Shown here: one piece after another, positions 1-64,000 of the stretch
Numbering within the stretch: position 1 is the first letter of the stretch
Layout of the letters: the number at the start of each line of letters is the position of its first letter
From: Aotearoamyces nothofagi
Lineage: Eukaryota; Ascomycota; Leotiomycetes; Leotiales; Tympanidaceae
Reading direction: 5' to 3'
Assembly: GCA_015345905.1 (NCBI GenBank)
Contig: JADDTR010000007.1
Location: forward strand, 682,001 to 746,000
DNA length: 64,000 nt
The notes under the pieces: model-generated
What the model was told of the DNA's origin: nothing
Database searches by the model: none
What the model saw: only the letters and a program-made list of their open reading frames with translations
Translations under genes and position numbers: made by a program

Positions 1-90
1 GAGGCTCCTCGCGAGGTTATTAGGGATTGTATTACGTGCTTAGCCCGTCTAGCGGCATCTATATTGCGACTCTATGAAATGGCCGCATTA

Positions 91-1645
91 TCAAATGACA
101 ATGTCTACAGCCTCGAGACCCTTCCGGACCTTGGCAACCTCCATCCAGCCCCCCTCCTCCACCCCGACCGTGAGGCCGTCGATACAGGCCCTCCGCCACC
201 TCGGGTCCGACTCGAAGAAATCCACCCTCATGCTCTCGATCTCGTCACATTGAACTACGCCCTTGCTGTCCGGTAAGTGCTTCCCGCCGTCATAGGCCCC
301 GCCCATGATCCGCATCACCTCTTCAGCAGTCTCCGCGCCGAAATGGATGACTCGTAGCTTCCCGTCCAGTGGTCTGTGGTCTGGATTTATGACGAACGTC
401 TTTTCGAGGTTGCTCACCATCGTTGCGAGAATGTAGGCGTGCTCATCCCGGGGAACGATGGACTCTTGGACGGGGGGTTCAGTCGCGCCGCTGGATTTTC
501 GAAACGTAACACGCGCTTTGTAAGCGTGTGGCAGACCTCCGTCGGACGGATAGAGCAACTCCTTGCCTGCCATGGCGAAGCGCGTAGAGCCATGCTTCCG
601 GTACTCTGTAGTATCGGAGTCGGCTACAAGTGTAGCATGAAAGCCATAGCTTGCGACCACGGCGCCGTACAAATGATTGGACGGGATGGGAGTCGAAGTA
701 CGACCTTCGTTGGTCAGGAGAGATGCGGAGGAGAAAGTGGCGCGATACATTGGAAGTGGGTGTGGCTTGGCATGGAGTAGACTGCGGAATGCGAGGGTTA
801 GGTCGGATGGCGGACTTGCAGAGGATGGAGTTGAAGCAGGCGATTCCGTGGGGAGATTGCGGTGGATGGAATGAAACAGGGCATTTCCTGTGCCGAGTGG
901 AAACAGTGCAATTGTAGGGCGAGTATATGTACTGCATTTCATATTAGAAAGTGTTAAAGATGTCATCCTGAGCAGGAATAGCTCGAGCGGCACTGTGTCA
1001 AAGTGCACCATGCACAAAGAGACCCACCCAACACGTGAATAGTATTGCTATCTTTGCTGCAAGAGAAAGTATAAACACAACATACCTTGGCCGATTGCCA
1101 GTGCCAAGAAGAGCATTTATCGTATCTACAACGCCGCCATCACCAGACAACAGAAGAACAGTCTGCCTAACCCCTGACTCTGCCTTTGGACGCAGAGCTT
1201 GAGTTCCGAACTCCTTTACTGAATCGTGGGACGTAGTCTTGGTAACCTTGTAATCATTTTCGTAAAGCCCGAGTGCCTGCAGAACCGCCTTCAGCACCGC
1301 CTCGAAGTATGCCTCGGCCTGCGCAGTTCCAGATTTCGTAGAGATCAGAACGTGGAGATCGTCCGCCGACAGACTCAGGTGAGGAGGTAGGGCGCGTATT
1401 AGGTGCTTGTCGAGTAGAGATTGGGGCAAATGCGCCGCACGCGTCTGGCGAAGCACGGGCTCAGGCGCAGAGTCTATGGATGAAGCGACAGGAAGCTGGC
1501 TGTGGATGGTATATCCGTGTTGAGGAGGGGTCGTTTCGGTGATGAGTACGATGTCCGTCTCCACGATGTCCGTCCCGGCGATGGAATCTTCTGCCCTAGC
1601 GTCCTCGTCGCTGATGACTGCATGAGGCCCAGGTGCATCAGCCAT
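91..1645 (-). CDS. Diacylglycerol/sphingoid-base kinase-like lipid kinase
   Basis: Exons complement(1086..1645) and complement(91..931) give 466 residues. The first exon ends NRP|gtatgt and the second starts at a tgcag acceptor. The joined frame shows the DAGK catalytic core: SGDGGVVDTINALLG (about residues 168-182), then FPLGTGNAL (about 194-202). These are the GDGG and GTGN motifs of the diacylglycerol kinase/sphingosine kinase fold, which phosphorylates a membrane lipid with ATP. The 154-nt intron lies between the two motifs. The open frame extends to a TTG at 1651, but the first ATG is at 1645. The usual N-terminal NPKSG-type loop appears as ISTKSG, so the substrate is uncertain. Long-chain base and diacylglycerol are both possible. 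A divergent paralogue of LCB4/5 rather than the orthologue is my inference. Confidence 0.75.
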
Positions 1646-2448
1646 TTCCAAAAGAAGGGAGTGGAGGGCGCAGATGTTGAGGAAAGCGGTCGTTGAGCAA
1701 CAGATAAATAATAGCGGGTCAGCATTTTGGCGATAAGATAAGATCTCCGTACTTGAGAAATGACGAAATTCGGCGTGGGCTGCTACCGCGTGTGCGTCCT
1801 CGATCAGAGTAAAATAGGCCTACAGTATAGAGCACGTTCTGAGAGGAAGGAAAAAGTGGCATGGCTTTGAGGGTAAAGGGGGTCCTCACTTAGCAGCCAC
1901 AGCCTACCATCGAAATAACCCCCATATTGCCAAGATTTGCCGCCACACTTCTACTGTACAGTCTGGACTTTATATTGCCCCAACGCTCACTCAACGAACT
2001 CTTAGAAGGGAAACTAGTACAGCCCGCCAACCATTACGCCAAGATATTTTAATATAGATTTCCAGATAAGTAGTAGGTGGGACTATACTACTGATCTACG
2101 TCCATACTTTATAAGCTTTACACGACTTTCCTTTTCCTAAGCAGGAGCTTCTATGACTAATCTATATGCGAAGCTGTCTTTCCTTGTCTAAGGGAAAACC
2201 TTATCCATTCGGAAATTTTCAGACGGTCAGTATATATTCTACTTACCTTACCTCTTTATTTCTTTACAATCATCTCTTCACCCTGATCCTTGTTATCATC
2301 CTACAAACCCCATCTAACTATTCTATAGAAGCACAAGAGCCATTCTTTTAACACCGTAAGTCCGAGCTGAGCATATCCCTATAAAGCACTGCCAAAGACC
2401 TCCGAACCAAGCTCTCGAGTCTCCACAAGACAAGAAAAAAAAGACGTT
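1646..2448. other. Intergenic region, no gene seen
   Basis: About 800 bases between the divergent lipid-kinase and 241-residue genes. It holds AT-rich DNA and a pyrimidine-rich stretch at 2240-2330. It presumably contains both promoters. No RNA gene or conserved protein was recognised. Confidence 0.5.
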
Positions 2449-3174
2449 ATGGGCCACGACCACTTGCAGCCTGCCACACCGGGGCAGAGTGGCGACGCCC
2501 TTGCTTCTGATTTTGACAAGTTATCGATCAAGCATCGTATGCCGAGCAACAGTGAACCTCATGCCAGCCCGCCACTGAATGATGGCATCTACACTGCTAT
2601 TTTCAAGAGAGCATTAGCCTCCGGTGCCGTGTGGGAAAATAATACACTCAAGACCACACCTACAACGAATGTCGACATGCCTCCCCTAGCTCCCGAAAGG
2701 CCATTACCTGGCCCTGTCCCTTACATATATAACACCGAAGCACTCCAGGAAGGTGTGCCGCACTTCGTCTTCGTCATAAACGGCAACCTTATCATCGACG
2801 GCCTCAAAGAAATGCCCCGCTGGAGCTCCTCGAATTATTACGATTTGGAAGAGCAACTGGCTGACCACAGAATCCTCATTGCTCAGTCCAGCCACCTCTG
2901 TTCATGGTGCCCTGAAGGGATGTGCCGCCCCCTGTATCCGAATTGGTCAATGGGACGACCCTCGGGGAGACGAGTTTGCGTGTTGGAAGGGGATCTTGTT
3001 TTCTCTCACAATGAAGCGCAGATGCAGAATGCCTTGCGGTGGGATACGGTCTACTTCTTTGTGAAGGCTGGGGCGACTGTGACTGTCAATGGAAGAAAGA
3101 CTGTCTCGCAATCCCTAGATGACCTAAATGCTCAAATACGGCTAGAACAAGGACAGGGAGCTAGTGGGTTTTGA
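2449..3174 (+). CDS. Unrecognised 241-residue protein
   Basis: A single exon of 241 residues starting at an ATG that follows an A-rich leader. I do not recognise the family. The N-terminal 80 residues look disordered (Ser/Pro/Thr rich). The remainder looks folded, with alternating hydrophobic segments (HFVFVINGNLIIDGL near residue 104) and a C-x2-C-x4-C cluster (CSWCPEGMC, near residue 151). There is no signal peptide or membrane segment. The uninterrupted frame and ordinary codon use make a real gene likely. It is probably a lineage-restricted fungal protein. Confidence 0.6.
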   Translation: MGHDHLQPATPGQSGDALASDFDKLSIKHRMPSNSEPHASPPLNDGIYTAIFKRALASGAVWENNTLKTTPTTNVDMPPLAPERPLPGPVPYIYNTEALQEGVPHFVFVINGNLIIDGLKEMPRWSSSNYYDLEEQLADHRILIAQSSHLCSWCPEGMCRPLYPNWSMGRPSGRRVCVLEGDLVFSHNEAQMQNALRWDTVYFFVKAGATVTVNGRKTVSQSLDDLNAQIRLEQGQGASGF

Positions 3175-3707
3175 ACGGATGCCATGTAATGAGTGCATGG
3201 TCTACGGTGTTTTGCGGATCAGATGCCGTAGGATAAAGAGCTGGCTGACCATTCATCCATTTTGTCATAGCTATATGCTATCACTACAGCGTTTGCATAG
3301 AAGCTTCTGTTAGTATCAGCAATAGCAATTATAGCGCTTGCATCAATCAAGTCTGACCATTCGTTTGATATTAAGGGGATGACGTCTCCGAAAGTCGCAG
3401 TGATACTAAGACAATGTATATCCAGCTGGTGAGCAACGACAGCCATGGGATACTTTCCAATATTAGAGAAGCAATGAGAGTATTGCTATTTAGCTGCCTT
3501 GTTGTACCCGGACTCCTTGATGGAGCATGAAGGACGCTGGTACGGGGACAAATCTGACCAAAGACAATGTAACTTGCGCGTGCTATATTATATGGCCAAC
3601 ACATGACACCGTAGCAGTGATCAACGCAGGCAATTAATTGTACATTAAAGTAGGGACAGGTGCGTCAGGTCATACCCACGTGATACCTAAAGTCCTTGTC
3701 CATGCAA

Positions 3708-3743
3708 CTCGCCTCGTCTCGCCTGGCCTCGCCTGGCCTCGCT
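3708..3743. repeat. Short tandem repeat (CTCGCCTGGC-like)
   Basis: About three and a half imperfect copies of a 10-bp unit, CTCGCCTGGC, in intergenic DNA. A simple minisatellite with no visible function. Confidence 0.7.
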
Positions 3744-3849
3744 TGACCCGTCAATCACGACGACCCACGGGAGGTTTTTAAGATATGATAATATCCATGA
3801 AGCCGAGTCAACAAGTCCAAAAGAAAGAAAGAAAAAAAAAAAGAGGCAC

Positions 3850-3854
3850 AAAAA
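3850..3854 (-). terminator. RNA polymerase III terminator of tRNA-Ser
   Basis: A T5 run on the sense strand, five bases after the discriminator base. A second, longer T11 run follows at 3842-3832 as a possible back-up. Confidence 0.8.
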
Positions 3855-3903
3855 GAATACGACAACAAAGAGATTCGAACTCTTGCTCCCGAAGGAAATG
3901 CCT

Positions 3904-3920
3904 GACTTTCTCTCGGAGAA
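3904..3920 (-). other. Canonical tRNA intron (position 37/38)
   Basis: Seventeen nucleotides, TTCTCCGAGAGAAAGTC, directly 3' of A37. This is the standard eukaryotic position cut by the tRNA splicing endonuclease. TTCTC and GAGAA inside it can pair. Confidence 0.85.
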
Positions 3921-3929
3921 TAGCAGGGC

Positions 3930-3987
3930 CTGAGAAGATTAGTGTCTGAAATCATGCAGAGCAAGACAAGTGGCAGTGCCGGCTTAC
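3930..3987 (-). other. Spliceosomal-type intron inside the tRNA anticodon stem
   Basis: A 58-nt insertion between tRNA nucleotides 28 and 29. It begins GTAAGC, has CTAAT at 3942-3938 (branch A at 3939, nine nucleotides before the 3' end) and ends TTCTCAG. These signals match those of mRNA introns in the same window: GTAAGC donors in UTP21 and the AIM6-like gene, and CTAAT in the UTP21 3' intron. The size also fits local introns. Removing it restores the 5' half of the anticodon stem exactly. Spliceosomal removal is inferred; it has not been shown. Confidence 0.75.
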
Positions 3988-4015
3988 ATCGCGTTAACCA
4001 CTCCGCCATGTTGCC

Positions 4016-4555
4016 GAGCTTAGTTGTCGGCGTTTGGCCTATGTGGACTTATGTGCCCGACCATTTTTTCCGGCTCCTGATAGAAGTCCTCTGGAACAGG
4101 GCGAAGGAGAGGGCATAAATGCTGTGGAATCGCTATGTAGCTTTGTTGATATTTGGCGGCTAATTGGTGGATGCTTCTGCCATTTGGAGAGGGACATTGT
4201 TGAAGGGAGCTATTTGCGCTCGCCTCTCGACGCCCGCTGTATCGGTCCAGTTGCCTATTTCGTATTAAGTAATTTCCGTTGATGAGAAGCCCGTCTAAAA
4301 CGTGCAAAAGTCAAATGTTAAAGTATTTATTTCTTAATAGTATTTCCCGTTGAAGTTATGTATATTTTGCTGCATATTCTACAGTGACAGAGATGCTGAG
4401 AGGAGGACGGCAGCGCCGGCGCTATTGCTATTGCTAGTGGTAATGGCAATAATGCCCTTTAACTTCTGTTACTACGGCTACTCAATAACTGGCCACACTA
4501 ATAATGTCCCACTATGTCAATATACTCTTCATAATACTAAATCCATCTCCTTCTA
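4016..4555. other. Intergenic region, no gene seen
   Basis: About 540 bases between the tRNA 5' side and the 3' end of UTP21. Open frames on both strands (for example 4020-4307 minus) show no recognisable domain. Confidence 0.5.
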
Positions 4556-7500
4556 TCATGTCCTTGGGCCCCTCAAGAAAGCAATAACACCTCCACAATG
4601 TCCTACTAAACGCCCCAACCTCTCTCCTTCCTTCTGCTGCTCCGGCCTCAATTCACTTAGCGCGGGCGTAAGTTCCTTATCGTGTGCAATGGCATCAGAA
4701 TGAAGTCTAAGGAACAAATGCATATATGTTTGCACGAGGTCAAAGTCTCGCTTCTCTGCTAACCGGCTCGTGAGAGCGTGAACAAATGATACAAGTTCGT
4801 TGGATCCTTCAGAGGGGTTGAGGGACCGGATCTCAAGATCCGTGGCAGATGGGGATAGAGTCTTGAGATGATCGAAGAAAGAGTTATCTGGGAGTCATTA
4901 GTACAGCTAAGGAAAGGTAAGAGGTGATATATACAATTCCCGCTTTCACGACCGTTTCGCAAAGTAGTGGTGAATTTTCCTTCAGAGACTTGATGACCCA
5001 TCTTCATGATTCTGGATCGCTCGGCAATACTATCTTCGGATTCTTCAATAGTAGTAGTACGGATTGACTTTCCATTCTCTAATGATGGAAGGAAGAAGGG
5101 TGCTTTCTCTGGAGCCTTTGGCGGCTCTGTCGGCTTATTACGTTGCTGTATGACGCTGTTAATATTCTTCATGAATAAGGAGGGGAGATAGAAATGTACC
5201 TTTATGAGATCAAGATGAAGCAATGTCTGCAATCTACTCTTTGGAACTAAACTCAAAGTCACCATATCCTGACTTAGCTGATCCAAAGATTGGACAGGAA
5301 TAGCATCGTCTTCTTCTTCGTCTTCTGCAAATGCGCCTTCAACAAGTCCTTGTCCGCCTTCGCCGGATACTGTGGGTCCAGCCATCTCGGCGATCTCATT
5401 CTCAGAGATATGTCGAGTAGGCACATGTGTAAACAGGGTTTTGTTGTTCCATACGTCTACCCCAACCTCACCTTCACAAGCCGTTGCCAAGAACTCTCCA
5501 GTCCCGGAAAAGGCTAGAGCTGTACAGGGCCGGGCCATTCGTATTGCGTCAATCAGATGCCCGGTAGGCAGATCCCAGACTCTAATAACTTTATCCTTTG
5601 ACGCAGCAATGATCCAACGACCATCATTCGAGAAGGAAAAGTCATTAAAGCCACCCTGGCACCCCCACAACTCTCTTATAGTCTTCTTTGTTACAATATC
5701 AACAACTCTTATGGACATGTCATCGCAAGTAAGAGCAATCAGGTCGCTGGGTGCATGATAACGCAGCCCAGTAATGCCTGTCATCGGGTACCAGTCGAGC
5801 TCATCAACGAGGTTTCCGGTTCCGAATTCCCAGAACTTGATCTTACCATCCAAAGAACAACTGATAATAGTCTTGTTCAGAGAGTCCACGACCAAGCCCG
5901 TGACCTCCTTTGTATGCCTGCCCAGTCCAATCCGAAATTTCTTGCTGCCGACAAGATCAACCACAACACTGCTCTCGTTTAGTTGTTGTATCTTCAACTT
6001 TCGAGCTTGCGCAGGTGTCAGTCTTGCTGGAAATCGTTGCCGATGGAGGCCAGATTGCATATTGAACATGTCAATCCCACCAGCTTCAGACCCCACCACC
6101 GCAAACGTGCCACAAGGACTGATAGTCACGCTGCTAACATTTGCACCATCACCTGTCTCAAAGGCCCATCGACCTGCCTTTTTCCTGCCCCAAAACCAAG
6201 TCCGGGCATACTTGTCATCACGATGACCAGTAACGACGCTCTCCCATCCAGTAATTCCACTCTGTGTTGCATCGGCTGACTTATTTTGACCGTGATTGCC
6301 TTTCTGCCATATGGAACCAGTCCCGGGGAATGCGCCCATGCCGCCATCTCTGCTGAGAGATGACGCAAGACAAGTTATTTCCGGAGCCTTGAGATCCTCG
6401 AGTGTGGCAGTTGGCCCGTTAGCCAAGGCAGCACTAGCAAGAATACCATGCTTCTTGGCCTGTTTTCTGATGTTTCCTTGGCTGAGCTCTGTACTTTGCC
6501 CATCTCGTCGTAAACTCCATCCCCATAAACTTCTATCTTTTCCAGCACTCAGTAACCATTTACCTCCAGCATCTGCACCATCTGAATCCGATGGCAAAAA
6601 CTGGAGCCGTGTAACAGGTGCAGCATGTCCGCTTCGTGAATGCAAAATCCGGGGCACGGACGAATATGGAGTCTCATCAAAGATCCATGACTTGAGCGCG
6701 TTGTCAAGACCGCTGGTGACGATAACTCGTTGACTGGCGAGGAATTCGACCTTGTTGATTCCTCCTCCAACGAGTGCTCCGATAGCTGATGGAGGGTTAT
6801 GAGCCCCTCTAAGGACGCCCATAACCCTACCACCATTATTGAGATCCCAAAATGTCACATCGCCAGTATCTGGGCCTGCCGTGGCCATTACACCGTCCTG
6901 TCGGCCATCTTCGCCAGCCCCCATCCCATCTGTGCGGAAAGATATAGTCGTTATGGGAGTGTTTGAACGCAGCTGTATTCTAGTTTTGTCGGTACGAACA
7001 TCATGGATAATGAGAGGACCTTTGGAGTATGCAATAGCCAACAAAGCCAACGCCGGAGTGGGCTGCATCACGGTGACAGCACCACAATCTGCCAAAGGGG
7101 GCAGAATCGTATAAATAATTTTACCAGTGCTGACATTCCAAATATCGACACTGCCATCCTTCCGCCCCGCAAACACTTTATTTAAAAATGTCGGCATGTT
7201 GCAGATACCACTGAGCTCGTTGGCGCCCTTCGTAGAAGCTGTAGCATGTAAAGTAGTATAATGCTCCAAGCTCGTCGACTTCCAGATCTCAATTCTTGTT
7301 GAGCAACATCCAACAATCCAAGTACCAAAGATAATCAACTGCTTGATGGGCTGGTTAGAGTCTTCCGGCACAGAAAGCTCCCCAACCTTTTTCCCTCTTT
7401 TGAAAACCCACAGCCCCGGCTGAGATTCCTTGGTTGTTCCGCACCATGCTGCAAAGACTCGATCCTTCCAGGCCAAAGTAGCAGTTACATTCTCCGGTGT

Positions 7501-7822
7501 TTGGGGTCTCGTGAGAAAGACTAGGTTTAAGCCGCGCTTTAAGTCGTAGGTTTGAAGGCATTTCCCAACAGATGTAGTAATTTGGAAAGAAGTTTTGCCA
7601 AGGGGTATCGATGTGAATGGAACTTCTGTCGAAGAAACTAGACCAACAGTCTATTAAAGTCAGCATACTCTCCCCATGGACTAGAGCTTTGCGGCTTACT
7701 CTGAAAGGTGTAAAAATGCGCGACTCGTGGACAGGTTTTCCTCTCGCTCCATGGCTATTGGTGAGCTTCTGCCGTTTCACAATTGGCCCTTCGGCAATAT
7801 TGTGAACTACTGTCGATGGCAT
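4556..7822 (-). CDS. UTP21: UTP21 (WDR36), U3 snoRNP component
   Basis: Exons complement(7700..7822), (4935..7650) and (4556..4887) give 1056 residues, the usual length. The product is a WD40 scaffold of the UTP-B subcomplex of the small-subunit processome, needed for 18S rRNA maturation in the nucleolus. The start follows the fungal pattern, with a basic KRQK patch then FTPFR|TVGLVSS across intron 1. Further landmarks are GKTSFQITTSVG and LAWKDRVFAAW. Two WD40 propellers fill roughly residues 60-750, followed by an acidic stretch and the Utp21 C-terminal domain. The last exon supplies the conserved end (FFDHLKTLSPS, EIRSLNP, LQTLLHLDL just before it). An in-frame ATG at 7939 would add 39 residues without family support, so 7822 is preferred. 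It is divergent from VIP1. Confidence 0.92.
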
Positions 7823-8426
7823 AGCTGGCTGAGAGATATTGTGCAGCTCTTTATACAAGTATCTACCCTCTGTCGTTTCAGCGGAGCATTTGGCAAATAT
7901 TTCTTTTGCGATTTCGAAACTTTTCCCCAGCTTCATCACAAGCGAATCCTTATCGCAAAGATCCCTGCCTGATTTATGCCGGACCTTTCAGGCAGCATGC
8001 AATTTAGTTGCTCGAGTACAGCTCCTATGTGATAGATCGTAATTATCTATAAAAACGTCTCCATTATCAGGCAAATACCATACTACTTTTACATTTCAAA
8101 CTCTGGATAATGTTTTGTTGGCTCTAGTCTTGATGGTAGTGCCAATAATTTAATGGACCCTTTGCTTGGTATCGCCTCGCCAGTCTAAGAGACGTCATTA
8201 TTTCCGATAAGATTGCGTTGTCAAAAAGCTTCTCTCTCAGTCCCCTGTGCATACATTCCTCTTGTCCCCAAAAGGATTTCTGTTTTTATTTAAGACCTGG
8301 CCCTAGAAAAAGGAGCACACAAAATGAAATACACGATGGCATTCTAGCTCCAGTATCAAGGCAACGAGAGAACAAAATTAGCCAAGAGCGGCCACTAACA
8401 AACCTAGCATTACCTTAAGTTAAGGT
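7823..8426. promoter_or_regulatory. Shared upstream region of UTP21 and VIP1
   Basis: About 600 bases between two divergent start codons. It must hold both promoters. No specific element could be assigned with confidence. Confidence 0.5.
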
Positions 8427-11400
8427 ATGGCGGCGAATCTTGCAGAATCTGGCCCGGTGCGAGCCACATCACCTGCTCCCCTTCAGAGGACACGAACGGC
8501 ATCACACAGATTGTCATCGGCCTCCAGCGAAATATCATGGACATGCAGAAAAGGTTCACAAGCTGAACCGGGAATGACACAAGCGCACGCAGAGCCAGCG
8601 AGTATTTCAATGCCACCGCCAGCGGCAAAGCCACTTCCAAGTTCACGAACATCCTCGATTCTTAGTATAAAACGAAGAGAATCCAACAACTCCGAGGCCT
8701 GGGTCGATGGTTCAAATAATTTGATGCAAGGATCTGCAATTGAGGACTCTGAGACTCCGAAACTAGCAGCTGGAATCATGGCAGATTCATCGAAACACAC
8801 ACCATTGCCTGAAGCGGCTCTGAGGCCACGAGGCGCTACTACGGACAATGAAGCAAAGCGAATGTCGAGTTCTTCTATATACTCTTTGAGTTCTGCAAGA
8901 GTAGGTGGCGTGCCAAGCTCTACTGCTTCAACCGCCGGGTCAGAGGCTGGGACGAGGCCGACGTCTGTGACAACAGTTCCAAACAAAGCGGTGGGAACTT
9001 CCCAAGCAGATACGGCCACATCAACAATATCTGTTACTACGTCTTCAGTATCTCAGTATAATGCCCAAGGGTCAACTAGTGCTCATCAACTGACACCAAG
9101 AGAATCCACATCAAGGGATCCTTCAATCGCAGACGCTTCAAGACATAATGCGAATACTAGAAGTGAGGGTGTTACTCGAACGAGTATCCCAAGGTCAAGA
9201 AGTAGAGCGAAGCGCCGTTTTAGTGGAAGCACTGCTGCGAGTAGCCATAGCCCAAGCAGCGAAAGAGGCTTCTACGGACATAGAGACAAGGACGAAGGTA
9301 TGTAACATTCCCAAGGTATTGTAGCTTCTGTACTGATAAGGCAGGAATAGTCAAGCCAGCGCCTTGGGGTGTCATAGGGGTTTGTGCGCTTGATATAAAA
9401 GCACGTAGTAAACCTAGTAGAAATATCCTCAATCGATTAATTTCAAAGGGTGAATTTGAAGTCGTTGTGTTCGGCGATAAAGTAATTTTAGACGAAGGTT
9501 AGTTATTGGAGCAAACCTTTTGTAACCTTTTCTGCAGTCTTGCTAACGTGATCTAGATATCGAGAATTGGCCTGTTTGGTATGTAAGAGACAACTGGCAC
9601 AGATCTTGAACTTTCACATGCTTTAACAGTGGCGAGAAATTCTTGTTATAGAACTGATTCTGACCATTTGCTATAGTGACTTCCTGATATCATTTTATTC
9701 CGATGGATTTCCGCTGGAAAAAGCTATTGCATACGTTAAGGCCAGGAAGCCTTTCTGCGTAAATGATGTCCCAATGCAACAAATTCTTTGGGATCGCCGG
9801 ATTTGTCTACGTATATTGGATAAGATAAATGTTCCAACTCCCCGGCGCCTAGAGGTCAATCGAGATGGGGGGCCAAGGGTTTCGAATGCAGAACTAGCTC
9901 GACACCTGAAAGAAACTACAGATGTAGTCCTTGAAGGCCCAGAAGATGGGACTGGTGGCGGTGCCATTATTCCACAAAAGGTAGAACTGCTTGATGACGG
10001 CGATTCTCTAAGCGTGGACGGGGCTCTGTTGAAAAAACCCTTTGTTGAGAAGCCGACGAGTGGAGAAGACCACAATATTTGCATATACTACCCAAAGTCC
10101 CAAGGAGGTGGAGCCCGGAAGCTTTTTAGGAAAATAGGCAATAAAAGCTCCGAATGGATACCTGGTATGACAGTGCCTAGAGCTATTCTCGAAGAAGGTA
10201 GTAGTTATCTCTACGAGCAATTCATGCACGTCGATAATGCAGAAGATGTCAAAGCATACACTGTTGGACCTAATTTTTGTCACGCAGAGACTCGAAAATC
10301 TCCTGTGGTTGATGGACTTGTCCGACGGAATACTCATGGCAAAGAGATTCGTTATATTACTAGCCTTACTAAGGATGAGGCCGCCATGGCTAGTCGTATT
10401 GCAACAAGTTTCGGGCAACGAGTCTGTGGCTTCGATCTCCTGCGTGCGTCTGGAAAAAGCTATGTGATCGATGTCAATGGGTGGAGTTTTGTTAAAGACA
10501 ATGAAGAATATTACGACCAGTGTGCAAGCATCATGAAGCAGATGTTTATCCAGGAGAAGCAGAGGAAAAACGGTTCAATACCGCCGGAGAGCGCTATCAC
10601 GTCAGCGGAGTCTTCAGACCTTGAGCCAGGGCCCCCTACCAGAAGAGATACTGCCTCAAAAGAAGGACATCGATCGACTTTCCATTCTATCATTTCGAAA
10701 TCACCAAGTATTTCAAAATTGGGACCCTTCCATACGAAAAAGGGAGATCATGGCCACGGTTCACCAGACTTACCAGCCACTGCAGTCCCGTTGTCGTCAT
10801 CACCTTCAGTTGAGAAATTGGTATCGCCAACGATTCCTGCTCAAGTGACGCCGTTTCTTCCTCAACCTGCATTATCTAGTGCATCAGCAACTGCGACACC
10901 TACTATTGGTTCAGTGCCATCTTCAGAAGCACCGGCTGAGCTTCCTCCTCCAGCCCCGAAGCATACCTGGAAATTGAAAGGAATGGTTTCTGTTATCCGT
11001 CATGCCGATCGAACACCGAAGCAGAAGTACAAGTTCACTTTCCATACACGACCATTCATCGAACTCTTGAAAGGTCACCAAGAAGAAGTACTCCTTACGG
11101 GAGCTGCTGCTCTTGATAGTGTCATCAATGCAGTTGATGTAGCAATGCACGAAGGTGTTGAAGATCGGGGAAAATTAAAAACTCTTCGAACTGTTCTTGT
11201 AAAGAAGGGGGGGTGGGCTGGTACTAAAGTTCAAATCAAGCCAATGTTTCGAAAGCGAACAGTAGAGGACCTGCCAGAGGAGGCTATACCGCTAATTGCA
11301 GATATCCCAGTGGATCTGAACAAAACTATGCCGTCAGCAGTTCGACCAAAGCTTACAACTGACGCATCGGCGAACACAGCGCTTGCCAAGTCACCAAAAC

Positions 11401-13355
11401 GAGCAGATTCATTATCAGGAGTTACATTATCCCGCATTACAGCTGCTGAGGAGAGCCTCGTTCTGGATAAACTTCAATTGATCATCAAGTGGGGCGGAGA
11501 ACCAACCCACTCAGCACGATACCAAGCTCAGGAGCTTGGGGAGAATATGCGGAATGATCTTCTCCTAATGAACAAAGAAGTGCTAGACGAGGTACACGTC
11601 TTTAGCAGTTCCGAAAGACGTGTCACGACAAGTGCACAGATATGGGCAGCCTCCTTCTTGAATAAGAAGGAGCTTGCGCCTGGTTATATCACTATACGTA
11701 AGGATCTCCTGGATGACTCGAATGCTGCCAAGGATGAGATGGATAAAGTTAAGAAGAAGCTGAAAGTGCTCCTGCGCAAGGGAAATGAGCCACCACCACA
11801 ATTCGCATGGCCCTCGAACCTACCAGAACCATCAATTGTACAGAGAAATGTGGTACAACTCATGAATTTCCATCGCCGAGTTATGAAGCATAACTATAGC
11901 AAGCTCTTTGGCGGTGCATCTACATCTCTCAATAAGATTGCGAATCCGGTACCAAAGACAACCGCAGAATCGCGACAGAAACCCTCAGTAGATCAGTCTC
12001 ACCATGCCATGGCACAAGCAACAGCAACGAACAGCATCCAAGCTAGATGGTGCTGTGGAGAGGATGCCGAGCTTTTCAGAGAGCGATGGGAGAAACTCTT
12101 TAGTGAATTTTGTGATGGAGATAAGGTCGATCCAAGTAAAATTTCTGAGCTATACGATACGATGAAATTCGACGCCTTGCATAATCGTCAGTTCTTAGAA
12201 TGGATATTCACGCCTAGTGAGCAAATCCTTGCAGAAGGGGCGTCTACGATTCAAGAGACTGTCGATCTGCATCGGGACCAAGAAGAAGCCAAGGTTACAG
12301 ACGATGCAAAGGTCAACAAGAATGAGACTGTGCCAATAGAGAAGGCGGACACAAATAAAAGTGTCTCGAGAAAATTATTTAGACGACGGCCCTCGAACGC
12401 AATGCTCGCAAAAACAGCCAACGAAGAGACATTTCCGGAGCAATATTTCCATCTCTTCACTGGAAGTAGCCAGAAGAAGGTGAAAACCGATATCAGATTG
12501 GAGAAGCTGAGAGAATTGTATAGGTTGGCCAAGGTACTTTTCGACTTTATCTGCCCTCAAGAATATGGCATAACGGATAGTGAGAAGCTTGAGATCGGGC
12601 TCTTGACATCGCTGCCGCTGCTGCAAGAGATAGTGCAAGATCTCGAAGAAATGCAAGCTTCTGATGATGCGAAGTCCTTTTTCTACTTCACTAAAGAATC
12701 CCATATCTACACCCTTCTCAATTCCATCCTAGAAGGCGGAATCGAAACCAAAATCAAGCGCTCCGCGATCCCTGAACTCGACTATCTTTCGCAGATCTGC
12801 TTTGAGTTATACGAATCAGAAACTACAGCAAAGCCGCCAGTCTCAGATGGATGTTCAGAACAAACCTTTGCCTATAGCATCAGAATTACTATAAGTCCTG
12901 GCTGTCACACATATGATCCTTTGGATATACAACTTGATAGCAAGCATTGTATTGGTTGTGCACCGAGGCGAAGCCTGACGTTGCACCAGGACTGGAAGGA
13001 GGTCATCGACACACTACGTGCAAAGTTTCACCAGTAAGTGCTTCACTTAGGATTTCATTCCCAACAGAACTAACGTAGCATTTACAGAGTCAAATTGCCA
13101 AAATCTTTCCTAGCTATTAATCTTAGCGAAAGCCACACGTTTCACAAGAAGGAGAACCTCGAGGGAGACTCTACGTATAGCAATATGAAGGACAGTGGGG
13201 AGCTGGATACCGACATCACAAAAGAGAAGGATACGGAAGTCGCAACTAATGGGAATACAACAAGTAGCAGCAGTATGACACAGCAGGATGCCGATGAGGA
13301 TGTGAAGCAGGATAGTGAGCGTGTTTCAGCCGAGGCTAAAGAGTTACAAGAGTAG
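8427..13355 (+). CDS. VIP1: VIP1/ASP1 inositol pyrophosphate kinase-phosphatase (PPIP5K)
   Basis: Exons 8427..9297, 9345..9497, 9557..9578, 9677..13033 and 13088..13355 give 1556 residues. It makes and breaks inositol pyrophosphates (1-InsP7/InsP8), which act in phosphate sensing and polarised growth. About 290 disordered Ser/Thr-rich residues precede the ATP-grasp kinase, which starts near [11 protein letters not shown] and includes the [12 protein letters not shown] segment. The histidine-acid-phosphatase-like domain begins at [11 protein letters not shown] (near residue 787) and includes [14 protein letters not shown]. The third exon is only 22 nt (DIENWPVC), and the frame before and after it fits the family. 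A Ser/Pro-rich linker joins the domains, and the C-terminal tail is acidic. Both catalytic halves look intact. Confidence 0.94.
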
Positions 13356-14339
13356 GAGGTATGCTTGTATAATTAGAATAGCACCATATGTAAATAAGGA
13401 ATCGTGTACACCACCCTATCCTCCTATTAAAACACGTAGAAGATGCCCATCTGTTCCAATTCGGCCAAGTAGGATCGACAATGGAAAGGCTCGCTTCCAG
13501 ATATTAGGAGTCCATGATGGATAGCATGGGTCATGGCTCGAACAAGGCGCGAACAGGCGCAAGAATCAAAACGACGGCTACGTCGAAGTAGACGCCTGCC
13601 CCTCATCTCTTTTCGAAGTAAGCTTTGGTGGCTCAAGTTTTGAGCTTTCGGTCGTGCCAAATATCTCGCTTGGATCTCGACCTCATTGGCCCGCCCTCGG
13701 GGGCTGAGGAAGCGGTGGAGATGAGATCTTGGGGGCGTGCTCGCGGCATCCGTCCCCAGAAAACGATGGCGTTTCTGGCCAGGCGCGCGCCCTGCTCTCC
13801 TGGCACCTGCCAACAACCCTCCCCCCAGGCCGGTCACCTGATGCTACCGTCTGCCGCCTGGGCCTGCATTCCGTCCCAGGGCCTCTTCATTTCCGGGATC
13901 GGTGGCTGGATGGGCGACGCTGGCGGCGACGCTGGCCGTGCTAGTCATACTCCGCACTCGTAAACCCGGGGGCCAACACGCGCGCGACGAGGCATTCTTA
14001 GCCTGTCTAGCTCGCCGCTTTCGTACCGAGCGGGCATCTGTCGCTCCAGTGCACGTCCGTGAGGATCAGGAAGCAATAACCAAGGCGAGAATGGGCATCT
14101 TGGCGGGTGAAATTTATGAGTCGTGTAGCCACTTGCACCAAACGATTTGCAGCAAGTGATTTGCAGCGATGCAGCTGATTCTTACATAAAGGAATGAGGG
14201 AGGACTCATTTCTCCCCGACTCTCTTACTATCTAATGCAAAAATACATGTCGCTTTTCTAGACTTTATTATACCCTTTATAATCGACTCTATAACACTCA
14301 GTACTCTTCCGACTTGTACGGTACAGAGGACTTTCAAAA
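13356..14339. other. Intergenic region with a GC-rich core, no gene seen
   Basis: About 980 bases. The central part (roughly 13650-14060) is markedly GC-rich compared with its flanks. It carries overlapping open frames on both strands with low-complexity, Arg/Ala/Pro-rich translations. I see no recognisable domain or RNA gene. Confidence 0.5.
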
Positions 14340-15107
14340 ATGGCTTTTACAGCACCCTTCAAGACGCCTGTTCCTCCAGCTACCGATAATCCTATAGTTG
14401 CTCCAGCTCAGGCTACGACCTATCCTCCCCCGGTTGCTGGGAACCAGGAAGCTGCTCCAGTAGACGATATCACCGACTGGATAAACCGCATTAAAGCTGC
14501 CGTTGACCATCCAGAGACTATTTCGGCACCTGCACCTGCTGAATCGACAACATGGCACAACAGGTTTATCGCCTTCTTCGAACCTATTGATACTTGTAAG
14601 TCTTCATGCCGATAATTCCACTATTGTAAAGCAGTTGCTCAACGGCTTCGAGGTCTCATCACGTGCTGCTGTCCTTGCGTTACTTTTGGCAAGACCCATC
14701 ATCGTCTGAGGAAGGACGCCCATCTGAAAGACTACTCTGCAGTCAATTCTACTGTAAGTTATGTGCACAAACTTTTGAACAGTTTTGATTACTGACACTT
14801 CAAGTGTCTTGGATACTGGGTATCCGCCATGTGCTGCATCCATTTAGGTCTTCAAGTCCTTCAGAGACACGATATCCGATCGAAATACCACTTGCAAGGC
14901 GACTGCGCGATGGACTTTCTGCGTGCATGCTGCTGCCCATGGTGTGATCTGTGAGTTCTGGATCCTAGATATTTCCAAGATTGGAACAATCTGCTAATAA
15001 TTAATAGGGTTCAACAAGATAAGGAGGCCGAATACCAGTCCCTCGCCCAGGCACAGGTCACTACGCAGCAACCCCAGCCCCAGGCTGAGATGAAGCTGCC
15101 AGTTTAG
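14340..15107 (+). CDS. PLAC8-family Cys-rich protein
   Basis: Exons 14340..14595, 14635..14753, 14805..14950 and 15008..15107 give 206 residues. A Pro/Ala-rich N-terminus of about 70 residues leads into a PLAC8 (DUF614) domain. This shows TCCCPCVTFGKTHHRL (about residues 95-110), a Cys-rich central segment (CLGYWVSAMCCIHLG), and the closing RACCCPWCDLVQQDKE (about 158-173). This CCxPC-type pattern is the family hallmark. The family includes plant fruit-weight/cadmium-resistance proteins, membrane-associated and involved in growth control or metal handling. The role in fungi is not settled. The end is Gln/Pro-rich. Confidence 0.85.
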
Positions 15108-15813
15108 GAACACGTACCAGAAGGGAAGCTGGAGGAATGTAACCGATTTAATACCAGATTTTAACTCTTTCAATATGACTATGTTTCTTCGATCCGGATG
15201 TAGAATTGCGATGAATGTGTTGCGTATGTGAAGAGCTGACCGTCGTCTGCAAGCTGTCGACAATAACAGAAGGGAAAGTACGGAGGGCCAGTAACGATAA
15301 TGACGATAGCGTTGCTCGCTACCCCGCTGGCCTCGAACCTCCGCTGGCGTTCCCCGGCCGAACATGCGATTTGCCTTCCCACCAAAAACAACCTTAAATC
15401 GACCATGTACTCTGCATTTAATATGCTGAAACCTACGCATAATGCGCAGCACTGTGAGGAGGTTAAGTATATGCCTTTATCTTTCCCTTCTCCTCTCTCT
15501 TGCCTCTTCCTTCTCTTCTGGACTTTGTAGGGTCGCATAAAAGGTCAGTGGATTGCTTGGAGCGATCATCGCGTTTTCATTGGCTTCGAGTGCAATCAGG
15601 GTCGGCGTCAGGTCAGTGTCATGCTGGCAATGATACATACCTCACGTGGCCGCTTTGACGACTACATGGCCAACGACACTATTTCGCCTGACAGTATATG
15701 AACCTCTGAAAGGGCTTCTTGCCATTCCAGATCTTCACCGTGATCTTGGCACTTGCAGGATCTCTTAATGGAAGTATGCGTTGTGGACGAGTTGTGACAG
15801 AGTCTTGCTGATC
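15108..15813. other. Intergenic region, no gene seen
   Basis: About 700 bases between the PLAC8 gene and the membrane-protein gene. Overlapping open frames at 14994-15538 on both strands have no recognisable domain. The frame of the next gene extends to a TTG at 15781, but its first ATG is at 15814. Confidence 0.5.
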
Positions 15814-16875
15814 ATGCCTCAGAAACGATTTCTTCCCTGGCCGGCAAGCCCAATCGCGGGACTGTCACTATCATCCTCAGGTCTGCTTGCATTGGCAGAT
15901 CTTAGCACTATCGCGAATCGGACAGCCTTGACAGGAACTTCATCTTGGTGGGATATTTTTGTTCTTGCACCTGGCATCCATTACCAACAAGCCGCTGAGT
16001 CTATTGGGATCGCTCAAAATGTTGGTCAACCCGAGGTGATGAACTTACGCACCGGAGGCAGTAGACTAGTCACAAATGCTGCAACCATCCGTTACTTGAA
16101 TAGAGTATCAAGAAAGGACAAACTAGTCACACTTGATGTTGGAGGGACGACCCGTGTTGGCAAGCGGGCGAGGCCTGTCGGGTTTGGCCAGCGAGCCCAG
16201 ATATTCCAAACAGAAACTCCACCAAGCTCCAAGATATCCGCCGTACTCTACCTACTTAGTCCACTACTCACTGTCGCAGCAATCGTCATGATGATTTTGA
16301 CGAGAGACTGGTGGGGAGTGGGAGTCATAGTTGTGCTCATGGCCGCACGTGCTTTGAATATCTGGATTATCCGAGCACGAACAGAAATCAAACCTAGACC
16401 TTCCCACGCCGACAACTCCCTTGAGATGTGGTGGATCTATCTTGACGATAACCGTCAAATCCGCCTCCGCGGCCTGACTCATGATCTGGAAGCCATCACT
16501 ACCGGCCAATGGATGGATGCTAAAACGAACATCCAGGGCTACCTCGAAGCGATAGCTAAGCTGCTCGTCTACCTAGTTGCTGTGCTCTCTGGCAACATGC
16601 ACCAGACGGGAGATATGACAATGATTATTCTGCTCATCTGCTCCGCCGCCCTGCTAGCCCTGAGCAACGCCGAGAACATCACGTTCAACATGAACGGCAG
16701 AGTTGCCACCGTCACGGACCATACCTTGCCAGATGCCGAAAGCGCAAACACCCTGCCTCCGCTTTCGAACCCGAGCAGCGGCTATCCGAACTCGGCCAGC
16801 GATTTTGAGAAAGCAGAGGTTACGGGAGTGATTGACAGTCCCTATCCCTCCTCCGCCGATATCAATTATATATGA
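15814..16875 (+). CDS. Uncharacterised fungal membrane protein
   Basis: A single exon of 353 residues from the first ATG (MPQKRFLPWPASPIAG). At least four hydrophobic segments are visible: an N-terminal one around residues 12-30; a pair around 140-190 (ISAVLYLLSPLLTVAAIV, VGVIVVLMAARALNIWII) separated by RDWWG; and a pair around 250-295 (AIAKLLVYLVAVLSG, MIILLICSAALLALS). A soluble loop between the pairs contains WWIYLDDNRQIRLRG and DLEAITTGQWMD. The tail is Ser/Pro-rich and cytosolic-looking. I recognise a pattern seen in hypothetical mould membrane proteins but cannot name a function. An additional 5' exon cannot be excluded. Confidence 0.7.
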   Translation: MPQKRFLPWPASPIAGLSLSSSGLLALADLSTIANRTALTGTSSWWDIFVLAPGIHYQQAAESIGIAQNVGQPEVMNLRTGGSRLVTNAATIRYLNRVSRKDKLVTLDVGGTTRVGKRARPVGFGQRAQIFQTETPPSSKISAVLYLLSPLLTVAAIVMMILTRDWWGVGVIVVLMAARALNIWIIRARTEIKPRPSHADNSLEMWWIYLDDNRQIRLRGLTHDLEAITTGQWMDAKTNIQGYLEAIAKLLVYLVAVLSGNMHQTGDMTMIILLICSAALLALSNAENITFNMNGRVATVTDHTLPDAESANTLPPLSNPSSGYPNSASDFEKAEVTGVIDSPYPSSADINYI

Positions 16876-17525
16876 GTGTTCGCAATTGCGACGTTTTGGA
16901 GTAATGCGCATATAGCTAGGGGGTTTTGGAACAGCTTGCAAGCCGTATGTTATCAAAGAACAAGAGGATTAGATGTAGTCTTGCCGCGAGGATTTACTGG
17001 CGTTTAGGTGGTTTAGGATTAATAATAGGGGCCATAGGCATTCGATCACTGCTCTGATAATAAATAGCACGATATACATCCACTATCTCACTCTTCTGTT
17101 CAGGTTATCGCTCCTCTAGTTCCTACCTCGACGATCATATTATGTCTTTTTTATAGGCCACAGGGGATATAGTTGCGACACGCAGTTAATACAACGCACA
17201 GTGTTACCAAGGGCCCTATTCCTCGAGCATTCCAACACATCTCTCCGTGCTTTCCCAACGTGCTTTCTCAACATGCTAATACGCCAACGGCACGTGAGAA
17301 AAGCGATCGTTGCAAGATGGTATACAGCTTATCCTACACGTGCATTCTAGCCTTCCCAAATCCAAGCCACCTATGCAGCCAGTCCTAAACAAACAGGTTT
17401 TTTGACGCTACTATGCTTAATTTATCGTACAGTACAGTACAGTCCACGAACCGTGGGCAAAAAGGTTCACGATAGGATCCGCTCTCGACATCGTACACGA
17501 TCTATCTATCTCCGAGACACAGCAT
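16876..17525. other. Intergenic region, no gene seen
   Basis: About 650 bases between the convergent ends of the membrane-protein gene and the mitochondrial EF-G gene. Presumably two 3' UTRs. Short frames only. Confidence 0.5.
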
Positions 17526-20213
17526 CTACGACTTCTTACTCTTCTCTGCAAGCGCCTTCTCGTGCTTCGCAATCAATTCCTTCCTGCGTAGCTGTCAGCT
17601 ACAAGTCTTGATAGGGGATAGTTAATGGTCACGGAAGGGGACTTACTGCAACTGCATCGGCGCAGGGCTATAGTGGCTGAACTCCATGCCAAACTCGCCC
17701 TTTCCCTGCGTCGCCGCTCTCAGCTGGCTGGAGAAGCCAAACATGGCGTTCAGGCTGCAGTCAGCCAGGAGCGTGAAGTCCTCGGGGCCGATCTCCGTGT
17801 CGTTGATGACGGCGTTGCGCTTGTTCAGGAGGCCGACGATGTTGCCCTGGAACTCGTTCGGCGCCGTGATGGTCGTCTTCATCAGGGGCTCGAGGATCTG
17901 GGGTTTGGCTTCCTTGAAGGCCTTGCGGAAGGCTTGCTGCGTTGCGATCTTGAATGCCATTTCCGACGAATCGGTCATGTGCGTTGCGCCGTCGTTGATC
18001 ACCATGCTGGTGCCCAGGACGCGGTGGCCGAGCAGTGGTCCCTTATCGCACGAGGCGAGGAAGCCCTTTTCGCAAGCAAATAAGAACTTTTCAGAGACGG
18101 AGCCGCCGGAGACTTGCTGCTGGAACTTGTTCTCGCCGAGCTCCTCGGTAGGCTCCATGTAGCCCATGACGCGAGCGTAGTCACCTGCACCACCGGTTTG
18201 CTTCTTCAGTAAGTGGTCGAAATCGACGTGTTCTGTGATCGTCTCCCGGTATGCTACTTGCGGTTGTCCGGTTTCGCAGTCGACCTTATATTCACGACGC
18301 ATACGCTCAACGTAGATGTCAAGATGCAGCTCGCCCATGCCGGAGATGATGGTTTCCTGAGACTCAGAATCAACGTGGACTCTGAATGTTGGGTCCTCGC
18401 GTTGGAATCTGTTCATGGCTTTACTGAAGTTACCGGTGTCTTTGGTGTTCTTCGGCTTAATAGAGAGAGAAATCACCGGTTCGGGGACGAACATGGACGA
18501 CATTGAGTATGGGAGGTTACCATCGGTGAATGTGTCACCAGAGGCACAGTCAACGCCAAACACGGCGCAGATCTCACCAGCACCGATTTCGGCCACTTCC
18601 TCCATCTCATCGGAATGCATACGCACAATTCGGGGAACCTTGACTTTCTTGTCTGTCCGGGCGTTGAAGACGTTCATGCCCTTCTTCAATGATCCTTGAT
18701 ATACCCGAATGTACGTCAATTGACCGAAATTGCTCTCTTCGAGCTTGAAAGCAAGTCCGACGAAAGGCAATGAGTTGTACGACACGAGCTTTACTTGGGC
18801 CTCGCCTCTCCGTTTATCAAGGGCCAGGTTCTCAACCTCCGCAGGGTTTGGAAGATAGTCGCAGACTGCATCCAGCATAGGTTGAACACTCTTATCGGCC
18901 AGTGCACTTCCCATCATAACAGGTGTGAAAGCTCTTGCGATTGTCGCTCGACGTATGGCAGCCTTTAGCTGTAGTTCAGTTGGCGTCCTCTCGTCCAAGA
19001 AGATTTCCGCGATTTCATCATCCACATCAGCGAGTGTCTCAATGAGCATCTTTCTCCTTTCTTCTGCCACTGGCCTCACATCGGCAGGAATTTCATCCGT
19101 CTCCCGAATTATAGTTCCCTTCTCGCCCTCATTGTAGATAGCCTTCATTCTAACCAAATCCACCACACCCACAAAGCTGTCTTCAGATCCAATTGGCACC
19201 TGGATTGCAGCAGCTGGCATTCGGAGTTTCTGGTTGATCTGGTCCACAGCTTTGAAAGGGTTGGCACCCATACGATCCATCTTGTTGATGAAGCTGATTC
19301 TGGGAACATTGTATCTTCGCATTTGCCTGTCAACTGTGATGGTCTGACTCTGTACCCCGCTGACAGCGCAAAGAATCATGACAGCACCATCGAGCACTCG
19401 CAGGGCACGCTCTACTTCGATTGTGAAATCGATATGGCCAGGCGTATCGATCAAGTTGATGTGATATGTCTGGTCCTTCCCATTCTCCTTCTTAACCCAG
19501 TCGCAAAAGGTCGCTGCGCTTTGGATCGTAATACCCTTCTCTCTCTCCAATTCCATAGAATCCATCTTCGCGCCTACCGCATCTTTGCCACGGACTTCAT
19601 GAATCGACTTTATTCGGCCCGTGTAGAAGAGGACTCGCTCAGTTGCGGTAGTTTTGCCACTATCGATATGTGCCTACATAGTCATATCCATTAGTCTCTC
19701 CTACTACGTAGCGCTGGCTTCGATGGTTGCAAAGGCAACATAAGTCGCTTCGTTCAGTACTCACAGCAATACCAATGTTCCTGACTCTCGACAACCTGCT
19801 TGCCTCTTCCGGATTCAGATTATCAATGATTGTCTCTTGGTCGAGAGAAGCCGGGTCAGCAGCAGCTTTCTGGAGTCTATGATCACAGTCTATCAGCACA
19901 GTTCTCGCGACATAAAACACTCACTCCGTTCACTCTCTTTAATTAGGCGTAATTCGGTTCTTCTTTTGATTGTCGCGGGCAAGAACACACCAAGAAAAAA
20001 AACTTACACGGCCTCCGCAACCCCAGCTCTAACCCTCAAACTCTGTGAGAAATACCTCCTACCCTCTCCTAAAGCCAGACGCCGGCTCGTCCCGGTCTGG
20101 GACAGAACTCGCGATTGTGCAGAGAGGCATTGGAATCTCCCTCCCACTCTTGGGATGCTCTGCAAACCTCTGCCGGCAGCTGCAGCTGACCTAACAGCTC
20201 TTTGCGCCCTCAT
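17526..20213 (-). CDS. MEF1: Mitochondrial elongation factor G (MEF1)
   Basis: Exons complement(20008..20213), (19765..19876), (17647..19673) and (17526..17583) give 800 residues. This is the translocation GTPase of mitochondrial ribosomes. The N-terminal 90 residues are Arg/Ser/Ala-rich without acidic residues at the start, as expected for a matrix-targeting leader. G1 is AHIDSGKTT (residues 107-115, directly after intron 2). G2 is in [11 protein letters not shown]3 is DTPGHIDF and G4 is NKMD. Domains II-V follow, with [10 protein letters not shown] in domain III and the conserved ending [13 protein letters not shown] 58-nt last exon adds a Lys-rich tail ([14 protein letters not shown]). The frame runs upstream to a TTG at 20249, and 20213 is the first ATG. 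A CACGTGAC box at 20341 lies about 130 bases upstream. Confidence 0.95.
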
Positions 20214-20340
20214 CTTCGAACCTATCGTTAATTGACTTGAAAGGGACAAAAGCTCCTTGTCGTCCTATCACCGCCGCTCCACAACTATTTTTCGCGGCTG
20301 ACTAGGATTTACCGAGGCTATCCCTGCCGACTTACCTACA

Positions 20341-20348
20341 CACGTGAC
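20341..20348. promoter_or_regulatory. CACGTGAC E-box upstream of MEF1
   Basis: The sequence CACGTGAC lies about 130 bases upstream of the EF-G start. In fungi this motif binds Cbf1/bHLH factors and is common before mitochondrial and respiratory genes. Function here is inferred from sequence only. Confidence 0.35.
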
Positions 20349-20599
20349 ATCTTTTATTTCCCCTATATGTAGCGACTCGGCGGGCCTATAGTGCTACTCC
20401 ATAATAATAATAATACAATACAGTGTTCTGGGATTATTATTGTTAGCGCCTTGCTACAGTGGAGCAATGCCGCTTTGGATTTCTAATGATGATTACTATA
20501 ACGTCAAAGACAATTTATATAGCATTTGTACTGTAGATATCTTCTAAATTATAGCTTCAATCAATTCAATATATCTCTCGCTTTAATTTTGAATTCTGA

Positions 20600-21660
20600 T
20601 CCTCTAGAGCCTGAGTTTAATAGACCAGCAACTCCAGAAGCCTAGATTATACCAGATCTTGGAGCATTTGAGCCTTCGGACAATGATGATGACGATGACA
20701 ATAACAATGACGATGTCCAATTAACACTACCTCAACGATGAAAAAAGGCCAAGCCTTTAAGCCGAGATAAACATATTGAGATTAAGCTTATATATCGTTT
20801 ACATTATAATTATAAGCAAATTTATAATAAGTTGGGCTATATATTTCGACAGATTCAATATACAGTTTACAATAGACCTACTCCTCAATATAGGAGTAAA
20901 AAAGGTCCGACGACAGTTCTCAAAACTCCTCAGCATCAAGAACTCTAGAATTGGATTGAGCGGTCGCTATCAAATCGAAGCGCTCCTTGGCCAGAAATTC
21001 TATATGAGTTAGAATGGTATTGTAGCTTTGATGCTATTAAAACAGTAATGTTACAACTTGGTTATAAGTGTAGAATCAAACGCCGTCGTCCTCCTCAAAC
21101 TGTATAAATACAAGAACTACAATTTAATTTTACTTTTGATCATGAGCCTTGGACAACAAATATATAGATTAAGATTCTCTGGTCTGATGATGAAACTTGG
21201 ATATTCTCTGGCTCCTATAGTCGACGCTAGATTACTCATAAGGACCACGAAGAATTTGCCTCTTGTACAATAGATAATTATATACACAAGAGAGGCTGGA
21301 TGTTTTGGGCATCATTTGCTGGTAGAAAAAAGGGACCAGCTATCATTTGGAAAAAAGAATAGGGATCAATTAATCAATGGACATATCAGGAGTATATTAT
21401 TCCTGTTGTTGATGAATAGATGCAGGCAAATCCAGGATATATCTTCATGCAAGATGGAGCACCAGGACATCGAGTACAAAGTACAATTGCTGAACTTGGG
21501 CGTCGTGGAATTGAGATACTTTCTTGGCCACCGTTTAGTCCAGACTTCAATCCAATTGAACGAGGATCTGACCTTTACGAGGGGGCCAAACCGATCGTCG
21601 AGGTTGCCTAGTAGGGCCTACGAGTAAACCGCAAGCATCACGTCGATTTACACAGTGTAT
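20600..21660 (+). mobile_element. Decayed Tc1/mariner-type DNA transposon
   Basis: A strongly AT-rich block in which conceptual translations recall fungal Tc1/mariner transposases. An N-terminal helix-turn-helix part around 20765-20930 resembles LSRDKHIEIKLIYRL with RPTPQYRSK. A central piece around 21170-21200 reads IWSDDETW. The DDE/D end around 21445-21560 reads QDGAPGHRV and WPPFSPDFNPIE. The frame is broken many times, with stops between all these parts. Directly after NPIE the DNA becomes GC-richer and no longer looks like transposase, so the 3' end may be replaced or deleted. I could not define terminal inverted repeats. Dense TA content and loss of CG fit repeat-induced point mutation. 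It is inactive. Confidence 0.8.
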
Positions 21661-21876
21661 TTGAGTTGAGGCAGAGCTTTTTCCATGCTGCATTAAGTCG
21701 TCAATTCATATGCTAGATACTAGCTAGATCTACAGAATGGTGCTATTTAACCATAAATCAATACTAGATTCCTAGCATTGGGCCCAATGCTGTGTTACAC
21801 CTTACTCCCTCGAATCCCACCGGCCGTGTCGGATTCCCTATATATTTTACCTCGTGAAGTCCCAAAAAGAAATTAA

Positions 21877-23460
21877 TCAGATCCATGCGAATAGACCGCC
21901 GCCAACAAGCATCAGTCCTATACTGCCACTCAGAAGGACAACCTTTGACCAGTCAAATGGGTCAAGTCCTCGAGCGGCGTCATTAGAGAACCCGCTAGCG
22001 GCACTCAGGTCAGTCTGTGTTGCAACCGCTGCATTTGTTACTGAGCCAGCTGCTGTAGTCTCACTAGCACCTGCTCCCACTTTAGGAATACCAGTTGCAG
22101 TTTGTGTGACGGCTGCTTCGCCAGTCGCTGTAGTAGCATCAGGAATAGGAGCGCCCTGAGATGCAAATGGGACAACGTTTGACGACGTAGAGTTGAAGTC
22201 GGTCTGTGCAATACCGATGCGGTTATTCTGCAAGTCGTAGACCACGTACGCAGAACGTAGGAAAGTGTCACCAAATAAGATTGGGAGGTCTCCAGCTGCT
22301 TCAATACCCAGTTGGCATGCCTTTTCACCATTAGAATAGGTGGGTGATCTACCATTACTCAGAGTGAGTGGCAAGACAAGTTCGGAAACTGGGACTTTAA
22401 TGATTGGGCCGCCGACACCAGCAAAGCCATAATTCAGCGTTCCGTCATTGTCGGCAAGTGAGCAAGGGACAACTGTGGCACCTAATTGTGTGTCTACTGT
22501 AGCACCCAGCTCCTCAAAAACTAGTTCTGCGATATCGTCCGGTAGGAGAGTAAGCGTCGTTCCTGAATCAAGAATGGCAGCTATAGCGAATGAGGATGTC
22601 GTTAGATTGTCGGTTCCGGAAGAACTCGAAGCAGAGAGTGATGTAAACGCCACTGTGAAGGAGGTAGTGTTGCCGCCTCGCGTAGAAGGATATATATCAA
22701 TAGATGCTAGACTGCCGACGTACTTCTTCGTATCAATGCCTCCAAATAAAATAGAGCCGGTAGAAGCCTCTAGGTCATCTAACCACAGACTATATGCTTG
22801 GGTTGGGATAATACCTGCAGCAACCATAGCATCAGGGAGATTTGGATATGACGTTCCATTCCCTGTGAATACATTGGCTTCGGAGTTGTTGTAGCCTATG
22901 CCCATGATACCGACAGGAATCGTGGTATCTGTAGCAAGACCCATCTCAAACCCGGCGAGACTTGCGCTGCCTATCGAGAAAGTGTCCTGAAAATAATCCC
23001 CACTGGCGCCCGAACCATCCACATATGATATATTGAACTCGTCGGTGCCAACGTCTTGGAACGTCGAGGACTGGCTAGCATCCACTAGATGGCGATGATG
23101 TCAGTTATGATATATATTTATAGGTCGCCAAGAAGATCAAGACTCACAGCTTCCACCATAACATCCTGCATTTGTGCTTGTGCATAGAGCTGCGCTTGAA
23201 CTCGGGACCCATACATCACTGCTGCCGGTGTCGATCTGTAATTGAAAACTTTGTGGAGGTGTCCCAACAGTGACATTCGCAAAGTACAGACCCAGCGCAG
23301 GGACGTTTCCTAAGGCTGCTGCGACCGTTCCTCGTTTTCGAAGTTGTGAAGTCTCCACCTGGCGGTTTTTGACAATACCCATTCGAACGACGCCAGATGC
23401 AGATGCTACCGACAGGAGTGACGAAGCGGCCAAGAGCCCTGAAATGATAGAGGCTTTCAT
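21877..23460 (-). CDS. Secreted aspartic protease, yapsin/pepsin type
   Basis: Exons complement(23148..23460) and (21877..23084) give 506 residues. This is a pepsin-family (A1) aspartyl endopeptidase. A signal peptide (MKASIISGLLAASSLLSVASA) is followed by a propeptide ending near LRKR, a likely Kex2 site. The first active site is IDTGSSDVW (near residue 78) and the second is LDSGTTLTLLPDD. The Tyr-flap region follows intron 1 (SYVDGSGASGDY). The C-terminus is Thr/Ala/Ser-rich and ends in a hydrophobic stretch (VVLLSGSIGLMLVGGGLFAWI), fitting a GPI-anchor signal or a membrane anchor as in yapsins. Such enzymes act at the cell wall or outside the cell. Confidence 0.93.
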
Positions 23461-25365
23461 GTCTGCAGATCTCTGGGATATATTGTGAAATCGCAGTATG
23501 GGAGAGTCTTCGAACCCTTATATTAAAGAGGTGGTATTGCTCGGCGAGGCTGAACCAAGTCTAGGGCTCGTCGACGCCGGAAATGATATAATGCAGAAAG
23601 AAGGCAGAAAGGAAATGCAATGCGATATCAAGAGCGTCATGAGAGTCGCTATGGCTATGTTGGTGAATGCAGATAGAGGTGAATGCGTCGTAGAAAGCTT
23701 TATGATGCCGATTGAGTAGCTGAGAGGTGAGAAGGCCCAGCAAGTGATTTCCTGTGGCCCAGCCATCACCCCCCATCACGACTGTATGGCTACCTTGTCG
23801 CACATGGAGGCTTTGTCGCAAAAGTGTAGCAGGCTCCCGGGAAGGCAGGCACTGCCACGCCGTGGTAGCCTATGAGGACGCTGGGCCTGTGGCTATGCGG
23901 GGGCGCGACGAAAGCGGCGCGGCTCGTCTCAAGAGTGAAACGCCAGCTCGCAACCGTCGCAACGTCGATTCCGGCACCCGTACAGCTCCTGTGTGGCTAT
24001 GGCTATGGCTATGGCTGTGGCCCGTCTCAGAATCCTCTGTGCCTCCTCCGTCGCGCCTTCCACACCCTGCCATGCGACTCGCACGCAGCAACGCGATGTC
24101 ACGGTGCGTTCAAGGCTGGGCGGGGGCCTGATCGCACGCGTTCCGTGGCCAATTCTTTTGATGCAATTAAGCTTATTATTAGGGAGCGTGGGAGCGTGGT
24201 AGCGTGGTAGCGTACGGATGTTCAGATCTGACGGGGCCGCGCACAGCGGGACAGTGGGCCTGGCCTTCCCAGCTCGTTAACCTTTCCGCTGTGATTCGGC
24301 AACAGGTTTTGGTCCAGCGGAGTCCTCGGGTGCTTGAAGTTCCGTCTGGACCCCAACTCAGGCTTGTCATGGCCACTGTAAGAGGTAAATAGGCCACTGG
24401 GCCACAGGTTCCGCGGCTACAGGTCCCTGGGTTGGTAATCACTACTCGACCGACAACCATTCCCGGCAGTCTTAGAGGAAGATCGAATGCAAATGCTGGA
24501 GACAGTAACGATGGGGAGATCGCTGCCATCCAGAGGATCTCTGTGAATATCAAACAAGGTAAGGTAGAGCTGCTTACCGGAGACCTCTCCATGGCCATCG
24601 ACTTTTCCCCTACCCAAGTCAACCGTCTTGATACTAAATTAGGCGTTTGCATGCTCGCTGAGCTTTTGGAAGGTAGGCAGTTATGCGGTCGAAGGATCAC
24701 GCTCTTTTGCGATGAATCAAAAAGAGGACTTTCTACGGCACGACAGTAGCTCAAATGAGATTATAGATAGCAGGTTGCTTCCCATGTCCTCTCCGTCGTC
24801 TCGGCCCTATGACCCACGTGACATATACGAGCATCGTCTCACCGCTTAGGCGTTGGCGATGCGCATATACACACCAATCACATTCCCAGCTGAGGAAACG
24901 CACCGGCTCTACTGCCGCCACCTTGCGCTGATATTGCGATGTTCACGAAGGCCTATCCACATGCTGCGATATAAGAGGATTGCATCGTCATTAAACCGCT
25001 ATTTTCCCGCGTCACATTCTTGTAGGATCCAGCCGTCTTATCAGGTCTTCTAAGCACGTGTCTTGGGTAATTGGCCAGAATCCCACGTTGTCTCTCTCCA
25101 CCGACGTTCTCCATCCCAGCAGGTTGCTGACTCCACAATTTCCCGGTCTTTCGATGCATTTGCGTACACAAGTATTGTGCACCTTCGTAAAGCACTCCAG
25201 CTACAATATGGATGATGTTGTCGTTACTTGCGGCCACGTGGGAAGGTAAAATGCATCGTCTGGACCGTCTCAACCCGGCCATCAGAGCCGCGGGAAACTT
25301 ATAAGTAACTATGTTGTACTCTTCTTATTGTTGCGCTCCAGTTGTTTTGGTACATAGTAATTACA
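23461..25365. other. Long intergenic region, no gene supported
   Basis: About 1.9 kb, the longest empty stretch of the left half. A GC-rich part (about 23760-24150) contains a short GGCTAT hexamer repeat near 23993-24018. Long overlapping frames on both strands (for example 24179-24754 minus, 24432-24749 plus) lack ATG starts or recognisable domains. It may hold a degraded gene or a non-coding transcript. I cannot support either. Confidence 0.45.
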
Positions 25366-26447
25366 ATGCCCTCTCTCTTCAATTGCTTATGTACGGCGCT
25401 TGTTGCCACTGCCGTATCTGCCGCAGCTTCTTCTCCAGATGTTTCAATTGCGCTACAGACTATCTTGAACAATGCTCATACAGGCAATTATACTTACCCC
25501 ACTAGCTTAACGCAGGGGATTGTACCCGTAAGCAACATCTTTCATAGTTTTCAGCGTCTAATACTCCTCCCGATAACTAACAGCATCCATAGAAAGGAAT
25601 TCATTCTCACAACGACTATTGGAGAGACGTTCCTTTCTATACTGCTCTGTCCGTCGGTGCTGTCTCCATCGAAGCCGATGTCTGGTTATACAATGAAACA
25701 TTATATATTGGCCATGAGCAAGGCGCATTGTCCCCAAACCGTACTTTCGAGTCCTTATATATCAAGCCAATTCTGGATGTGCTACATGCTCAAAATCCAA
25801 ACTCGTCATTTCTCACCGCACCAACCTCCAATGGTGTCTTCGATACCAGCGGTTCTCAAACACTGTACCTTTTTGTAGATGTGAAGACTAACGGATATTC
25901 TACATGGCCATATGTTGTCAAAGCTCTCGAGCCTCTGTAAGCCAACCCTCGTAATTACATGTATATCTGCTAATGTCCAACTAGCCGCGCTGGGGGCTGG
26001 CTGTCGAGCGTTGCTGGAACCTCCGTAAACAGCACCGTCTTCACTTCCGAGGCCGTAACGGTGATTGGTACAGGCAACACGCCTCTGTCGCTAGTTCAGC
26101 CTCTTGCCAACCGTGACTACTTCTGGGACGCACCAATCCCAACCCTGAACAGCACATTCTCAAACATCACCTCTAAAGTATCACCGATTGCCTCCACAGA
26201 TTTTGCCGTTAACTTTGGTCCCACGCTTGGCACGTCGTTAAACGAGACCCAGCTGGAGCTTCTGAGAGCACAGGTCAAGACAGCCCATGCAAAGGGCATC
26301 CTGCTCCGCTACTGGGACCAGCCAGGATGGCCTATCTCAACAAGAAATGGAATTTGGAGACAATTGCATACGGAGGGTGCCGACTTGATTAATGCTGATG
26401 ATGTGGTTGCTGCAGCTGGGTTCTCAGATGAGTCTGGATATTGGTAG
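25366..26447 (+). CDS. AIM6-like secreted phosphodiesterase-fold protein
   Basis: Exons 25366..25527, 25593..25936 and 25985..26447 give 322 residues. A signal peptide (about residues 1-22) precedes a PLC-like phosphodiesterase TIM barrel. HSHNDYWRDVPF follows intron 1 (near residue 57), then VSIEADVWLYNETLYIGH. These are the His/Asn and Glu-x-Asp positions of the glycerophosphodiesterase superfamily. Later parts are LYLFVDVKTNG and the C-terminal RYWDQPGWP and LINADD. This pattern fits the altered-inheritance-of-mitochondria protein 6 family. Several N-x-S/T sites fit a secreted glycoprotein. The substrate is unknown. Confidence 0.85.
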
Positions 26448-27470
26448 GACGTGGCATTTGTGCCTCACGATATCTGGCGAAAGGCTCGGAATCTCTTGCT
26501 AATATTTGTCGAGGGCTGTCTGGCCTTTTTTGAACCTGGTTCAAGTATATAAGATCATACCTTCGTCGTCGGTGAATCTAAAAGGCTAAGGCAGATAATT
26601 TAATTATGAAAGAAGTAATGACAATTACATTCAACGGACATGTACATTGAGCTCGGCGGTTGTTGAACTGTGGAAGGGGTCATTCTCATTCTCCTCGGCC
26701 TGCATTACCAATTACTCCAGCTGTCTTATCAACCATTTTCATGGCCTCTCCCTGAACCGTTTCCAAATATCAGTGGATACTTATATACCAGGAAAATCTG
26801 AAATTTGTTAAATTTAATTGGAGGCTTGGAGCGCTGTTAAATAATATAATTCTACTTTGATATAGTTTTGTATAACCTTTCTACACCCTTTTCTGTACAA
26901 GAAGGCTGTTGCTATAATTTCTGCATGCCTCAAGGCTAGAATTTACTCGCGCAGATTCGAAGACCTCTATTACTTCGGCCGCGGTTGAGCGCTCTGACAG
27001 GGAGAGATGCGTGTTGACCGGGATAAAGACAAAATTCACACGATTCCCTGTTGGCCGCTAGTTCGAGATGTTAGAAAACGAAGCGCCATCTCGGTCCTAA
27101 GTACACCGACAGAAAGGCCGAATCCTAGAAGAAACGGGAGTCAGTCTCAACCACTCAAGTCCGAATAGCCTCTATCGGATCAAGACCGGCGAATATCGCA
27201 TATTGTGGCTTCCACTACGTAGTATAATATTTCATACGTCGTGATAACCTCTACGTACGGAGAAGAGGGTTGTGGGGAAAGGTATTGCGAAAGAGCGGCA
27301 TGTGGGGAAAGACGGTAGCCTCAAATCTCCAATTAGAACCCCACCAATTCGTCAATCTCCATCACGAACAATTCTCTCTTCCCCCGCATGTGGGGCCGCA
27401 ACCTCCAATATGGCAAAACATACAATAATGACGGCATCTCCAGAGGAAGACTTTGTATACAAGACTGGCC
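26448..27470. other. Intergenic region, no gene seen
   Basis: About 1 kb, AT-rich in its first half. It includes the presumed promoter of the histidinol dehydrogenase gene. No conserved protein or RNA gene was recognised. Confidence 0.5.
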
Positions 27471-29031
27471 ATGTTGCTGTCTTCAAGAAGTCTACGTATA
27501 CTTCCCTCAAAGCATTTCCATCTTTCCAAACCCGTCTCCCACTTTTCTACTTCGCTATTTCGCAGCATGCCTCTACATCTGAAATCCCGCGCCGACGCCG
27601 AGCCTGGCTTCAGTAAGACAAAAGTCGACGTCTCGGCAATTGTAAAGGACGTAATTGATAGCATCCGCTCCGATGGAGACGTCGCCGTACGGAAATATTC
27701 AGAGAAATTCGACAAGTGGTCGCCGTCGAGCTTCAAGCTATCACAGGCTGAGATTGACTCTATCATTGCGGATGTAGCACCGCAAACTATCAAGGATATC
27801 AAGGAAGTGCAAGCGAATGTGAGGGCGTTTGCAGAGGCACAAAGGAAATCTATCAGCGATTTTGAGATAGAGATTCGACCCGGTGTACATTTGGGGCAGA
27901 AGAACTTGCCAATTGAGTCTGTGGGAGCGTAAGACTCCTATATAGAACCCGTACTGCGAGTTTGATATCAATGCTAAAATTCTGCGCAGGTATATTCCCG
28001 GTGGTCGGTATCCCCTCCTCGCCTCAGCCCACATGACAATCCTCACGGCAAAAGTCGCCGGCGTCAAGAATGTTATCGGTTGTACTCCTCCTATTTTAGG
28101 TAAAATACCTAGCGCTACTGTGGCCGCAATGCACTTCGCCGGCGCAGACGAGATCTTCATCTTGGGCGGCGTGCAAGCTGTAGCTGCAATGGCCGTTGGG
28201 ACGGAGACAATCCGTAAAGTCGACTTCCTGGCGGGACCCGGCAACGCCTTCGTCGCAGAAGGCAAGCGCCAGCTTTTCGGCGAAGTAGGAATCGACCTCT
28301 TCGCCGGACCCACCGAGGTCCTGATCGTCGCAGACGAGCATGCGGATCCCTTTACTATTGCCACAGACCTGATCTCGCAAGCCGAACATGGGCCAGACAC
28401 GCCAGCTGTGCTGATTACAACCTCGGAAGAGGTGGGCAGGAAATCCATTGAGATTGTCAAGGATTTATTAGAGAATTCGGATCTGCATACTACGGAACTG
28501 GCGACGACGTCGTGGAATACGTTTGGTGAGGTTATTGTTGTGGATAGCTTGGATGAGGCGTGGAAGTTGGCAGATGAGTATGCGAGTGAACATGTGGAGA
28601 TATTTACGCAGAGGCCTCGGGAAGCACTGGAGAAGATGAACCATTATGGCGCACTTTTCCTTGGCGAGAAGACCTGTGTATCCTATGGTGACAAGGTATA
28701 TACTTCTGAAATTTCTCGGAGATCTCTCTCATCCCATTTCTCAGCCCATCTCCCCTCCGTCTTCCATATTGCTAACAACTCCAAGGTCATCGGCACAAAC
28801 CACGTCCTCCCAACCCGCCATGCCGCTCGGTACACCGGCGGTCTCTGGGTTGGCAAGTATCTCCGCACCGTGACCTACCAGGAAGTCTCCTCCGAAGAAG
28901 CAAGCGGCCAGCTCGGGCGACTCTGCGGACGTTCGGCGCGAGCCGAGAACTTCGAGGGCCACGCGCGCTCAGGAGACCTGCGCGCCAACAAGTACTTGAA
29001 GGACACCTTCCCCTGGATAACCAAGCCATAA
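27471..29031 (+). CDS. Stand-alone histidinol dehydrogenase-family enzyme
   Basis: Exons 27471..27928, 27990..28695 and 28786..29031 give 469 residues of the HisD family (PF00815), a zinc enzyme that oxidises an alcohol to an acid with two NAD. Visible parts are YIPGGRYPLLAS, GPGNAFVAEGKR, LFAGPTEVLIVAD, SQAEHGPD (Gln and His zinc ligands), the GTNHVLPT motif, and EGHARSGDLR near the end. Most ascomycetes make histidine with trifunctional HIS4, so a single-domain HisD is probably a paralogue with another substrate. Sulfopropanediol dehydrogenase is one known relative. The first ATG gives a 39-residue basic, Ser-rich leader that resembles a mitochondrial signal. An internal ATG (MPLHLKSRADAEP) would give a cytosolic form. 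Confidence 0.88.
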
Positions 29032-29050
29032 CCCCCCCCCCCCCCCCCCC
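29032..29050 (+). repeat. Poly-C tract of 19 bases
   Basis: Nineteen consecutive C residues beginning immediately after the TAA stop of the HisD-family gene, i.e. in its 3' UTR. The length is likely to be variable and may be imprecise in the assembly. Confidence 0.9.
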
Positions 29051-29851
29051 TTTCTCCAACTCGCAGGATGGCGTAGCTGAGATTTCCTAATTATCGGCTG
29101 CATACTTGGAACAGGGCATAGATTGATTTTTGGGCTCTGGCTGATCTCCCGACCATGTGCGTCGGGCACGCTGTCGTGAACGAGGGTGCCAAAGACACAC
29201 CCGCAGGCATAGCCATTAGCCGAGTTGAATAGGATAAATTGGAATCTAGCATTGATGAAACGGGCCAGAAGTGTTCAGTTTCTCCCGGGCTGCGTCGTAT
29301 GATGAGATTGACGCCCAACATCTGTTGCGTAAAGCGGACTCCAGCCGCTGCGGCCCAGTACCCGATCTGACCCCCTGTAGGCCACTGATATTCGATGCGG
29401 CTTCTCCTGCGCCAAGAAGGCGTCCTTCTCTTAGAAAATCTTGGACCGGGCTTCCCCGGCGTGAGCGGTTCTAGAAGATTGGCTTGAATCCAGTCTGGCT
29501 GTTGGTTGCTGCTTGTCAGTTGGGCAAACCGTTATCTGGCTTTGCCTCTCCGAGGCCTGAAGAGCTCAACTTTCCAATCCAAGGAAAGTCTGGCATTTTG
29601 TAGTATGAAGGGGTCTCGTTCGACTACAAGATAGATTTATAGTAACAAGACCTCCACGCCGCACTGTGCATTTAAAGATACAAAGCACTAACTTTCTAAT
29701 ATTTCTTTAATCCACGCAGTGTTGAGAAATGGCATCTCCATCATTAATGCATGCTTTTGGTTCTAGTACTAATACATACCCGTCGTCATACACATCGTAC
29801 AAGTTTAGACTTGCCCTCGAGTATAGCAATTCTCATGTCTACCCATTCCCT
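29051..29851. other. Intergenic region, no gene seen
   Basis: About 800 bases between convergent 3' ends. Small frames only, no recognisable domain. Confidence 0.5.
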
Positions 29852-32800
29852 TTAAGGAATGCAAAATTCAATCCACCTTCCCAAATAATCCATGGTAACT
29901 CTCCTCCTCAGCCCATCAAGATCATCCTTCGAACCCTTGACCATCCCCTCAAATTCGGACCAGTTGATCCTTCCCCAACCACCTCTCGCATCTGCCTCAT
30001 TTTCTATCGCATCTCCATCTCGCAGCTTGTATAGGCTCATCCAACTCCACTTCCTTAATTCACGTGCTCTTTCCTTATCAGAACTATGCTCCTCCATACC
30101 TTGCAGAATCGACTCTTTTAGGCCTTCCAGTGATTTCTTGTATTCTTCCACTTTGAGCCCATGGTCATCATGGACTGGGTTAGAGTCAAAGGCCTTAGAT
30201 TCATCTCCTGCAGGTTCAGGTCCGGTAGTGGTAAACATTTCAAGAATTCTAGAACGTTGCTGATGAGAGGTTGCTGACTGTGATGGCTGTGATGACTGTG
30301 ATGGCTGTGATGACTGTGGAGGCTGTGGAGGCTGTGGAGGCTGTGGAGGCTGTGGAGGCTGTGGTGGTGGGGATCGTGGATATTGTACTCTCGACGGTGA
30401 GGCCGAGGGTCCTGCTGGTGGGGATGAAGTGGCGTTGTAGAGTACGTTATTCTCTGATGCCATTTGCGTATTCATCTGCTCAATTGTGACGAGATGCTCT
30501 CGAAGCCGGCCAAGCTCCATATCGTTTAATTTTGCGATACGATCTTCAATGTTTTTTATCTGCTCGAACAAATGATGAATTTCTGGCCTCGTCAAGTTGA
30601 CTAAGCAGCGGTGGAGAGAATGAAGGATGTCAGGGAATGGGCTGGGCAGGCCATAATCGGGTGGCGAAGAGAGAGTAGGGTGGCTCGTTGACAATATTGA
30701 TGCCGGCGACTCCGCAGAATTTGGACGAAATTGGGGAAGCGTAGGGTCTCGGGATTGTTCGGCCATCAAAATCGTCGAGTTGCTTCTGGGTGCATTGGTG
30801 GCCAGATCGAGTAATCTGTGGGTGATCACCACTTGATCTTGGAATATATTTGAGGGACCACCACTTGACACTGGCAAGAAATCGTGACTTGATTCTGAAA
30901 CAAGATCTTGCGGGTGTGTGCTACGAGCCTCGTGGATTTCGGATGCTCTACTTAATGTTGAAGTCATAGTATCCAAATTGTCCGCATGAGGTTCGACTGC
31001 GTAGCCTGATACTGCTAAAAGCCGATCAAGAGGTTGTTGACGGACATCATCGAGCTCTACTTCGGACATAGTGGGCCTTTCACGCCATTCCTGAAGGTTC
31101 TTTACTGCTTCGGCTGATAATTCCGTATGCTGCGCTTTTAGCACTGCCAAGTATTTATCCACATCTATTGCCCATTTTTCAAAGTTGGGGTCTGTGAAAA
31201 GATGCCTGTGCTTTTTACGAGCTTCCTTGCTGGTAATTGAGCCAACAGCACGGTCTTCCTTTTCCTTGAACAGAGGGTCAAGCAGTTCATTAAATGCTTG
31301 CTGAGTAACCTGATACAATATTTCTTTGCCTGCATCCTTTTCTGCATCTGGTATTTCCATTCCTCCCCACCTCTCTGGAACGCTCCTGGATGAAGTTGAG
31401 GGGTTGGAGCGTGTTTCGTAGTCGTCAGTGTCTTCTACGAATCGAACCTTTGAGGAAGATCGTGAGCGTGGAGATATTGGCTGTGATTGTGAATTTGTTT
31501 CTTTAGAACGGTCTACCGACTTTCCATTTGGCGCTGGGAGATCCTCCTCCTCTTTCCAGTCATCAGGAGGTACTCCACCTTCCTCCTCATCCGTATAAAA
31601 GAGTCTTCGCTTCCACCTCTCATGGATCTCTTCGTTGGCGGCAAGGGTTTCATTATTAACAGATGACTCGTGGTGGCGCTTTAGAGCATATTCAACGACA
31701 GTGGACCGCTGTGAAGGGCTAACTCCACTAAAGCTGGCCCCTGTTCCGCATACAGCTTCAACATCTGACGGCCGCACGAAACTAGGTGGCCAGTCCTCAT
31801 CAGCCACATCATCATCGTCATCATCGTCATCATCATCATAACTCCCAATATGACTGTTGGAGGAGAACTCTGGCTGTGTGTGTACAGGAAAGCTAAGACT
31901 CGACCGAGTACGGCGACGCTCCTGCAGCAGAGACTCTAGGACATCATTTTGAAGGCTTGAAAGAGTATCGGGAGGATTAGTTATCGTTCTCCAGTACACA
32001 TTGCCTACTGTGGGAGACCAATGGCTTAGTTGACCTCTCCTGTGGTATTCTCGTACGACAGAATCAATGATAACATCCTGTTTGTTCCCAATGTCATTGC
32101 CACTGTCGTTGATGACGCCTTTTCCGTCGACTATTTCCAAGTCTCCTTCACGGCCCACCTGTTTGCCCTCTCCCGTCCGTGGATCCGGAGCTGGGGGGAA
32201 TCGACCATCCCGACCAAATGCACTGCTGAGAGGTTGTCGACTTGATATAAGTTGATGTGTGTTTGTATTATTCATCACTTGATCGTCCAGGCCTTCAAGC
32301 ATATCGCGATGCATATGCTTGTACAAAACATAGTATGACCGGAATATTCGTAAGAAGTCCCTTCTATCAACAAAGCCATCTCCATTGATATCATAGCCTT
32401 CAAAGACTTTCTTGAGCTTGTCTTTCTTTCTCCTAAATGCTAGCGCGTGTAAAAATTCTGGGAAACTGATCAGACCGTCATTGTTGGTATCATAGAATGC
32501 AAACATTCTATCATGGATCAGATTAGGAGGAGCATGTCTATTTCCATCGGACGGAACTAGGTACTGATCAAAGGTGCTTCGGTCCATGGCTAAACAGAGA
32601 TCATCGGGGTCATCTCGCCATTCTGTATTCGTCATAAATGTCCATTGTTCCCAATAAGCATCCAGCTCAGCCCGTTCAAATCCAGTCTCCTTGGCGAGTT
32701 TCGTTACTAAATCTCGTGGCAGCGTCTTCATGCATGTATCTGGATCACCAGGATACCAAACCGGTTGCATATGTTTAGCTGCAAAAGAAGATGTTGGTAT

Positions 32801-33379
32801 TCGGACTTTGTAAAAGACATGCGTCTTTGTATGTAATCCTTGGGACTCGCAAGTTTCACATAGGTCAAAATCGGCACAATTGGCACATCGATACCTGATG
32901 CCACGGATTGGGACTGTGCCACAGGAGTTGCAGAGACAGCCACGGTGGACATAAGAAGTTCGCTTATTGGCATCCTCGGTGACTCGAAATAATAGCTGAA
33001 CGATATGCTGCCCGTTGCGATTATTCGGAGGTTCCTCGTCCCAGTTATAATCATCCGCTCCTTGCTCATCGACAACTGTCTCTCCATCACCGAGTGGTCT
33101 AGCTATCGCTTCGAGAGGTCCATCATCTTCAGCCGAGGTGAAGGATTCTCTTCGATCGCCAGCATCATCGTCGTCGGTTCGTGCTCGTCTATGTGGTCTA
33201 TGGATAGCGTTGCTTCGATGAAGGCGGGCGGTCTCAGGAGCGGTGGAGCTCTCATGTCCGGAATAGACACTGCTCTGTAAGTAATAAATACCGTATGCAG
33301 CAGCTAGTGCTGTAAAGACAACGATCGCTGTCTTTGATCTTGACAGAGAGCTCGAGGCGGCGGATGATGAGGCTGACAT
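29852..33379 (-). CDS. ZZ-zinc-finger / EF-hand membrane-anchored protein
   Basis: A single exon of 1175 residues. An N-terminal membrane segment (TAIVVFTALAAAYGIYYL, about residues 18-35) is followed by a disordered acidic stretch. A ZZ zinc finger follows (CLCNSCG, then YRCANCADFDLCETCESQG, about 145-195). Two EF hands come next: DTNNDGLISFPEF near residue 300 and DINGDGFVDRRDF near 331. The second has Asp instead of Glu at loop position 12. The long C-terminal half is low complexity: an Asp run (about ten residues near 520), Ser-rich parts, and a PPQ repeat near residue 1010. The protein is likely a Ca2+-responsive scaffold anchored to an organelle membrane. The family is known in ascomycetes without a firm function. 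The very last codons could be altered by an unrecognised intron. Confidence 0.85.
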   Translation of the reverse strand: MSASSSAASSSLSRSKTAIVVFTALAAAYGIYYLQSSVYSGHESSTAPETARLHRSNAIHRPHRRARTDDDDAGDRRESFTSAEDDGPLEAIARPLGDGETVVDEQGADDYNWDEEPPNNRNGQHIVQLLFRVTEDANKRTSYVHRGCLCNSCGTVPIRGIRYRCANCADFDLCETCESQGLHTKTHVFYKVRIPTSSFAAKHMQPVWYPGDPDTCMKTLPRDLVTKLAKETGFERAELDAYWEQWTFMTNTEWRDDPDDLCLAMDRSTFDQYLVPSDGNRHAPPNLIHDRMFAFYDTNNDGLISFPEFLHALAFRRKKDKLKKVFEGYDINGDGFVDRRDFLRIFRSYYVLYKHMHRDMLEGLDDQVMNNTNTHQLISSRQPLSSAFGRDGRFPPAPDPRTGEGKQVGREGDLEIVDGKGVINDSGNDIGNKQDVIIDSVVREYHRRGQLSHWSPTVGNVYWRTITNPPDTLSSLQNDVLESLLQERRRTRSSLSFPVHTQPEFSSNSHIGSYDDDDDDDDDDVADEDWPPSFVRPSDVEAVCGTGASFSGVSPSQRSTVVEYALKRHHESSVNNETLAANEEIHERWKRRLFYTDEEEGGVPPDDWKEEEDLPAPNGKSVDRSKETNSQSQPISPRSRSSSKVRFVEDTDDYETRSNPSTSSRSVPERWGGMEIPDAEKDAGKEILYQVTQQAFNELLDPLFKEKEDRAVGSITSKEARKKHRHLFTDPNFEKWAIDVDKYLAVLKAQHTELSAEAVKNLQEWRERPTMSEVELDDVRQQPLDRLLAVSGYAVEPHADNLDTMTSTLSRASEIHEARSTHPQDLVSESSHDFLPVSSGGPSNIFQDQVVITHRLLDLATNAPRSNSTILMAEQSRDPTLPQFRPNSAESPASILSTSHPTLSSPPDYGLPSPFPDILHSLHRCLVNLTRPEIHHLFEQIKNIEDRIAKLNDMELGRLREHLVTIEQMNTQMASENNVLYNATSSPPAGPSASPSRVQYPRSPPPQPPQPPQPPQPPQPPQSSQPSQSSQPSQSATSHQQRSRILEMFTTTGPEPAGDESKAFDSNPVHDDHGLKVEEYKKSLEGLKESILQGMEEHSSDKERARELRKWSWMSLYKLRDGDAIENEADARGGWGRINWSEFEGMVKGSKDDLDGLRRRVTMDYLGRWIEFCIP
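30275..30366. repeat. Coding minisatellite (PPQ / SQP repeats)
   Basis: About ten 9-bp units, GGCTGTGGA and the variant GACTGTGAT on the plus strand. They encode successive Pro-Pro-Gln and Ser-Gln-Pro units in the tail of the ZZ/EF-hand protein. The unit length keeps the frame, so copy number can change without breaking the gene. Confidence 0.85.
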
Positions 33380-33884
33380 TTTGTTTGTCTCAGAATGTCG
33401 AGTTGCGCCTCAGCTGTCTTTGCGGCGGTGGGTTGCCTGACTAATGTTCGTGGTCGCATTCTCATGACAACCACTGAGCCTAAGATAGGGCCAAATCTCA
33501 AATCGGCCACGTAACGTTGACAGGATGCTACTTCCTCTTTGACTAGAGTGGAGTGTATGCGGGTAGAGCTCTCGAAGCTGTCGATAGCAATACGGCACTT
33601 TCCGCCCGCAGCCTTGTGGTCCGTGCGCAACGGCTCTTCTAGCTAATATCACATAAGCAGGCGAGAGACATCACAGAATGATTGCCATGCTGCTTAGAGT
33701 CCAAGATACCCCTTCAAACAGCAATTCAGTGCAATGGACGCACTTCTTCAAGAGATAGGCCACATCTAGCCCTTGAAGCTGTAAGCGATGTTTTAACTTG
33801 CCCATTTGTAGGCTCCCCAGACGCATTATCACGGTAATTAATTCTATGGAATAGGTCTCCAAGGATGAAGAGGCCAGTTTTCGC
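33380..33884. other. Intergenic region, no gene seen
   Basis: About 500 bases between the start of the ZZ/EF-hand gene and the 3' end of the P450 gene (same strand). It presumably contains the promoter of the former. Confidence 0.5.
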
Positions 33885-35486
33885 TCAATTAAACGCAGGA
33901 AATCTCTCCATTTCCGTCTTAGCAGCCTTCACTTCTTTCTCTAAGACCTTCCAGTGATTCTCACTCCTAATCTTAATATGACACTGAAAGGATCTTGGAC
34001 GACTATTGAATCCATCTGTATAATCAAAGGTATCATATCTCCTCCCCTCAATAGGCATGATATCAAATGCCCAAATCAATTTCGAAAGCGCAATAAAGAG
34101 AGAATTTTCCGCCAAGCCTTCCCCTGGACAAATTCTTCGTCCCCAACCAAATGATGAATGGCCCGACTTTGCGGGATGTGGTTTACCTTTCAGAGTCGGC
34201 TCGACTCTGGGGTCATCGTTTTGAAGGAAGCGGGCTGGGTTGAAGTTTTGTGGATCAGGATAATACTCTTCGTTGAGATTGATTGCCCAGGAATTTCCAA
34301 GTATCGTTGTCCCAGCTGGGATATACCACCCCTCGTAGATATCGTCTTCGGTAGATGCGTGAGGCGTCCCTCCTAGGACTGCAACCGGCCGCCATCTGAG
34401 AACTTCCTTGCAAAGGCTTTGGATGTAGGGAAGATTTCGCTCGTCTGAGAAAAGTGGTGTTCTCTCTAGTCCGACAATGGAGTCTAGCTCATCCTGTGCT
34501 TCTCTGAGTGCTTGTTGGTGGGTTACGAGCGCCAAGACCGCTGAGCACATGGTCGATGCGGTGGTATCCGACCCAGCACCAAAGAGTGAAGCTGGAATTG
34601 TAGAGAAATCTCGATCTGAAAGTGGCAGATATTCCTTTTCTCTTATGCCTAGAATGATTTGTGTGAGTGACCCAGGAGTCTCCTTATCCTCTTCTTTTGC
34701 TGCTTCAATATCTCGTCTCACAACCTCTACAAGTTTCATATTGGCAGTTGCCTCCATTCTGCCATGATCTTGAACATCTTTCTTCCATGGTGCGAGAAAA
34801 TTAGGCAGATATTTTAGCACAGGAAATGACTCTGCCATAAATGCACCGGGGACATTTAACGATGCCATATATTGCATAGACGTGAACTTATCTCTCATCG
34901 TTTGGGCATCCAAAGTGTCAATCCTATGACCATAGGCCACTGAGAATACTACACTAGACGTAAATCTATCAAAAGCTCTTTCCCAACTTTCTGGATTTCG
35001 CAACAAATGGAAGGCCAGCCGCGATGCCTCCGCCTCCTGACGTTTCATATACGACCTAAGAGCCGAGGGTGTCATTGCATGATGCAACAATTTCCGTCGC
35101 AATGACCATGCCTTCCCATAAGGCTGGACGAGGATACCAGACATGTCGGAATAAATCTCTCCCATGACAACGAAGCGAGGACGAGAGGAGTATTTATTAC
35201 TACGCCTCTCCATGAGCTCAACAGCGACATTTGGGTCTGAGATTACAACCGTGGGACGACGTCCAACCCATATTGTGAAGATGGGACCGTATATTTTAGA
35301 CCATTCTTGGAATTTTATCCAGGGTTTAGTGGAGGGTAAGGACAGTTTGTTGCCGATGAAGGGGATGGGACGTGGGCCGGGTGGCATGCGCAGCCATTTC
35401 AAGATATCGGAGAGGAGGACGCATAGTGGTATAGCCATGAAACCAAGGAGTGTGTACCATAATGTAAATCCTGAAACTAGAGACAT
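33885..35486 (-). CDS. Cytochrome P450 monooxygenase
   Basis: A single exon of 533 residues from the first ATG (MSLVSGFTLW). The frame begins earlier at a GTG. An N-terminal membrane anchor (about residues 5-28) is followed by the hinge MPPGPRPIPFIGN. The I-helix is FGAGSDTTAS, the K-helix ExxR is EVLR, and the PxRF-type motif is NPARFL. The heme loop FGWGRRICPGEGLA (about 447-460) carries the Cys ligand. All landmarks of a functional ER-bound class II P450 are present. The layout recalls fungal families near OrdA/CYP64-65 that work in secondary metabolism or detoxification. The substrate is unknown. It lies head-to-head with a TRI12-type efflux pump about 1.1 kb away. Confidence 0.93.
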   Translation of the reverse strand: MSLVSGFTLWYTLLGFMAIPLCVLLSDILKWLRMPPGPRPIPFIGNKLSLPSTKPWIKFQEWSKIYGPIFTIWVGRRPTVVISDPNVAVELMERRSNKYSSRPRFVVMGEIYSDMSGILVQPYGKAWSLRRKLLHHAMTPSALRSYMKRQEAEASRLAFHLLRNPESWERAFDRFTSSVVFSVAYGHRIDTLDAQTMRDKFTSMQYMASLNVPGAFMAESFPVLKYLPNFLAPWKKDVQDHGRMEATANMKLVEVVRRDIEAAKEEDKETPGSLTQIILGIREKEYLPLSDRDFSTIPASLFGAGSDTTASTMCSAVLALVTHQQALREAQDELDSIVGLERTPLFSDERNLPYIQSLCKEVLRWRPVAVLGGTPHASTEDDIYEGWYIPAGTTILGNSWAINLNEEYYPDPQNFNPARFLQNDDPRVEPTLKGKPHPAKSGHSSFGWGRRICPGEGLAENSLFIALSKLIWAFDIMPIEGRRYDTFDYTDGFNSRPRSFQCHIKIRSENHWKVLEKEVKAAKTEMERFPAFN

Positions 35487-36577
35487 CTTGAAAAGACGTG
35501 GCTGAAAGAGATGAATTAATACCACCCTAAGATCGTAGGTCAGAGGCAGTGATAAGTCCTCGAAGTTCTCGTAGGTAATCCTGTGTATGCGATTATGTTA
35601 CCTCTTGTTCAACAACCGAGGCCAATAACGATCGGTAAATATTTCAGTTCTCACTGCCGCTCAGAAGGCTAAACCATGATTGATATATTACAAATTTGGA
35701 GTTGAGTGTGTTATCTGCATCCTGGCTTCTGTGGGGAGTGAGGGTACCTAGAGTGACAACTACCCCTGCTCCTAAATCCGGGGGAATTCCGAGGCAGAAT
35801 GCGGGGTATCAAAGCGGATAGTGACTTAGCTACAACATCGACATAGCTGAGTGCCTTGTCGTGCCAATGAGTATTATGCAAGGGAACTTCCTTATCCCTC
35901 ATTATAGCTAAGATGGCGGCAATTGAAGCCGGCAACCCAATGTTGATAAGAGAGCACGGTATTCCAGCTTCTAGTCGACTAGAGACGGTGTTACTTTTAA
36001 AATCTTGTGGATGATTTGATCCCATCCTTCTAGGATTTGAAGTACATCAAAAGCATGAGAATTAGATTGCAACCTTGCGTTAATGTTGGCCTCATACTAT
36101 CGTCAGGTTTCAACACCTCCGGACAGAATGCTATATTCTTAAGGAGATTCGAGATACAGTAAAGGGTTCATGCACCTTATTTGAACAGTTTAGTTCACCT
36201 CGATGACCATTGAAAGCTTCCGTACCATTGCGTGTAGTTGGCTTGTAATTCCCGAAGTCAACTACCGAAACATCTATCTCTACAAATGATTTGCAGCTTA
36301 TGTAGCTGAAATTACAAGGAGTGCATCTAGGTGTTCAACCAACGAGTTGGGAGATATGCGGGGTCTCCACACTCTATGGCGAAGGCTTGCATGGACCCCT
36401 TCAGCTTGGAGGAATCCAGAACGGCACAACGCGTAGCCCAAAATTGGCCATCTGGTCGACAAAGCACCGATGTCTTGAAGAGCAATTAATATCCTTCCAA
36501 ATTTGGTGGCTTGTTAAAACTTCGCTTTCCTTTGAATAGTCCACAAGAATATCATTCTCCTAGAAATCTTTATTGCA
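35487..36577. promoter_or_regulatory. Divergent region between P450 and efflux-pump genes
   Basis: About 1.1 kb between two divergent starts. An open frame at 35711-36025 (minus) has no recognisable domain or support. The region probably holds both promoters. No binding site could be assigned. Confidence 0.4.
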
Positions 36578-38847
36578 ATGTCTACACCGAAAGAAACGTA
36601 TGAGGAGATCGAGGAGGCGCAAGGCGCAGACACTGCTGTTGCATCTGAAATCAAAGACTCTACTGCTGCGCCTATTATTAAGCTAGATTCATACAAAGAT
36701 AATATTCACATCGAATTAACATGGAGGTCTTGGATGGTAGTTTTGTACGTATTGACCATCCCATGAAGTTTTAACTGAACTGATAGGACTTTTAGTGTCA
36801 CTTGCTTTGCGTAAGTCTCAATTTGAGAATACAAAGGACAATCAACGTGCTGAAATTTGTCAGTATTATGACACAGGTCTTCGTTGTTGTCGCAGCTGGA
36901 TCTGTGGTTGGCTTCATTGAACGAGATCTTGGCGATGCAGGTATTGCAGGATGGATCATACAGGTACATGAACGACTGACCGTCATTGATTCAAAGCTTC
37001 TTAGAACATTGACTGAGTTTTGATCTAGGGACCACTACTGATGCAGAGCGTGCTATCCCCAATAGTTGGTCGTCTCTCCGACATTCTTGATAGAAAATAC
37101 TTAGCTTCAGCTCCGCCACTGATTGCTTTTGCTGGAGCCGTGATTTCAGCCAAGGCTAGTTCAATGACTATTCTGATAGCTGGTGGAATATTGATTGGCA
37201 CTACTCTTTCGACAATCTCGATTGTGCAGGCAATTCCGTCGGAAGTTTTACCCTTGAAATATCGAGCTTTAGCAAATGGGTTTGCTTTCCTTGCTGGTGC
37301 GATTGGCGGCGTGTAAGTGCCTTATAGAGCCTTTGATATCCTCGTATCAAATGGACAAATACAAGCTAACGCTATTATGCTCTATAGAGTAGGAAGTCTC
37401 GGTGCTGGTGGTGCCACAACTGTGAATGCTGAAGGTTGGCGGAACATCTTCTGGATCCAAGCCGCCTTCCACTTAATCAGTGCTATTGGAATAATCGTTT
37501 TCTACTGGCCTCCTAAAAAACATCCTGACTTCCCTAAGATGCCGTGGAAAAAAGTCATCTGGGCCTGCGACCCCATTGGCTCGGGTTTGATGATTGTTGG
37601 TTTAACATTGACCTTGTTGGCATTGGACTGGGCTGGTGGTATATATTCTTGGAGCAATGCCCATGTAGCTGCAAATCTGGTTATTGGACTGGTGACCCTC
37701 GTTATATTCGGTATCTATGGTAAGCTTAGTTGTTACTAGAAAATTCTCTATTGGAAGCTTACTAAACGTACATAGAGTGGAAGGGAAGAGCTGACGGACT
37801 TATTGCCCACGTCTTCTTCATGAGTGGACCAAACTTTGCTCTCTCTGTCTTTGCCTTTGCTGTTGAAGGGTAAAAATCTTCCAATGCCTGTATCGGGCTA
37901 ATAGCTAACTAATAGCGGTCAATAGTTGGATTTTCTATAGTGCCGTTAATAGTATAACCCCTCTCATGGTACTGAATCTTGGATTCGAAACGAATTCGTG
38001 GATAATCTCACTCCGTCAACTCTCCTATACGCTGACAACTCTGGTCGCCTCAATCCCGATCACGTAAGTACGGATTATATACTACAGCGATGCGGCTGAC
38101 AAAATACCAGATTGTATGCTACCTGGAGGAAAGATTTGAAATCGCCACTTTTGGTGACATTTGGGTTATTTCTCGTAGTGTGAGTCTGCTAGAGCTACAA
38201 GGTAGAATATATAACTAATACTTGCTTAGGACTATATGCTATTGCTGTATCACGCCTTCCATGAACCATGCTCAAATTGGATTCAATATCATCTGTAAGA
38301 AAGTGCCTCCAAAAAGGTATTATCATGGTAACCTGACACATATCTCCAAGCTGGCCTCGGTCAAAGTGGTCCACTTACCCTCCTCGTGGCTCTCATACAA
38401 TTCACAGCACCGCACGCCTACCTCTCAACTACAACCGGGCTCGCTTTCTCTGCTCGAGCTCTTGGCGGCGCGTTTGGTTCAGCAGTCCTAAACGCGATTA
38501 TAAACGGCAAGCTAGCATCTAGCTATGCTTCCGATGTATCGAACGCTGCTATCAAAGCTGGGCTTCCCACTCCTTCAGTTGAAGCATTACTAGAAGCATT
38601 GGCATCAGGTTCACCAGCATTAATTGCAACGATCCCTGGTATCAATGGGAGAATTACTGGGGCTGCAATGCATGCGAGTTATCTTGCATATGCACATGCT
38701 TACAGGCTGGCTTGGGCATCGGTGGTGCCATTTGTTGTGTTGGCGTTGATTGCTGTGGCTCTTCTGCGGGGTGTGAAGGAGCTCATGACAGAACATGTGG
38801 AGGCGACTGTTGAACATACAGTCATACGGAAGGAGAGCGTTGTATAA
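36578..38847 (+). CDS. TRI12-type MFS efflux pump
   Basis: Ten exons: 36578..36744, 36787..36810, 36864..36963, 37029..37312, 37388..37719, 37776..37869, 37926..38063, 38111..38179, 38230..38294 and 38351..38847. They join in frame to 589 residues. The product matches the fungal trichothecene efflux pump family (PF06609) of 14-helix drug:H+ antiporters in the plasma membrane. Examples are GWIIQGPLLMQSVLSPIVGRLSD after exon 3, VQAIPSEVLPLKYRALANG, GWRNIFWIQAAFH, and SGLGQSGPLTLLVALIQFTAPH with AFSARALGGAFGSAVLN. Exon 2 is only 24 nt. The N-terminus is acidic and cytosolic. The substrate is unknown. The family also contains siderophore-type transporters. The divergent P450 suggests export or resistance linked to a metabolite. 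Confidence 0.9.
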
Positions 38848-39216
38848 CTCCCCTTTAATCCGCGATACTCCTTCCCGGCATACTTACGGTAACACTAGCA
38901 TGCCTGGCCCCCTGGCAAGTACAGTAGGGTGCATGTTGGAGACTCGGAATTATCGGCCCGAGGCACGACGTGTAAAGAGTGTTAGATCAAGGAAGTCATC
39001 TAATAAATGGACACTTAATGGTGAACGAGAAATGAAGTTTAGACTATGATATCGAATTATACTTATGCTGTGCATGTAATTGTATATGTACAGTGCCGTA
39101 GTAAACGTTGGATAGACAGTCCACGACTACTATGCTCTAGCAATAAAGTAACCCTACTCCAACATACTCAAAGACGATAAAATCTCCTAACAAGTCTCAA
39201 AACGAATACCTTCATT

Positions 39217-39363
39217 CTAACCAGCTTTCTCATACCCGAGGGTATACCCAATATGCGCGCCAATGGTTGCGACAGCTAGGAGTGCTGCAACGTTGTATTT
39301 CCTCAACCACATATCAGAAGCTCCCGAAGCTCCTCCCGGAGGAACTCCCCACCATCGCCACAT
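39217..39363 (-). CDS. Possible 48-residue membrane microprotein (doubtful)
   Basis: The ATG at 39363 (MWRWWGVPPGG) opens a 48-residue frame. It has a single hydrophobic helix (VAALLAVATIGAHIGYTLGY) and a charged end (EKAG). Size and shape resemble small mitochondrial inner-membrane proteins. I recognise no family, and chance cannot be excluded. Confidence 0.25.
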   Translation of the reverse strand: MWRWWGVPPGGASGASDMWLRKYNVAALLAVATIGAHIGYTLGYEKAG

Positions 39364-39769
39364 AATATAGCCCGAGCGTGACTCCCGAAGACAAAGGGAG
39401 CTCCACCTAATACCACAAAAACACATGGAGTCTCTCGGTGTTACTGCCGCGTGGACAATCGTTTTGCCGAAAAGGAATACGTCCGAGACTGCTTGCAACC
39501 AACCAAGTGTTGAAGCCCTACATGCTTCCTTCCAGTGGGGTATCATAAAGCCAGCGACTCGAGTATCAAGAGCCGGGGAGATGTGGGGTTCTAATCAGCG
39601 CTTTGAACTAGTGGAGACTCGACCGACTCGATCAGCGATCATTTAAGCCTTGTTGGGAAGTTGAATTAAGCCTGAACCTGTCACCCCAGGCGGAGACTCC
39701 ATTCTCCCCAGGATGATGTCAACCATTCCTCGATTTGAGCGACAAAGTTCTTGAAATCCTTGTCGATAA

Positions 39770-39795
39770 CACCCACACACCCACACACCCACACA
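39770..39795. repeat. CACACCCA simple repeat
   Basis: About three tandem copies of CACACCCA in intergenic DNA. The unit is not the TTAGGG fungal telomere repeat. Confidence 0.75.
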
Positions 39796-40144
39796 ACTGC
39801 CGCACCGGACTCATCCCGTCAGCTTCTATCACTGACGCGGAAAAATCCCCGCCACCTCCTCCACAACTTCTTATGCGCTCCTATGAGAGTGAAAGAAGTC
39901 AAACGCTTTCAGCAGTCCGCAGGAAAGCTTGAGCTTGCTCCTGTGGGGATCATTGTGGAGACAAAAATGCGGCGGCGGCGAGTATCGTGCGTGGAGACGG
40001 TCTCTCAGTATCGCATATAAGTTATGAGGACTGCTCGGTATATAGGTTCTATCCTCTGACCTCAAGGCTGTTTTCTACCTTTGAAGCCTCTGTAAACTTG
40101 GGCGTTAACATTGGTACTTCGAATCCTATTTTGACATCGCAATC

Positions 40145-41978
40145 ATGGCGATTCCTAAACTCCACAATGTTTACTTTTTGGCTGCCATTGCCACTGTTGG
40201 TACGTCGTCTCTGTTAAGCTTCTCTACTTCAGCTGTCAGGCAGGTCCTTAAGACATGTCTGCGTAGTTCTAAGCACCCTCGAAATCTCTTAAAATGCATT
40301 TACGTCTATCTTAGTGAACATTGCTAACGTTTACTGCGAACCATTGCAGGTGGCATGCTGTATGTTTCTCATGCCAACTATGCTTATCAGCCCTATTGCT
40401 AATATGTATTATAAAGGTTTGGTTTCGATATCTCGAGCATGTCCGCAATTATTGGAACGCAGCAGTACATCGATTACTTCGACAACCCTTCTGGTACAAC
40501 ACAAGGAGGAATCGGTGCAGCCCTTGCTGGCGGTTCCGTAATCGGAGCCATAATAGCCGGCCCAGTATCCAACAGACTCGGTCGTCGTGACGCCATCTTC
40601 TTCGCCTGCTGCTGGTGGTTGGTTGGTACAGCTGTACAAACTGCTTGCAACGGTATTGGAATGCTAGTCGCCGGACGGTTCATAAACGGAATCTGTGTTG
40701 GAATTACTTCATCGCAAGTCCCTGTATATCTTGCCGAGATTGCAAAGAAAGAGAAGAGAGGTTCTATTCTTGTCATCCAACAATGGGCCATCGAATGGGG
40801 TATCTTCATCATGTATTTCGTGGGATACGGCTGCTCTTTCATTTCTGGTCCTACCGCTTCTTTCAGGACTGCCTGGGCGATGCAGTTTGTTCCTTGTGTC
40901 TTCCTCATGATTGGCATCCCATTCCTCCCGAGGTCTCCACGTTGGCTTGCCAAGGTTGGACGTGTTGACGAGGCGGTAAAGACTCTTGCGGCCATTCAGG
41001 CAGGCGGTGACACTCAGGACCCTCTAGTCATAGCCGAATGGGAAGAAATCACCACAATCTTGGCCGCCGAACGAGAGGGACAGAAAGGATGGCGCAGGTT
41101 CTTCAAGAATGGAATGTGGAGGCGTACATTCGCTGGAACATCCGTTCAAGCATGGCAGCAACTGAGCGGAGCCAATGTTATGACGTACTATGTGGTTTAC
41201 ATATTCGAGATGGCAAATTTGTCCGGCAATATAAATCTTATATCTTCTGGAGTACAGTATGCTATTTTTATCATCGGTACTGCAGCAACATTCTTCTTCA
41301 TTGATAAAACCGGACGACGACCCCTGCTCATCTACGGAGCTATTGCTATGGGCGTTTGTATGTTTGTTGTCGGAGGCGTACTTGGCACCTATGGCACATA
41401 TATTCCAGATGGACTGAATGGCAATAAGAGCGTCAAAGTCAAGGTTACGGGTGGGCCTTCTTACGTGGTCATCGTCTTCTGTTATCTTATGGTCCTCGCT
41501 TATTCGCTTACTTTGGCGCCCATTGCCTGGGTCTACGCCGCAGAAGTCTGGTCTCTCGAGACCCGCGCCACGGGAATGGCTCTTGCATCTGTTGCAAATG
41601 TATGTGTATAATCATAACTCTCATGACCCTAGACGGATGCTAACATTTCTTTAGTGGCTCTTCAATTTCGCCATCGGCTTTTTCATTCCTCCCGGATTCG
41701 AGAATATTTCCTGGAAGCTGTTTATCATTTTCGGCGTCTTATGTTTCGGTGCCTCGGTCCAGGCATTTTTTACATACCCTGAAACAGCCGGCAAAACTAT
41801 TGAAGAAATCGAGCTTCTCTTTAGCAAGGGTGCGGAGAAGCCCTGGAGGACGAAGCCTGGTAACAGTCTGTTGGATACCAAAATTGAAGAGGTTATTGCT
41901 CATAAGACGGGCACTGGCATGACTGATGCTGTAGAGGATAAGCAGGTCGAGTATAGTGAGAAGCCTAATCTTGGATAG
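40145..41978 (+). CDS. MFS sugar transporter with a 10-nt microexon
   Basis: Exons 40145..40199, 40350..40359, 40417..41599 and 41655..41978 give 523 residues. It is a 12-helix sugar porter of the hexose/quinate type in the plasma membrane. Exon 2 is ten nucleotides and supplies part of GGMLFGFDIS, the conserved end of helix 1. Without it the frame and the motif are lost. Other landmarks are NRLGRRDAI, AGRFINGICVGITSSQVPVYLAEI, PRSPRWLAKVGR, QQLSGANVMTYY, DKTGRRPLL and the C-terminal PETAGKTIEEIE, i.e. the full sugar-porter signature set. The exact sugar cannot be read from sequence. Confidence 0.93.
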
Positions 41979-42957
41979 TTCAAATGATGTCCTGGCTCCA
42001 GATACGACAGTCTAGTTTAGGATTCCACAGCATGGAATCTTGGCCAATCTGAAGAGTAACGATTAGTTGGGTAGCTTTTGAATATCACAGTTTTATTCTC
42101 AGTATTTAATTTACTCTTGAGGATTATCTACGTTTAAAATGAAAGCTGTGCCATTGTAGAGACTAGTCTACTCCGCTATCTTCATCTCTGTCATCCTCTA
42201 GAGTGAAATAAAACAAGCTTAAAATTAAAATTATCATGAACAAACTAGAAACGAGTCAACAGTGTTGCATTTAATGAGGTTCTAAAATCTGGAGAGCGAA
42301 CAATTCGACAGTTCGTCCGCATGAGCAGCAAGTCTAGCTAGACCAGCCTTGTTCACAAGGCTATGCTCTCTAGAACTCGATCTTTTCTCCTCTCTGCTTC
42401 TAATAGCACCTCCTATCGAGGACATAGCATACATTCTTGCTGTTTTTATTCACGCTAATCATACCCATAGATCTAGAGGAATTCGGTATCAATGAGAGAG
42501 ATGTCCCCTCATATACCGAAGTACTTAGCTCTCGTCGTGGTCTGCGAGGTTAAGTCGCTGTCTGGCGTCGGAGCTTGAGGCTAATGTAGCTTTTACCTTA
42601 GCTGTAGTCTCGCCCGGAGTTACTAGTCCGTTGTCTGTACTTCCTCATTTTGAATCATGTTAATGGCTTCTATTTTGGTAGGAATTGGGATTCGGAAATA
42701 TTGAATGCGACTAGGTTACCATACGATACGGATAGAATAGGTACTGTACGAACTACGAAGCCAAGTATAAGATTAAATACCCAGCTGAGAAACACCAAAA
42801 GTATCTGAATTTCAACTAATGAGCACTATAAGATCTTTTTATTTCTCAAAACTTCAGAAATCTTACTAAATATTTATACTCTATTTGGCTACATCCAAGA
42901 GGTGCGACATAGCTGTCTAAACTCTACTACATCATCGAAAATAGCCATATATCCTTT
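41979..42957. other. Intergenic region, no gene seen
   Basis: Almost 1 kb between convergent 3' ends, moderately AT-rich. No open frame of note, RNA gene or repeat was recognised. Confidence 0.55.
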
Positions 42958-44668
42958 CTATAGCTTTGATTTCTCTTTCGGATTGACCAACGGGTCATAG
43001 ACACTCAAGCCCAAATTGTCCGCAGGCACCACTGTGTTGTGACCTGTCAAGCCTCTGCTATCAATCAATGTTGGGTTCAACTGATCGATACTTGAACATC
43101 CAATCAATCGCATATTCATCTCCATCTCATCTTTCAGCAGCTGCATCGCCCGGTCTACACCCGGAAGTCCATAAGCGCTCATAGCATACAAGAACGGACG
43201 TCCGATACCGACACCCTTGGCACCTAAGCAAAGAGCCTTGATAATGTCTGTTGAACGGCGAATACCACCATCCACGAATATCTCAATGCGGTTCTCCCAT
43301 CCACGTTCCCGCAGAATGGGCATAACTTCCGCTAAGACCTCGACACCAGAGCGTGCAAAATCGAGTTGACGACCGCCATGGTTAGAGAGCACAACACCTT
43401 GAACGCCAGTCTCAATTGCACGAATGACATCTTCGACGCACTGGACACCTTTGAGGAGGATGGGCATCTTGGTAATGCTCATGAACCAAGGGATGTCTTT
43501 CCAACTCAGACCAGGATCAATGAATGACGAAATGGCACGGGCAGCGCCTTGGGAGTTATCGGTTGCTTGACCGGAACTGGATTGCACATTGGAGCCAGCT
43601 TCTGTGAACTTGCTTCGCATGTCTTTCTCTCTGCGACCGAGCTGCGGTGCATCGACAGTGATGAAAAGTCCTTTACAACCACGCTTCTCCGCATGCTCCA
43701 CAATTCTTTTTGTGATATCACGGTCCTTGTTAACATAAAGCTGGAGCCATTGGACCTGGTCACCTTCAGCAGCATCCATTATTTCGTCGAAGGAGCATGA
43801 TGCTAGAGTTGGGATCATTTGCACCACGTTGTGCTTCCTTGCAGCACGAGTCAGAAGCACTTCTCCTTCATGATGGCCAAGCTTGCCAAGGGCAGTGGCA
43901 GTAACATAAAACGGGATGTCGACTTTGGTGCCCAGCATTGTGGTCGTAAAATCTACTTTTTCAACATCAACGAGAATCCGGGGTCGGAACCAGATCTTGT
44001 GGAATGCGGAGTGGTTTTCTCGTAGAGTCTGCAAACGTTAGTATATTTCTGCAAATATGATGAAAGGACGTACAATCTCATCATCGGCACCACTTGAATA
44101 GTATGCCCATGCCGTCTTTTTCATCACATTTCTTGCTACGGACTCGAAGTCCATCAGATTGTAACATTGCTCCAGAATAGGCATGCGCGCTATCCGATCT
44201 TGTCTCTCCGCTTCTTGTGGATCTATCTCCTCCTTCTCTTTCGCGACCGTTGACATATCGACATCGCCTAGGTGCTTCGATTTATCTAAGTACTTATCGA
44301 GAGTGTCTGGGGGGTGAATTGGTTCGTATGTTTCGGTGGCATCCTTTCCCTACGAGCATGTCAGCACGCACATGCACAGAAAAGAATGGGAGGGCTTACC
44401 GCCCACTTCAGGATGATTCCCATTCCACCAGGATGTTCTTCGCCTCTCAGTTAGTATCGCCATGAGTATGAAGTTTGGCTTATGTCGTACCGGGCAAGAA
44501 CTCTGTGACATCATATGCCTATTACATATTAGCAACACTGTCCTAGCCACCGACTGCCAACAAGCTCACCTTTCCATGTACAATAACCCAGCAAGACTCT
44601 TTCCTATTGTGCTTAGCAACTTCTTGCCCTGATAAACGGCTTGGGCTTCCGCCCTCTTTGCGAATCAT
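42958..44668 (-). CDS. L-lactate dehydrogenase, flavocytochrome b2 type
   Basis: Exons complement(44570..44668), (44491..44518), (44400..44437), (44074..44349) and (42958..44028) give 503 residues. It oxidises L-lactate (or a related 2-hydroxy acid) and passes electrons from FMN to heme. A cytochrome b5 domain (residues about 12-85) is assembled from four exons: EVAKHNRKESCWVIVHGK, AYDVTEFLP, EHPGGMG (heme His) and the following piece. The FMN-binding domain shows WLQLYVNKDR, TVDAPQLGRREKDMR, LSNHGGRQLD (catalytic His region), FVDGGIRR and GVGIGRPFLYA. Exons 2 and 3 are only 28 and 38 nt. The start ATG gives no clear mitochondrial leader. The frame further upstream has no ATG, so this may be a cytosolic relative of CYB2, unless a 5' exon was missed. 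Confidence 0.9.
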
Positions 44669-45343
44669 CTTGTGTAGATAGTTGAATAAACTCGAATCCG
44701 TCTGAGTGATGTAAGGGTGAGGGGGGTTTACTTCTAGGAATTGTACGGATGGCTGCGGGTTTTGTTGCCCGAAGTCTTTGGAGTGTAGGGTGCACTATGG
44801 ATACTTGCGGCAATCTGTTCCCGTTCAGGATTTGGGGTTTAGCTCAGCTCGCGTCCATTGACCCGAGATAACGGAACGTGGGATGGTGATTCGATGAATT
44901 AAGCAAATATGTCGAAGTAGATGGATATTATTAATTGAATATATGTTAATTAATAATATCCTAAAATAAAATGTCTCTTCTCTTTCTCAGATGGGAGAAT
45001 CTACGCATTATCTCTCGTGCGTTATATAAGGTAGTGAGTAAGTACCCTCGGCATTTTATAAAGTGTGGGGTTGCGGAGAAGATATGCCTGAGGACACAAA
45101 CCTCAAATAGCAAATCAACAATTGTGGATTTGGAATGCTCTAGGAGCACGTGCAAGATATGCCCTAGGTCGAAAAAATGAGCATAGATTAATTCCAAGTT
45201 TACTTTACTAGCATGTGGTACCATTAGGTTGTTGTTATTATTTATTAAAAAAGAGTGTAAGAGTTCAACGAAATATCTAGAATTGGTTGCTATGCTAGGA
45301 CCGAAACAAGGGAATCAAACGCCAATTAGGATCCAGCAGATAT
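44669..45343. other. AT-rich intergenic region with an inverted repeat
   Basis: About 670 bases between the lactate dehydrogenase start and the 3' end of YKT6. It contains a perfect inverted repeat at 44923-44961. The frames at 44961-45224 have no recognisable domain. Confidence 0.5.
44923..44961. repeat. Perfect 14-bp inverted repeat, 11-bp spacer
   Basis: GGATATTATTAATT at 44923-44936 and its exact reverse complement at 44948-44961, separated by 11 bases. It could form a hairpin or be a remnant of a small transposon end. No function is visible. Confidence 0.8.
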
Positions 45344-46102
45344 CTACATCAGTATACAGCAAGAATTCTGCTTCTTTGCTTGAGCTATGGAATTGTTAGC
45401 AGATAAGGTCTGTTCTGATTTGAAGTTTATACTCACTATAAAACATCCTGCTTTGAGCACTCAATCCATCACTCTTCGCCACTAAATCGTCAATCTTCTC
45501 TCCTCTCTGTAATACGCTCTCGATGGTTTTATGCAGCACAATCTTTGTCTCATCCAGTTCCTTCTGAATCTTCATGATGCTGTCTGCTTGGTGTGGATCC
45601 TGGTATTTCACAATGTAATCTTTGAGCTCGGGGAATGAAAGGGTTGGGTTTGAGTCGGCCCAGGAGGAGCGAGGATATTTGGCGAGGAACTCGTCGACTA
45701 CTTTGGAGAGAAGTTGATGTGCAACAAGAGCAGGATAATCATGATCGGAGATGATGACACCAGCCACACCTTCAGTTCGGCCATAGACGTGGAATGTATA
45801 GTCTGTAGATGGTTAACTTTCTGAGACTCGAGGAGGTAGACGATAGGCTAACCTTGCTCTTCCACATCTTGCCGTTGACCTGGCCGTGTTCGCTCCGCGA
45901 CGGTCTTACTGAAGAGGGTCATGAACTCGCCATAGCTATAAGATTCATATTAGCCTGGGAGATACTCAAAGTCCGAAAGCCCTAAAGGCCAGACATACTT
46001 GTTTCGGGTGAAGCGAGAGTAGGCGCTCAACTCCTTCTCAGCAACAAGCTCGTGGGCTGGTTTGGTCTCATTCTTGAGTATGCCGATATAATGCAACTTC
46101 AT
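45344..46102 (-). CDS. YKT6: YKT6 R-SNARE
   Basis: Exons complement(45999..46102), (45853..45935), (45437..45802) and (45344..45384) give 197 residues, the normal length. It is a lipid-anchored SNARE in ER-Golgi, endosomal and vacuolar/autophagosomal fusion. The longin domain spans about residues 1-125 (MKLHYIGILKN, YGEFMTLFSKTVAERT, HVYGRTEGVAGVIISDHDYP). The R-SNARE helix follows (DSIMKIQKELDETKIVLHKT, with the zero-layer Arg in QRGEKID). The last exon encodes TQAKKQNSCCILM, a palmitoylated Cys next to a CAAX-type farnesylation signal. Reading through the last intron would remove the lipid anchor. Confidence 0.95.
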
Positions 46103-46318
46103 TTTTGCGACTGTTGTTTGAATGATGATCGAAGTCGGCGGAGATTTGCCTATCGTGTCTTGATCCCTTTGAGATGCCTGATGTCACCTAAAATAGCGCT
46201 AAGCCAACAAGCCACAAACTTTATCTCTATCAGCACGTGATGCCTAACTTTTGTAACAGCCTCAGCTACCAACTATATTGGCATCACCGGCGAACTTCCA
46301 TCGCGTCTTTCGCCCATA
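46103..46318. promoter_or_regulatory. Bidirectional promoter of YKT6 and CWC26
   Basis: Only 216 bases separate the two divergent start codons. A CACGTG E-box lies at 46234-46239, near the CWC26 side. Confidence 0.6.
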
Positions 46319-47326
46319 ATGTCACTTTCCTCCTACCTTGCTTCTAAATATCTCAATGCTGAACCTTCATCATCGTCTACATCTAAAAAACGCAAGCGCA
46401 AGAACCAATCGTCTTCAGCTGGGCTCATCATCGCGGACGACGACGCTCTAGGCTGGTCCTCGACTGCGCCAACCCCAGACGAAGATGCAGACAGTGGGCC
46501 ATTCATTACATCTTCTGGTTCTGCAGAATTCAGAAAATCGAAAAAGAATGCATGGAAAGTGGTTGGGGCGCCAGCGCCGAAAGATACAGATCTCGACAGC
46601 GATGCGGCAACAGCAGACGCGATTATAGCTTCTGCGGCGGCAGAAAATACAGCCGCAGGGCACTTAGATGAGGAGCCGGCTATCGATGAAGATGATGGTG
46701 TTGTTAAGATGGGAGATGGGACACATGCAGGTCTACAAACAGCAGCGACTGTAACAGCTCAAATGGAAAAGCGAAAACGAGAAGAGCGGCGGCAGTGGGA
46801 GGCTGAAGAGGCAGCCTCTGGTCGCAAACACGGGAAGAAAGGAAAGGAGGAAGAGACTGTGTACCGTGATGCGACAGGTCGACGGATAGATATCTCCATG
46901 CGTCGAGCTGAGGCACGGAAAGAGGCTGACGAGAAAGCGGCTAAGGAGCGAGCGGAGAAAGAAGCACAACTTGGTGACGTCCAACTTGCTGCTAAGGCTG
47001 CACGTCGAGAAGCTCTTGAAGATGCAAGGTTCATGCCTTTGGCAAGGACTATTGATGATGAGGATATGAATAAGGAGTTGAAGGAACAGGGTCGCTGGAA
47101 TGATCCGGCGGCGATGTTTTTGACAGAGAAGAAGGGAAAGGGAAAGAGCGTTAGTGGCAGGCCGATATATCAGGGAGCCGCAGCACCGAATCGGTATGGT
47201 ATTAGACCCGGCCATAGGTGGGACGGTGTTGATAGAGGGAATGGCTGGGAGGGAGAACGTTTCAAGGCGCAGAACAGGACGACAAGAAATAAGGAGTTGG
47301 ATTTTGCATGGCAGACTGATGCTTAA
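46319..47326 (+). CDS. CWC26: CWC26/BUD13 pre-mRNA splicing factor
   Basis: A single exon of 335 residues. It is a subunit of the RES (retention and splicing) complex, which binds the activated spliceosome. The N-terminus MSLSSYLASKYLNAE followed by KKRKRKNQ is the Cwc26/Bud13 hallmark. After an acidic linker with FRKSKKNAWKVVG comes the C-terminal Bud13 domain. This contains a coiled-coil-prone Glu/Arg/Lys-rich helix, VYRDATGRRIDI, FMPLARTIDDEDMN, and the conserved end PNRYGIRPGHRWDGVDRGNG with FAWQTDA at the terminus, close to the yeast and human pattern. No introns. Confidence 0.94.
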   Translation: MSLSSYLASKYLNAEPSSSSTSKKRKRKNQSSSAGLIIADDDALGWSSTAPTPDEDADSGPFITSSGSAEFRKSKKNAWKVVGAPAPKDTDLDSDAATADAIIASAAAENTAAGHLDEEPAIDEDDGVVKMGDGTHAGLQTAATVTAQMEKRKREERRQWEAEEAASGRKHGKKGKEEETVYRDATGRRIDISMRRAEARKEADEKAAKERAEKEAQLGDVQLAAKAARREALEDARFMPLARTIDDEDMNKELKEQGRWNDPAAMFLTEKKGKGKSVSGRPIYQGAAAPNRYGIRPGHRWDGVDRGNGWEGERFKAQNRTTRNKELDFAWQTDA

Positions 47327-47745
47327 TACGCTCTATCGTCTCCGCAGGATTACTATCGTCTCCGCAGAGGATTACGTGTGAACTAGTAGATTCATAACAC
47401 ATCGATGCTATGCTCCTGTCGAGTTTACCAGGAGGCACAGTCATAATAAAATTTTCTAACTGGCTGATTTCAGATACCTAGCAAGTGAGACTCTTTGTCC
47501 CAACATCGCGCATGTGCCAGTAATACAAGACATCTGGTTAGGCCTGCATGCTTCCCTCTTTTAGGGATTACAATTTCTTTCCACGGCAGTAATGGATTCC
47601 AGTTCGCCCATTTCCACACAGAAAAAAGCTACGGCATGCAACGCAATCTTGGCTACCTCGGTGACGGCTAAGCAATTTTCTGGCCTATGACACCTTCGTC
47701 ACCTTATTCAACCATATCTCCAATCCAGAATCCTTTCTAGACAAT
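47327..47745. other. Intergenic region, no gene seen
   Basis: About 420 bases between convergent CWC26 and TFIIF genes, presumably two 3' UTRs. Confidence 0.55.
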
Positions 47746-50393
47746 CTAGACTTTTGGCCTCAACAGCTTATCGGTAGGATTATACGTCGAGTTTTCTTTC
47801 ACCATCCTGATGAACTTCTGACTATCTTCTCGATCCTTGCCACCGCCCTTAATCCGGCCGGAGAATAGTTTCAGCATTGCACCGATCGCAATACCCTCTG
47901 GTGGTAGCGCGGCAGCAATCTCTTGCGCGGTAATAGGCTTTGGTGCACCTCCAGATATACTCTGGGCTGAACTAGTAGCATTTGCATCTAAATCTAAAAC
48001 AGAGAGTATCTAATTAGTGCTTGCTCGTGCAATGTACAAAGCAATTCCATTGTGCAAGATCATCTCCCAGCACAGACAGGCTACAATCAATGAGAGGAGT
48101 TATTCATGCATTCGCGGGATATAAAGAATTATCACTTGATGAAGTTCTTTCTTGTGAGCGGGTACTTCGATAAAACTCAAAATATGGCATCTCGATGTAG
48201 CTTATGCTCTCGATCTTAACAAGCCGGCACGCTGCAGAAATAAAAGAAAATTTGAGATTGAAAGTGTAAGGATTGGGGTAAAGAAATAACGATTTACATA
48301 AAACCTGATAATAGGAACAGATTGAAGACTTACTTTGTTGTCCTGAGACTTGGAGGTTCGGAGCTGCGGGGCTTCCTGCACGACTCCCAATGGATGGACT
48401 GCCTGCACGCGATGACGAGGGGGTACCACCCCCTCCTAGACGTAACTTGATGCTCTTCTTCTTCTTGCTACCGCCAACACCATCAGACATCTCACCAGCC
48501 GTTCCTTCCCCGTCGCTCATAACGGCAGATGGGTTTGGTGGCGCAGCTTGGATTTCGGAGAGCTTAGATGGGTTGAGGTTTAGTTTTATGATCGAAGACT
48601 TGCGTGAGCTGTGACCTGGCAGGGGCTGCGAAGTAGAGGGAGTAGGAGACATGCCTCGACTAGGCGTTGAAGATCTAGTAGGCTGCGACGAAGAGCTGAT
48701 GTGTTTCTTCTTATGCTTTTTCCTGCTTGATTCATTGCCACTTGTCTCAGAAGCAGAAAGATTGGGGGAGCCAGGACGCTTAAGATGATTGTGCTTTTTG
48801 TGAGGATCGTTATTCTTCGGACGGCCTGAAGGGGTGTTTGAACCCTTTGATGATGCACCAGACGGGATCTTTGTAGCGTTTTTTGCTTTGAGCTTTGCTT
48901 CTTCGTCCTTTCTACGGTCTTCCTCTTTCTGTTTCTCATCATCGCTATCATCGTCTGAGCTCTACAAACTGTTAGCGAGATTCAATTGTAACCAGAGATG
49001 ACATCCATACCGACGTGGAGTAAGGATGCGACGAATCACTGTCATAAAGGTAGTTCTTTTCGCGCTTCTTTAATGCCTTGTTGATATCTTTACCAAGCTT
49101 CTTCTTCTGGTCTGCCTCTCGTTGTTCTTCTTCAAACTCCTTCTCAACTTCGGCTTCGTCACCTTCGCCAAAGAGGTTGGCTGCAAGTTGTTCACGTTTG
49201 ATTTTCTCTGTGGTATATTTCGTCTCCTCGTCCTTATCAGGTTCGACGGTTACCTGTTCATCATCATCTTGGAATAGATCATCCCCCTCAAAGTCAAGAT
49301 CATCGGCATCTTGAATTTCAGACTTCATAGACTGCTTGTATGTATTGCTCTCGCCCTTCACTTTATAGAGACCTCCTAACTGTTGTCGCATTGCCTGCTT
49401 CTCTTTGTCTTGTTGCTGTTGCAATTCAGTATGCATACCCCATCTTGATGGCTTTGACTTTTTGCTCATCTGAGCTTCGGCTTCCTCTATTGTCAAAGTC
49501 TTGAACTGATTCTTTGGCGTAAACTTGTACCACTTCTCTAAGGGAATCATCTTGAAGCTATTCCCATCAATGACTAAGATTACGTTAACGTCTGAAAGAG
49601 CCGCCTCGTAGTTTCCAACGAATGTATGCTTGTTCTCTGCATCCTCGAGATGCCAGGGTAAGGCTTCCTCGTATCGCAGGTCGGACTCCTTCTTCTGTTC
49701 CTCCGTCTTGTCGACTCGGAAGACTTGAGTTGTCTTCTCATTTTTGTAGGATGATGTCTTCTTCTGTGCGAGCGCTGCAGCATTGTTGCCTGTTGGAGCA
49801 ATTTGCGCTAGGTCTGCAGCCCTCTTCGCGTCTCTCTCTGCCCGAGCAATCTCCTGCTTCTCTCGCTCCTTATCATCCAGAGGCTCAGTAGAATCTTCCT
49901 CCTTTGCTGCCTTGCCTGGAGGTGGTTGTTTCGGATCTCGCCGATGGAGGGAGACAGGCCGGATGAATTCATTCTGGTCAGTCGGGTCGATTTCCTTCTT
50001 CCCGGCAAATCGGGCGACATGATATCTTAAGCCTTCACGAAGGGCCCTCTTCGTGGTGAAGAGTGGGAAATCTTGATATGGACCTTGCGGTGCTGTGCTA
50101 AACCCAGTTGGTCGTGGCTGCTGTTGCACACCATTAGGAGGAGTAGGCCCGGAACTGTAAGGGCGCGGAGGTGCAACACCGTTCAATGGCCGCGGCCCTG
50201 TTGGTCTGCTTACAGCAGTAAGTCCATTCGGCCTCGGTCCTGAGGGCTTGGCAATCGGCGGCGCTCGTGCTGGCGGTTTTCTGTGCTGTCTTAACGGATC
50301 TGCCGGTCTAGGTCTTCGTATGAATTGGGGCTGTCCTCCAGCATTCGGCGTAGGTGTTCGACCATTGGAGGGACCCGAAGGAGAGGCGCTCAT
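47746..50393 (-). CDS. TFG1: TFIIF large subunit (RAP74/TFG1)
   Basis: Exons complement(49011..50393), (48334..48961) and (47746..47993) give 752 residues. It is the general transcription factor IIF alpha subunit, bound to RNA polymerase II. A Pro/Arg-rich leader (about 120 residues) precedes the N-terminal dimerisation domain. Parts of that domain are YQDFPLFTTKRALREGLRYH, FIRPVSLHRRDP, ALPWHLEDAENKHTFVGNYE, and MIPLEKWYKFTPKNQFKTL with SRWGMH. A long acidic, Lys/Ser-rich middle follows. The last exon encodes the winged-helix end: ITAQEIAAALPPEGIAIGAMLKL, FSGRIK, then FIRMVKENSTYNP. The second intron is 336 nt, far longer than others here, and stays open for a further 230 bases. The first ATG is 50393; the frame continues upstream to a TTG. 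Confidence 0.93.
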
Positions 50394-51414
50394 GGTTGCA
50401 AAAGATAGTGAAAAGGGCAGAAAGTCTGTCAAGTGTGCGCCGCTAGCCCGGAGGAAGCGTTGTGAAGTCGAGACCTTGTCGCACTGATCCAGCTGCCTAC
50501 GCGATACTCATGAGAAAATGTGACTACAGCTGTTAATCTTGCTTGTCTATATGTGGAGAAGGAACTTTGTCCGTAGCAGGCCTCGTAAAAGAAGCGTCAA
50601 TTGTTTAAGTTTAAGCGTTAAAGCAGGGAAGCTGGCATGTTGAGTTGGTAGAGGTGAAGAAGAGTTTCTTTGTTTAAGAGCACGTATGAGCACATATAGT
50701 GAAGTTCCCAATGACGGACTAATTCGATACGGCCTGAGGCTGCAATGAGCCCTGTCTGCTAGCGTCAACCTTACTGTGCACGTTGTTTTCGGTTCCGAAG
50801 TTAACGAGCGTCAGTCACGTTGAGCATCACTTGATATAGCTCAGGCAGGCAATCGGAATTGCTCCTTTGTTTATAAGAGCAAACATTCAACATCCATTGA
50901 TCTAAGGAATTAATAGATCCTGGATATGGCTGGATTTTAAATCCGCGCGCTGATATACTGCTGAGAGACTTGAGCTTTAATACAAATTTTCTTTTCATGC
51001 AAGGAAAATTGGTTATCGATATCCCACCATCACCCACGTCCAAAAGTCTACAACCACATGGTTTATGGACAGCCGGCATAAGTAGACGCATCCATCATGA
51101 CCTGAACCCTACCTAGGGTGCTCTGATCACTTCACACCTTTCAAAAAGACACACCAAGTCAAGAGAGCCTCTTTCACACCCTATCACTAGTCACATGACC
51201 GGGTAGATATCGCAAGAACGCGGCTACACTTTACAGCCCTCTCTATTATACTACTCTTTCTATCCAGCTACTCTTTCTGTCCAATTTTAGTCGGGGGCTA
51301 CTAGCGTTATCACTTGCAACGACAAGACACCATACATCCGGGTACTAGCTGCAGATCTAGGAATCTTATAGGGTTGTAGCACTAGCTGTGAGAATATTCT
51401 GAGGGTTGCTAATC
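50394..51414. other. Intergenic region, no gene seen
   Basis: About 1 kb between the divergent TFIIF and Cid1-like genes, holding both promoters. A pyrimidine-rich part lies at 51240-51290. Open frames at 50547-51091 have no recognisable domain. Confidence 0.5.
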
Positions 51415-54400
51415 ATGTCTAACACCCCAGAAGATAATGCCAATCTTGGGCTTGAGGATAGACTACGCGGTCTGATTCTAAGCAATGTACAGCCAGGTCC
51501 GCCTCAACCAGGCCTACTTCAATCCTGCTCACTCGCGTCATTGCCGCTTCATATGGCGGCGGCATCACCGGCGGAGCAGCAAGATTACATCAACCAGCCA
51601 TTAGGTTTGCTTGGAACTCCTTCAGCTCCTGTGGCATCTGAACAGCCACCACAGGGAGGTAGAAAGAGGCTTAACCAGGCCCAGCGCCGACAGATGAATG
51701 CACAGCTTTCGATCCCAGTGAGCTCTAGGCCATCAGTTCATGGCCCGCAGCTGGGAAGGGGCTACACTCCATCATATAACGTCCCATCACCCTCATGGAA
51801 TCAACCACGACAAATTGGGCCACCTGACCAGCAGTACGCTAATCCAGAACCAAATAATCAGCAATATGCACAGCTACAGAACCATTTACCTACAGCATCA
51901 TATCAACCGCATATGCAGTTCCAGCGTCAAACCCCATCTATGTCTCAGATGCATCCTCAAACACAGCAAGGAGGCAGGTATCATCCTCCAGCAGCATTCT
52001 CAGGATCGGCGGCGTCTCATCAGCAATGGGGCTCAAATCAGCACAACCCACAAGCATCCCGTCAGTATGCACTACGACCTACTTACCAGGGTCGGCAGCT
52101 ATACCAACAGTCTCAATATACTGGAATCTCCCGGGGGAGCTCTTTTGGAGCGACCCCAGATCAGGTCGTGTGCCAAAGTGCCTTCCTCCAGGCGCTTATC
52201 AGTCAATACCTCCCAGCGGCTGGAGTTGCTGAAAGTGAGGCCTTAGAGAAAGAAGAGTTCAGGTCTACAGTTGAGCAAGCCTGTCGTGAAGCAATTGCCA
52301 TCCATGAACAAGAGGAGCTTGGAAACCCGAACTTTAGTGTTTCATCAGTGGAGCTCAAATGCTTCGGCAGTATGGCAACCGGATTTGCAACAAAATCCTC
52401 GGACATGGACCTGGCGCTGTTAACACCGCATTCCAACCCAGCTGCAGATTCTTTGGACTCCCCAATACCCCGCCTACTCGAGAGAAGATTGCTTGACATG
52501 GGTTTCGGAGCACGGCTACTTACAAAAACGAGGGTCCCCATCATTAAGCTATGTCAGAAGCCAACAGACAAGCTTATGTCAGACCTCCTTGAAGAACGTT
52601 TGAAGTGGGAAAACGGATTCACTGCAGTGGATGATAAAGAAGATGACGACGTTCCTAACAAGACCAATGAGCCCAGAGAAGAGAAGGGTGATCATGATAT
52701 AAGTCATGATGACGTCGCTCCAGAAACAATACCAGGCAAGTCGCGAGATGATGTGTACTTAGAACGTCTAGCCGCCTTAAAACAGAAGACAACCGTTTCT
52801 ATTGGAGACTATTATGGATCTGCAAAACGTCTTCTGCGGAGCCTTGATGGTAGAGACATAGGTTCTACTTATACAACTGCGCCCACTCTTGACGAATTGA
52901 AGATCCTTACAGATGTGTGCAAAGCATTTGTGGATGGCCTTGTAGATGAACGCCTGAAATCCAGGCTGCACAGTTACCAGTCCCTATCTTTTGACCCGGT
53001 CGAGAATTTGTTTCAAGCTCGGTCATTGAGTGGCGTCTTTAATCAGATTGAAGGCGAGCGTTTGGCCATGGCATGGGACGATAGACTGTTACATGAAGCT
53101 ACTGAAAGAGCTGAAACTGTATGTGGCAACATCGTTAAGGAGTGGCAGAACCTGTGCAACAAGACAAATTCAGATACGATTCAATACAATAAACAATTGC
53201 ACCAAGCTTTCGAGAGGCTAAAGAAGATCTCCTCAATACAGCTTGTAATTCTCGAACAGGGAGACCATGAAGATGCGGCGCAGTATCATTCGAGGACATT
53301 GAGGATTATTGGGGAATTATATGGAGCAGACCCGCCTCATCCTGATAATTATATTCGCGAGATACTTGTAACACACTATATCAAGGGAATCAGGAACCCA
53401 CAGACCCGAGAGAGTTTGAAATTGCTGAGCTCAATGATCGACAACGTATCATTGGAGTCGATTGCTTTGCATCATCGCATTCTACAACTGGCTCGAGATT
53501 ACGAGAAAGGTTTGGCGAAGAAACTATTTGAGGAGGCTGATCGTCTGGACGTCGAACTGTATATCTCACTCCTTCGTGATAGCACGAAGACCGGCACTAG
53601 ACCTCGAACTACTGCTTCTATTATGCCGTTACTCACTAAGATCCAAAACCTTCCAGATCCAACCACAACCCATAAACTCCGCGATCGTTATAGCGATCAC
53701 CTCGAATTCCCAAAGTCGGGAATCGGCATTCAGTGCGATCTTAACTTTTCGGCAAACCTTGCACTTCACAACACTGTCCTCCTACGTTGCTACTCTCTCA
53801 CAGACCCACGTGTGAAGCCACTAGTTCTCTTCGTCAAGCATTGGGCCAAACTCCGTGGCATTAACACCCCATATCGTGGGTCTCTCTCTTCCTATGGCTA
53901 TGTTCTTATGGTCCTTCACTACCTCGTCAATATCGCCACGCCATTCGTATGTCCGAACCTTCAGCACCTACAACGAAAGCCACCCGACTACCTCCCACCA
54001 GCCGAAATCGCAGCTCAGACAACATGCGAAGGAAAGGATGTACGCTTCTGGCGAAACGAGAAGGAGATTGCAAATTTAGCAGAAAAAGGAATGCTTAATC
54101 ACAATCACGACTCTATTGGCGCTCTCCTCCGTGGATTTTTTGAATATTTTGCTCAAAGTGGCCAGATGAGCACTGGCAATGGCCGAGGGTTTGACTGGAG
54201 CCGGGAAGTCCTCTCTTTGCGTACGCCTGGTGGACTGTTGACAAAGCAGGAGAAAGGATGGGTGGGAGCTAGAACTGTTATGGAAACAACTCACGAATCC
54301 GCACCTGCTGCCTCCAGTCACACTATCGCGACAACTGCAGCGTCTTTACCAAACCTAACAGAAGTCTCGTCGCCAATCACCGCTACTGGGATCGAAGCAA

Positions 54401-54783
54401 CCACAGCTACCTCTCCTACTACCTTGACTACCATCCCACATCATCCGAAAAAGATGATCATAAAGGAAGAAGTCAAGGAAATCCGCCACCGTTATCTCTT
54501 CGCGCTCGAGGACCCCTTCGAGATAGACCACAACGTCGCGCGGACAGTAACGCACAACGGTATCGTGTCGATCAGAGACGAGTTCAGGCGCGCGTGGCGG
54601 CTGATTAAGAGTCATGGGCAAAATACAGCATCAAGCGGAGCGCAGAAGGAAGAGGGCTTGATGGATGAAGTTGTCACTGAAGGAGCGAGCGAGAAGAGGG
54701 GGGGATTGAAGGAATTGATGGAGTTGATTCATGGGGCTTTGGGGCCGGTCGAGGGTGAGGGTCAGGGTCAGGGTCAGGTTTAA
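51415..54783 (+). CDS. Cid1-like RNA nucleotidyltransferase with a large insertion
   Basis: A single exon of 1122 residues from the ATG at 51415 (the frame begins at a TTG nine bases earlier). It belongs to the poly(A)/poly(U) polymerase family (Cid1, TUTase, PAP/25A-associated), which adds nucleotides to RNA 3' ends. A Gln/Pro-rich, prion-like region fills residues 30-250. The catalytic palm shows FGSMATGFATKSSDMDLALL, with Asp330 and Asp332. The third Asp is in IQCDLNFSANLALHNT at residue 775. The central domain follows: LVLFVKHWAKLRGINTPYRGSLSSYGYVLMV (positions about 801-831). Near the end are RYLFALEDPFEIDHNVAR and a (GQ)n tail. The roughly 440 residues between the second and third Asp are mostly helical and contain no known domain. 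In Cid1 itself the gap is about 60. Confidence 0.88.
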   Translation: MSNTPEDNANLGLEDRLRGLILSNVQPGPPQPGLLQSCSLASLPLHMAAASPAEQQDYINQPLGLLGTPSAPVASEQPPQGGRKRLNQAQRRQMNAQLSIPVSSRPSVHGPQLGRGYTPSYNVPSPSWNQPRQIGPPDQQYANPEPNNQQYAQLQNHLPTASYQPHMQFQRQTPSMSQMHPQTQQGGRYHPPAAFSGSAASHQQWGSNQHNPQASRQYALRPTYQGRQLYQQSQYTGISRGSSFGATPDQVVCQSAFLQALISQYLPAAGVAESEALEKEEFRSTVEQACREAIAIHEQEELGNPNFSVSSVELKCFGSMATGFATKSSDMDLALLTPHSNPAADSLDSPIPRLLERRLLDMGFGARLLTKTRVPIIKLCQKPTDKLMSDLLEERLKWENGFTAVDDKEDDDVPNKTNEPREEKGDHDISHDDVAPETIPGKSRDDVYLERLAALKQKTTVSIGDYYGSAKRLLRSLDGRDIGSTYTTAPTLDELKILTDVCKAFVDGLVDERLKSRLHSYQSLSFDPVENLFQARSLSGVFNQIEGERLAMAWDDRLLHEATERAETVCGNIVKEWQNLCNKTNSDTIQYNKQLHQAFERLKKISSIQLVILEQGDHEDAAQYHSRTLRIIGELYGADPPHPDNYIREILVTHYIKGIRNPQTRESLKLLSSMIDNVSLESIALHHRILQLARDYEKGLAKKLFEEADRLDVELYISLLRDSTKTGTRPRTTASIMPLLTKIQNLPDPTTTHKLRDRYSDHLEFPKSGIGIQCDLNFSANLALHNTVLLRCYSLTDPRVKPLVLFVKHWAKLRGINTPYRGSLSSYGYVLMVLHYLVNIATPFVCPNLQHLQRKPPDYLPPAEIAAQTTCEGKDVRFWRNEKEIANLAEKGMLNHNHDSIGALLRGFFEYFAQSGQMSTGNGRGFDWSREVLSLRTPGGLLTKQEKGWVGARTVMETTHESAPAASSHTIATTAASLPNLTEVSSPITATGIEATTATSPTTLTTIPHHPKKMIIKEEVKEIRHRYLFALEDPFEIDHNVARTVTHNGIVSIRDEFRRAWRLIKSHGQNTASSGAQKEEGLMDEVVTEGASEKRGGLKELMELIHGALGPVEGEGQGQGQV
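54751..54779 (+). repeat. GGTCAG hexamer repeat in the 3' coding end
   Basis: About four copies of GGTCAG (the first GGTGAG) encode the Gly-Gln tail of the Cid1-like protein. The repeat is in frame. Confidence 0.8.
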
Positions 54784-55138
54784 GCTGGTGGGGGGCATGA
54801 GGTCAAGGGTCTGGAGTATGGTCAGGTGGTTGTCTAGATACTATATCAAATCACGGATGGCCGGACTAGGCTGGGATTGGCTAGGTATAATGGTGGCTTG
54901 AACGAGGAGGCAGGAAGCTTAGGGTGGTCGCACCGCATTGAAGGGAGATTTAATGAGCATTAACGAATTTCAAATACTCGCAGTATTATAAAATCTATGC
55001 CTGTGAAATGTGTCGTTAACCATTTTCGTCAATCTTGCCATAATTTCCCCAAAAGGCCTATATTGTAAGACCAAGCGGCGACTAGCAAGTGCTTGTACAA
55101 TGCGTCATGTAGGAAGTGTTTGGCCATGTCAGAGGCAA
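54784..55138. other. Intergenic region, no gene seen
   Basis: About 350 bases between convergent Cid1-like and TAH18 genes. Nothing recognisable. Confidence 0.55.
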
Positions 55139-57369
55139 TCACCAAGTCTCCTGTATAAACCGACCCTTTTTCTCCATAGTGGTCAAATACGCCTCCGCAT
55201 CCTCCAGACTTTGATTTCCCTTATCCATAAACACATCGAGTAAAGCCTTCCTCACTGCAATAGGCATCTTTCCCGAGCTACCACACAGAAACACCGTGCC
55301 GCCTCCTTCTCCCATTATCGCCGTATCTATGCCACCAACTTTAGGCTTCGGCTTTAACAAGTCCCATACTGTAGCTGCATTATTGCGGATGACATCTTGG
55401 ACATAAATCTTCTCTTTCTGATCTCGTGAAAAGGCTGTCAAGACTCGAGTCACATCGCAGGTTCTCCAATCATTATCGTATAGGAAATCTGCACGCTTAT
55501 TGCGTCCTCCGTAGATTAGCACGGCTGGTGGTGTCACATCATCTTTATTTAACGGGTATTCATGGAGGTATGCACGCTCAAATATTAATGAACGTATAGG
55601 CGCGATACCAGTGCCAGTTGCAATCATTAAGATCGGCTTCCTGAGGGTGTCGTTGCTGTGTAAATTAAAGGAGCCTTTATTCATGGATACTACGATCATC
55701 GTACCGGGTGCGAGACTGGAAATATAGCGCGAACAAACGCCCTGCCGAGCCTTGCGGAGCACGGTGCGGTATTTGACAATGGCAACGGTGAGGTCGAATT
55801 GCGTGATCTTCTCTGTGGGATGCTTGATATTGCCACCGGAAGCGATTGAGAATTGACGGCCTCGGAGACGAGGGAAAATGGTAGGCGCCCATCTCCAGGG
55901 GAGCTTGACAGAGGGGAAGTCTTGGAGTACTTCGAGAATGGAACGACGAGGGCGGGTGGTATAATCGAAGAATTCATCAGTGTAAGCCGGGTTGGTGAAC
56001 TCTTGAAGCCGCTCACGGTGGGCTGGATCAGAGCTATATTTGGCAATTATATCGAAGAAGTAGCGGCGTGGGATAGCTGTTATGTCGAGGTTGTGGATGA
56101 GGAGAGACCGAAGTGTTGGCGGCGATGTGGTGGGGAAGTTCTCGAGTGATGGGAGGAGGGTTTCAGAGGAGTAAACAGAGGTGCCGGCATAGGTGAGAGG
56201 CAGATCGGCGACATCTTCCCAGCCTTGGAGCTTGATGAGGGCGTCAACGTCGGAGGGGAAATTCTTGGGGTATATTGTGAGGATGTCGCCTGGAAAGTAG
56301 TGGATCTCTTCGGCAAGGATGAGACTTAAATGTCGAACATCTTGCCAGTGAGAATCAGGCGTAATACGAGTATTTGCCCTTACGGTCATTATTCTAGAGA
56401 AAGGAATGGGAAGTAGATCTTGAGGGGGGAGGTCTTTGTCCTTTGCATCAACGTCGTGTGGTAGCAGCGGTTCCTTTACACACAAGTCTCCTTCAATAGG
56501 ACCGTCCATACTGATTGAAGTTTTGGGCGAAGACGATTGAAAAGAAACGGTCACTATTGCCTCTCCGTCGTCGTCCTTTGTTTTCGCAAGCTCGAGTACC
56601 CACTTTGGCGGAAGAAGTTCGGTTTCTGGAATAGGAAATAACCCCTCAGGGAGAGGATACTTTTCGAGAAGGTGCAACTTAAAGTCAAGCGACCAAGGTA
56701 AAAAGGCACCGTCGATTCTGAAAAGACCAACAAGGTAAGCACACTAAATCGAGAGTTTGGCGACGCAACTGAACTTACCCTTCTTCGTGTTGCTCGTCAG
56801 CTTCGCCTCGAGGGTATACCTCATGTGCTCCCAGTTGCTCTAGACGTTTATGCAGTTTCCGTGCTGCCCAGTTGAACCTGGTAAAACTTGATCAGCATGG
56901 CTTGCTTAGGTCTTGGCTAGCTTGTGCTCTTCACGTACTTCACGTAGGAGCTGTCGCCCAAACCAAAACTAGTGAAATTCACGTGATCCAGGCAATCCGG
57001 CGGCAGTCGCTTTCGTAGCAGACTCTTCCAGAACTTGTGGGCATTAGCAGGGACATCTCCCTGGCCAGTAGTTGAGATGGTGAAAATAATAAGGGTATAA
57101 TTCAATAAGTCGTTCTAGTATTGTGCATTGATGAGCACAGGTAGCACTTGCAGCATAAGAATGGGTACACATACAATGGCGGCATCACCCATTGATACGA
57201 CCTTTGTCACGAAACGCTGTCGCTCGCAGATACGACCGAGCTGTTCTGCCACATCTTGGCTATTCCCGCTCACAGATCCATAGAGAATCAGTACACTTCT
57301 GTCATGTCCCTGCCCGCGACTATTCCCTGACATGGTTGTTGCGAAAAGATAAAGATTGCTATCAGCCAT
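55139..57369 (-). CDS. TAH18: TAH18 NADPH-dependent diflavin reductase
   Basis: Exons complement(57175..57369), (56939..57114), (56779..56877) and (55139..56717) give 682 residues. It transfers electrons from NADPH through FAD and FMN to Dre2 at the start of cytosolic iron-sulfur cluster assembly. The flavodoxin domain spans about residues 23-165: LILYGSVSGNSQDVAEQLGR (FMN loop), IFTISTTGQGDVPANAHKFW, FTSFGLGDSSY and the exon-3 part KFNWAARKLHKRLEQLG. The FAD/NADPH part has RQFSIASG, ATGTGIAPIRSLIFER and VFLCGSSGKMPIAVR. The C-terminus EDAEAYLTTMEKKGRFIQETW ends with the aromatic residue typical of this family. An ATG at 57333 inside exon 1 (MSGNSRGQG) is an alternative start. Confidence 0.94.
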
Positions 57370-58183
57370 TTTCAAGCGAGCGTCATGGCAAAATCTAGAA
57401 GTCACGAGACTCTCGGGCTAGTTGCTTGTAGAAGCGGCGGAACAAAGCTATTAAAATGCACCTTGAGACATTTCCCTGTAGATGTGCGCAGTATACTACG
57501 TGCTTGCCTAAGATGGTCACGCCCGTTGAGCAATTATTTCTGTCTATGCACGTATTTAGGGTTGGATGGAGGTGAGAGGCCAGCTGGACTGAGGCGAAAT
57601 GCAGCCCCAGAAGCCCGCGATGAGACCCTAGGGATCGCAGCTTCTGATACTGGCTCACGCCCGTTCTCCCACCACGTCATCTGAAGCAGCAGCGAAGCCC
57701 ACGGTGAGACAGAAACAGTAACCTACACAGCATAGTTGAGGGTCGTAAGCAACAGGGAAAACCCACCGAAATGCCACCCAGATGTGCTGTTCTACGATGT
57801 TTGATGCGAATGAGAGCGATCAATCCATCAATCGGATTGTTGTTATGCGAAGCCTGACTATGAGGTGGCCTGCTGGCCTGGTGGCGTTGCTTTTGGCCCT
57901 AATTTGGCAACCGCGACACTAGCGCACTAGCTTCGCGGCTCCCTTGCGAATTTAACATTGAATTCAATACGCGGCGACCACCTCTCCCTTTTCTTCCAAC
58001 CAAAAGTGCAGACACAAGTCAAACAACTCACTCCAAATCTCAACACTTCTTCTAGGGCACCAAGCTACCCTTCAAGCAACTCCTCCCCCAAGTTCAAGAG
58101 TCAATACACTCAGTCAACGTCGACATCAATCCCTCAAATTCCAGTCATCCTACTTCAATCAACCACCTCTCCAACCGATCATC
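57370..58183. promoter_or_regulatory. Divergent region between TAH18 and the SBP1-like gene
   Basis: About 810 bases between divergent starts. The right part (57965-58180) is pyrimidine- and CAA-rich, like the unstructured 5' leader of a highly expressed fungal gene. No other gene seen. Confidence 0.45.
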
Positions 58184-59600
58184 ATGTCTACTATCGTGGA
58201 GAAAGTTACTGACGCCGTCAACGACGTTTCTGCCAAACTTGGCGCAACATCCATCTCTGACAAGCCTGCTGAGACCACTCCCAGTGGTGACAAGTCCACC
58301 AATGCTGCCCACAACGAGGCGGTACTGGCCAGCGCTGCAGAGGGCAGGAGACTCTACATCGGTAACCTCGCCTATGCGACAACCGAGGAGGAGTTGACAA
58401 CTTTCTTCAACGGATACCTCGTGTAAGTGAATCCCATACCCCAGAACCCCATTCTGCTCGTTGGGGAAGGCTCTACCCAGTTGTTCAAAGGGGTCGCTGC
58501 TACGTTAGATCTCACCTGCACCATCCCCACCCCACCAGGCCTCTCTCCATCACTATCTGCACTGAGTAGGCTTTTGAAATAGATGATTTCACCAAACCAA
58601 TATGTGTGGGTCTTGCTTACTGACATATCTGAACCATCCAGTGAATCAACCTCCATCCCAAAGAACCCTCGTACGGATCGTCCAGTTGGCTATGCTTTCG
58701 TTGACCTTTCAACACCTAGCGAGGCTGAGCGTGCCATTACCGAGCTTTCTGGCAAGGAGATCCTTGAGCGTAAGGTCTCCGTTCAATTAGCCCGGAAGCC
58801 AGAACCAGCTGGAGAGAAGGGTGAGGGTGCTGCGAGCGGAGGCGAGGGAGTGTCGGGTGGTGAGGGTGGCCGTCGTAGAGCGTCTGGCCGTGGCCGTGGT
58901 CGGGGACGTGGGCGTGGAGGACGTGGTGGACGTACCGGTGGTCGTGGAGTAAGTTTAACCAGGGTGAGCTCTCATACTTGATATGCTAATATATATTAGG
59001 AAGGCGAAGATGTTGCTATTGCTGGTGGTCTTCCATCAGGCGAGGTCATTCCTCTCCAGGATGCTACCAACCAGGTTGCCACTGACGGTTCTAAGGATGT
59101 CAAGACCCAGGCTCCTCGTGCTCCCCGTGAGCGTCGTGAACGAGGACCTCCCGCTGACGGTGTACCATCCAAGACCAAGGTCATGGTTGCAAATCTTCCT
59201 TATGACCTAAGCGAAGAGAAGGTAAGCCTTCATCTATGTAATTGATATTAATATACTGTAACTAACATATTCTTCGCAGCTCAAGGATCTTTTCGAGAAG
59301 TACGAGCCATCTTCTGCCAAGATTGCTCTCCGACCAATCCCCCGTTTCATGGTCAAGAAGCTCCAGGCTCGCAACGAGCCTCGCAAGGGCCGTGGCTTCG
59401 GGTTCGTTACTCTATCCTCTGAGGAGCAGCAGCAGAAGGCTGTTGCGGAGATGAATGGCAAGGAGATCGAGGGTCGTGAGATTGCCGTCAAGGTCGCCAT
59501 CGACAGCCCAGACAAGACAGACGAGGAGTCCAATGCTCCAGCCACCGAAATCGTCAACGAGAACGTCAACGGTGCTAGCGAGCAAACCACTACTGCTTAA
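58184..59600 (+). CDS. SBP1-like RNA-binding protein (RRM-RGG-RRM)
   Basis: Exons 58184..58422, 58642..58948, 59000..59221 and 59280..59600 give 362 residues. The first RRM starts at RRLYIGNLAYATTEEELTTF (about residue 54) and continues across a 219-nt intron into GYAFVDLSTPSEAERAI. A Gly/Arg region (GRGRGRGRGRGGRGG, about 163-180) follows. The second RRM is TKVMVANLPYDLSEEK (RNP2) and GRGFGFVTLSSEEQQQ (RNP1). This RRM-RGG-RRM order is that of yeast Sbp1, a translation repressor that binds eIF4G and poly(A)/single-stranded nucleic acid. Orthology is inferred from architecture. The RGG part is a likely arginine-methylation site. The longer first intron in an abundant RNA-binding gene could be regulatory. 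Confidence 0.85.
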
Positions 59601-60704
59601 GCAGTATGTTTGTATCACAAATCACTGTACGATCGGAGTGCTACATTAAGTGGGTGGTGATAGCTGCATAGCCTAGCATTGCATTTGTTACTCTCCAGGC
59701 GTAATGTGGAGGCACTACGGAATGGAAGCTGCATTTTTCAGTTATTGGGAGGCAGCTATGATTCTCTTTTAGGTGGAAGGAAAAGTATGCTCTAACAGTG
59801 GGACTTCCAAAGGCGACTTTTAGATCTGGGGCTCTCTGGGCTTGGTTCTTTTAGACGTTGTAATTTCCTGCAGTTGGTGGTTGCTTCTAATTCCTATGAC
59901 TCTTTTTCAACAATGTTTTATTACCATATCTCAGGCATTACTCAGGGCTGTACACTAGATCTCCTCTGTTGTGCTCACTCTGGGGCAAGGGAATGGAAAA
60001 GTTTATTCGTTGTGATATAACGGTCTGCTCTAGTTTGATGCTATACATGTGAAATAATCGTGATATGATAATCAGTGTGCTATTTGAAAGGATATCATTT
60101 AGGGTAATAACGATTAAGGGGTTTCGTAGACTACCACTCGGTGATAAAATATCAAATGGCCACGAGATGGGTATTGGTGGCAGGATGTTAGATGAAGACA
60201 ACATGTCCTTGAGTAGTGGCGAAAGTTTTTTGGGGATCGGTTTCGTTAATAAACCACTTTAATATGTATACTGTAAGTCAAATAACTAAGACTGTACCGT
60301 TTTATTTTGTAAACGGAAAGGTACAAGATCCAGGATCGACAAGGCTGGCCGACAAGGCCAGTTATTAACGAAACTATGGGCCCATCCAGGCATCGTCACT
60401 TGCATTCTTTTGTCGGGCGCTAAACGGCGGGACCTCGACACGTTCTTTGTACGTACAGAGTCTGGACAAGCTATACGACTTAGCATCAGCACACCAATCT
60501 ACCCCAAATTCCTCACCGACTTTAAATTACCGACACTGTTTTCGACGACACCACTTCGACTCTCTTTATCTCTTCACTGTGTCTGGACATCACCGAAAGC
60601 TATTACCTGTCTTGACGGGCCTATCCCTTAAACCAAACCTCAGCACGTTGTGCGCCAGACCTCAGGCTGAGCATATAGCCGTAGATACTTGAAGGAGTGG
60701 AACG
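59601..60704. other. Intergenic region, no gene seen
   Basis: About 1.1 kb downstream of the SBP1-like gene and upstream of the ArfGAP gene. AT-rich, with short frames on both strands and no recognisable domain or RNA gene. Confidence 0.5.
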
Positions 60705-61960
60705 ATGGCTAGCAAGGCCATGTGGGAGGTCGATCCAGAGACCAGATCAAAGGTAAGATTTAATACTAAACCATTTCCCCCTCGCATCCCACGATTATAT
60801 GCTAAAGGATATCTTCACATCCAGCTCCTCGAGATACAGAAGGTCAATACCAATGACCGATGCATAGATTGCAGCGCCCCCTCCCCACAATGGGCGTCGC
60901 CGAAGTTTGGCATCTTCATCTGTCTCTCCTGTGCCGGCGTACATCGTGGTCTTGGAGTACACATCTCTTTCGTGCGATCAATTACAATGGATGCATTCAA
61001 GGCCGCCGAGATTGAGAGGATGCGCTGTGGAGGTAACAAACCATGGAGGGATTTCTTTGATGCTGCGGAGGATAACGTCATGTCTGGCGTGACTTTCGAT
61101 GATGCGACAATTGCGGAGAGATATAGCGGGAGCGTGGGCGAGGAGTGGAAGGAGAGGTTAACAGCCAAAGTGGAAGGTGTCGAGTACATACCAGGCACGA
61201 AACCTCTCACGAAATTTACGACCGACAGTAGCAGTGTATCACAGAGTCGAAGCCAAACACCCTCTGGTCTTGCACGCAACCCAAGTCCAAGCGGATCAAC
61301 ACTCGCAGATGCACGTAAAGCGAAGGTCGATGATAAATACTTTGGACGACTGGGTGCGGCTAACGCTGCGCGGCCTGCGGATCTACCACCAAGCCAGGGT
61401 GGAAAGTATGCTGGCTTTGGATCTGCACCTCCAGAGCCTGTGAGGGAGGATAAGCTGCCTGGATTTGATGACTTACAGAAGGATCCAGTGGCTGCTCTCA
61501 CAAAGGGGTTTGGGTGGTTTACAAAGACAGTAGGGCAGACCGCGAAGAGCGTAAATGAAGGTTATATACAACCTACTGCTCAACGGGTGTGTATTTTTCA
61601 AGTCGTCTAGATTTACTCTCCTATTTATGTGCTGTGCTGACGAACTATGTGTAGCTAGCGGAAGCCGACCTAACAAATCAAGCCCGTCTCGCAGCAGCCC
61701 AAGTTGCGAAAACAGCACAGAGTGGCGCAAAGGGAGCCTCAGAGAGCTTCAACAGATTTGTCGAAGGTGAAGGGGGCAACGGAACGTCGAGACGGGCGCC
61801 AATTGACGGTACCAAGAAGGATTTCTGGGACAGCTTTGGAAAGCCAGCCCAGTCAGGGCCAAGCGCTATTGGTACAGCAGCTATGCGAGGAGGAGGTAGT
61901 GGTGCTGGTGTTACTGGTGGAGCGTCGAAGAAGGATGAGGATAACTGGGAGAAATGGTAA
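60705..61960 (+). CDS. GCS1: ArfGAP (GCS1/ARFGAP1 type)
   Basis: Exons 60705..60752, 60825..61586 and 61655..61960 give 371 residues, close to yeast Gcs1. It stimulates GTP hydrolysis by Arf1 on Golgi membranes and so drives COPI uncoating. The zinc finger is CIDC (about residue 29), then [14 protein letters not shown] with the C4 spacing of the family. It is followed by [16 protein letters not shown], which contains the catalytic Arg finger. The C-terminal half has [15 protein letters not shown] and amphipathic, Ser/Thr/Gly-rich helices ([24 protein letters not shown]) that resemble ALPS curvature-sensing motifs. The protein ends DEDNWEKW, a Trp-based coat-binding-like tail. Confidence 0.94.
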
Positions 61961-62207
61961 ATATAGTCCGAGGAAGCTGGAGACTTGTAAGAATAGATAG
62001 ATATTATATCAAGCAGATGACTAAATTTCTGTATTCAAGGAAGTTATATACATAACCTAATACCAACAATAAACCGAGTAGCTTCATGTTTACAGCCACC
62101 CTTGTTCGTTTTATGAAATCAACCCGCATTTCGGGTCTTCAAATTAAAGAAGGTTCTGTGACGTGGGTTTCTGGACTCATCTTGTTTGACAAGTAAACTC
62201 GAAGTTC

Positions 62208-62450
62208 TTAAGTATTATAAGGTAGTATGGAAATTCCCACTGACAAGCAAGCAAGCAAGCAAGCTGGCCGAGGTATCAAAGATCTTTGCGTTCTAGCATA
62301 AGCTGCATAACTAGGTAGAATCAAACACTTACTCGCTTGAGCCCCAACGACCGCGTTATTAAAAATCTTCAAAGGGCCATACGTACGTTCATATGCCGCC
62401 GAATGGAATAGTGGCCGTGACCTGCAGCGTCTTCGAAACAGATCTTCCAT
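62208..62450 (-). CDS. Possible small basic protein (doubtful)
   Basis: The ATG at 62450 (MEDLFRRRCRSRPLFHSAAY) opens 80 codons. A GTAAGT donor after AVVGAQAS and a cttgtcag acceptor at the CAAG repeat would allow an intron, and both the spliced and unspliced forms end at the same stop. The Arg-rich start recalls mitochondrial leaders. No family was recognised. Confidence 0.25.
   Translation of the reverse strand: MEDLFRRRCRSRPLFHSAAYERTYGPLKIFNNAVVGAQASKCLILPSYAAYARTQRSLIPRPACLLACLSVGISILPYNT
62244..62264. repeat. CAAG tetranucleotide repeat
   Basis: Five tandem copies of CAAG, a simple microsatellite. Confidence 0.85.
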
Positions 62451-64000
62451 TTTAGACTCTATTAACACACTGTTGCTGGAAAAGTGAGTAATATCTTCTT
62501 CTGTCTATGACTTGAGGGGGCAACTTGGTTTTTTCTTACTGGTTTTTCCCTTCTATTTTATTCTTTTCCTTTTGCTCTTTTAATAAATTGCCAGTACATT
62601 ATATACTTCTATCGGAACTGCGAAGTCTAGAGGACCAGTTTGCCTGCCAGATAATAGATCCACCGCTTTGACAGGCTCAAGAGACTGTGGGAAGATGTGG
62701 AGAATAAATATGGGTATTTCTCCAACAAGGATACTTTATGCTCCCACAGTCAATGGTCAATAACTCAAGCTTTGCCGGAAATCATTCTACTGAGCTTTAT
62801 ACGACCCACAGGTTGTTTAACTAGCCTCTATACCCTCTGTTGCTTCACTCAAGAACTTCTTTAGCGCTGTAGGTCTCTAGTTCCTGGCCTATCTACCTTA
62901 TCTACTCTGAACTTTATCTCTCTCCAGCGATCGCCGGTAAAGAGATCAGGGGAGTTCATATCTCTCATATCTGTACTCTGCAAGGAACTTGTGCTCCCTG
63001 GTATTCCACGTGCTCACCACTCTATCCTCCCTGCCGGGAAGCCGAGCATCTTATCTATCTTACAGGTACAATGACACAAACTAGCCAGACACAGTCAGGA
63101 TTTGCATTTCCATCAACTACGGTTCTTGGCTCGGAACTATGCTCTGTGGAAAGAGACATGCTCAACTGGAGAACTACAGTTGAACTCAGCAATTCGTCTT
63201 TTGGAAAAGTGCCCCCTATCAGACCTGAGAGCTGGCACAGCCGTTAAATAAACACCGACAAAGGGCCGTTGCAGGTGCCCGGCGAAGCAATTCGCAGAGA
63301 ACGGCATGTCTACCAAACTGTCGTAGTACTGGCAGGCAATCTGCCGAGGTACATCGGCACAGTTCCAACCGCGACGCTCCAGATGTATGTACACTTCCCC
63401 AGTGCTGTAGCACATGTACCACATTCGGAACACAGTTGTCGAACGCAATCTGGACGGGCTGTAGTCGTGGCGCCAAATTCATGGATGCAGCGCGATCGTG
63501 CGATAAATGGCACCTTCCCATTCCAGGTCACAAAGATTCGTGCTGTCTACTGTCTTGCCGGAGTATAGTCCAGAAGGGTTTGTGTGTCTTTCGCATCTGG
63601 CCTCGAATCCGGTAAGATGGAGGTGGAAAGCAATAAAGCATGGACTCTCGTCGTCGGCATGCTTTCAACATACATGACGGCTAATTCACAGACGGCTTAC
63701 CATCGCCAACACAATAGATAAGGTACAGAAGTATACGTACATAGTTGCGTGCCAGCTACCATCGGGATTCGGCGTCGCACATGGTACATGGACAGATTCA
63801 GGTACCGCACGGTTTACATTATGCGTTATGCAATATGCAGGATAACTAGAGTCGCGACAATCTCTCTTATAGGTACTTCCAGGACTCTTCGACACAAAAC
63901 TCGTTGTACATATTCGGACGTATCGCCGGTGTCAACGTGCTTCATGCTGGCTGGAGAAAGCCCAATAACTTATCAAAGCGGAGCCTCTCGGTGCAGCTGC

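What the first reader, a model, noticed from the sequence alone, without database searches (positions are those of the whole stretch)
3860..4015. tRNA-Ser(GCT) gene carrying a spliceosomal-type intron in its anticodon stem
Seen: the minus-strand tRNA has perfect acceptor, D, variable and T arms, but its anticodon stem is split after nucleotide 28 by 58 nt. That piece starts GTAAGC, has CTAAT with the branch A nine nucleotides from the end, and ends CAG. Its removal joins AT to GCC and gives the full stem ATGCC/GGCAT with anticodon GCT. Established: tRNA introns in eukaryotic nuclei sit at 37/38 and are cut by the tRNA endonuclease. mRNA-type introns in Pol III genes are known for U6 snRNA in fission yeast. 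I am not aware of a described case in a nuclear tRNA gene. Inference: the spliceosome processes this tRNA, or the gene is an intron-hit pseudogene.
Basis: partly seen in the sequence, partly recalled or inferred. Interest (0 to 1): 0.92.

Follow-up and report, generated by a model that had tools for sequence, protein, structure and literature searches.

The report
Spliceosome-type introns inside fungal tRNA genes
A fungal tRNA-Ser gene, and ten other tRNA genes found so far in the same genome, are interrupted by short introns that look just like messenger-RNA introns, which suggests that the spliceosome, and not only the tRNA-cutting enzyme, is needed to make tRNAs in this fungus.

Summary
A minus-strand tRNA-Ser(GCT) at 4015-3860 is split between nucleotides 28 and 29 by 58 nt (3987-3930) with GTAAGC, CTAAT (branch A 9 nt from the end) and CAG. 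A paralogue without the 58 nt (C15) differs at 11 positions, all in paired bases; five pairs are changed on both sides, so both copies look selected as tRNAs. It is not a lone freak. Scanning the same Leotiomycete-like genome for tRNA T-arms turned up ten more tRNA genes with 50-59-nt GT..YTAAY..AG inserts, at 8/9, 9/10, 10/11, 19/20, 24/25, 28/29, 51/52 and 53/54. The only convincing Trp(CCA) and Cys(GCA) genes found are among them. Removing the insert gives the right tRNA in 11 of 11; shuffled inserts do so in 17 of 5,500 trials. None of 29 ordinary 37/38 introns has these signals. Five homology-mapped mRNA introns of the window look alike. Best reading: Pol III transcribes, the spliceosome removes the GT-AG intron, and TSEN the 37/38 intron where present. 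There is no RNA evidence, and the tRNA census is incomplete. I saw no published case in my searches.

The parts
3860..4015 (-). tRNA-Ser(GCT) gene, nucleotides 1 to 73, with two introns
3988..4015 (-). 5' exon (tRNA nt 1-28), holds the A box
3930..3987 (-). 58-nt mRNA-type intron between nt 28 and 29 (GTAAGC...CTAAT...CAG); a DNA search of the genome returned only this place
3938..3942 (-). branch-site-like CTAAT; putative branch A at 3939, 9 nt from the 3' splice site
   Evidence: branch function inferred
   Evidence: (ARAGORN i(38,17)), 71
3998..4008 (-). A-box-like TGGCGGAGTGG
   Evidence: sequence; role recalled
3872..3880 (-). B-box-like GTTCGAATC
   Evidence: role recalled
3850..3854 (-). 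T5 run just past the gene, Pol III terminator-like
4038..4042 (-). upstream ATAGG, matching the ATA[AG][GC] element that many tRNA genes of this genome carry

Best explanation
This is a working nuclear tRNA-Ser(GCT) gene of a Leotiomycete-like fungus in whose genome ordinary U2-type spliceosomal introns have entered tRNA genes repeatedly. Pol III transcribes the gene from its internal A and B boxes (inferred). The spliceosome recognises GTAAGC, CTAAT and CAG and removes 58 nt as a lariat, joining nt 28 to nt 29 and so completing the anticodon stem (inferred). Only then can the precursor fold so that TSEN and tRNA ligase remove the 17-nt 37/38 intron (inferred). Shown here: the anatomy, the paralogue without the 58 nt, the recurrence in ten further tRNA genes, and the likeness to the genome's own mRNA introns.
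For: Eleven tRNA genes with 50-59-nt inserts: 11 of 11 begin GTNNG, end AG, and have a YTAAY motif with its A 9-12 nt from the end; ARAGORN gives the expected isotype for 11 of 11 spliced and 0 of 11 unspliced forms. Shuffled inserts allow a motif-bearing, tRNA-restoring removal in 17 of 5,500 trials. 0 of 29 ARAGORN-flagged 37/38 introns have GT..AG plus branch motif, borders free to slide by 3; one has GT..AG alone. Five homology-mapped mRNA introns in the window: GTAAGC, GTATGT twice, GTTAGT, GTATAT; 47-98 nt; CTAAY or CTGAY with A 9-14 nt from YAG. Paralogues without the insert: Ser(GCT) C15, Leu(AAG) C2, Asn C34:160191. Window versus C15: 11 of 11 differences in paired positions, five two-sided changes that keep pairing, one C-G to T-G, 17 of 17 pairs kept in both. 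Upstream element ATA[AG][GC] at -36..-13: 8 of 11 intron-bearing, 28 of 37 other tRNA calls, 7% of 4,000 random window positions. Precedent: S. [quoted passage not shown]
Against: No RNA data of any kind. The genome's two U6 genes are uninterrupted, so Pol III RNAs in general need not carry such introns. 3 of 11 genes lack the upstream element. ARAGORN is lenient: many other removals also restore a call, e.g. 65 of 3,007 for the window gene and 450 of 3,007 for Ser(AGA) C2, and in 6 of 11 genes more than one GT..AG removal does, so borders rest on stem pairing, paralogues and, for some genes, on the splice signals themselves. mRNA introns mapped here use CTGAY in 3 of 5, tRNA inserts in 0 of 11. 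A Ser(GCT) copy without the 58 nt exists, so this copy need not be essential.
Confidence: 0.87

Rival explanations
1. The window copy is a dead or dying tRNA gene hit by an intron; the C15 copy does the work. Similar pseudogenes would account for the other ten.
For: A second Ser(GCT) gene without the 58 nt exists; Leu(AAG) and Asn also have paralogues without the insert. PMC4090602 passages: short insertions in D or T arms of eukaryotic tRNA genes are mostly in one of many synonymous genes and taken as pseudogenes.
Against: All 11 differences from C15 lie in pairs and keep pairing. 11 of 11 inserts keep intact splice signals. The only convincing Trp and Cys genes found carry such introns.
Confidence: 0.08
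2. The insert is cut out by the tRNA splicing endonuclease at a non-canonical site, as in archaea, Cyanidioschyzon or nucleomorphs.
For: Off-site tRNA introns are known there (PMC4090602 passages).
Against: The central 4-bp helix of a bulge-helix-bulge (intron nt 2-5 with exon-2 nt 2-5) is absent: 0 of 11 have 4 pairs, maximum 3 (motif geometry recalled). GT..YTAAY..AG would be unexplained.
Confidence: 0.03
3. The introns are real and spliceosomal, but splicing acts on Pol II read-through transcripts, with the tRNA matured from those.
For: The gene lies about 540 nt past the end of the Utp21 homology (4559) on the same strand.
Against: Internal boxes, T-runs of 4 or more starting within 32 nt of the gene in 11 of 11 (partly by design of the search) and the upstream element in 8 of 11 point to Pol III.
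Confidence: 0.07

Closest known systems
mRNA-type intron of fission-yeast U6 snRNA (Pol III RNA spliced by the spliceosome)
   Same: Pol III gene, mRNA-type intron, fungal (PMC8917221 passages)
   Different: The host is a tRNA gene; here many genes are hit, several also with a TSEN-type intron, and this genome's own U6 genes are uninterrupted
Introns in fungal U3 snoRNA genes (PMC5832005, title and abstract start in a search listing); mRNA-type intron in nuclear 18S rDNA of deuteromycetes (title in a reference list)
   Same: Introns, of mRNA type at least in the 18S case, in non-coding RNA genes of fungi
   Different: Not tRNA genes
Canonical eukaryotic tRNA introns (37/38, TSEN plus Trl1)
   Same: The 17-nt insert of the same gene is of this kind
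   Different: The 58-nt insert is at 28/29 and has GT-AG and branch signals
Non-canonical tRNA introns of archaea, Cyanidioschyzon and nucleomorphs
   Same: Off-37/38 positions, several introns in one gene (PMC4090602 passages)
   Different: 3-24 nt in the Guillardia nucleomorph, BHB-type in archaea (same passages); here 50-59 nt with spliceosomal signals and no BHB helix

Membership tests
U2-type spliceosomal intron | GT..AG borders with a genome-typical 5' splice site | tested here: met
   11 of 11 tRNA inserts; compared with five homology-mapped mRNA introns
U2-type spliceosomal intron | branch-site motif at a genome-typical distance | tested here: met
   A 9-12 nt from the 3' end in 11 of 11, mRNA introns 9-14 in five of five
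U2-type spliceosomal intron | removal by the spliceosome as a lariat | not testable with these tools
   needs RNA data
canonical eukaryotic tRNA intron | position 37/38 | tested here: not met
   58-nt insert is at 28/29; the separate 17-nt insert meets it
archaeal-type BHB intron | 4-bp central helix between two 3-nt bulges | tested here: not met
   0 of 11 with 4 of 4 pairs (geometry recalled)
tRNA-Ser(GCT) gene | cloverleaf, long variable arm, GCT anticodon after splicing | tested here: met
   ARAGORN Ser(gct) on the spliced form; 17 of 17 pairs
group I or group II intron | ribozyme core, far longer than 60 nt | tested here: not met
   length 50-59 nt; no Rfam match in the window at gathering score; core size recalled
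introner-like mobile intron | near-identical copies across the genome | tested here: inconclusive
   58-nt intron returned one match, itself, but that search is insensitive; the 11 introns are not clearly alike, best z 2.6 among 55 pairs

The most novel reading that the evidence does not exclude
A fungal nucleus in which tRNA production depends on the spliceosome: about a quarter of the tRNA genes found (11 of 48), including the only convincing Trp and Cys genes found, must pass through the spliceosome, and most of them then through TSEN, before they can be charged. Protein synthesis would thus hang on pre-mRNA splicing at a second point, and intron gain would have acted on Pol III genes on a genome-wide scale.
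Probability: 0.75. Interest if true: 0.96.

Novelty: new variant of a known kind. Interest (0 to 1): 0.92.

Why it matters
A 2026 review files tRNA splicing as spliceosome-independent (PMC13149111 passages), and tRNAscan-SE 2.0 describes its search for off-site introns, by BHB models, for candidates of the archaeal mode (PMC8450103 passages). If these genes are spliced by the spliceosome, that line is broken, the spliceosome must act on short, structured Pol III transcripts, and such introns could be invisible to standard tRNA annotation in other genomes. It also offers a test bed for intron gain: the hosts are structurally constrained genes in which the insertion point can be read off.

Tried and rejected
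Looked for the phenomenon in other genomes: no relatives of G000 are held; DNA patterns spanning exon and 5' splice site gave 0 in genome contigs (Trp) and 0 in viral contigs (Ser); the bare Ser exon pattern also gave 0 in viral contigs. These collections are not built from fungi, so this says little. Searched for copies of the 58-nt intron as a mobile element: only itself; the eleven introns are not convincingly alike. U6 as an internal positive control: no intron. BHB test negative. Of the 40 fetched T-arm stretches, 11 gave no tRNA: L043, L049, L050, L054, L072, L075-L080 (an ARAGORN call was not seen in any of them). L051: ARAGORN finds a tRNA after a GT-AG removal, but as Arg(cct) with an odd 3-nt intron, so I left it out of the eleven. 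L060 stays unexplained. ARAGORN also calls a Trp(cca) in L031 with a 522-nt intron; I judged it spurious because I see no GTTC-type T-arm in it, but it is a Trp call against 'only one Trp'. The C15 gene as a DNA query did not return the window gene, so negatives of that search carry little weight. ARAGORN alone is too lenient to fix borders; I relied on pairing, paralogues and a shuffle control. The weak Rfam matches at E<=1 around the gene I take as chance. A de novo list of intron-like joins in window genes is noisy and was not used for counts.

Literature: nine searches on tRNA or ncRNA introns and one on U6 introns. Their listings, some capped (25 of 118 papers, 30 of 88), showed no report of spliceosomal introns in tRNA genes; the library holds only open-licence PMC papers, so absence is weak evidence. 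Passages of PMC11782384 and PMC4494063 were looked at too and hold no such case in what I saw.

Full report
What is in the sequence. On the minus strand 4015-3860 lies a tRNA-Ser(GCT) gene of 156 nt. Nucleotides 1-28 (4015-3988) are followed by 58 nt (3987-3930) that start GTAAGC and end CTAATCTTCTCAG, then by the rest of the tRNA. Cutting the 58 nt joins AT to GCC and gives the stem ATGCC/GGCAT with anticodon GCT. ARAGORN and Rfam's tRNA model see nothing in the intact window, and no tRNA match appears up to E 1 for 3750-4150; after removal of the 58 nt ARAGORN reads Ser(gct) with a 17-nt intron.

Is it more than chance? In the window there are 135 stretches, both strands, with GTNNG, AG, 45-65 nt and a branch motif at 8-14 nt; removing one at a time gives a tRNA across the junction once, for this gene. 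Over all 99 held loci (203,545 bases, overlaps included) 359 such stretches gave 16 hits; these are the eleven genes below, some seen in two loci or with two borders, plus one poor call, L051.

The organism. The neighbouring Vip1/Asp1-like and Utp21 proteins match Leotiomycetes best among named hits (for Vip1: Claussenomyces MAG 73%, Hyphodiscus 72%; an unnamed JGI protein 76%; that these genera are Leotiomycetes is recalled). The assembly has 25.5 Mb in 55 contigs. No relatives are held.

A second copy. The pattern GGCNGAGTGGTTAANG finds another Ser(GCT) gene at C15:719740-719840 without the 58 nt; it has its own 37/38 intron. After removal of the introns both are 81 nt. They differ at 11 positions, all in paired bases of the acceptor and T stems: five pairs changed on both sides, one from C-G to T-G, and 17 of 17 counted pairs are kept in both. 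That is the mark of selection on both copies as tRNAs, though it does not prove that selection acted after the intron came.

It is not alone. I listed B-box sequences followed by a T-run in the whole genome (later 29 and 30, which added none that I followed), fetched 40 stretches (29 held a tRNA) and read them with a pairing scan, by eye and with ARAGORN. Together with the 29 RF00005 hits (where only 63 of 791 candidates were scored) and the pattern loci this gave 48 tRNA genes: 37 other ARAGORN calls (after dropping one miscall on the Ala gene; L051 and L060 among them are doubtful) and eleven with an insert off 37/38. The eleven, with tRNA position and insert: Ser(GCT) window 28/29, 58 nt; Trp(CCA) C18:516201-516326 28/29, 54; Ala(AGC) C13:638293-638439 24/25, 53; Gln(TTG) C4:484738-484919 8/9, 56; Leu(AAG) C5:279222-279391 9/10, 50; Cys(GCA) C14:53494-53619 10/11, 54; Ser(AGA) C2:1424150-1424305 51/52, 59; Arg(CCT) C22:451412-451539 53/54, 56; Asn(GTT) C34:148893-149028 51/52, 52; Ser(AGA) C11:500169-500319 53/54, 55; Gly(CCC) C13:772456-772590 19/20, 56 (positions assigned by me from the fold). 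The search asked for an intact B box and a T-run, so those two features are not independent evidence. It did not ask for splice signals, but I used them when reading the hits.

Signals. In 11 of 11 the insert begins GTNNG, ends AG and has YTAAY with the A 9-12 nt from the end; the spliced form gives the expected isotype in 11 of 11 and the unspliced in 0 of 11. When the insert's bases are shuffled, a motif-bearing removal restores the tRNA in 17 of 5,500 trials. The control within the same genome is telling: of 29 ARAGORN-flagged introns at 37/38 none has GT..AG with a branch motif even when the borders may slide by 3; one has GT..AG alone (one of the 29 is the miscall on the unspliced Ala gene). 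Against this, ARAGORN accepts many other removals, and in 6 of 11 genes more than one GT..AG removal, so it shows that a tRNA is there, not where the borders are; with GTNNG and the branch motif required, one candidate pair of borders is left in 8 of 11 genes. Borders rest on stem pairing for 24/25, 28/29 and 51-54, and on paralogues for Ser(GCT), Leu(AAG) and Asn. For Gln 8/9, Cys 10/11 and Gly 19/20 they rest largely on the signals and on tRNA consensus bases.

The genome's own mRNA introns. Homology to Vip1 and Utp21 relatives maps five: 53 nt GTATGT..CTGAT, 59 nt GTTAGT..CTAAC, 98 nt GTATGT..CTGAC, 49 nt GTAAGC..CTGAC, 47 nt GTATAT..CTAAT, with a branch A 9-14 nt from TAG or CAG (for the last one the next-best borders score almost as well, 160 against 165). 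The tRNA inserts are of the same make, though with YTAAY throughout. The bulge-helix-bulge central helix is absent in 11 of 11.

Essential genes. A search for the Trp anticodon arm followed by a T arm gave 3 hits, and for Cys 13, of which 12 were fetched. Of these 15 only two have 5 of 5 T-stem pairs and any ARAGORN call, and both are the intron-bearing genes above. ARAGORN's other Trp call, L031 with a 522-nt intron, I take as spurious. A gene with a 37/38 intron would escape these patterns, and several isotypes (Phe, His, Asp, initiator Met and others) were not recovered at all, so the census is incomplete and 'single copy' is not proven.

How it works. Best reading: Pol III transcription, spliceosomal removal of the GT-AG intron, then TSEN and ligase at 37/38 where needed; ARAGORN flags a 37/38 intron in 7 of the 11 as well. 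Pol III is suggested by the boxes, T-runs, and an upstream ATA[AG][GC] element present in 8 of 11, in 28 of 37 other tRNA calls and at 7% of 4,000 random positions of the window. In the two 53/54 genes the last G of the intron serves as G53 in the DNA, so the B box is whole; in Cys the intron's final TAG repeats T8 A9 G10 and keeps the A box (sequence). All steps of processing are inferred.

Known relatives. S. [quoted passage not shown] Fungal U3 introns (PMC5832005, listing only) and an mRNA-type intron in fungal 18S rDNA (reference title seen) are further precedents; surveys of U6 introns in fungi and of spliceosomal introns in ascomycete rDNA I recall but did not see. For tRNA, the review passages that I saw describe eukaryotic non-canonical introns in nucleomorphs and Cyanidioschyzon, and the text has 0 occurrences of words beginning 'spliceosom' (PMC4090602). 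Nine literature searches on the matter listed no report of spliceosomal introns in tRNA genes.

Verdict. Observation confirmed; interpretation supported and widened. The missing piece is RNA.

Noticed in passing
L051:83-241 (G000 C9:146030-146630, minus strand): tRNA-like gene with well-paired acceptor, D and T arms but about 90 unexplained nt in between; a GT-AG removal gives only a poor cloverleaf.
   Followed up: partly
L060:62-205 (G000 C23:266560-267200): tRNA-like gene of 144 nt with 6 of 7 acceptor pairs and no clear isotype (ARAGORN says Pyl); possibly a further interrupted or dead gene.
   Followed up: no
whole genome G000: Of the 37 other tRNA calls only about five are short enough to be without any intron (two Arg(ACG), Thr(AGT), Asn, Glu), an intron-rich tRNA set; Phe, His, Asp and initiator Met genes were not recovered and may be more deeply interrupted.
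   Followed up: partly
upstream of tRNA genes, e.g. window 4038-4042: Shared upstream element ATAAGC near -26, often with a TATA-like stretch further up, in many tRNA genes of this genome.
   Followed up: partly
L066:512-1320 (G000 C22): Three neighbouring Ile(AAT) genes with the same body but different middle inserts: introns change faster than the tRNA.
   Followed up: no
G000 C3:1443403-1443509 and C1:1441107-1441217: Two U6 snRNA genes, both contiguous over the whole family model, so without an intron.
   Followed up: yes
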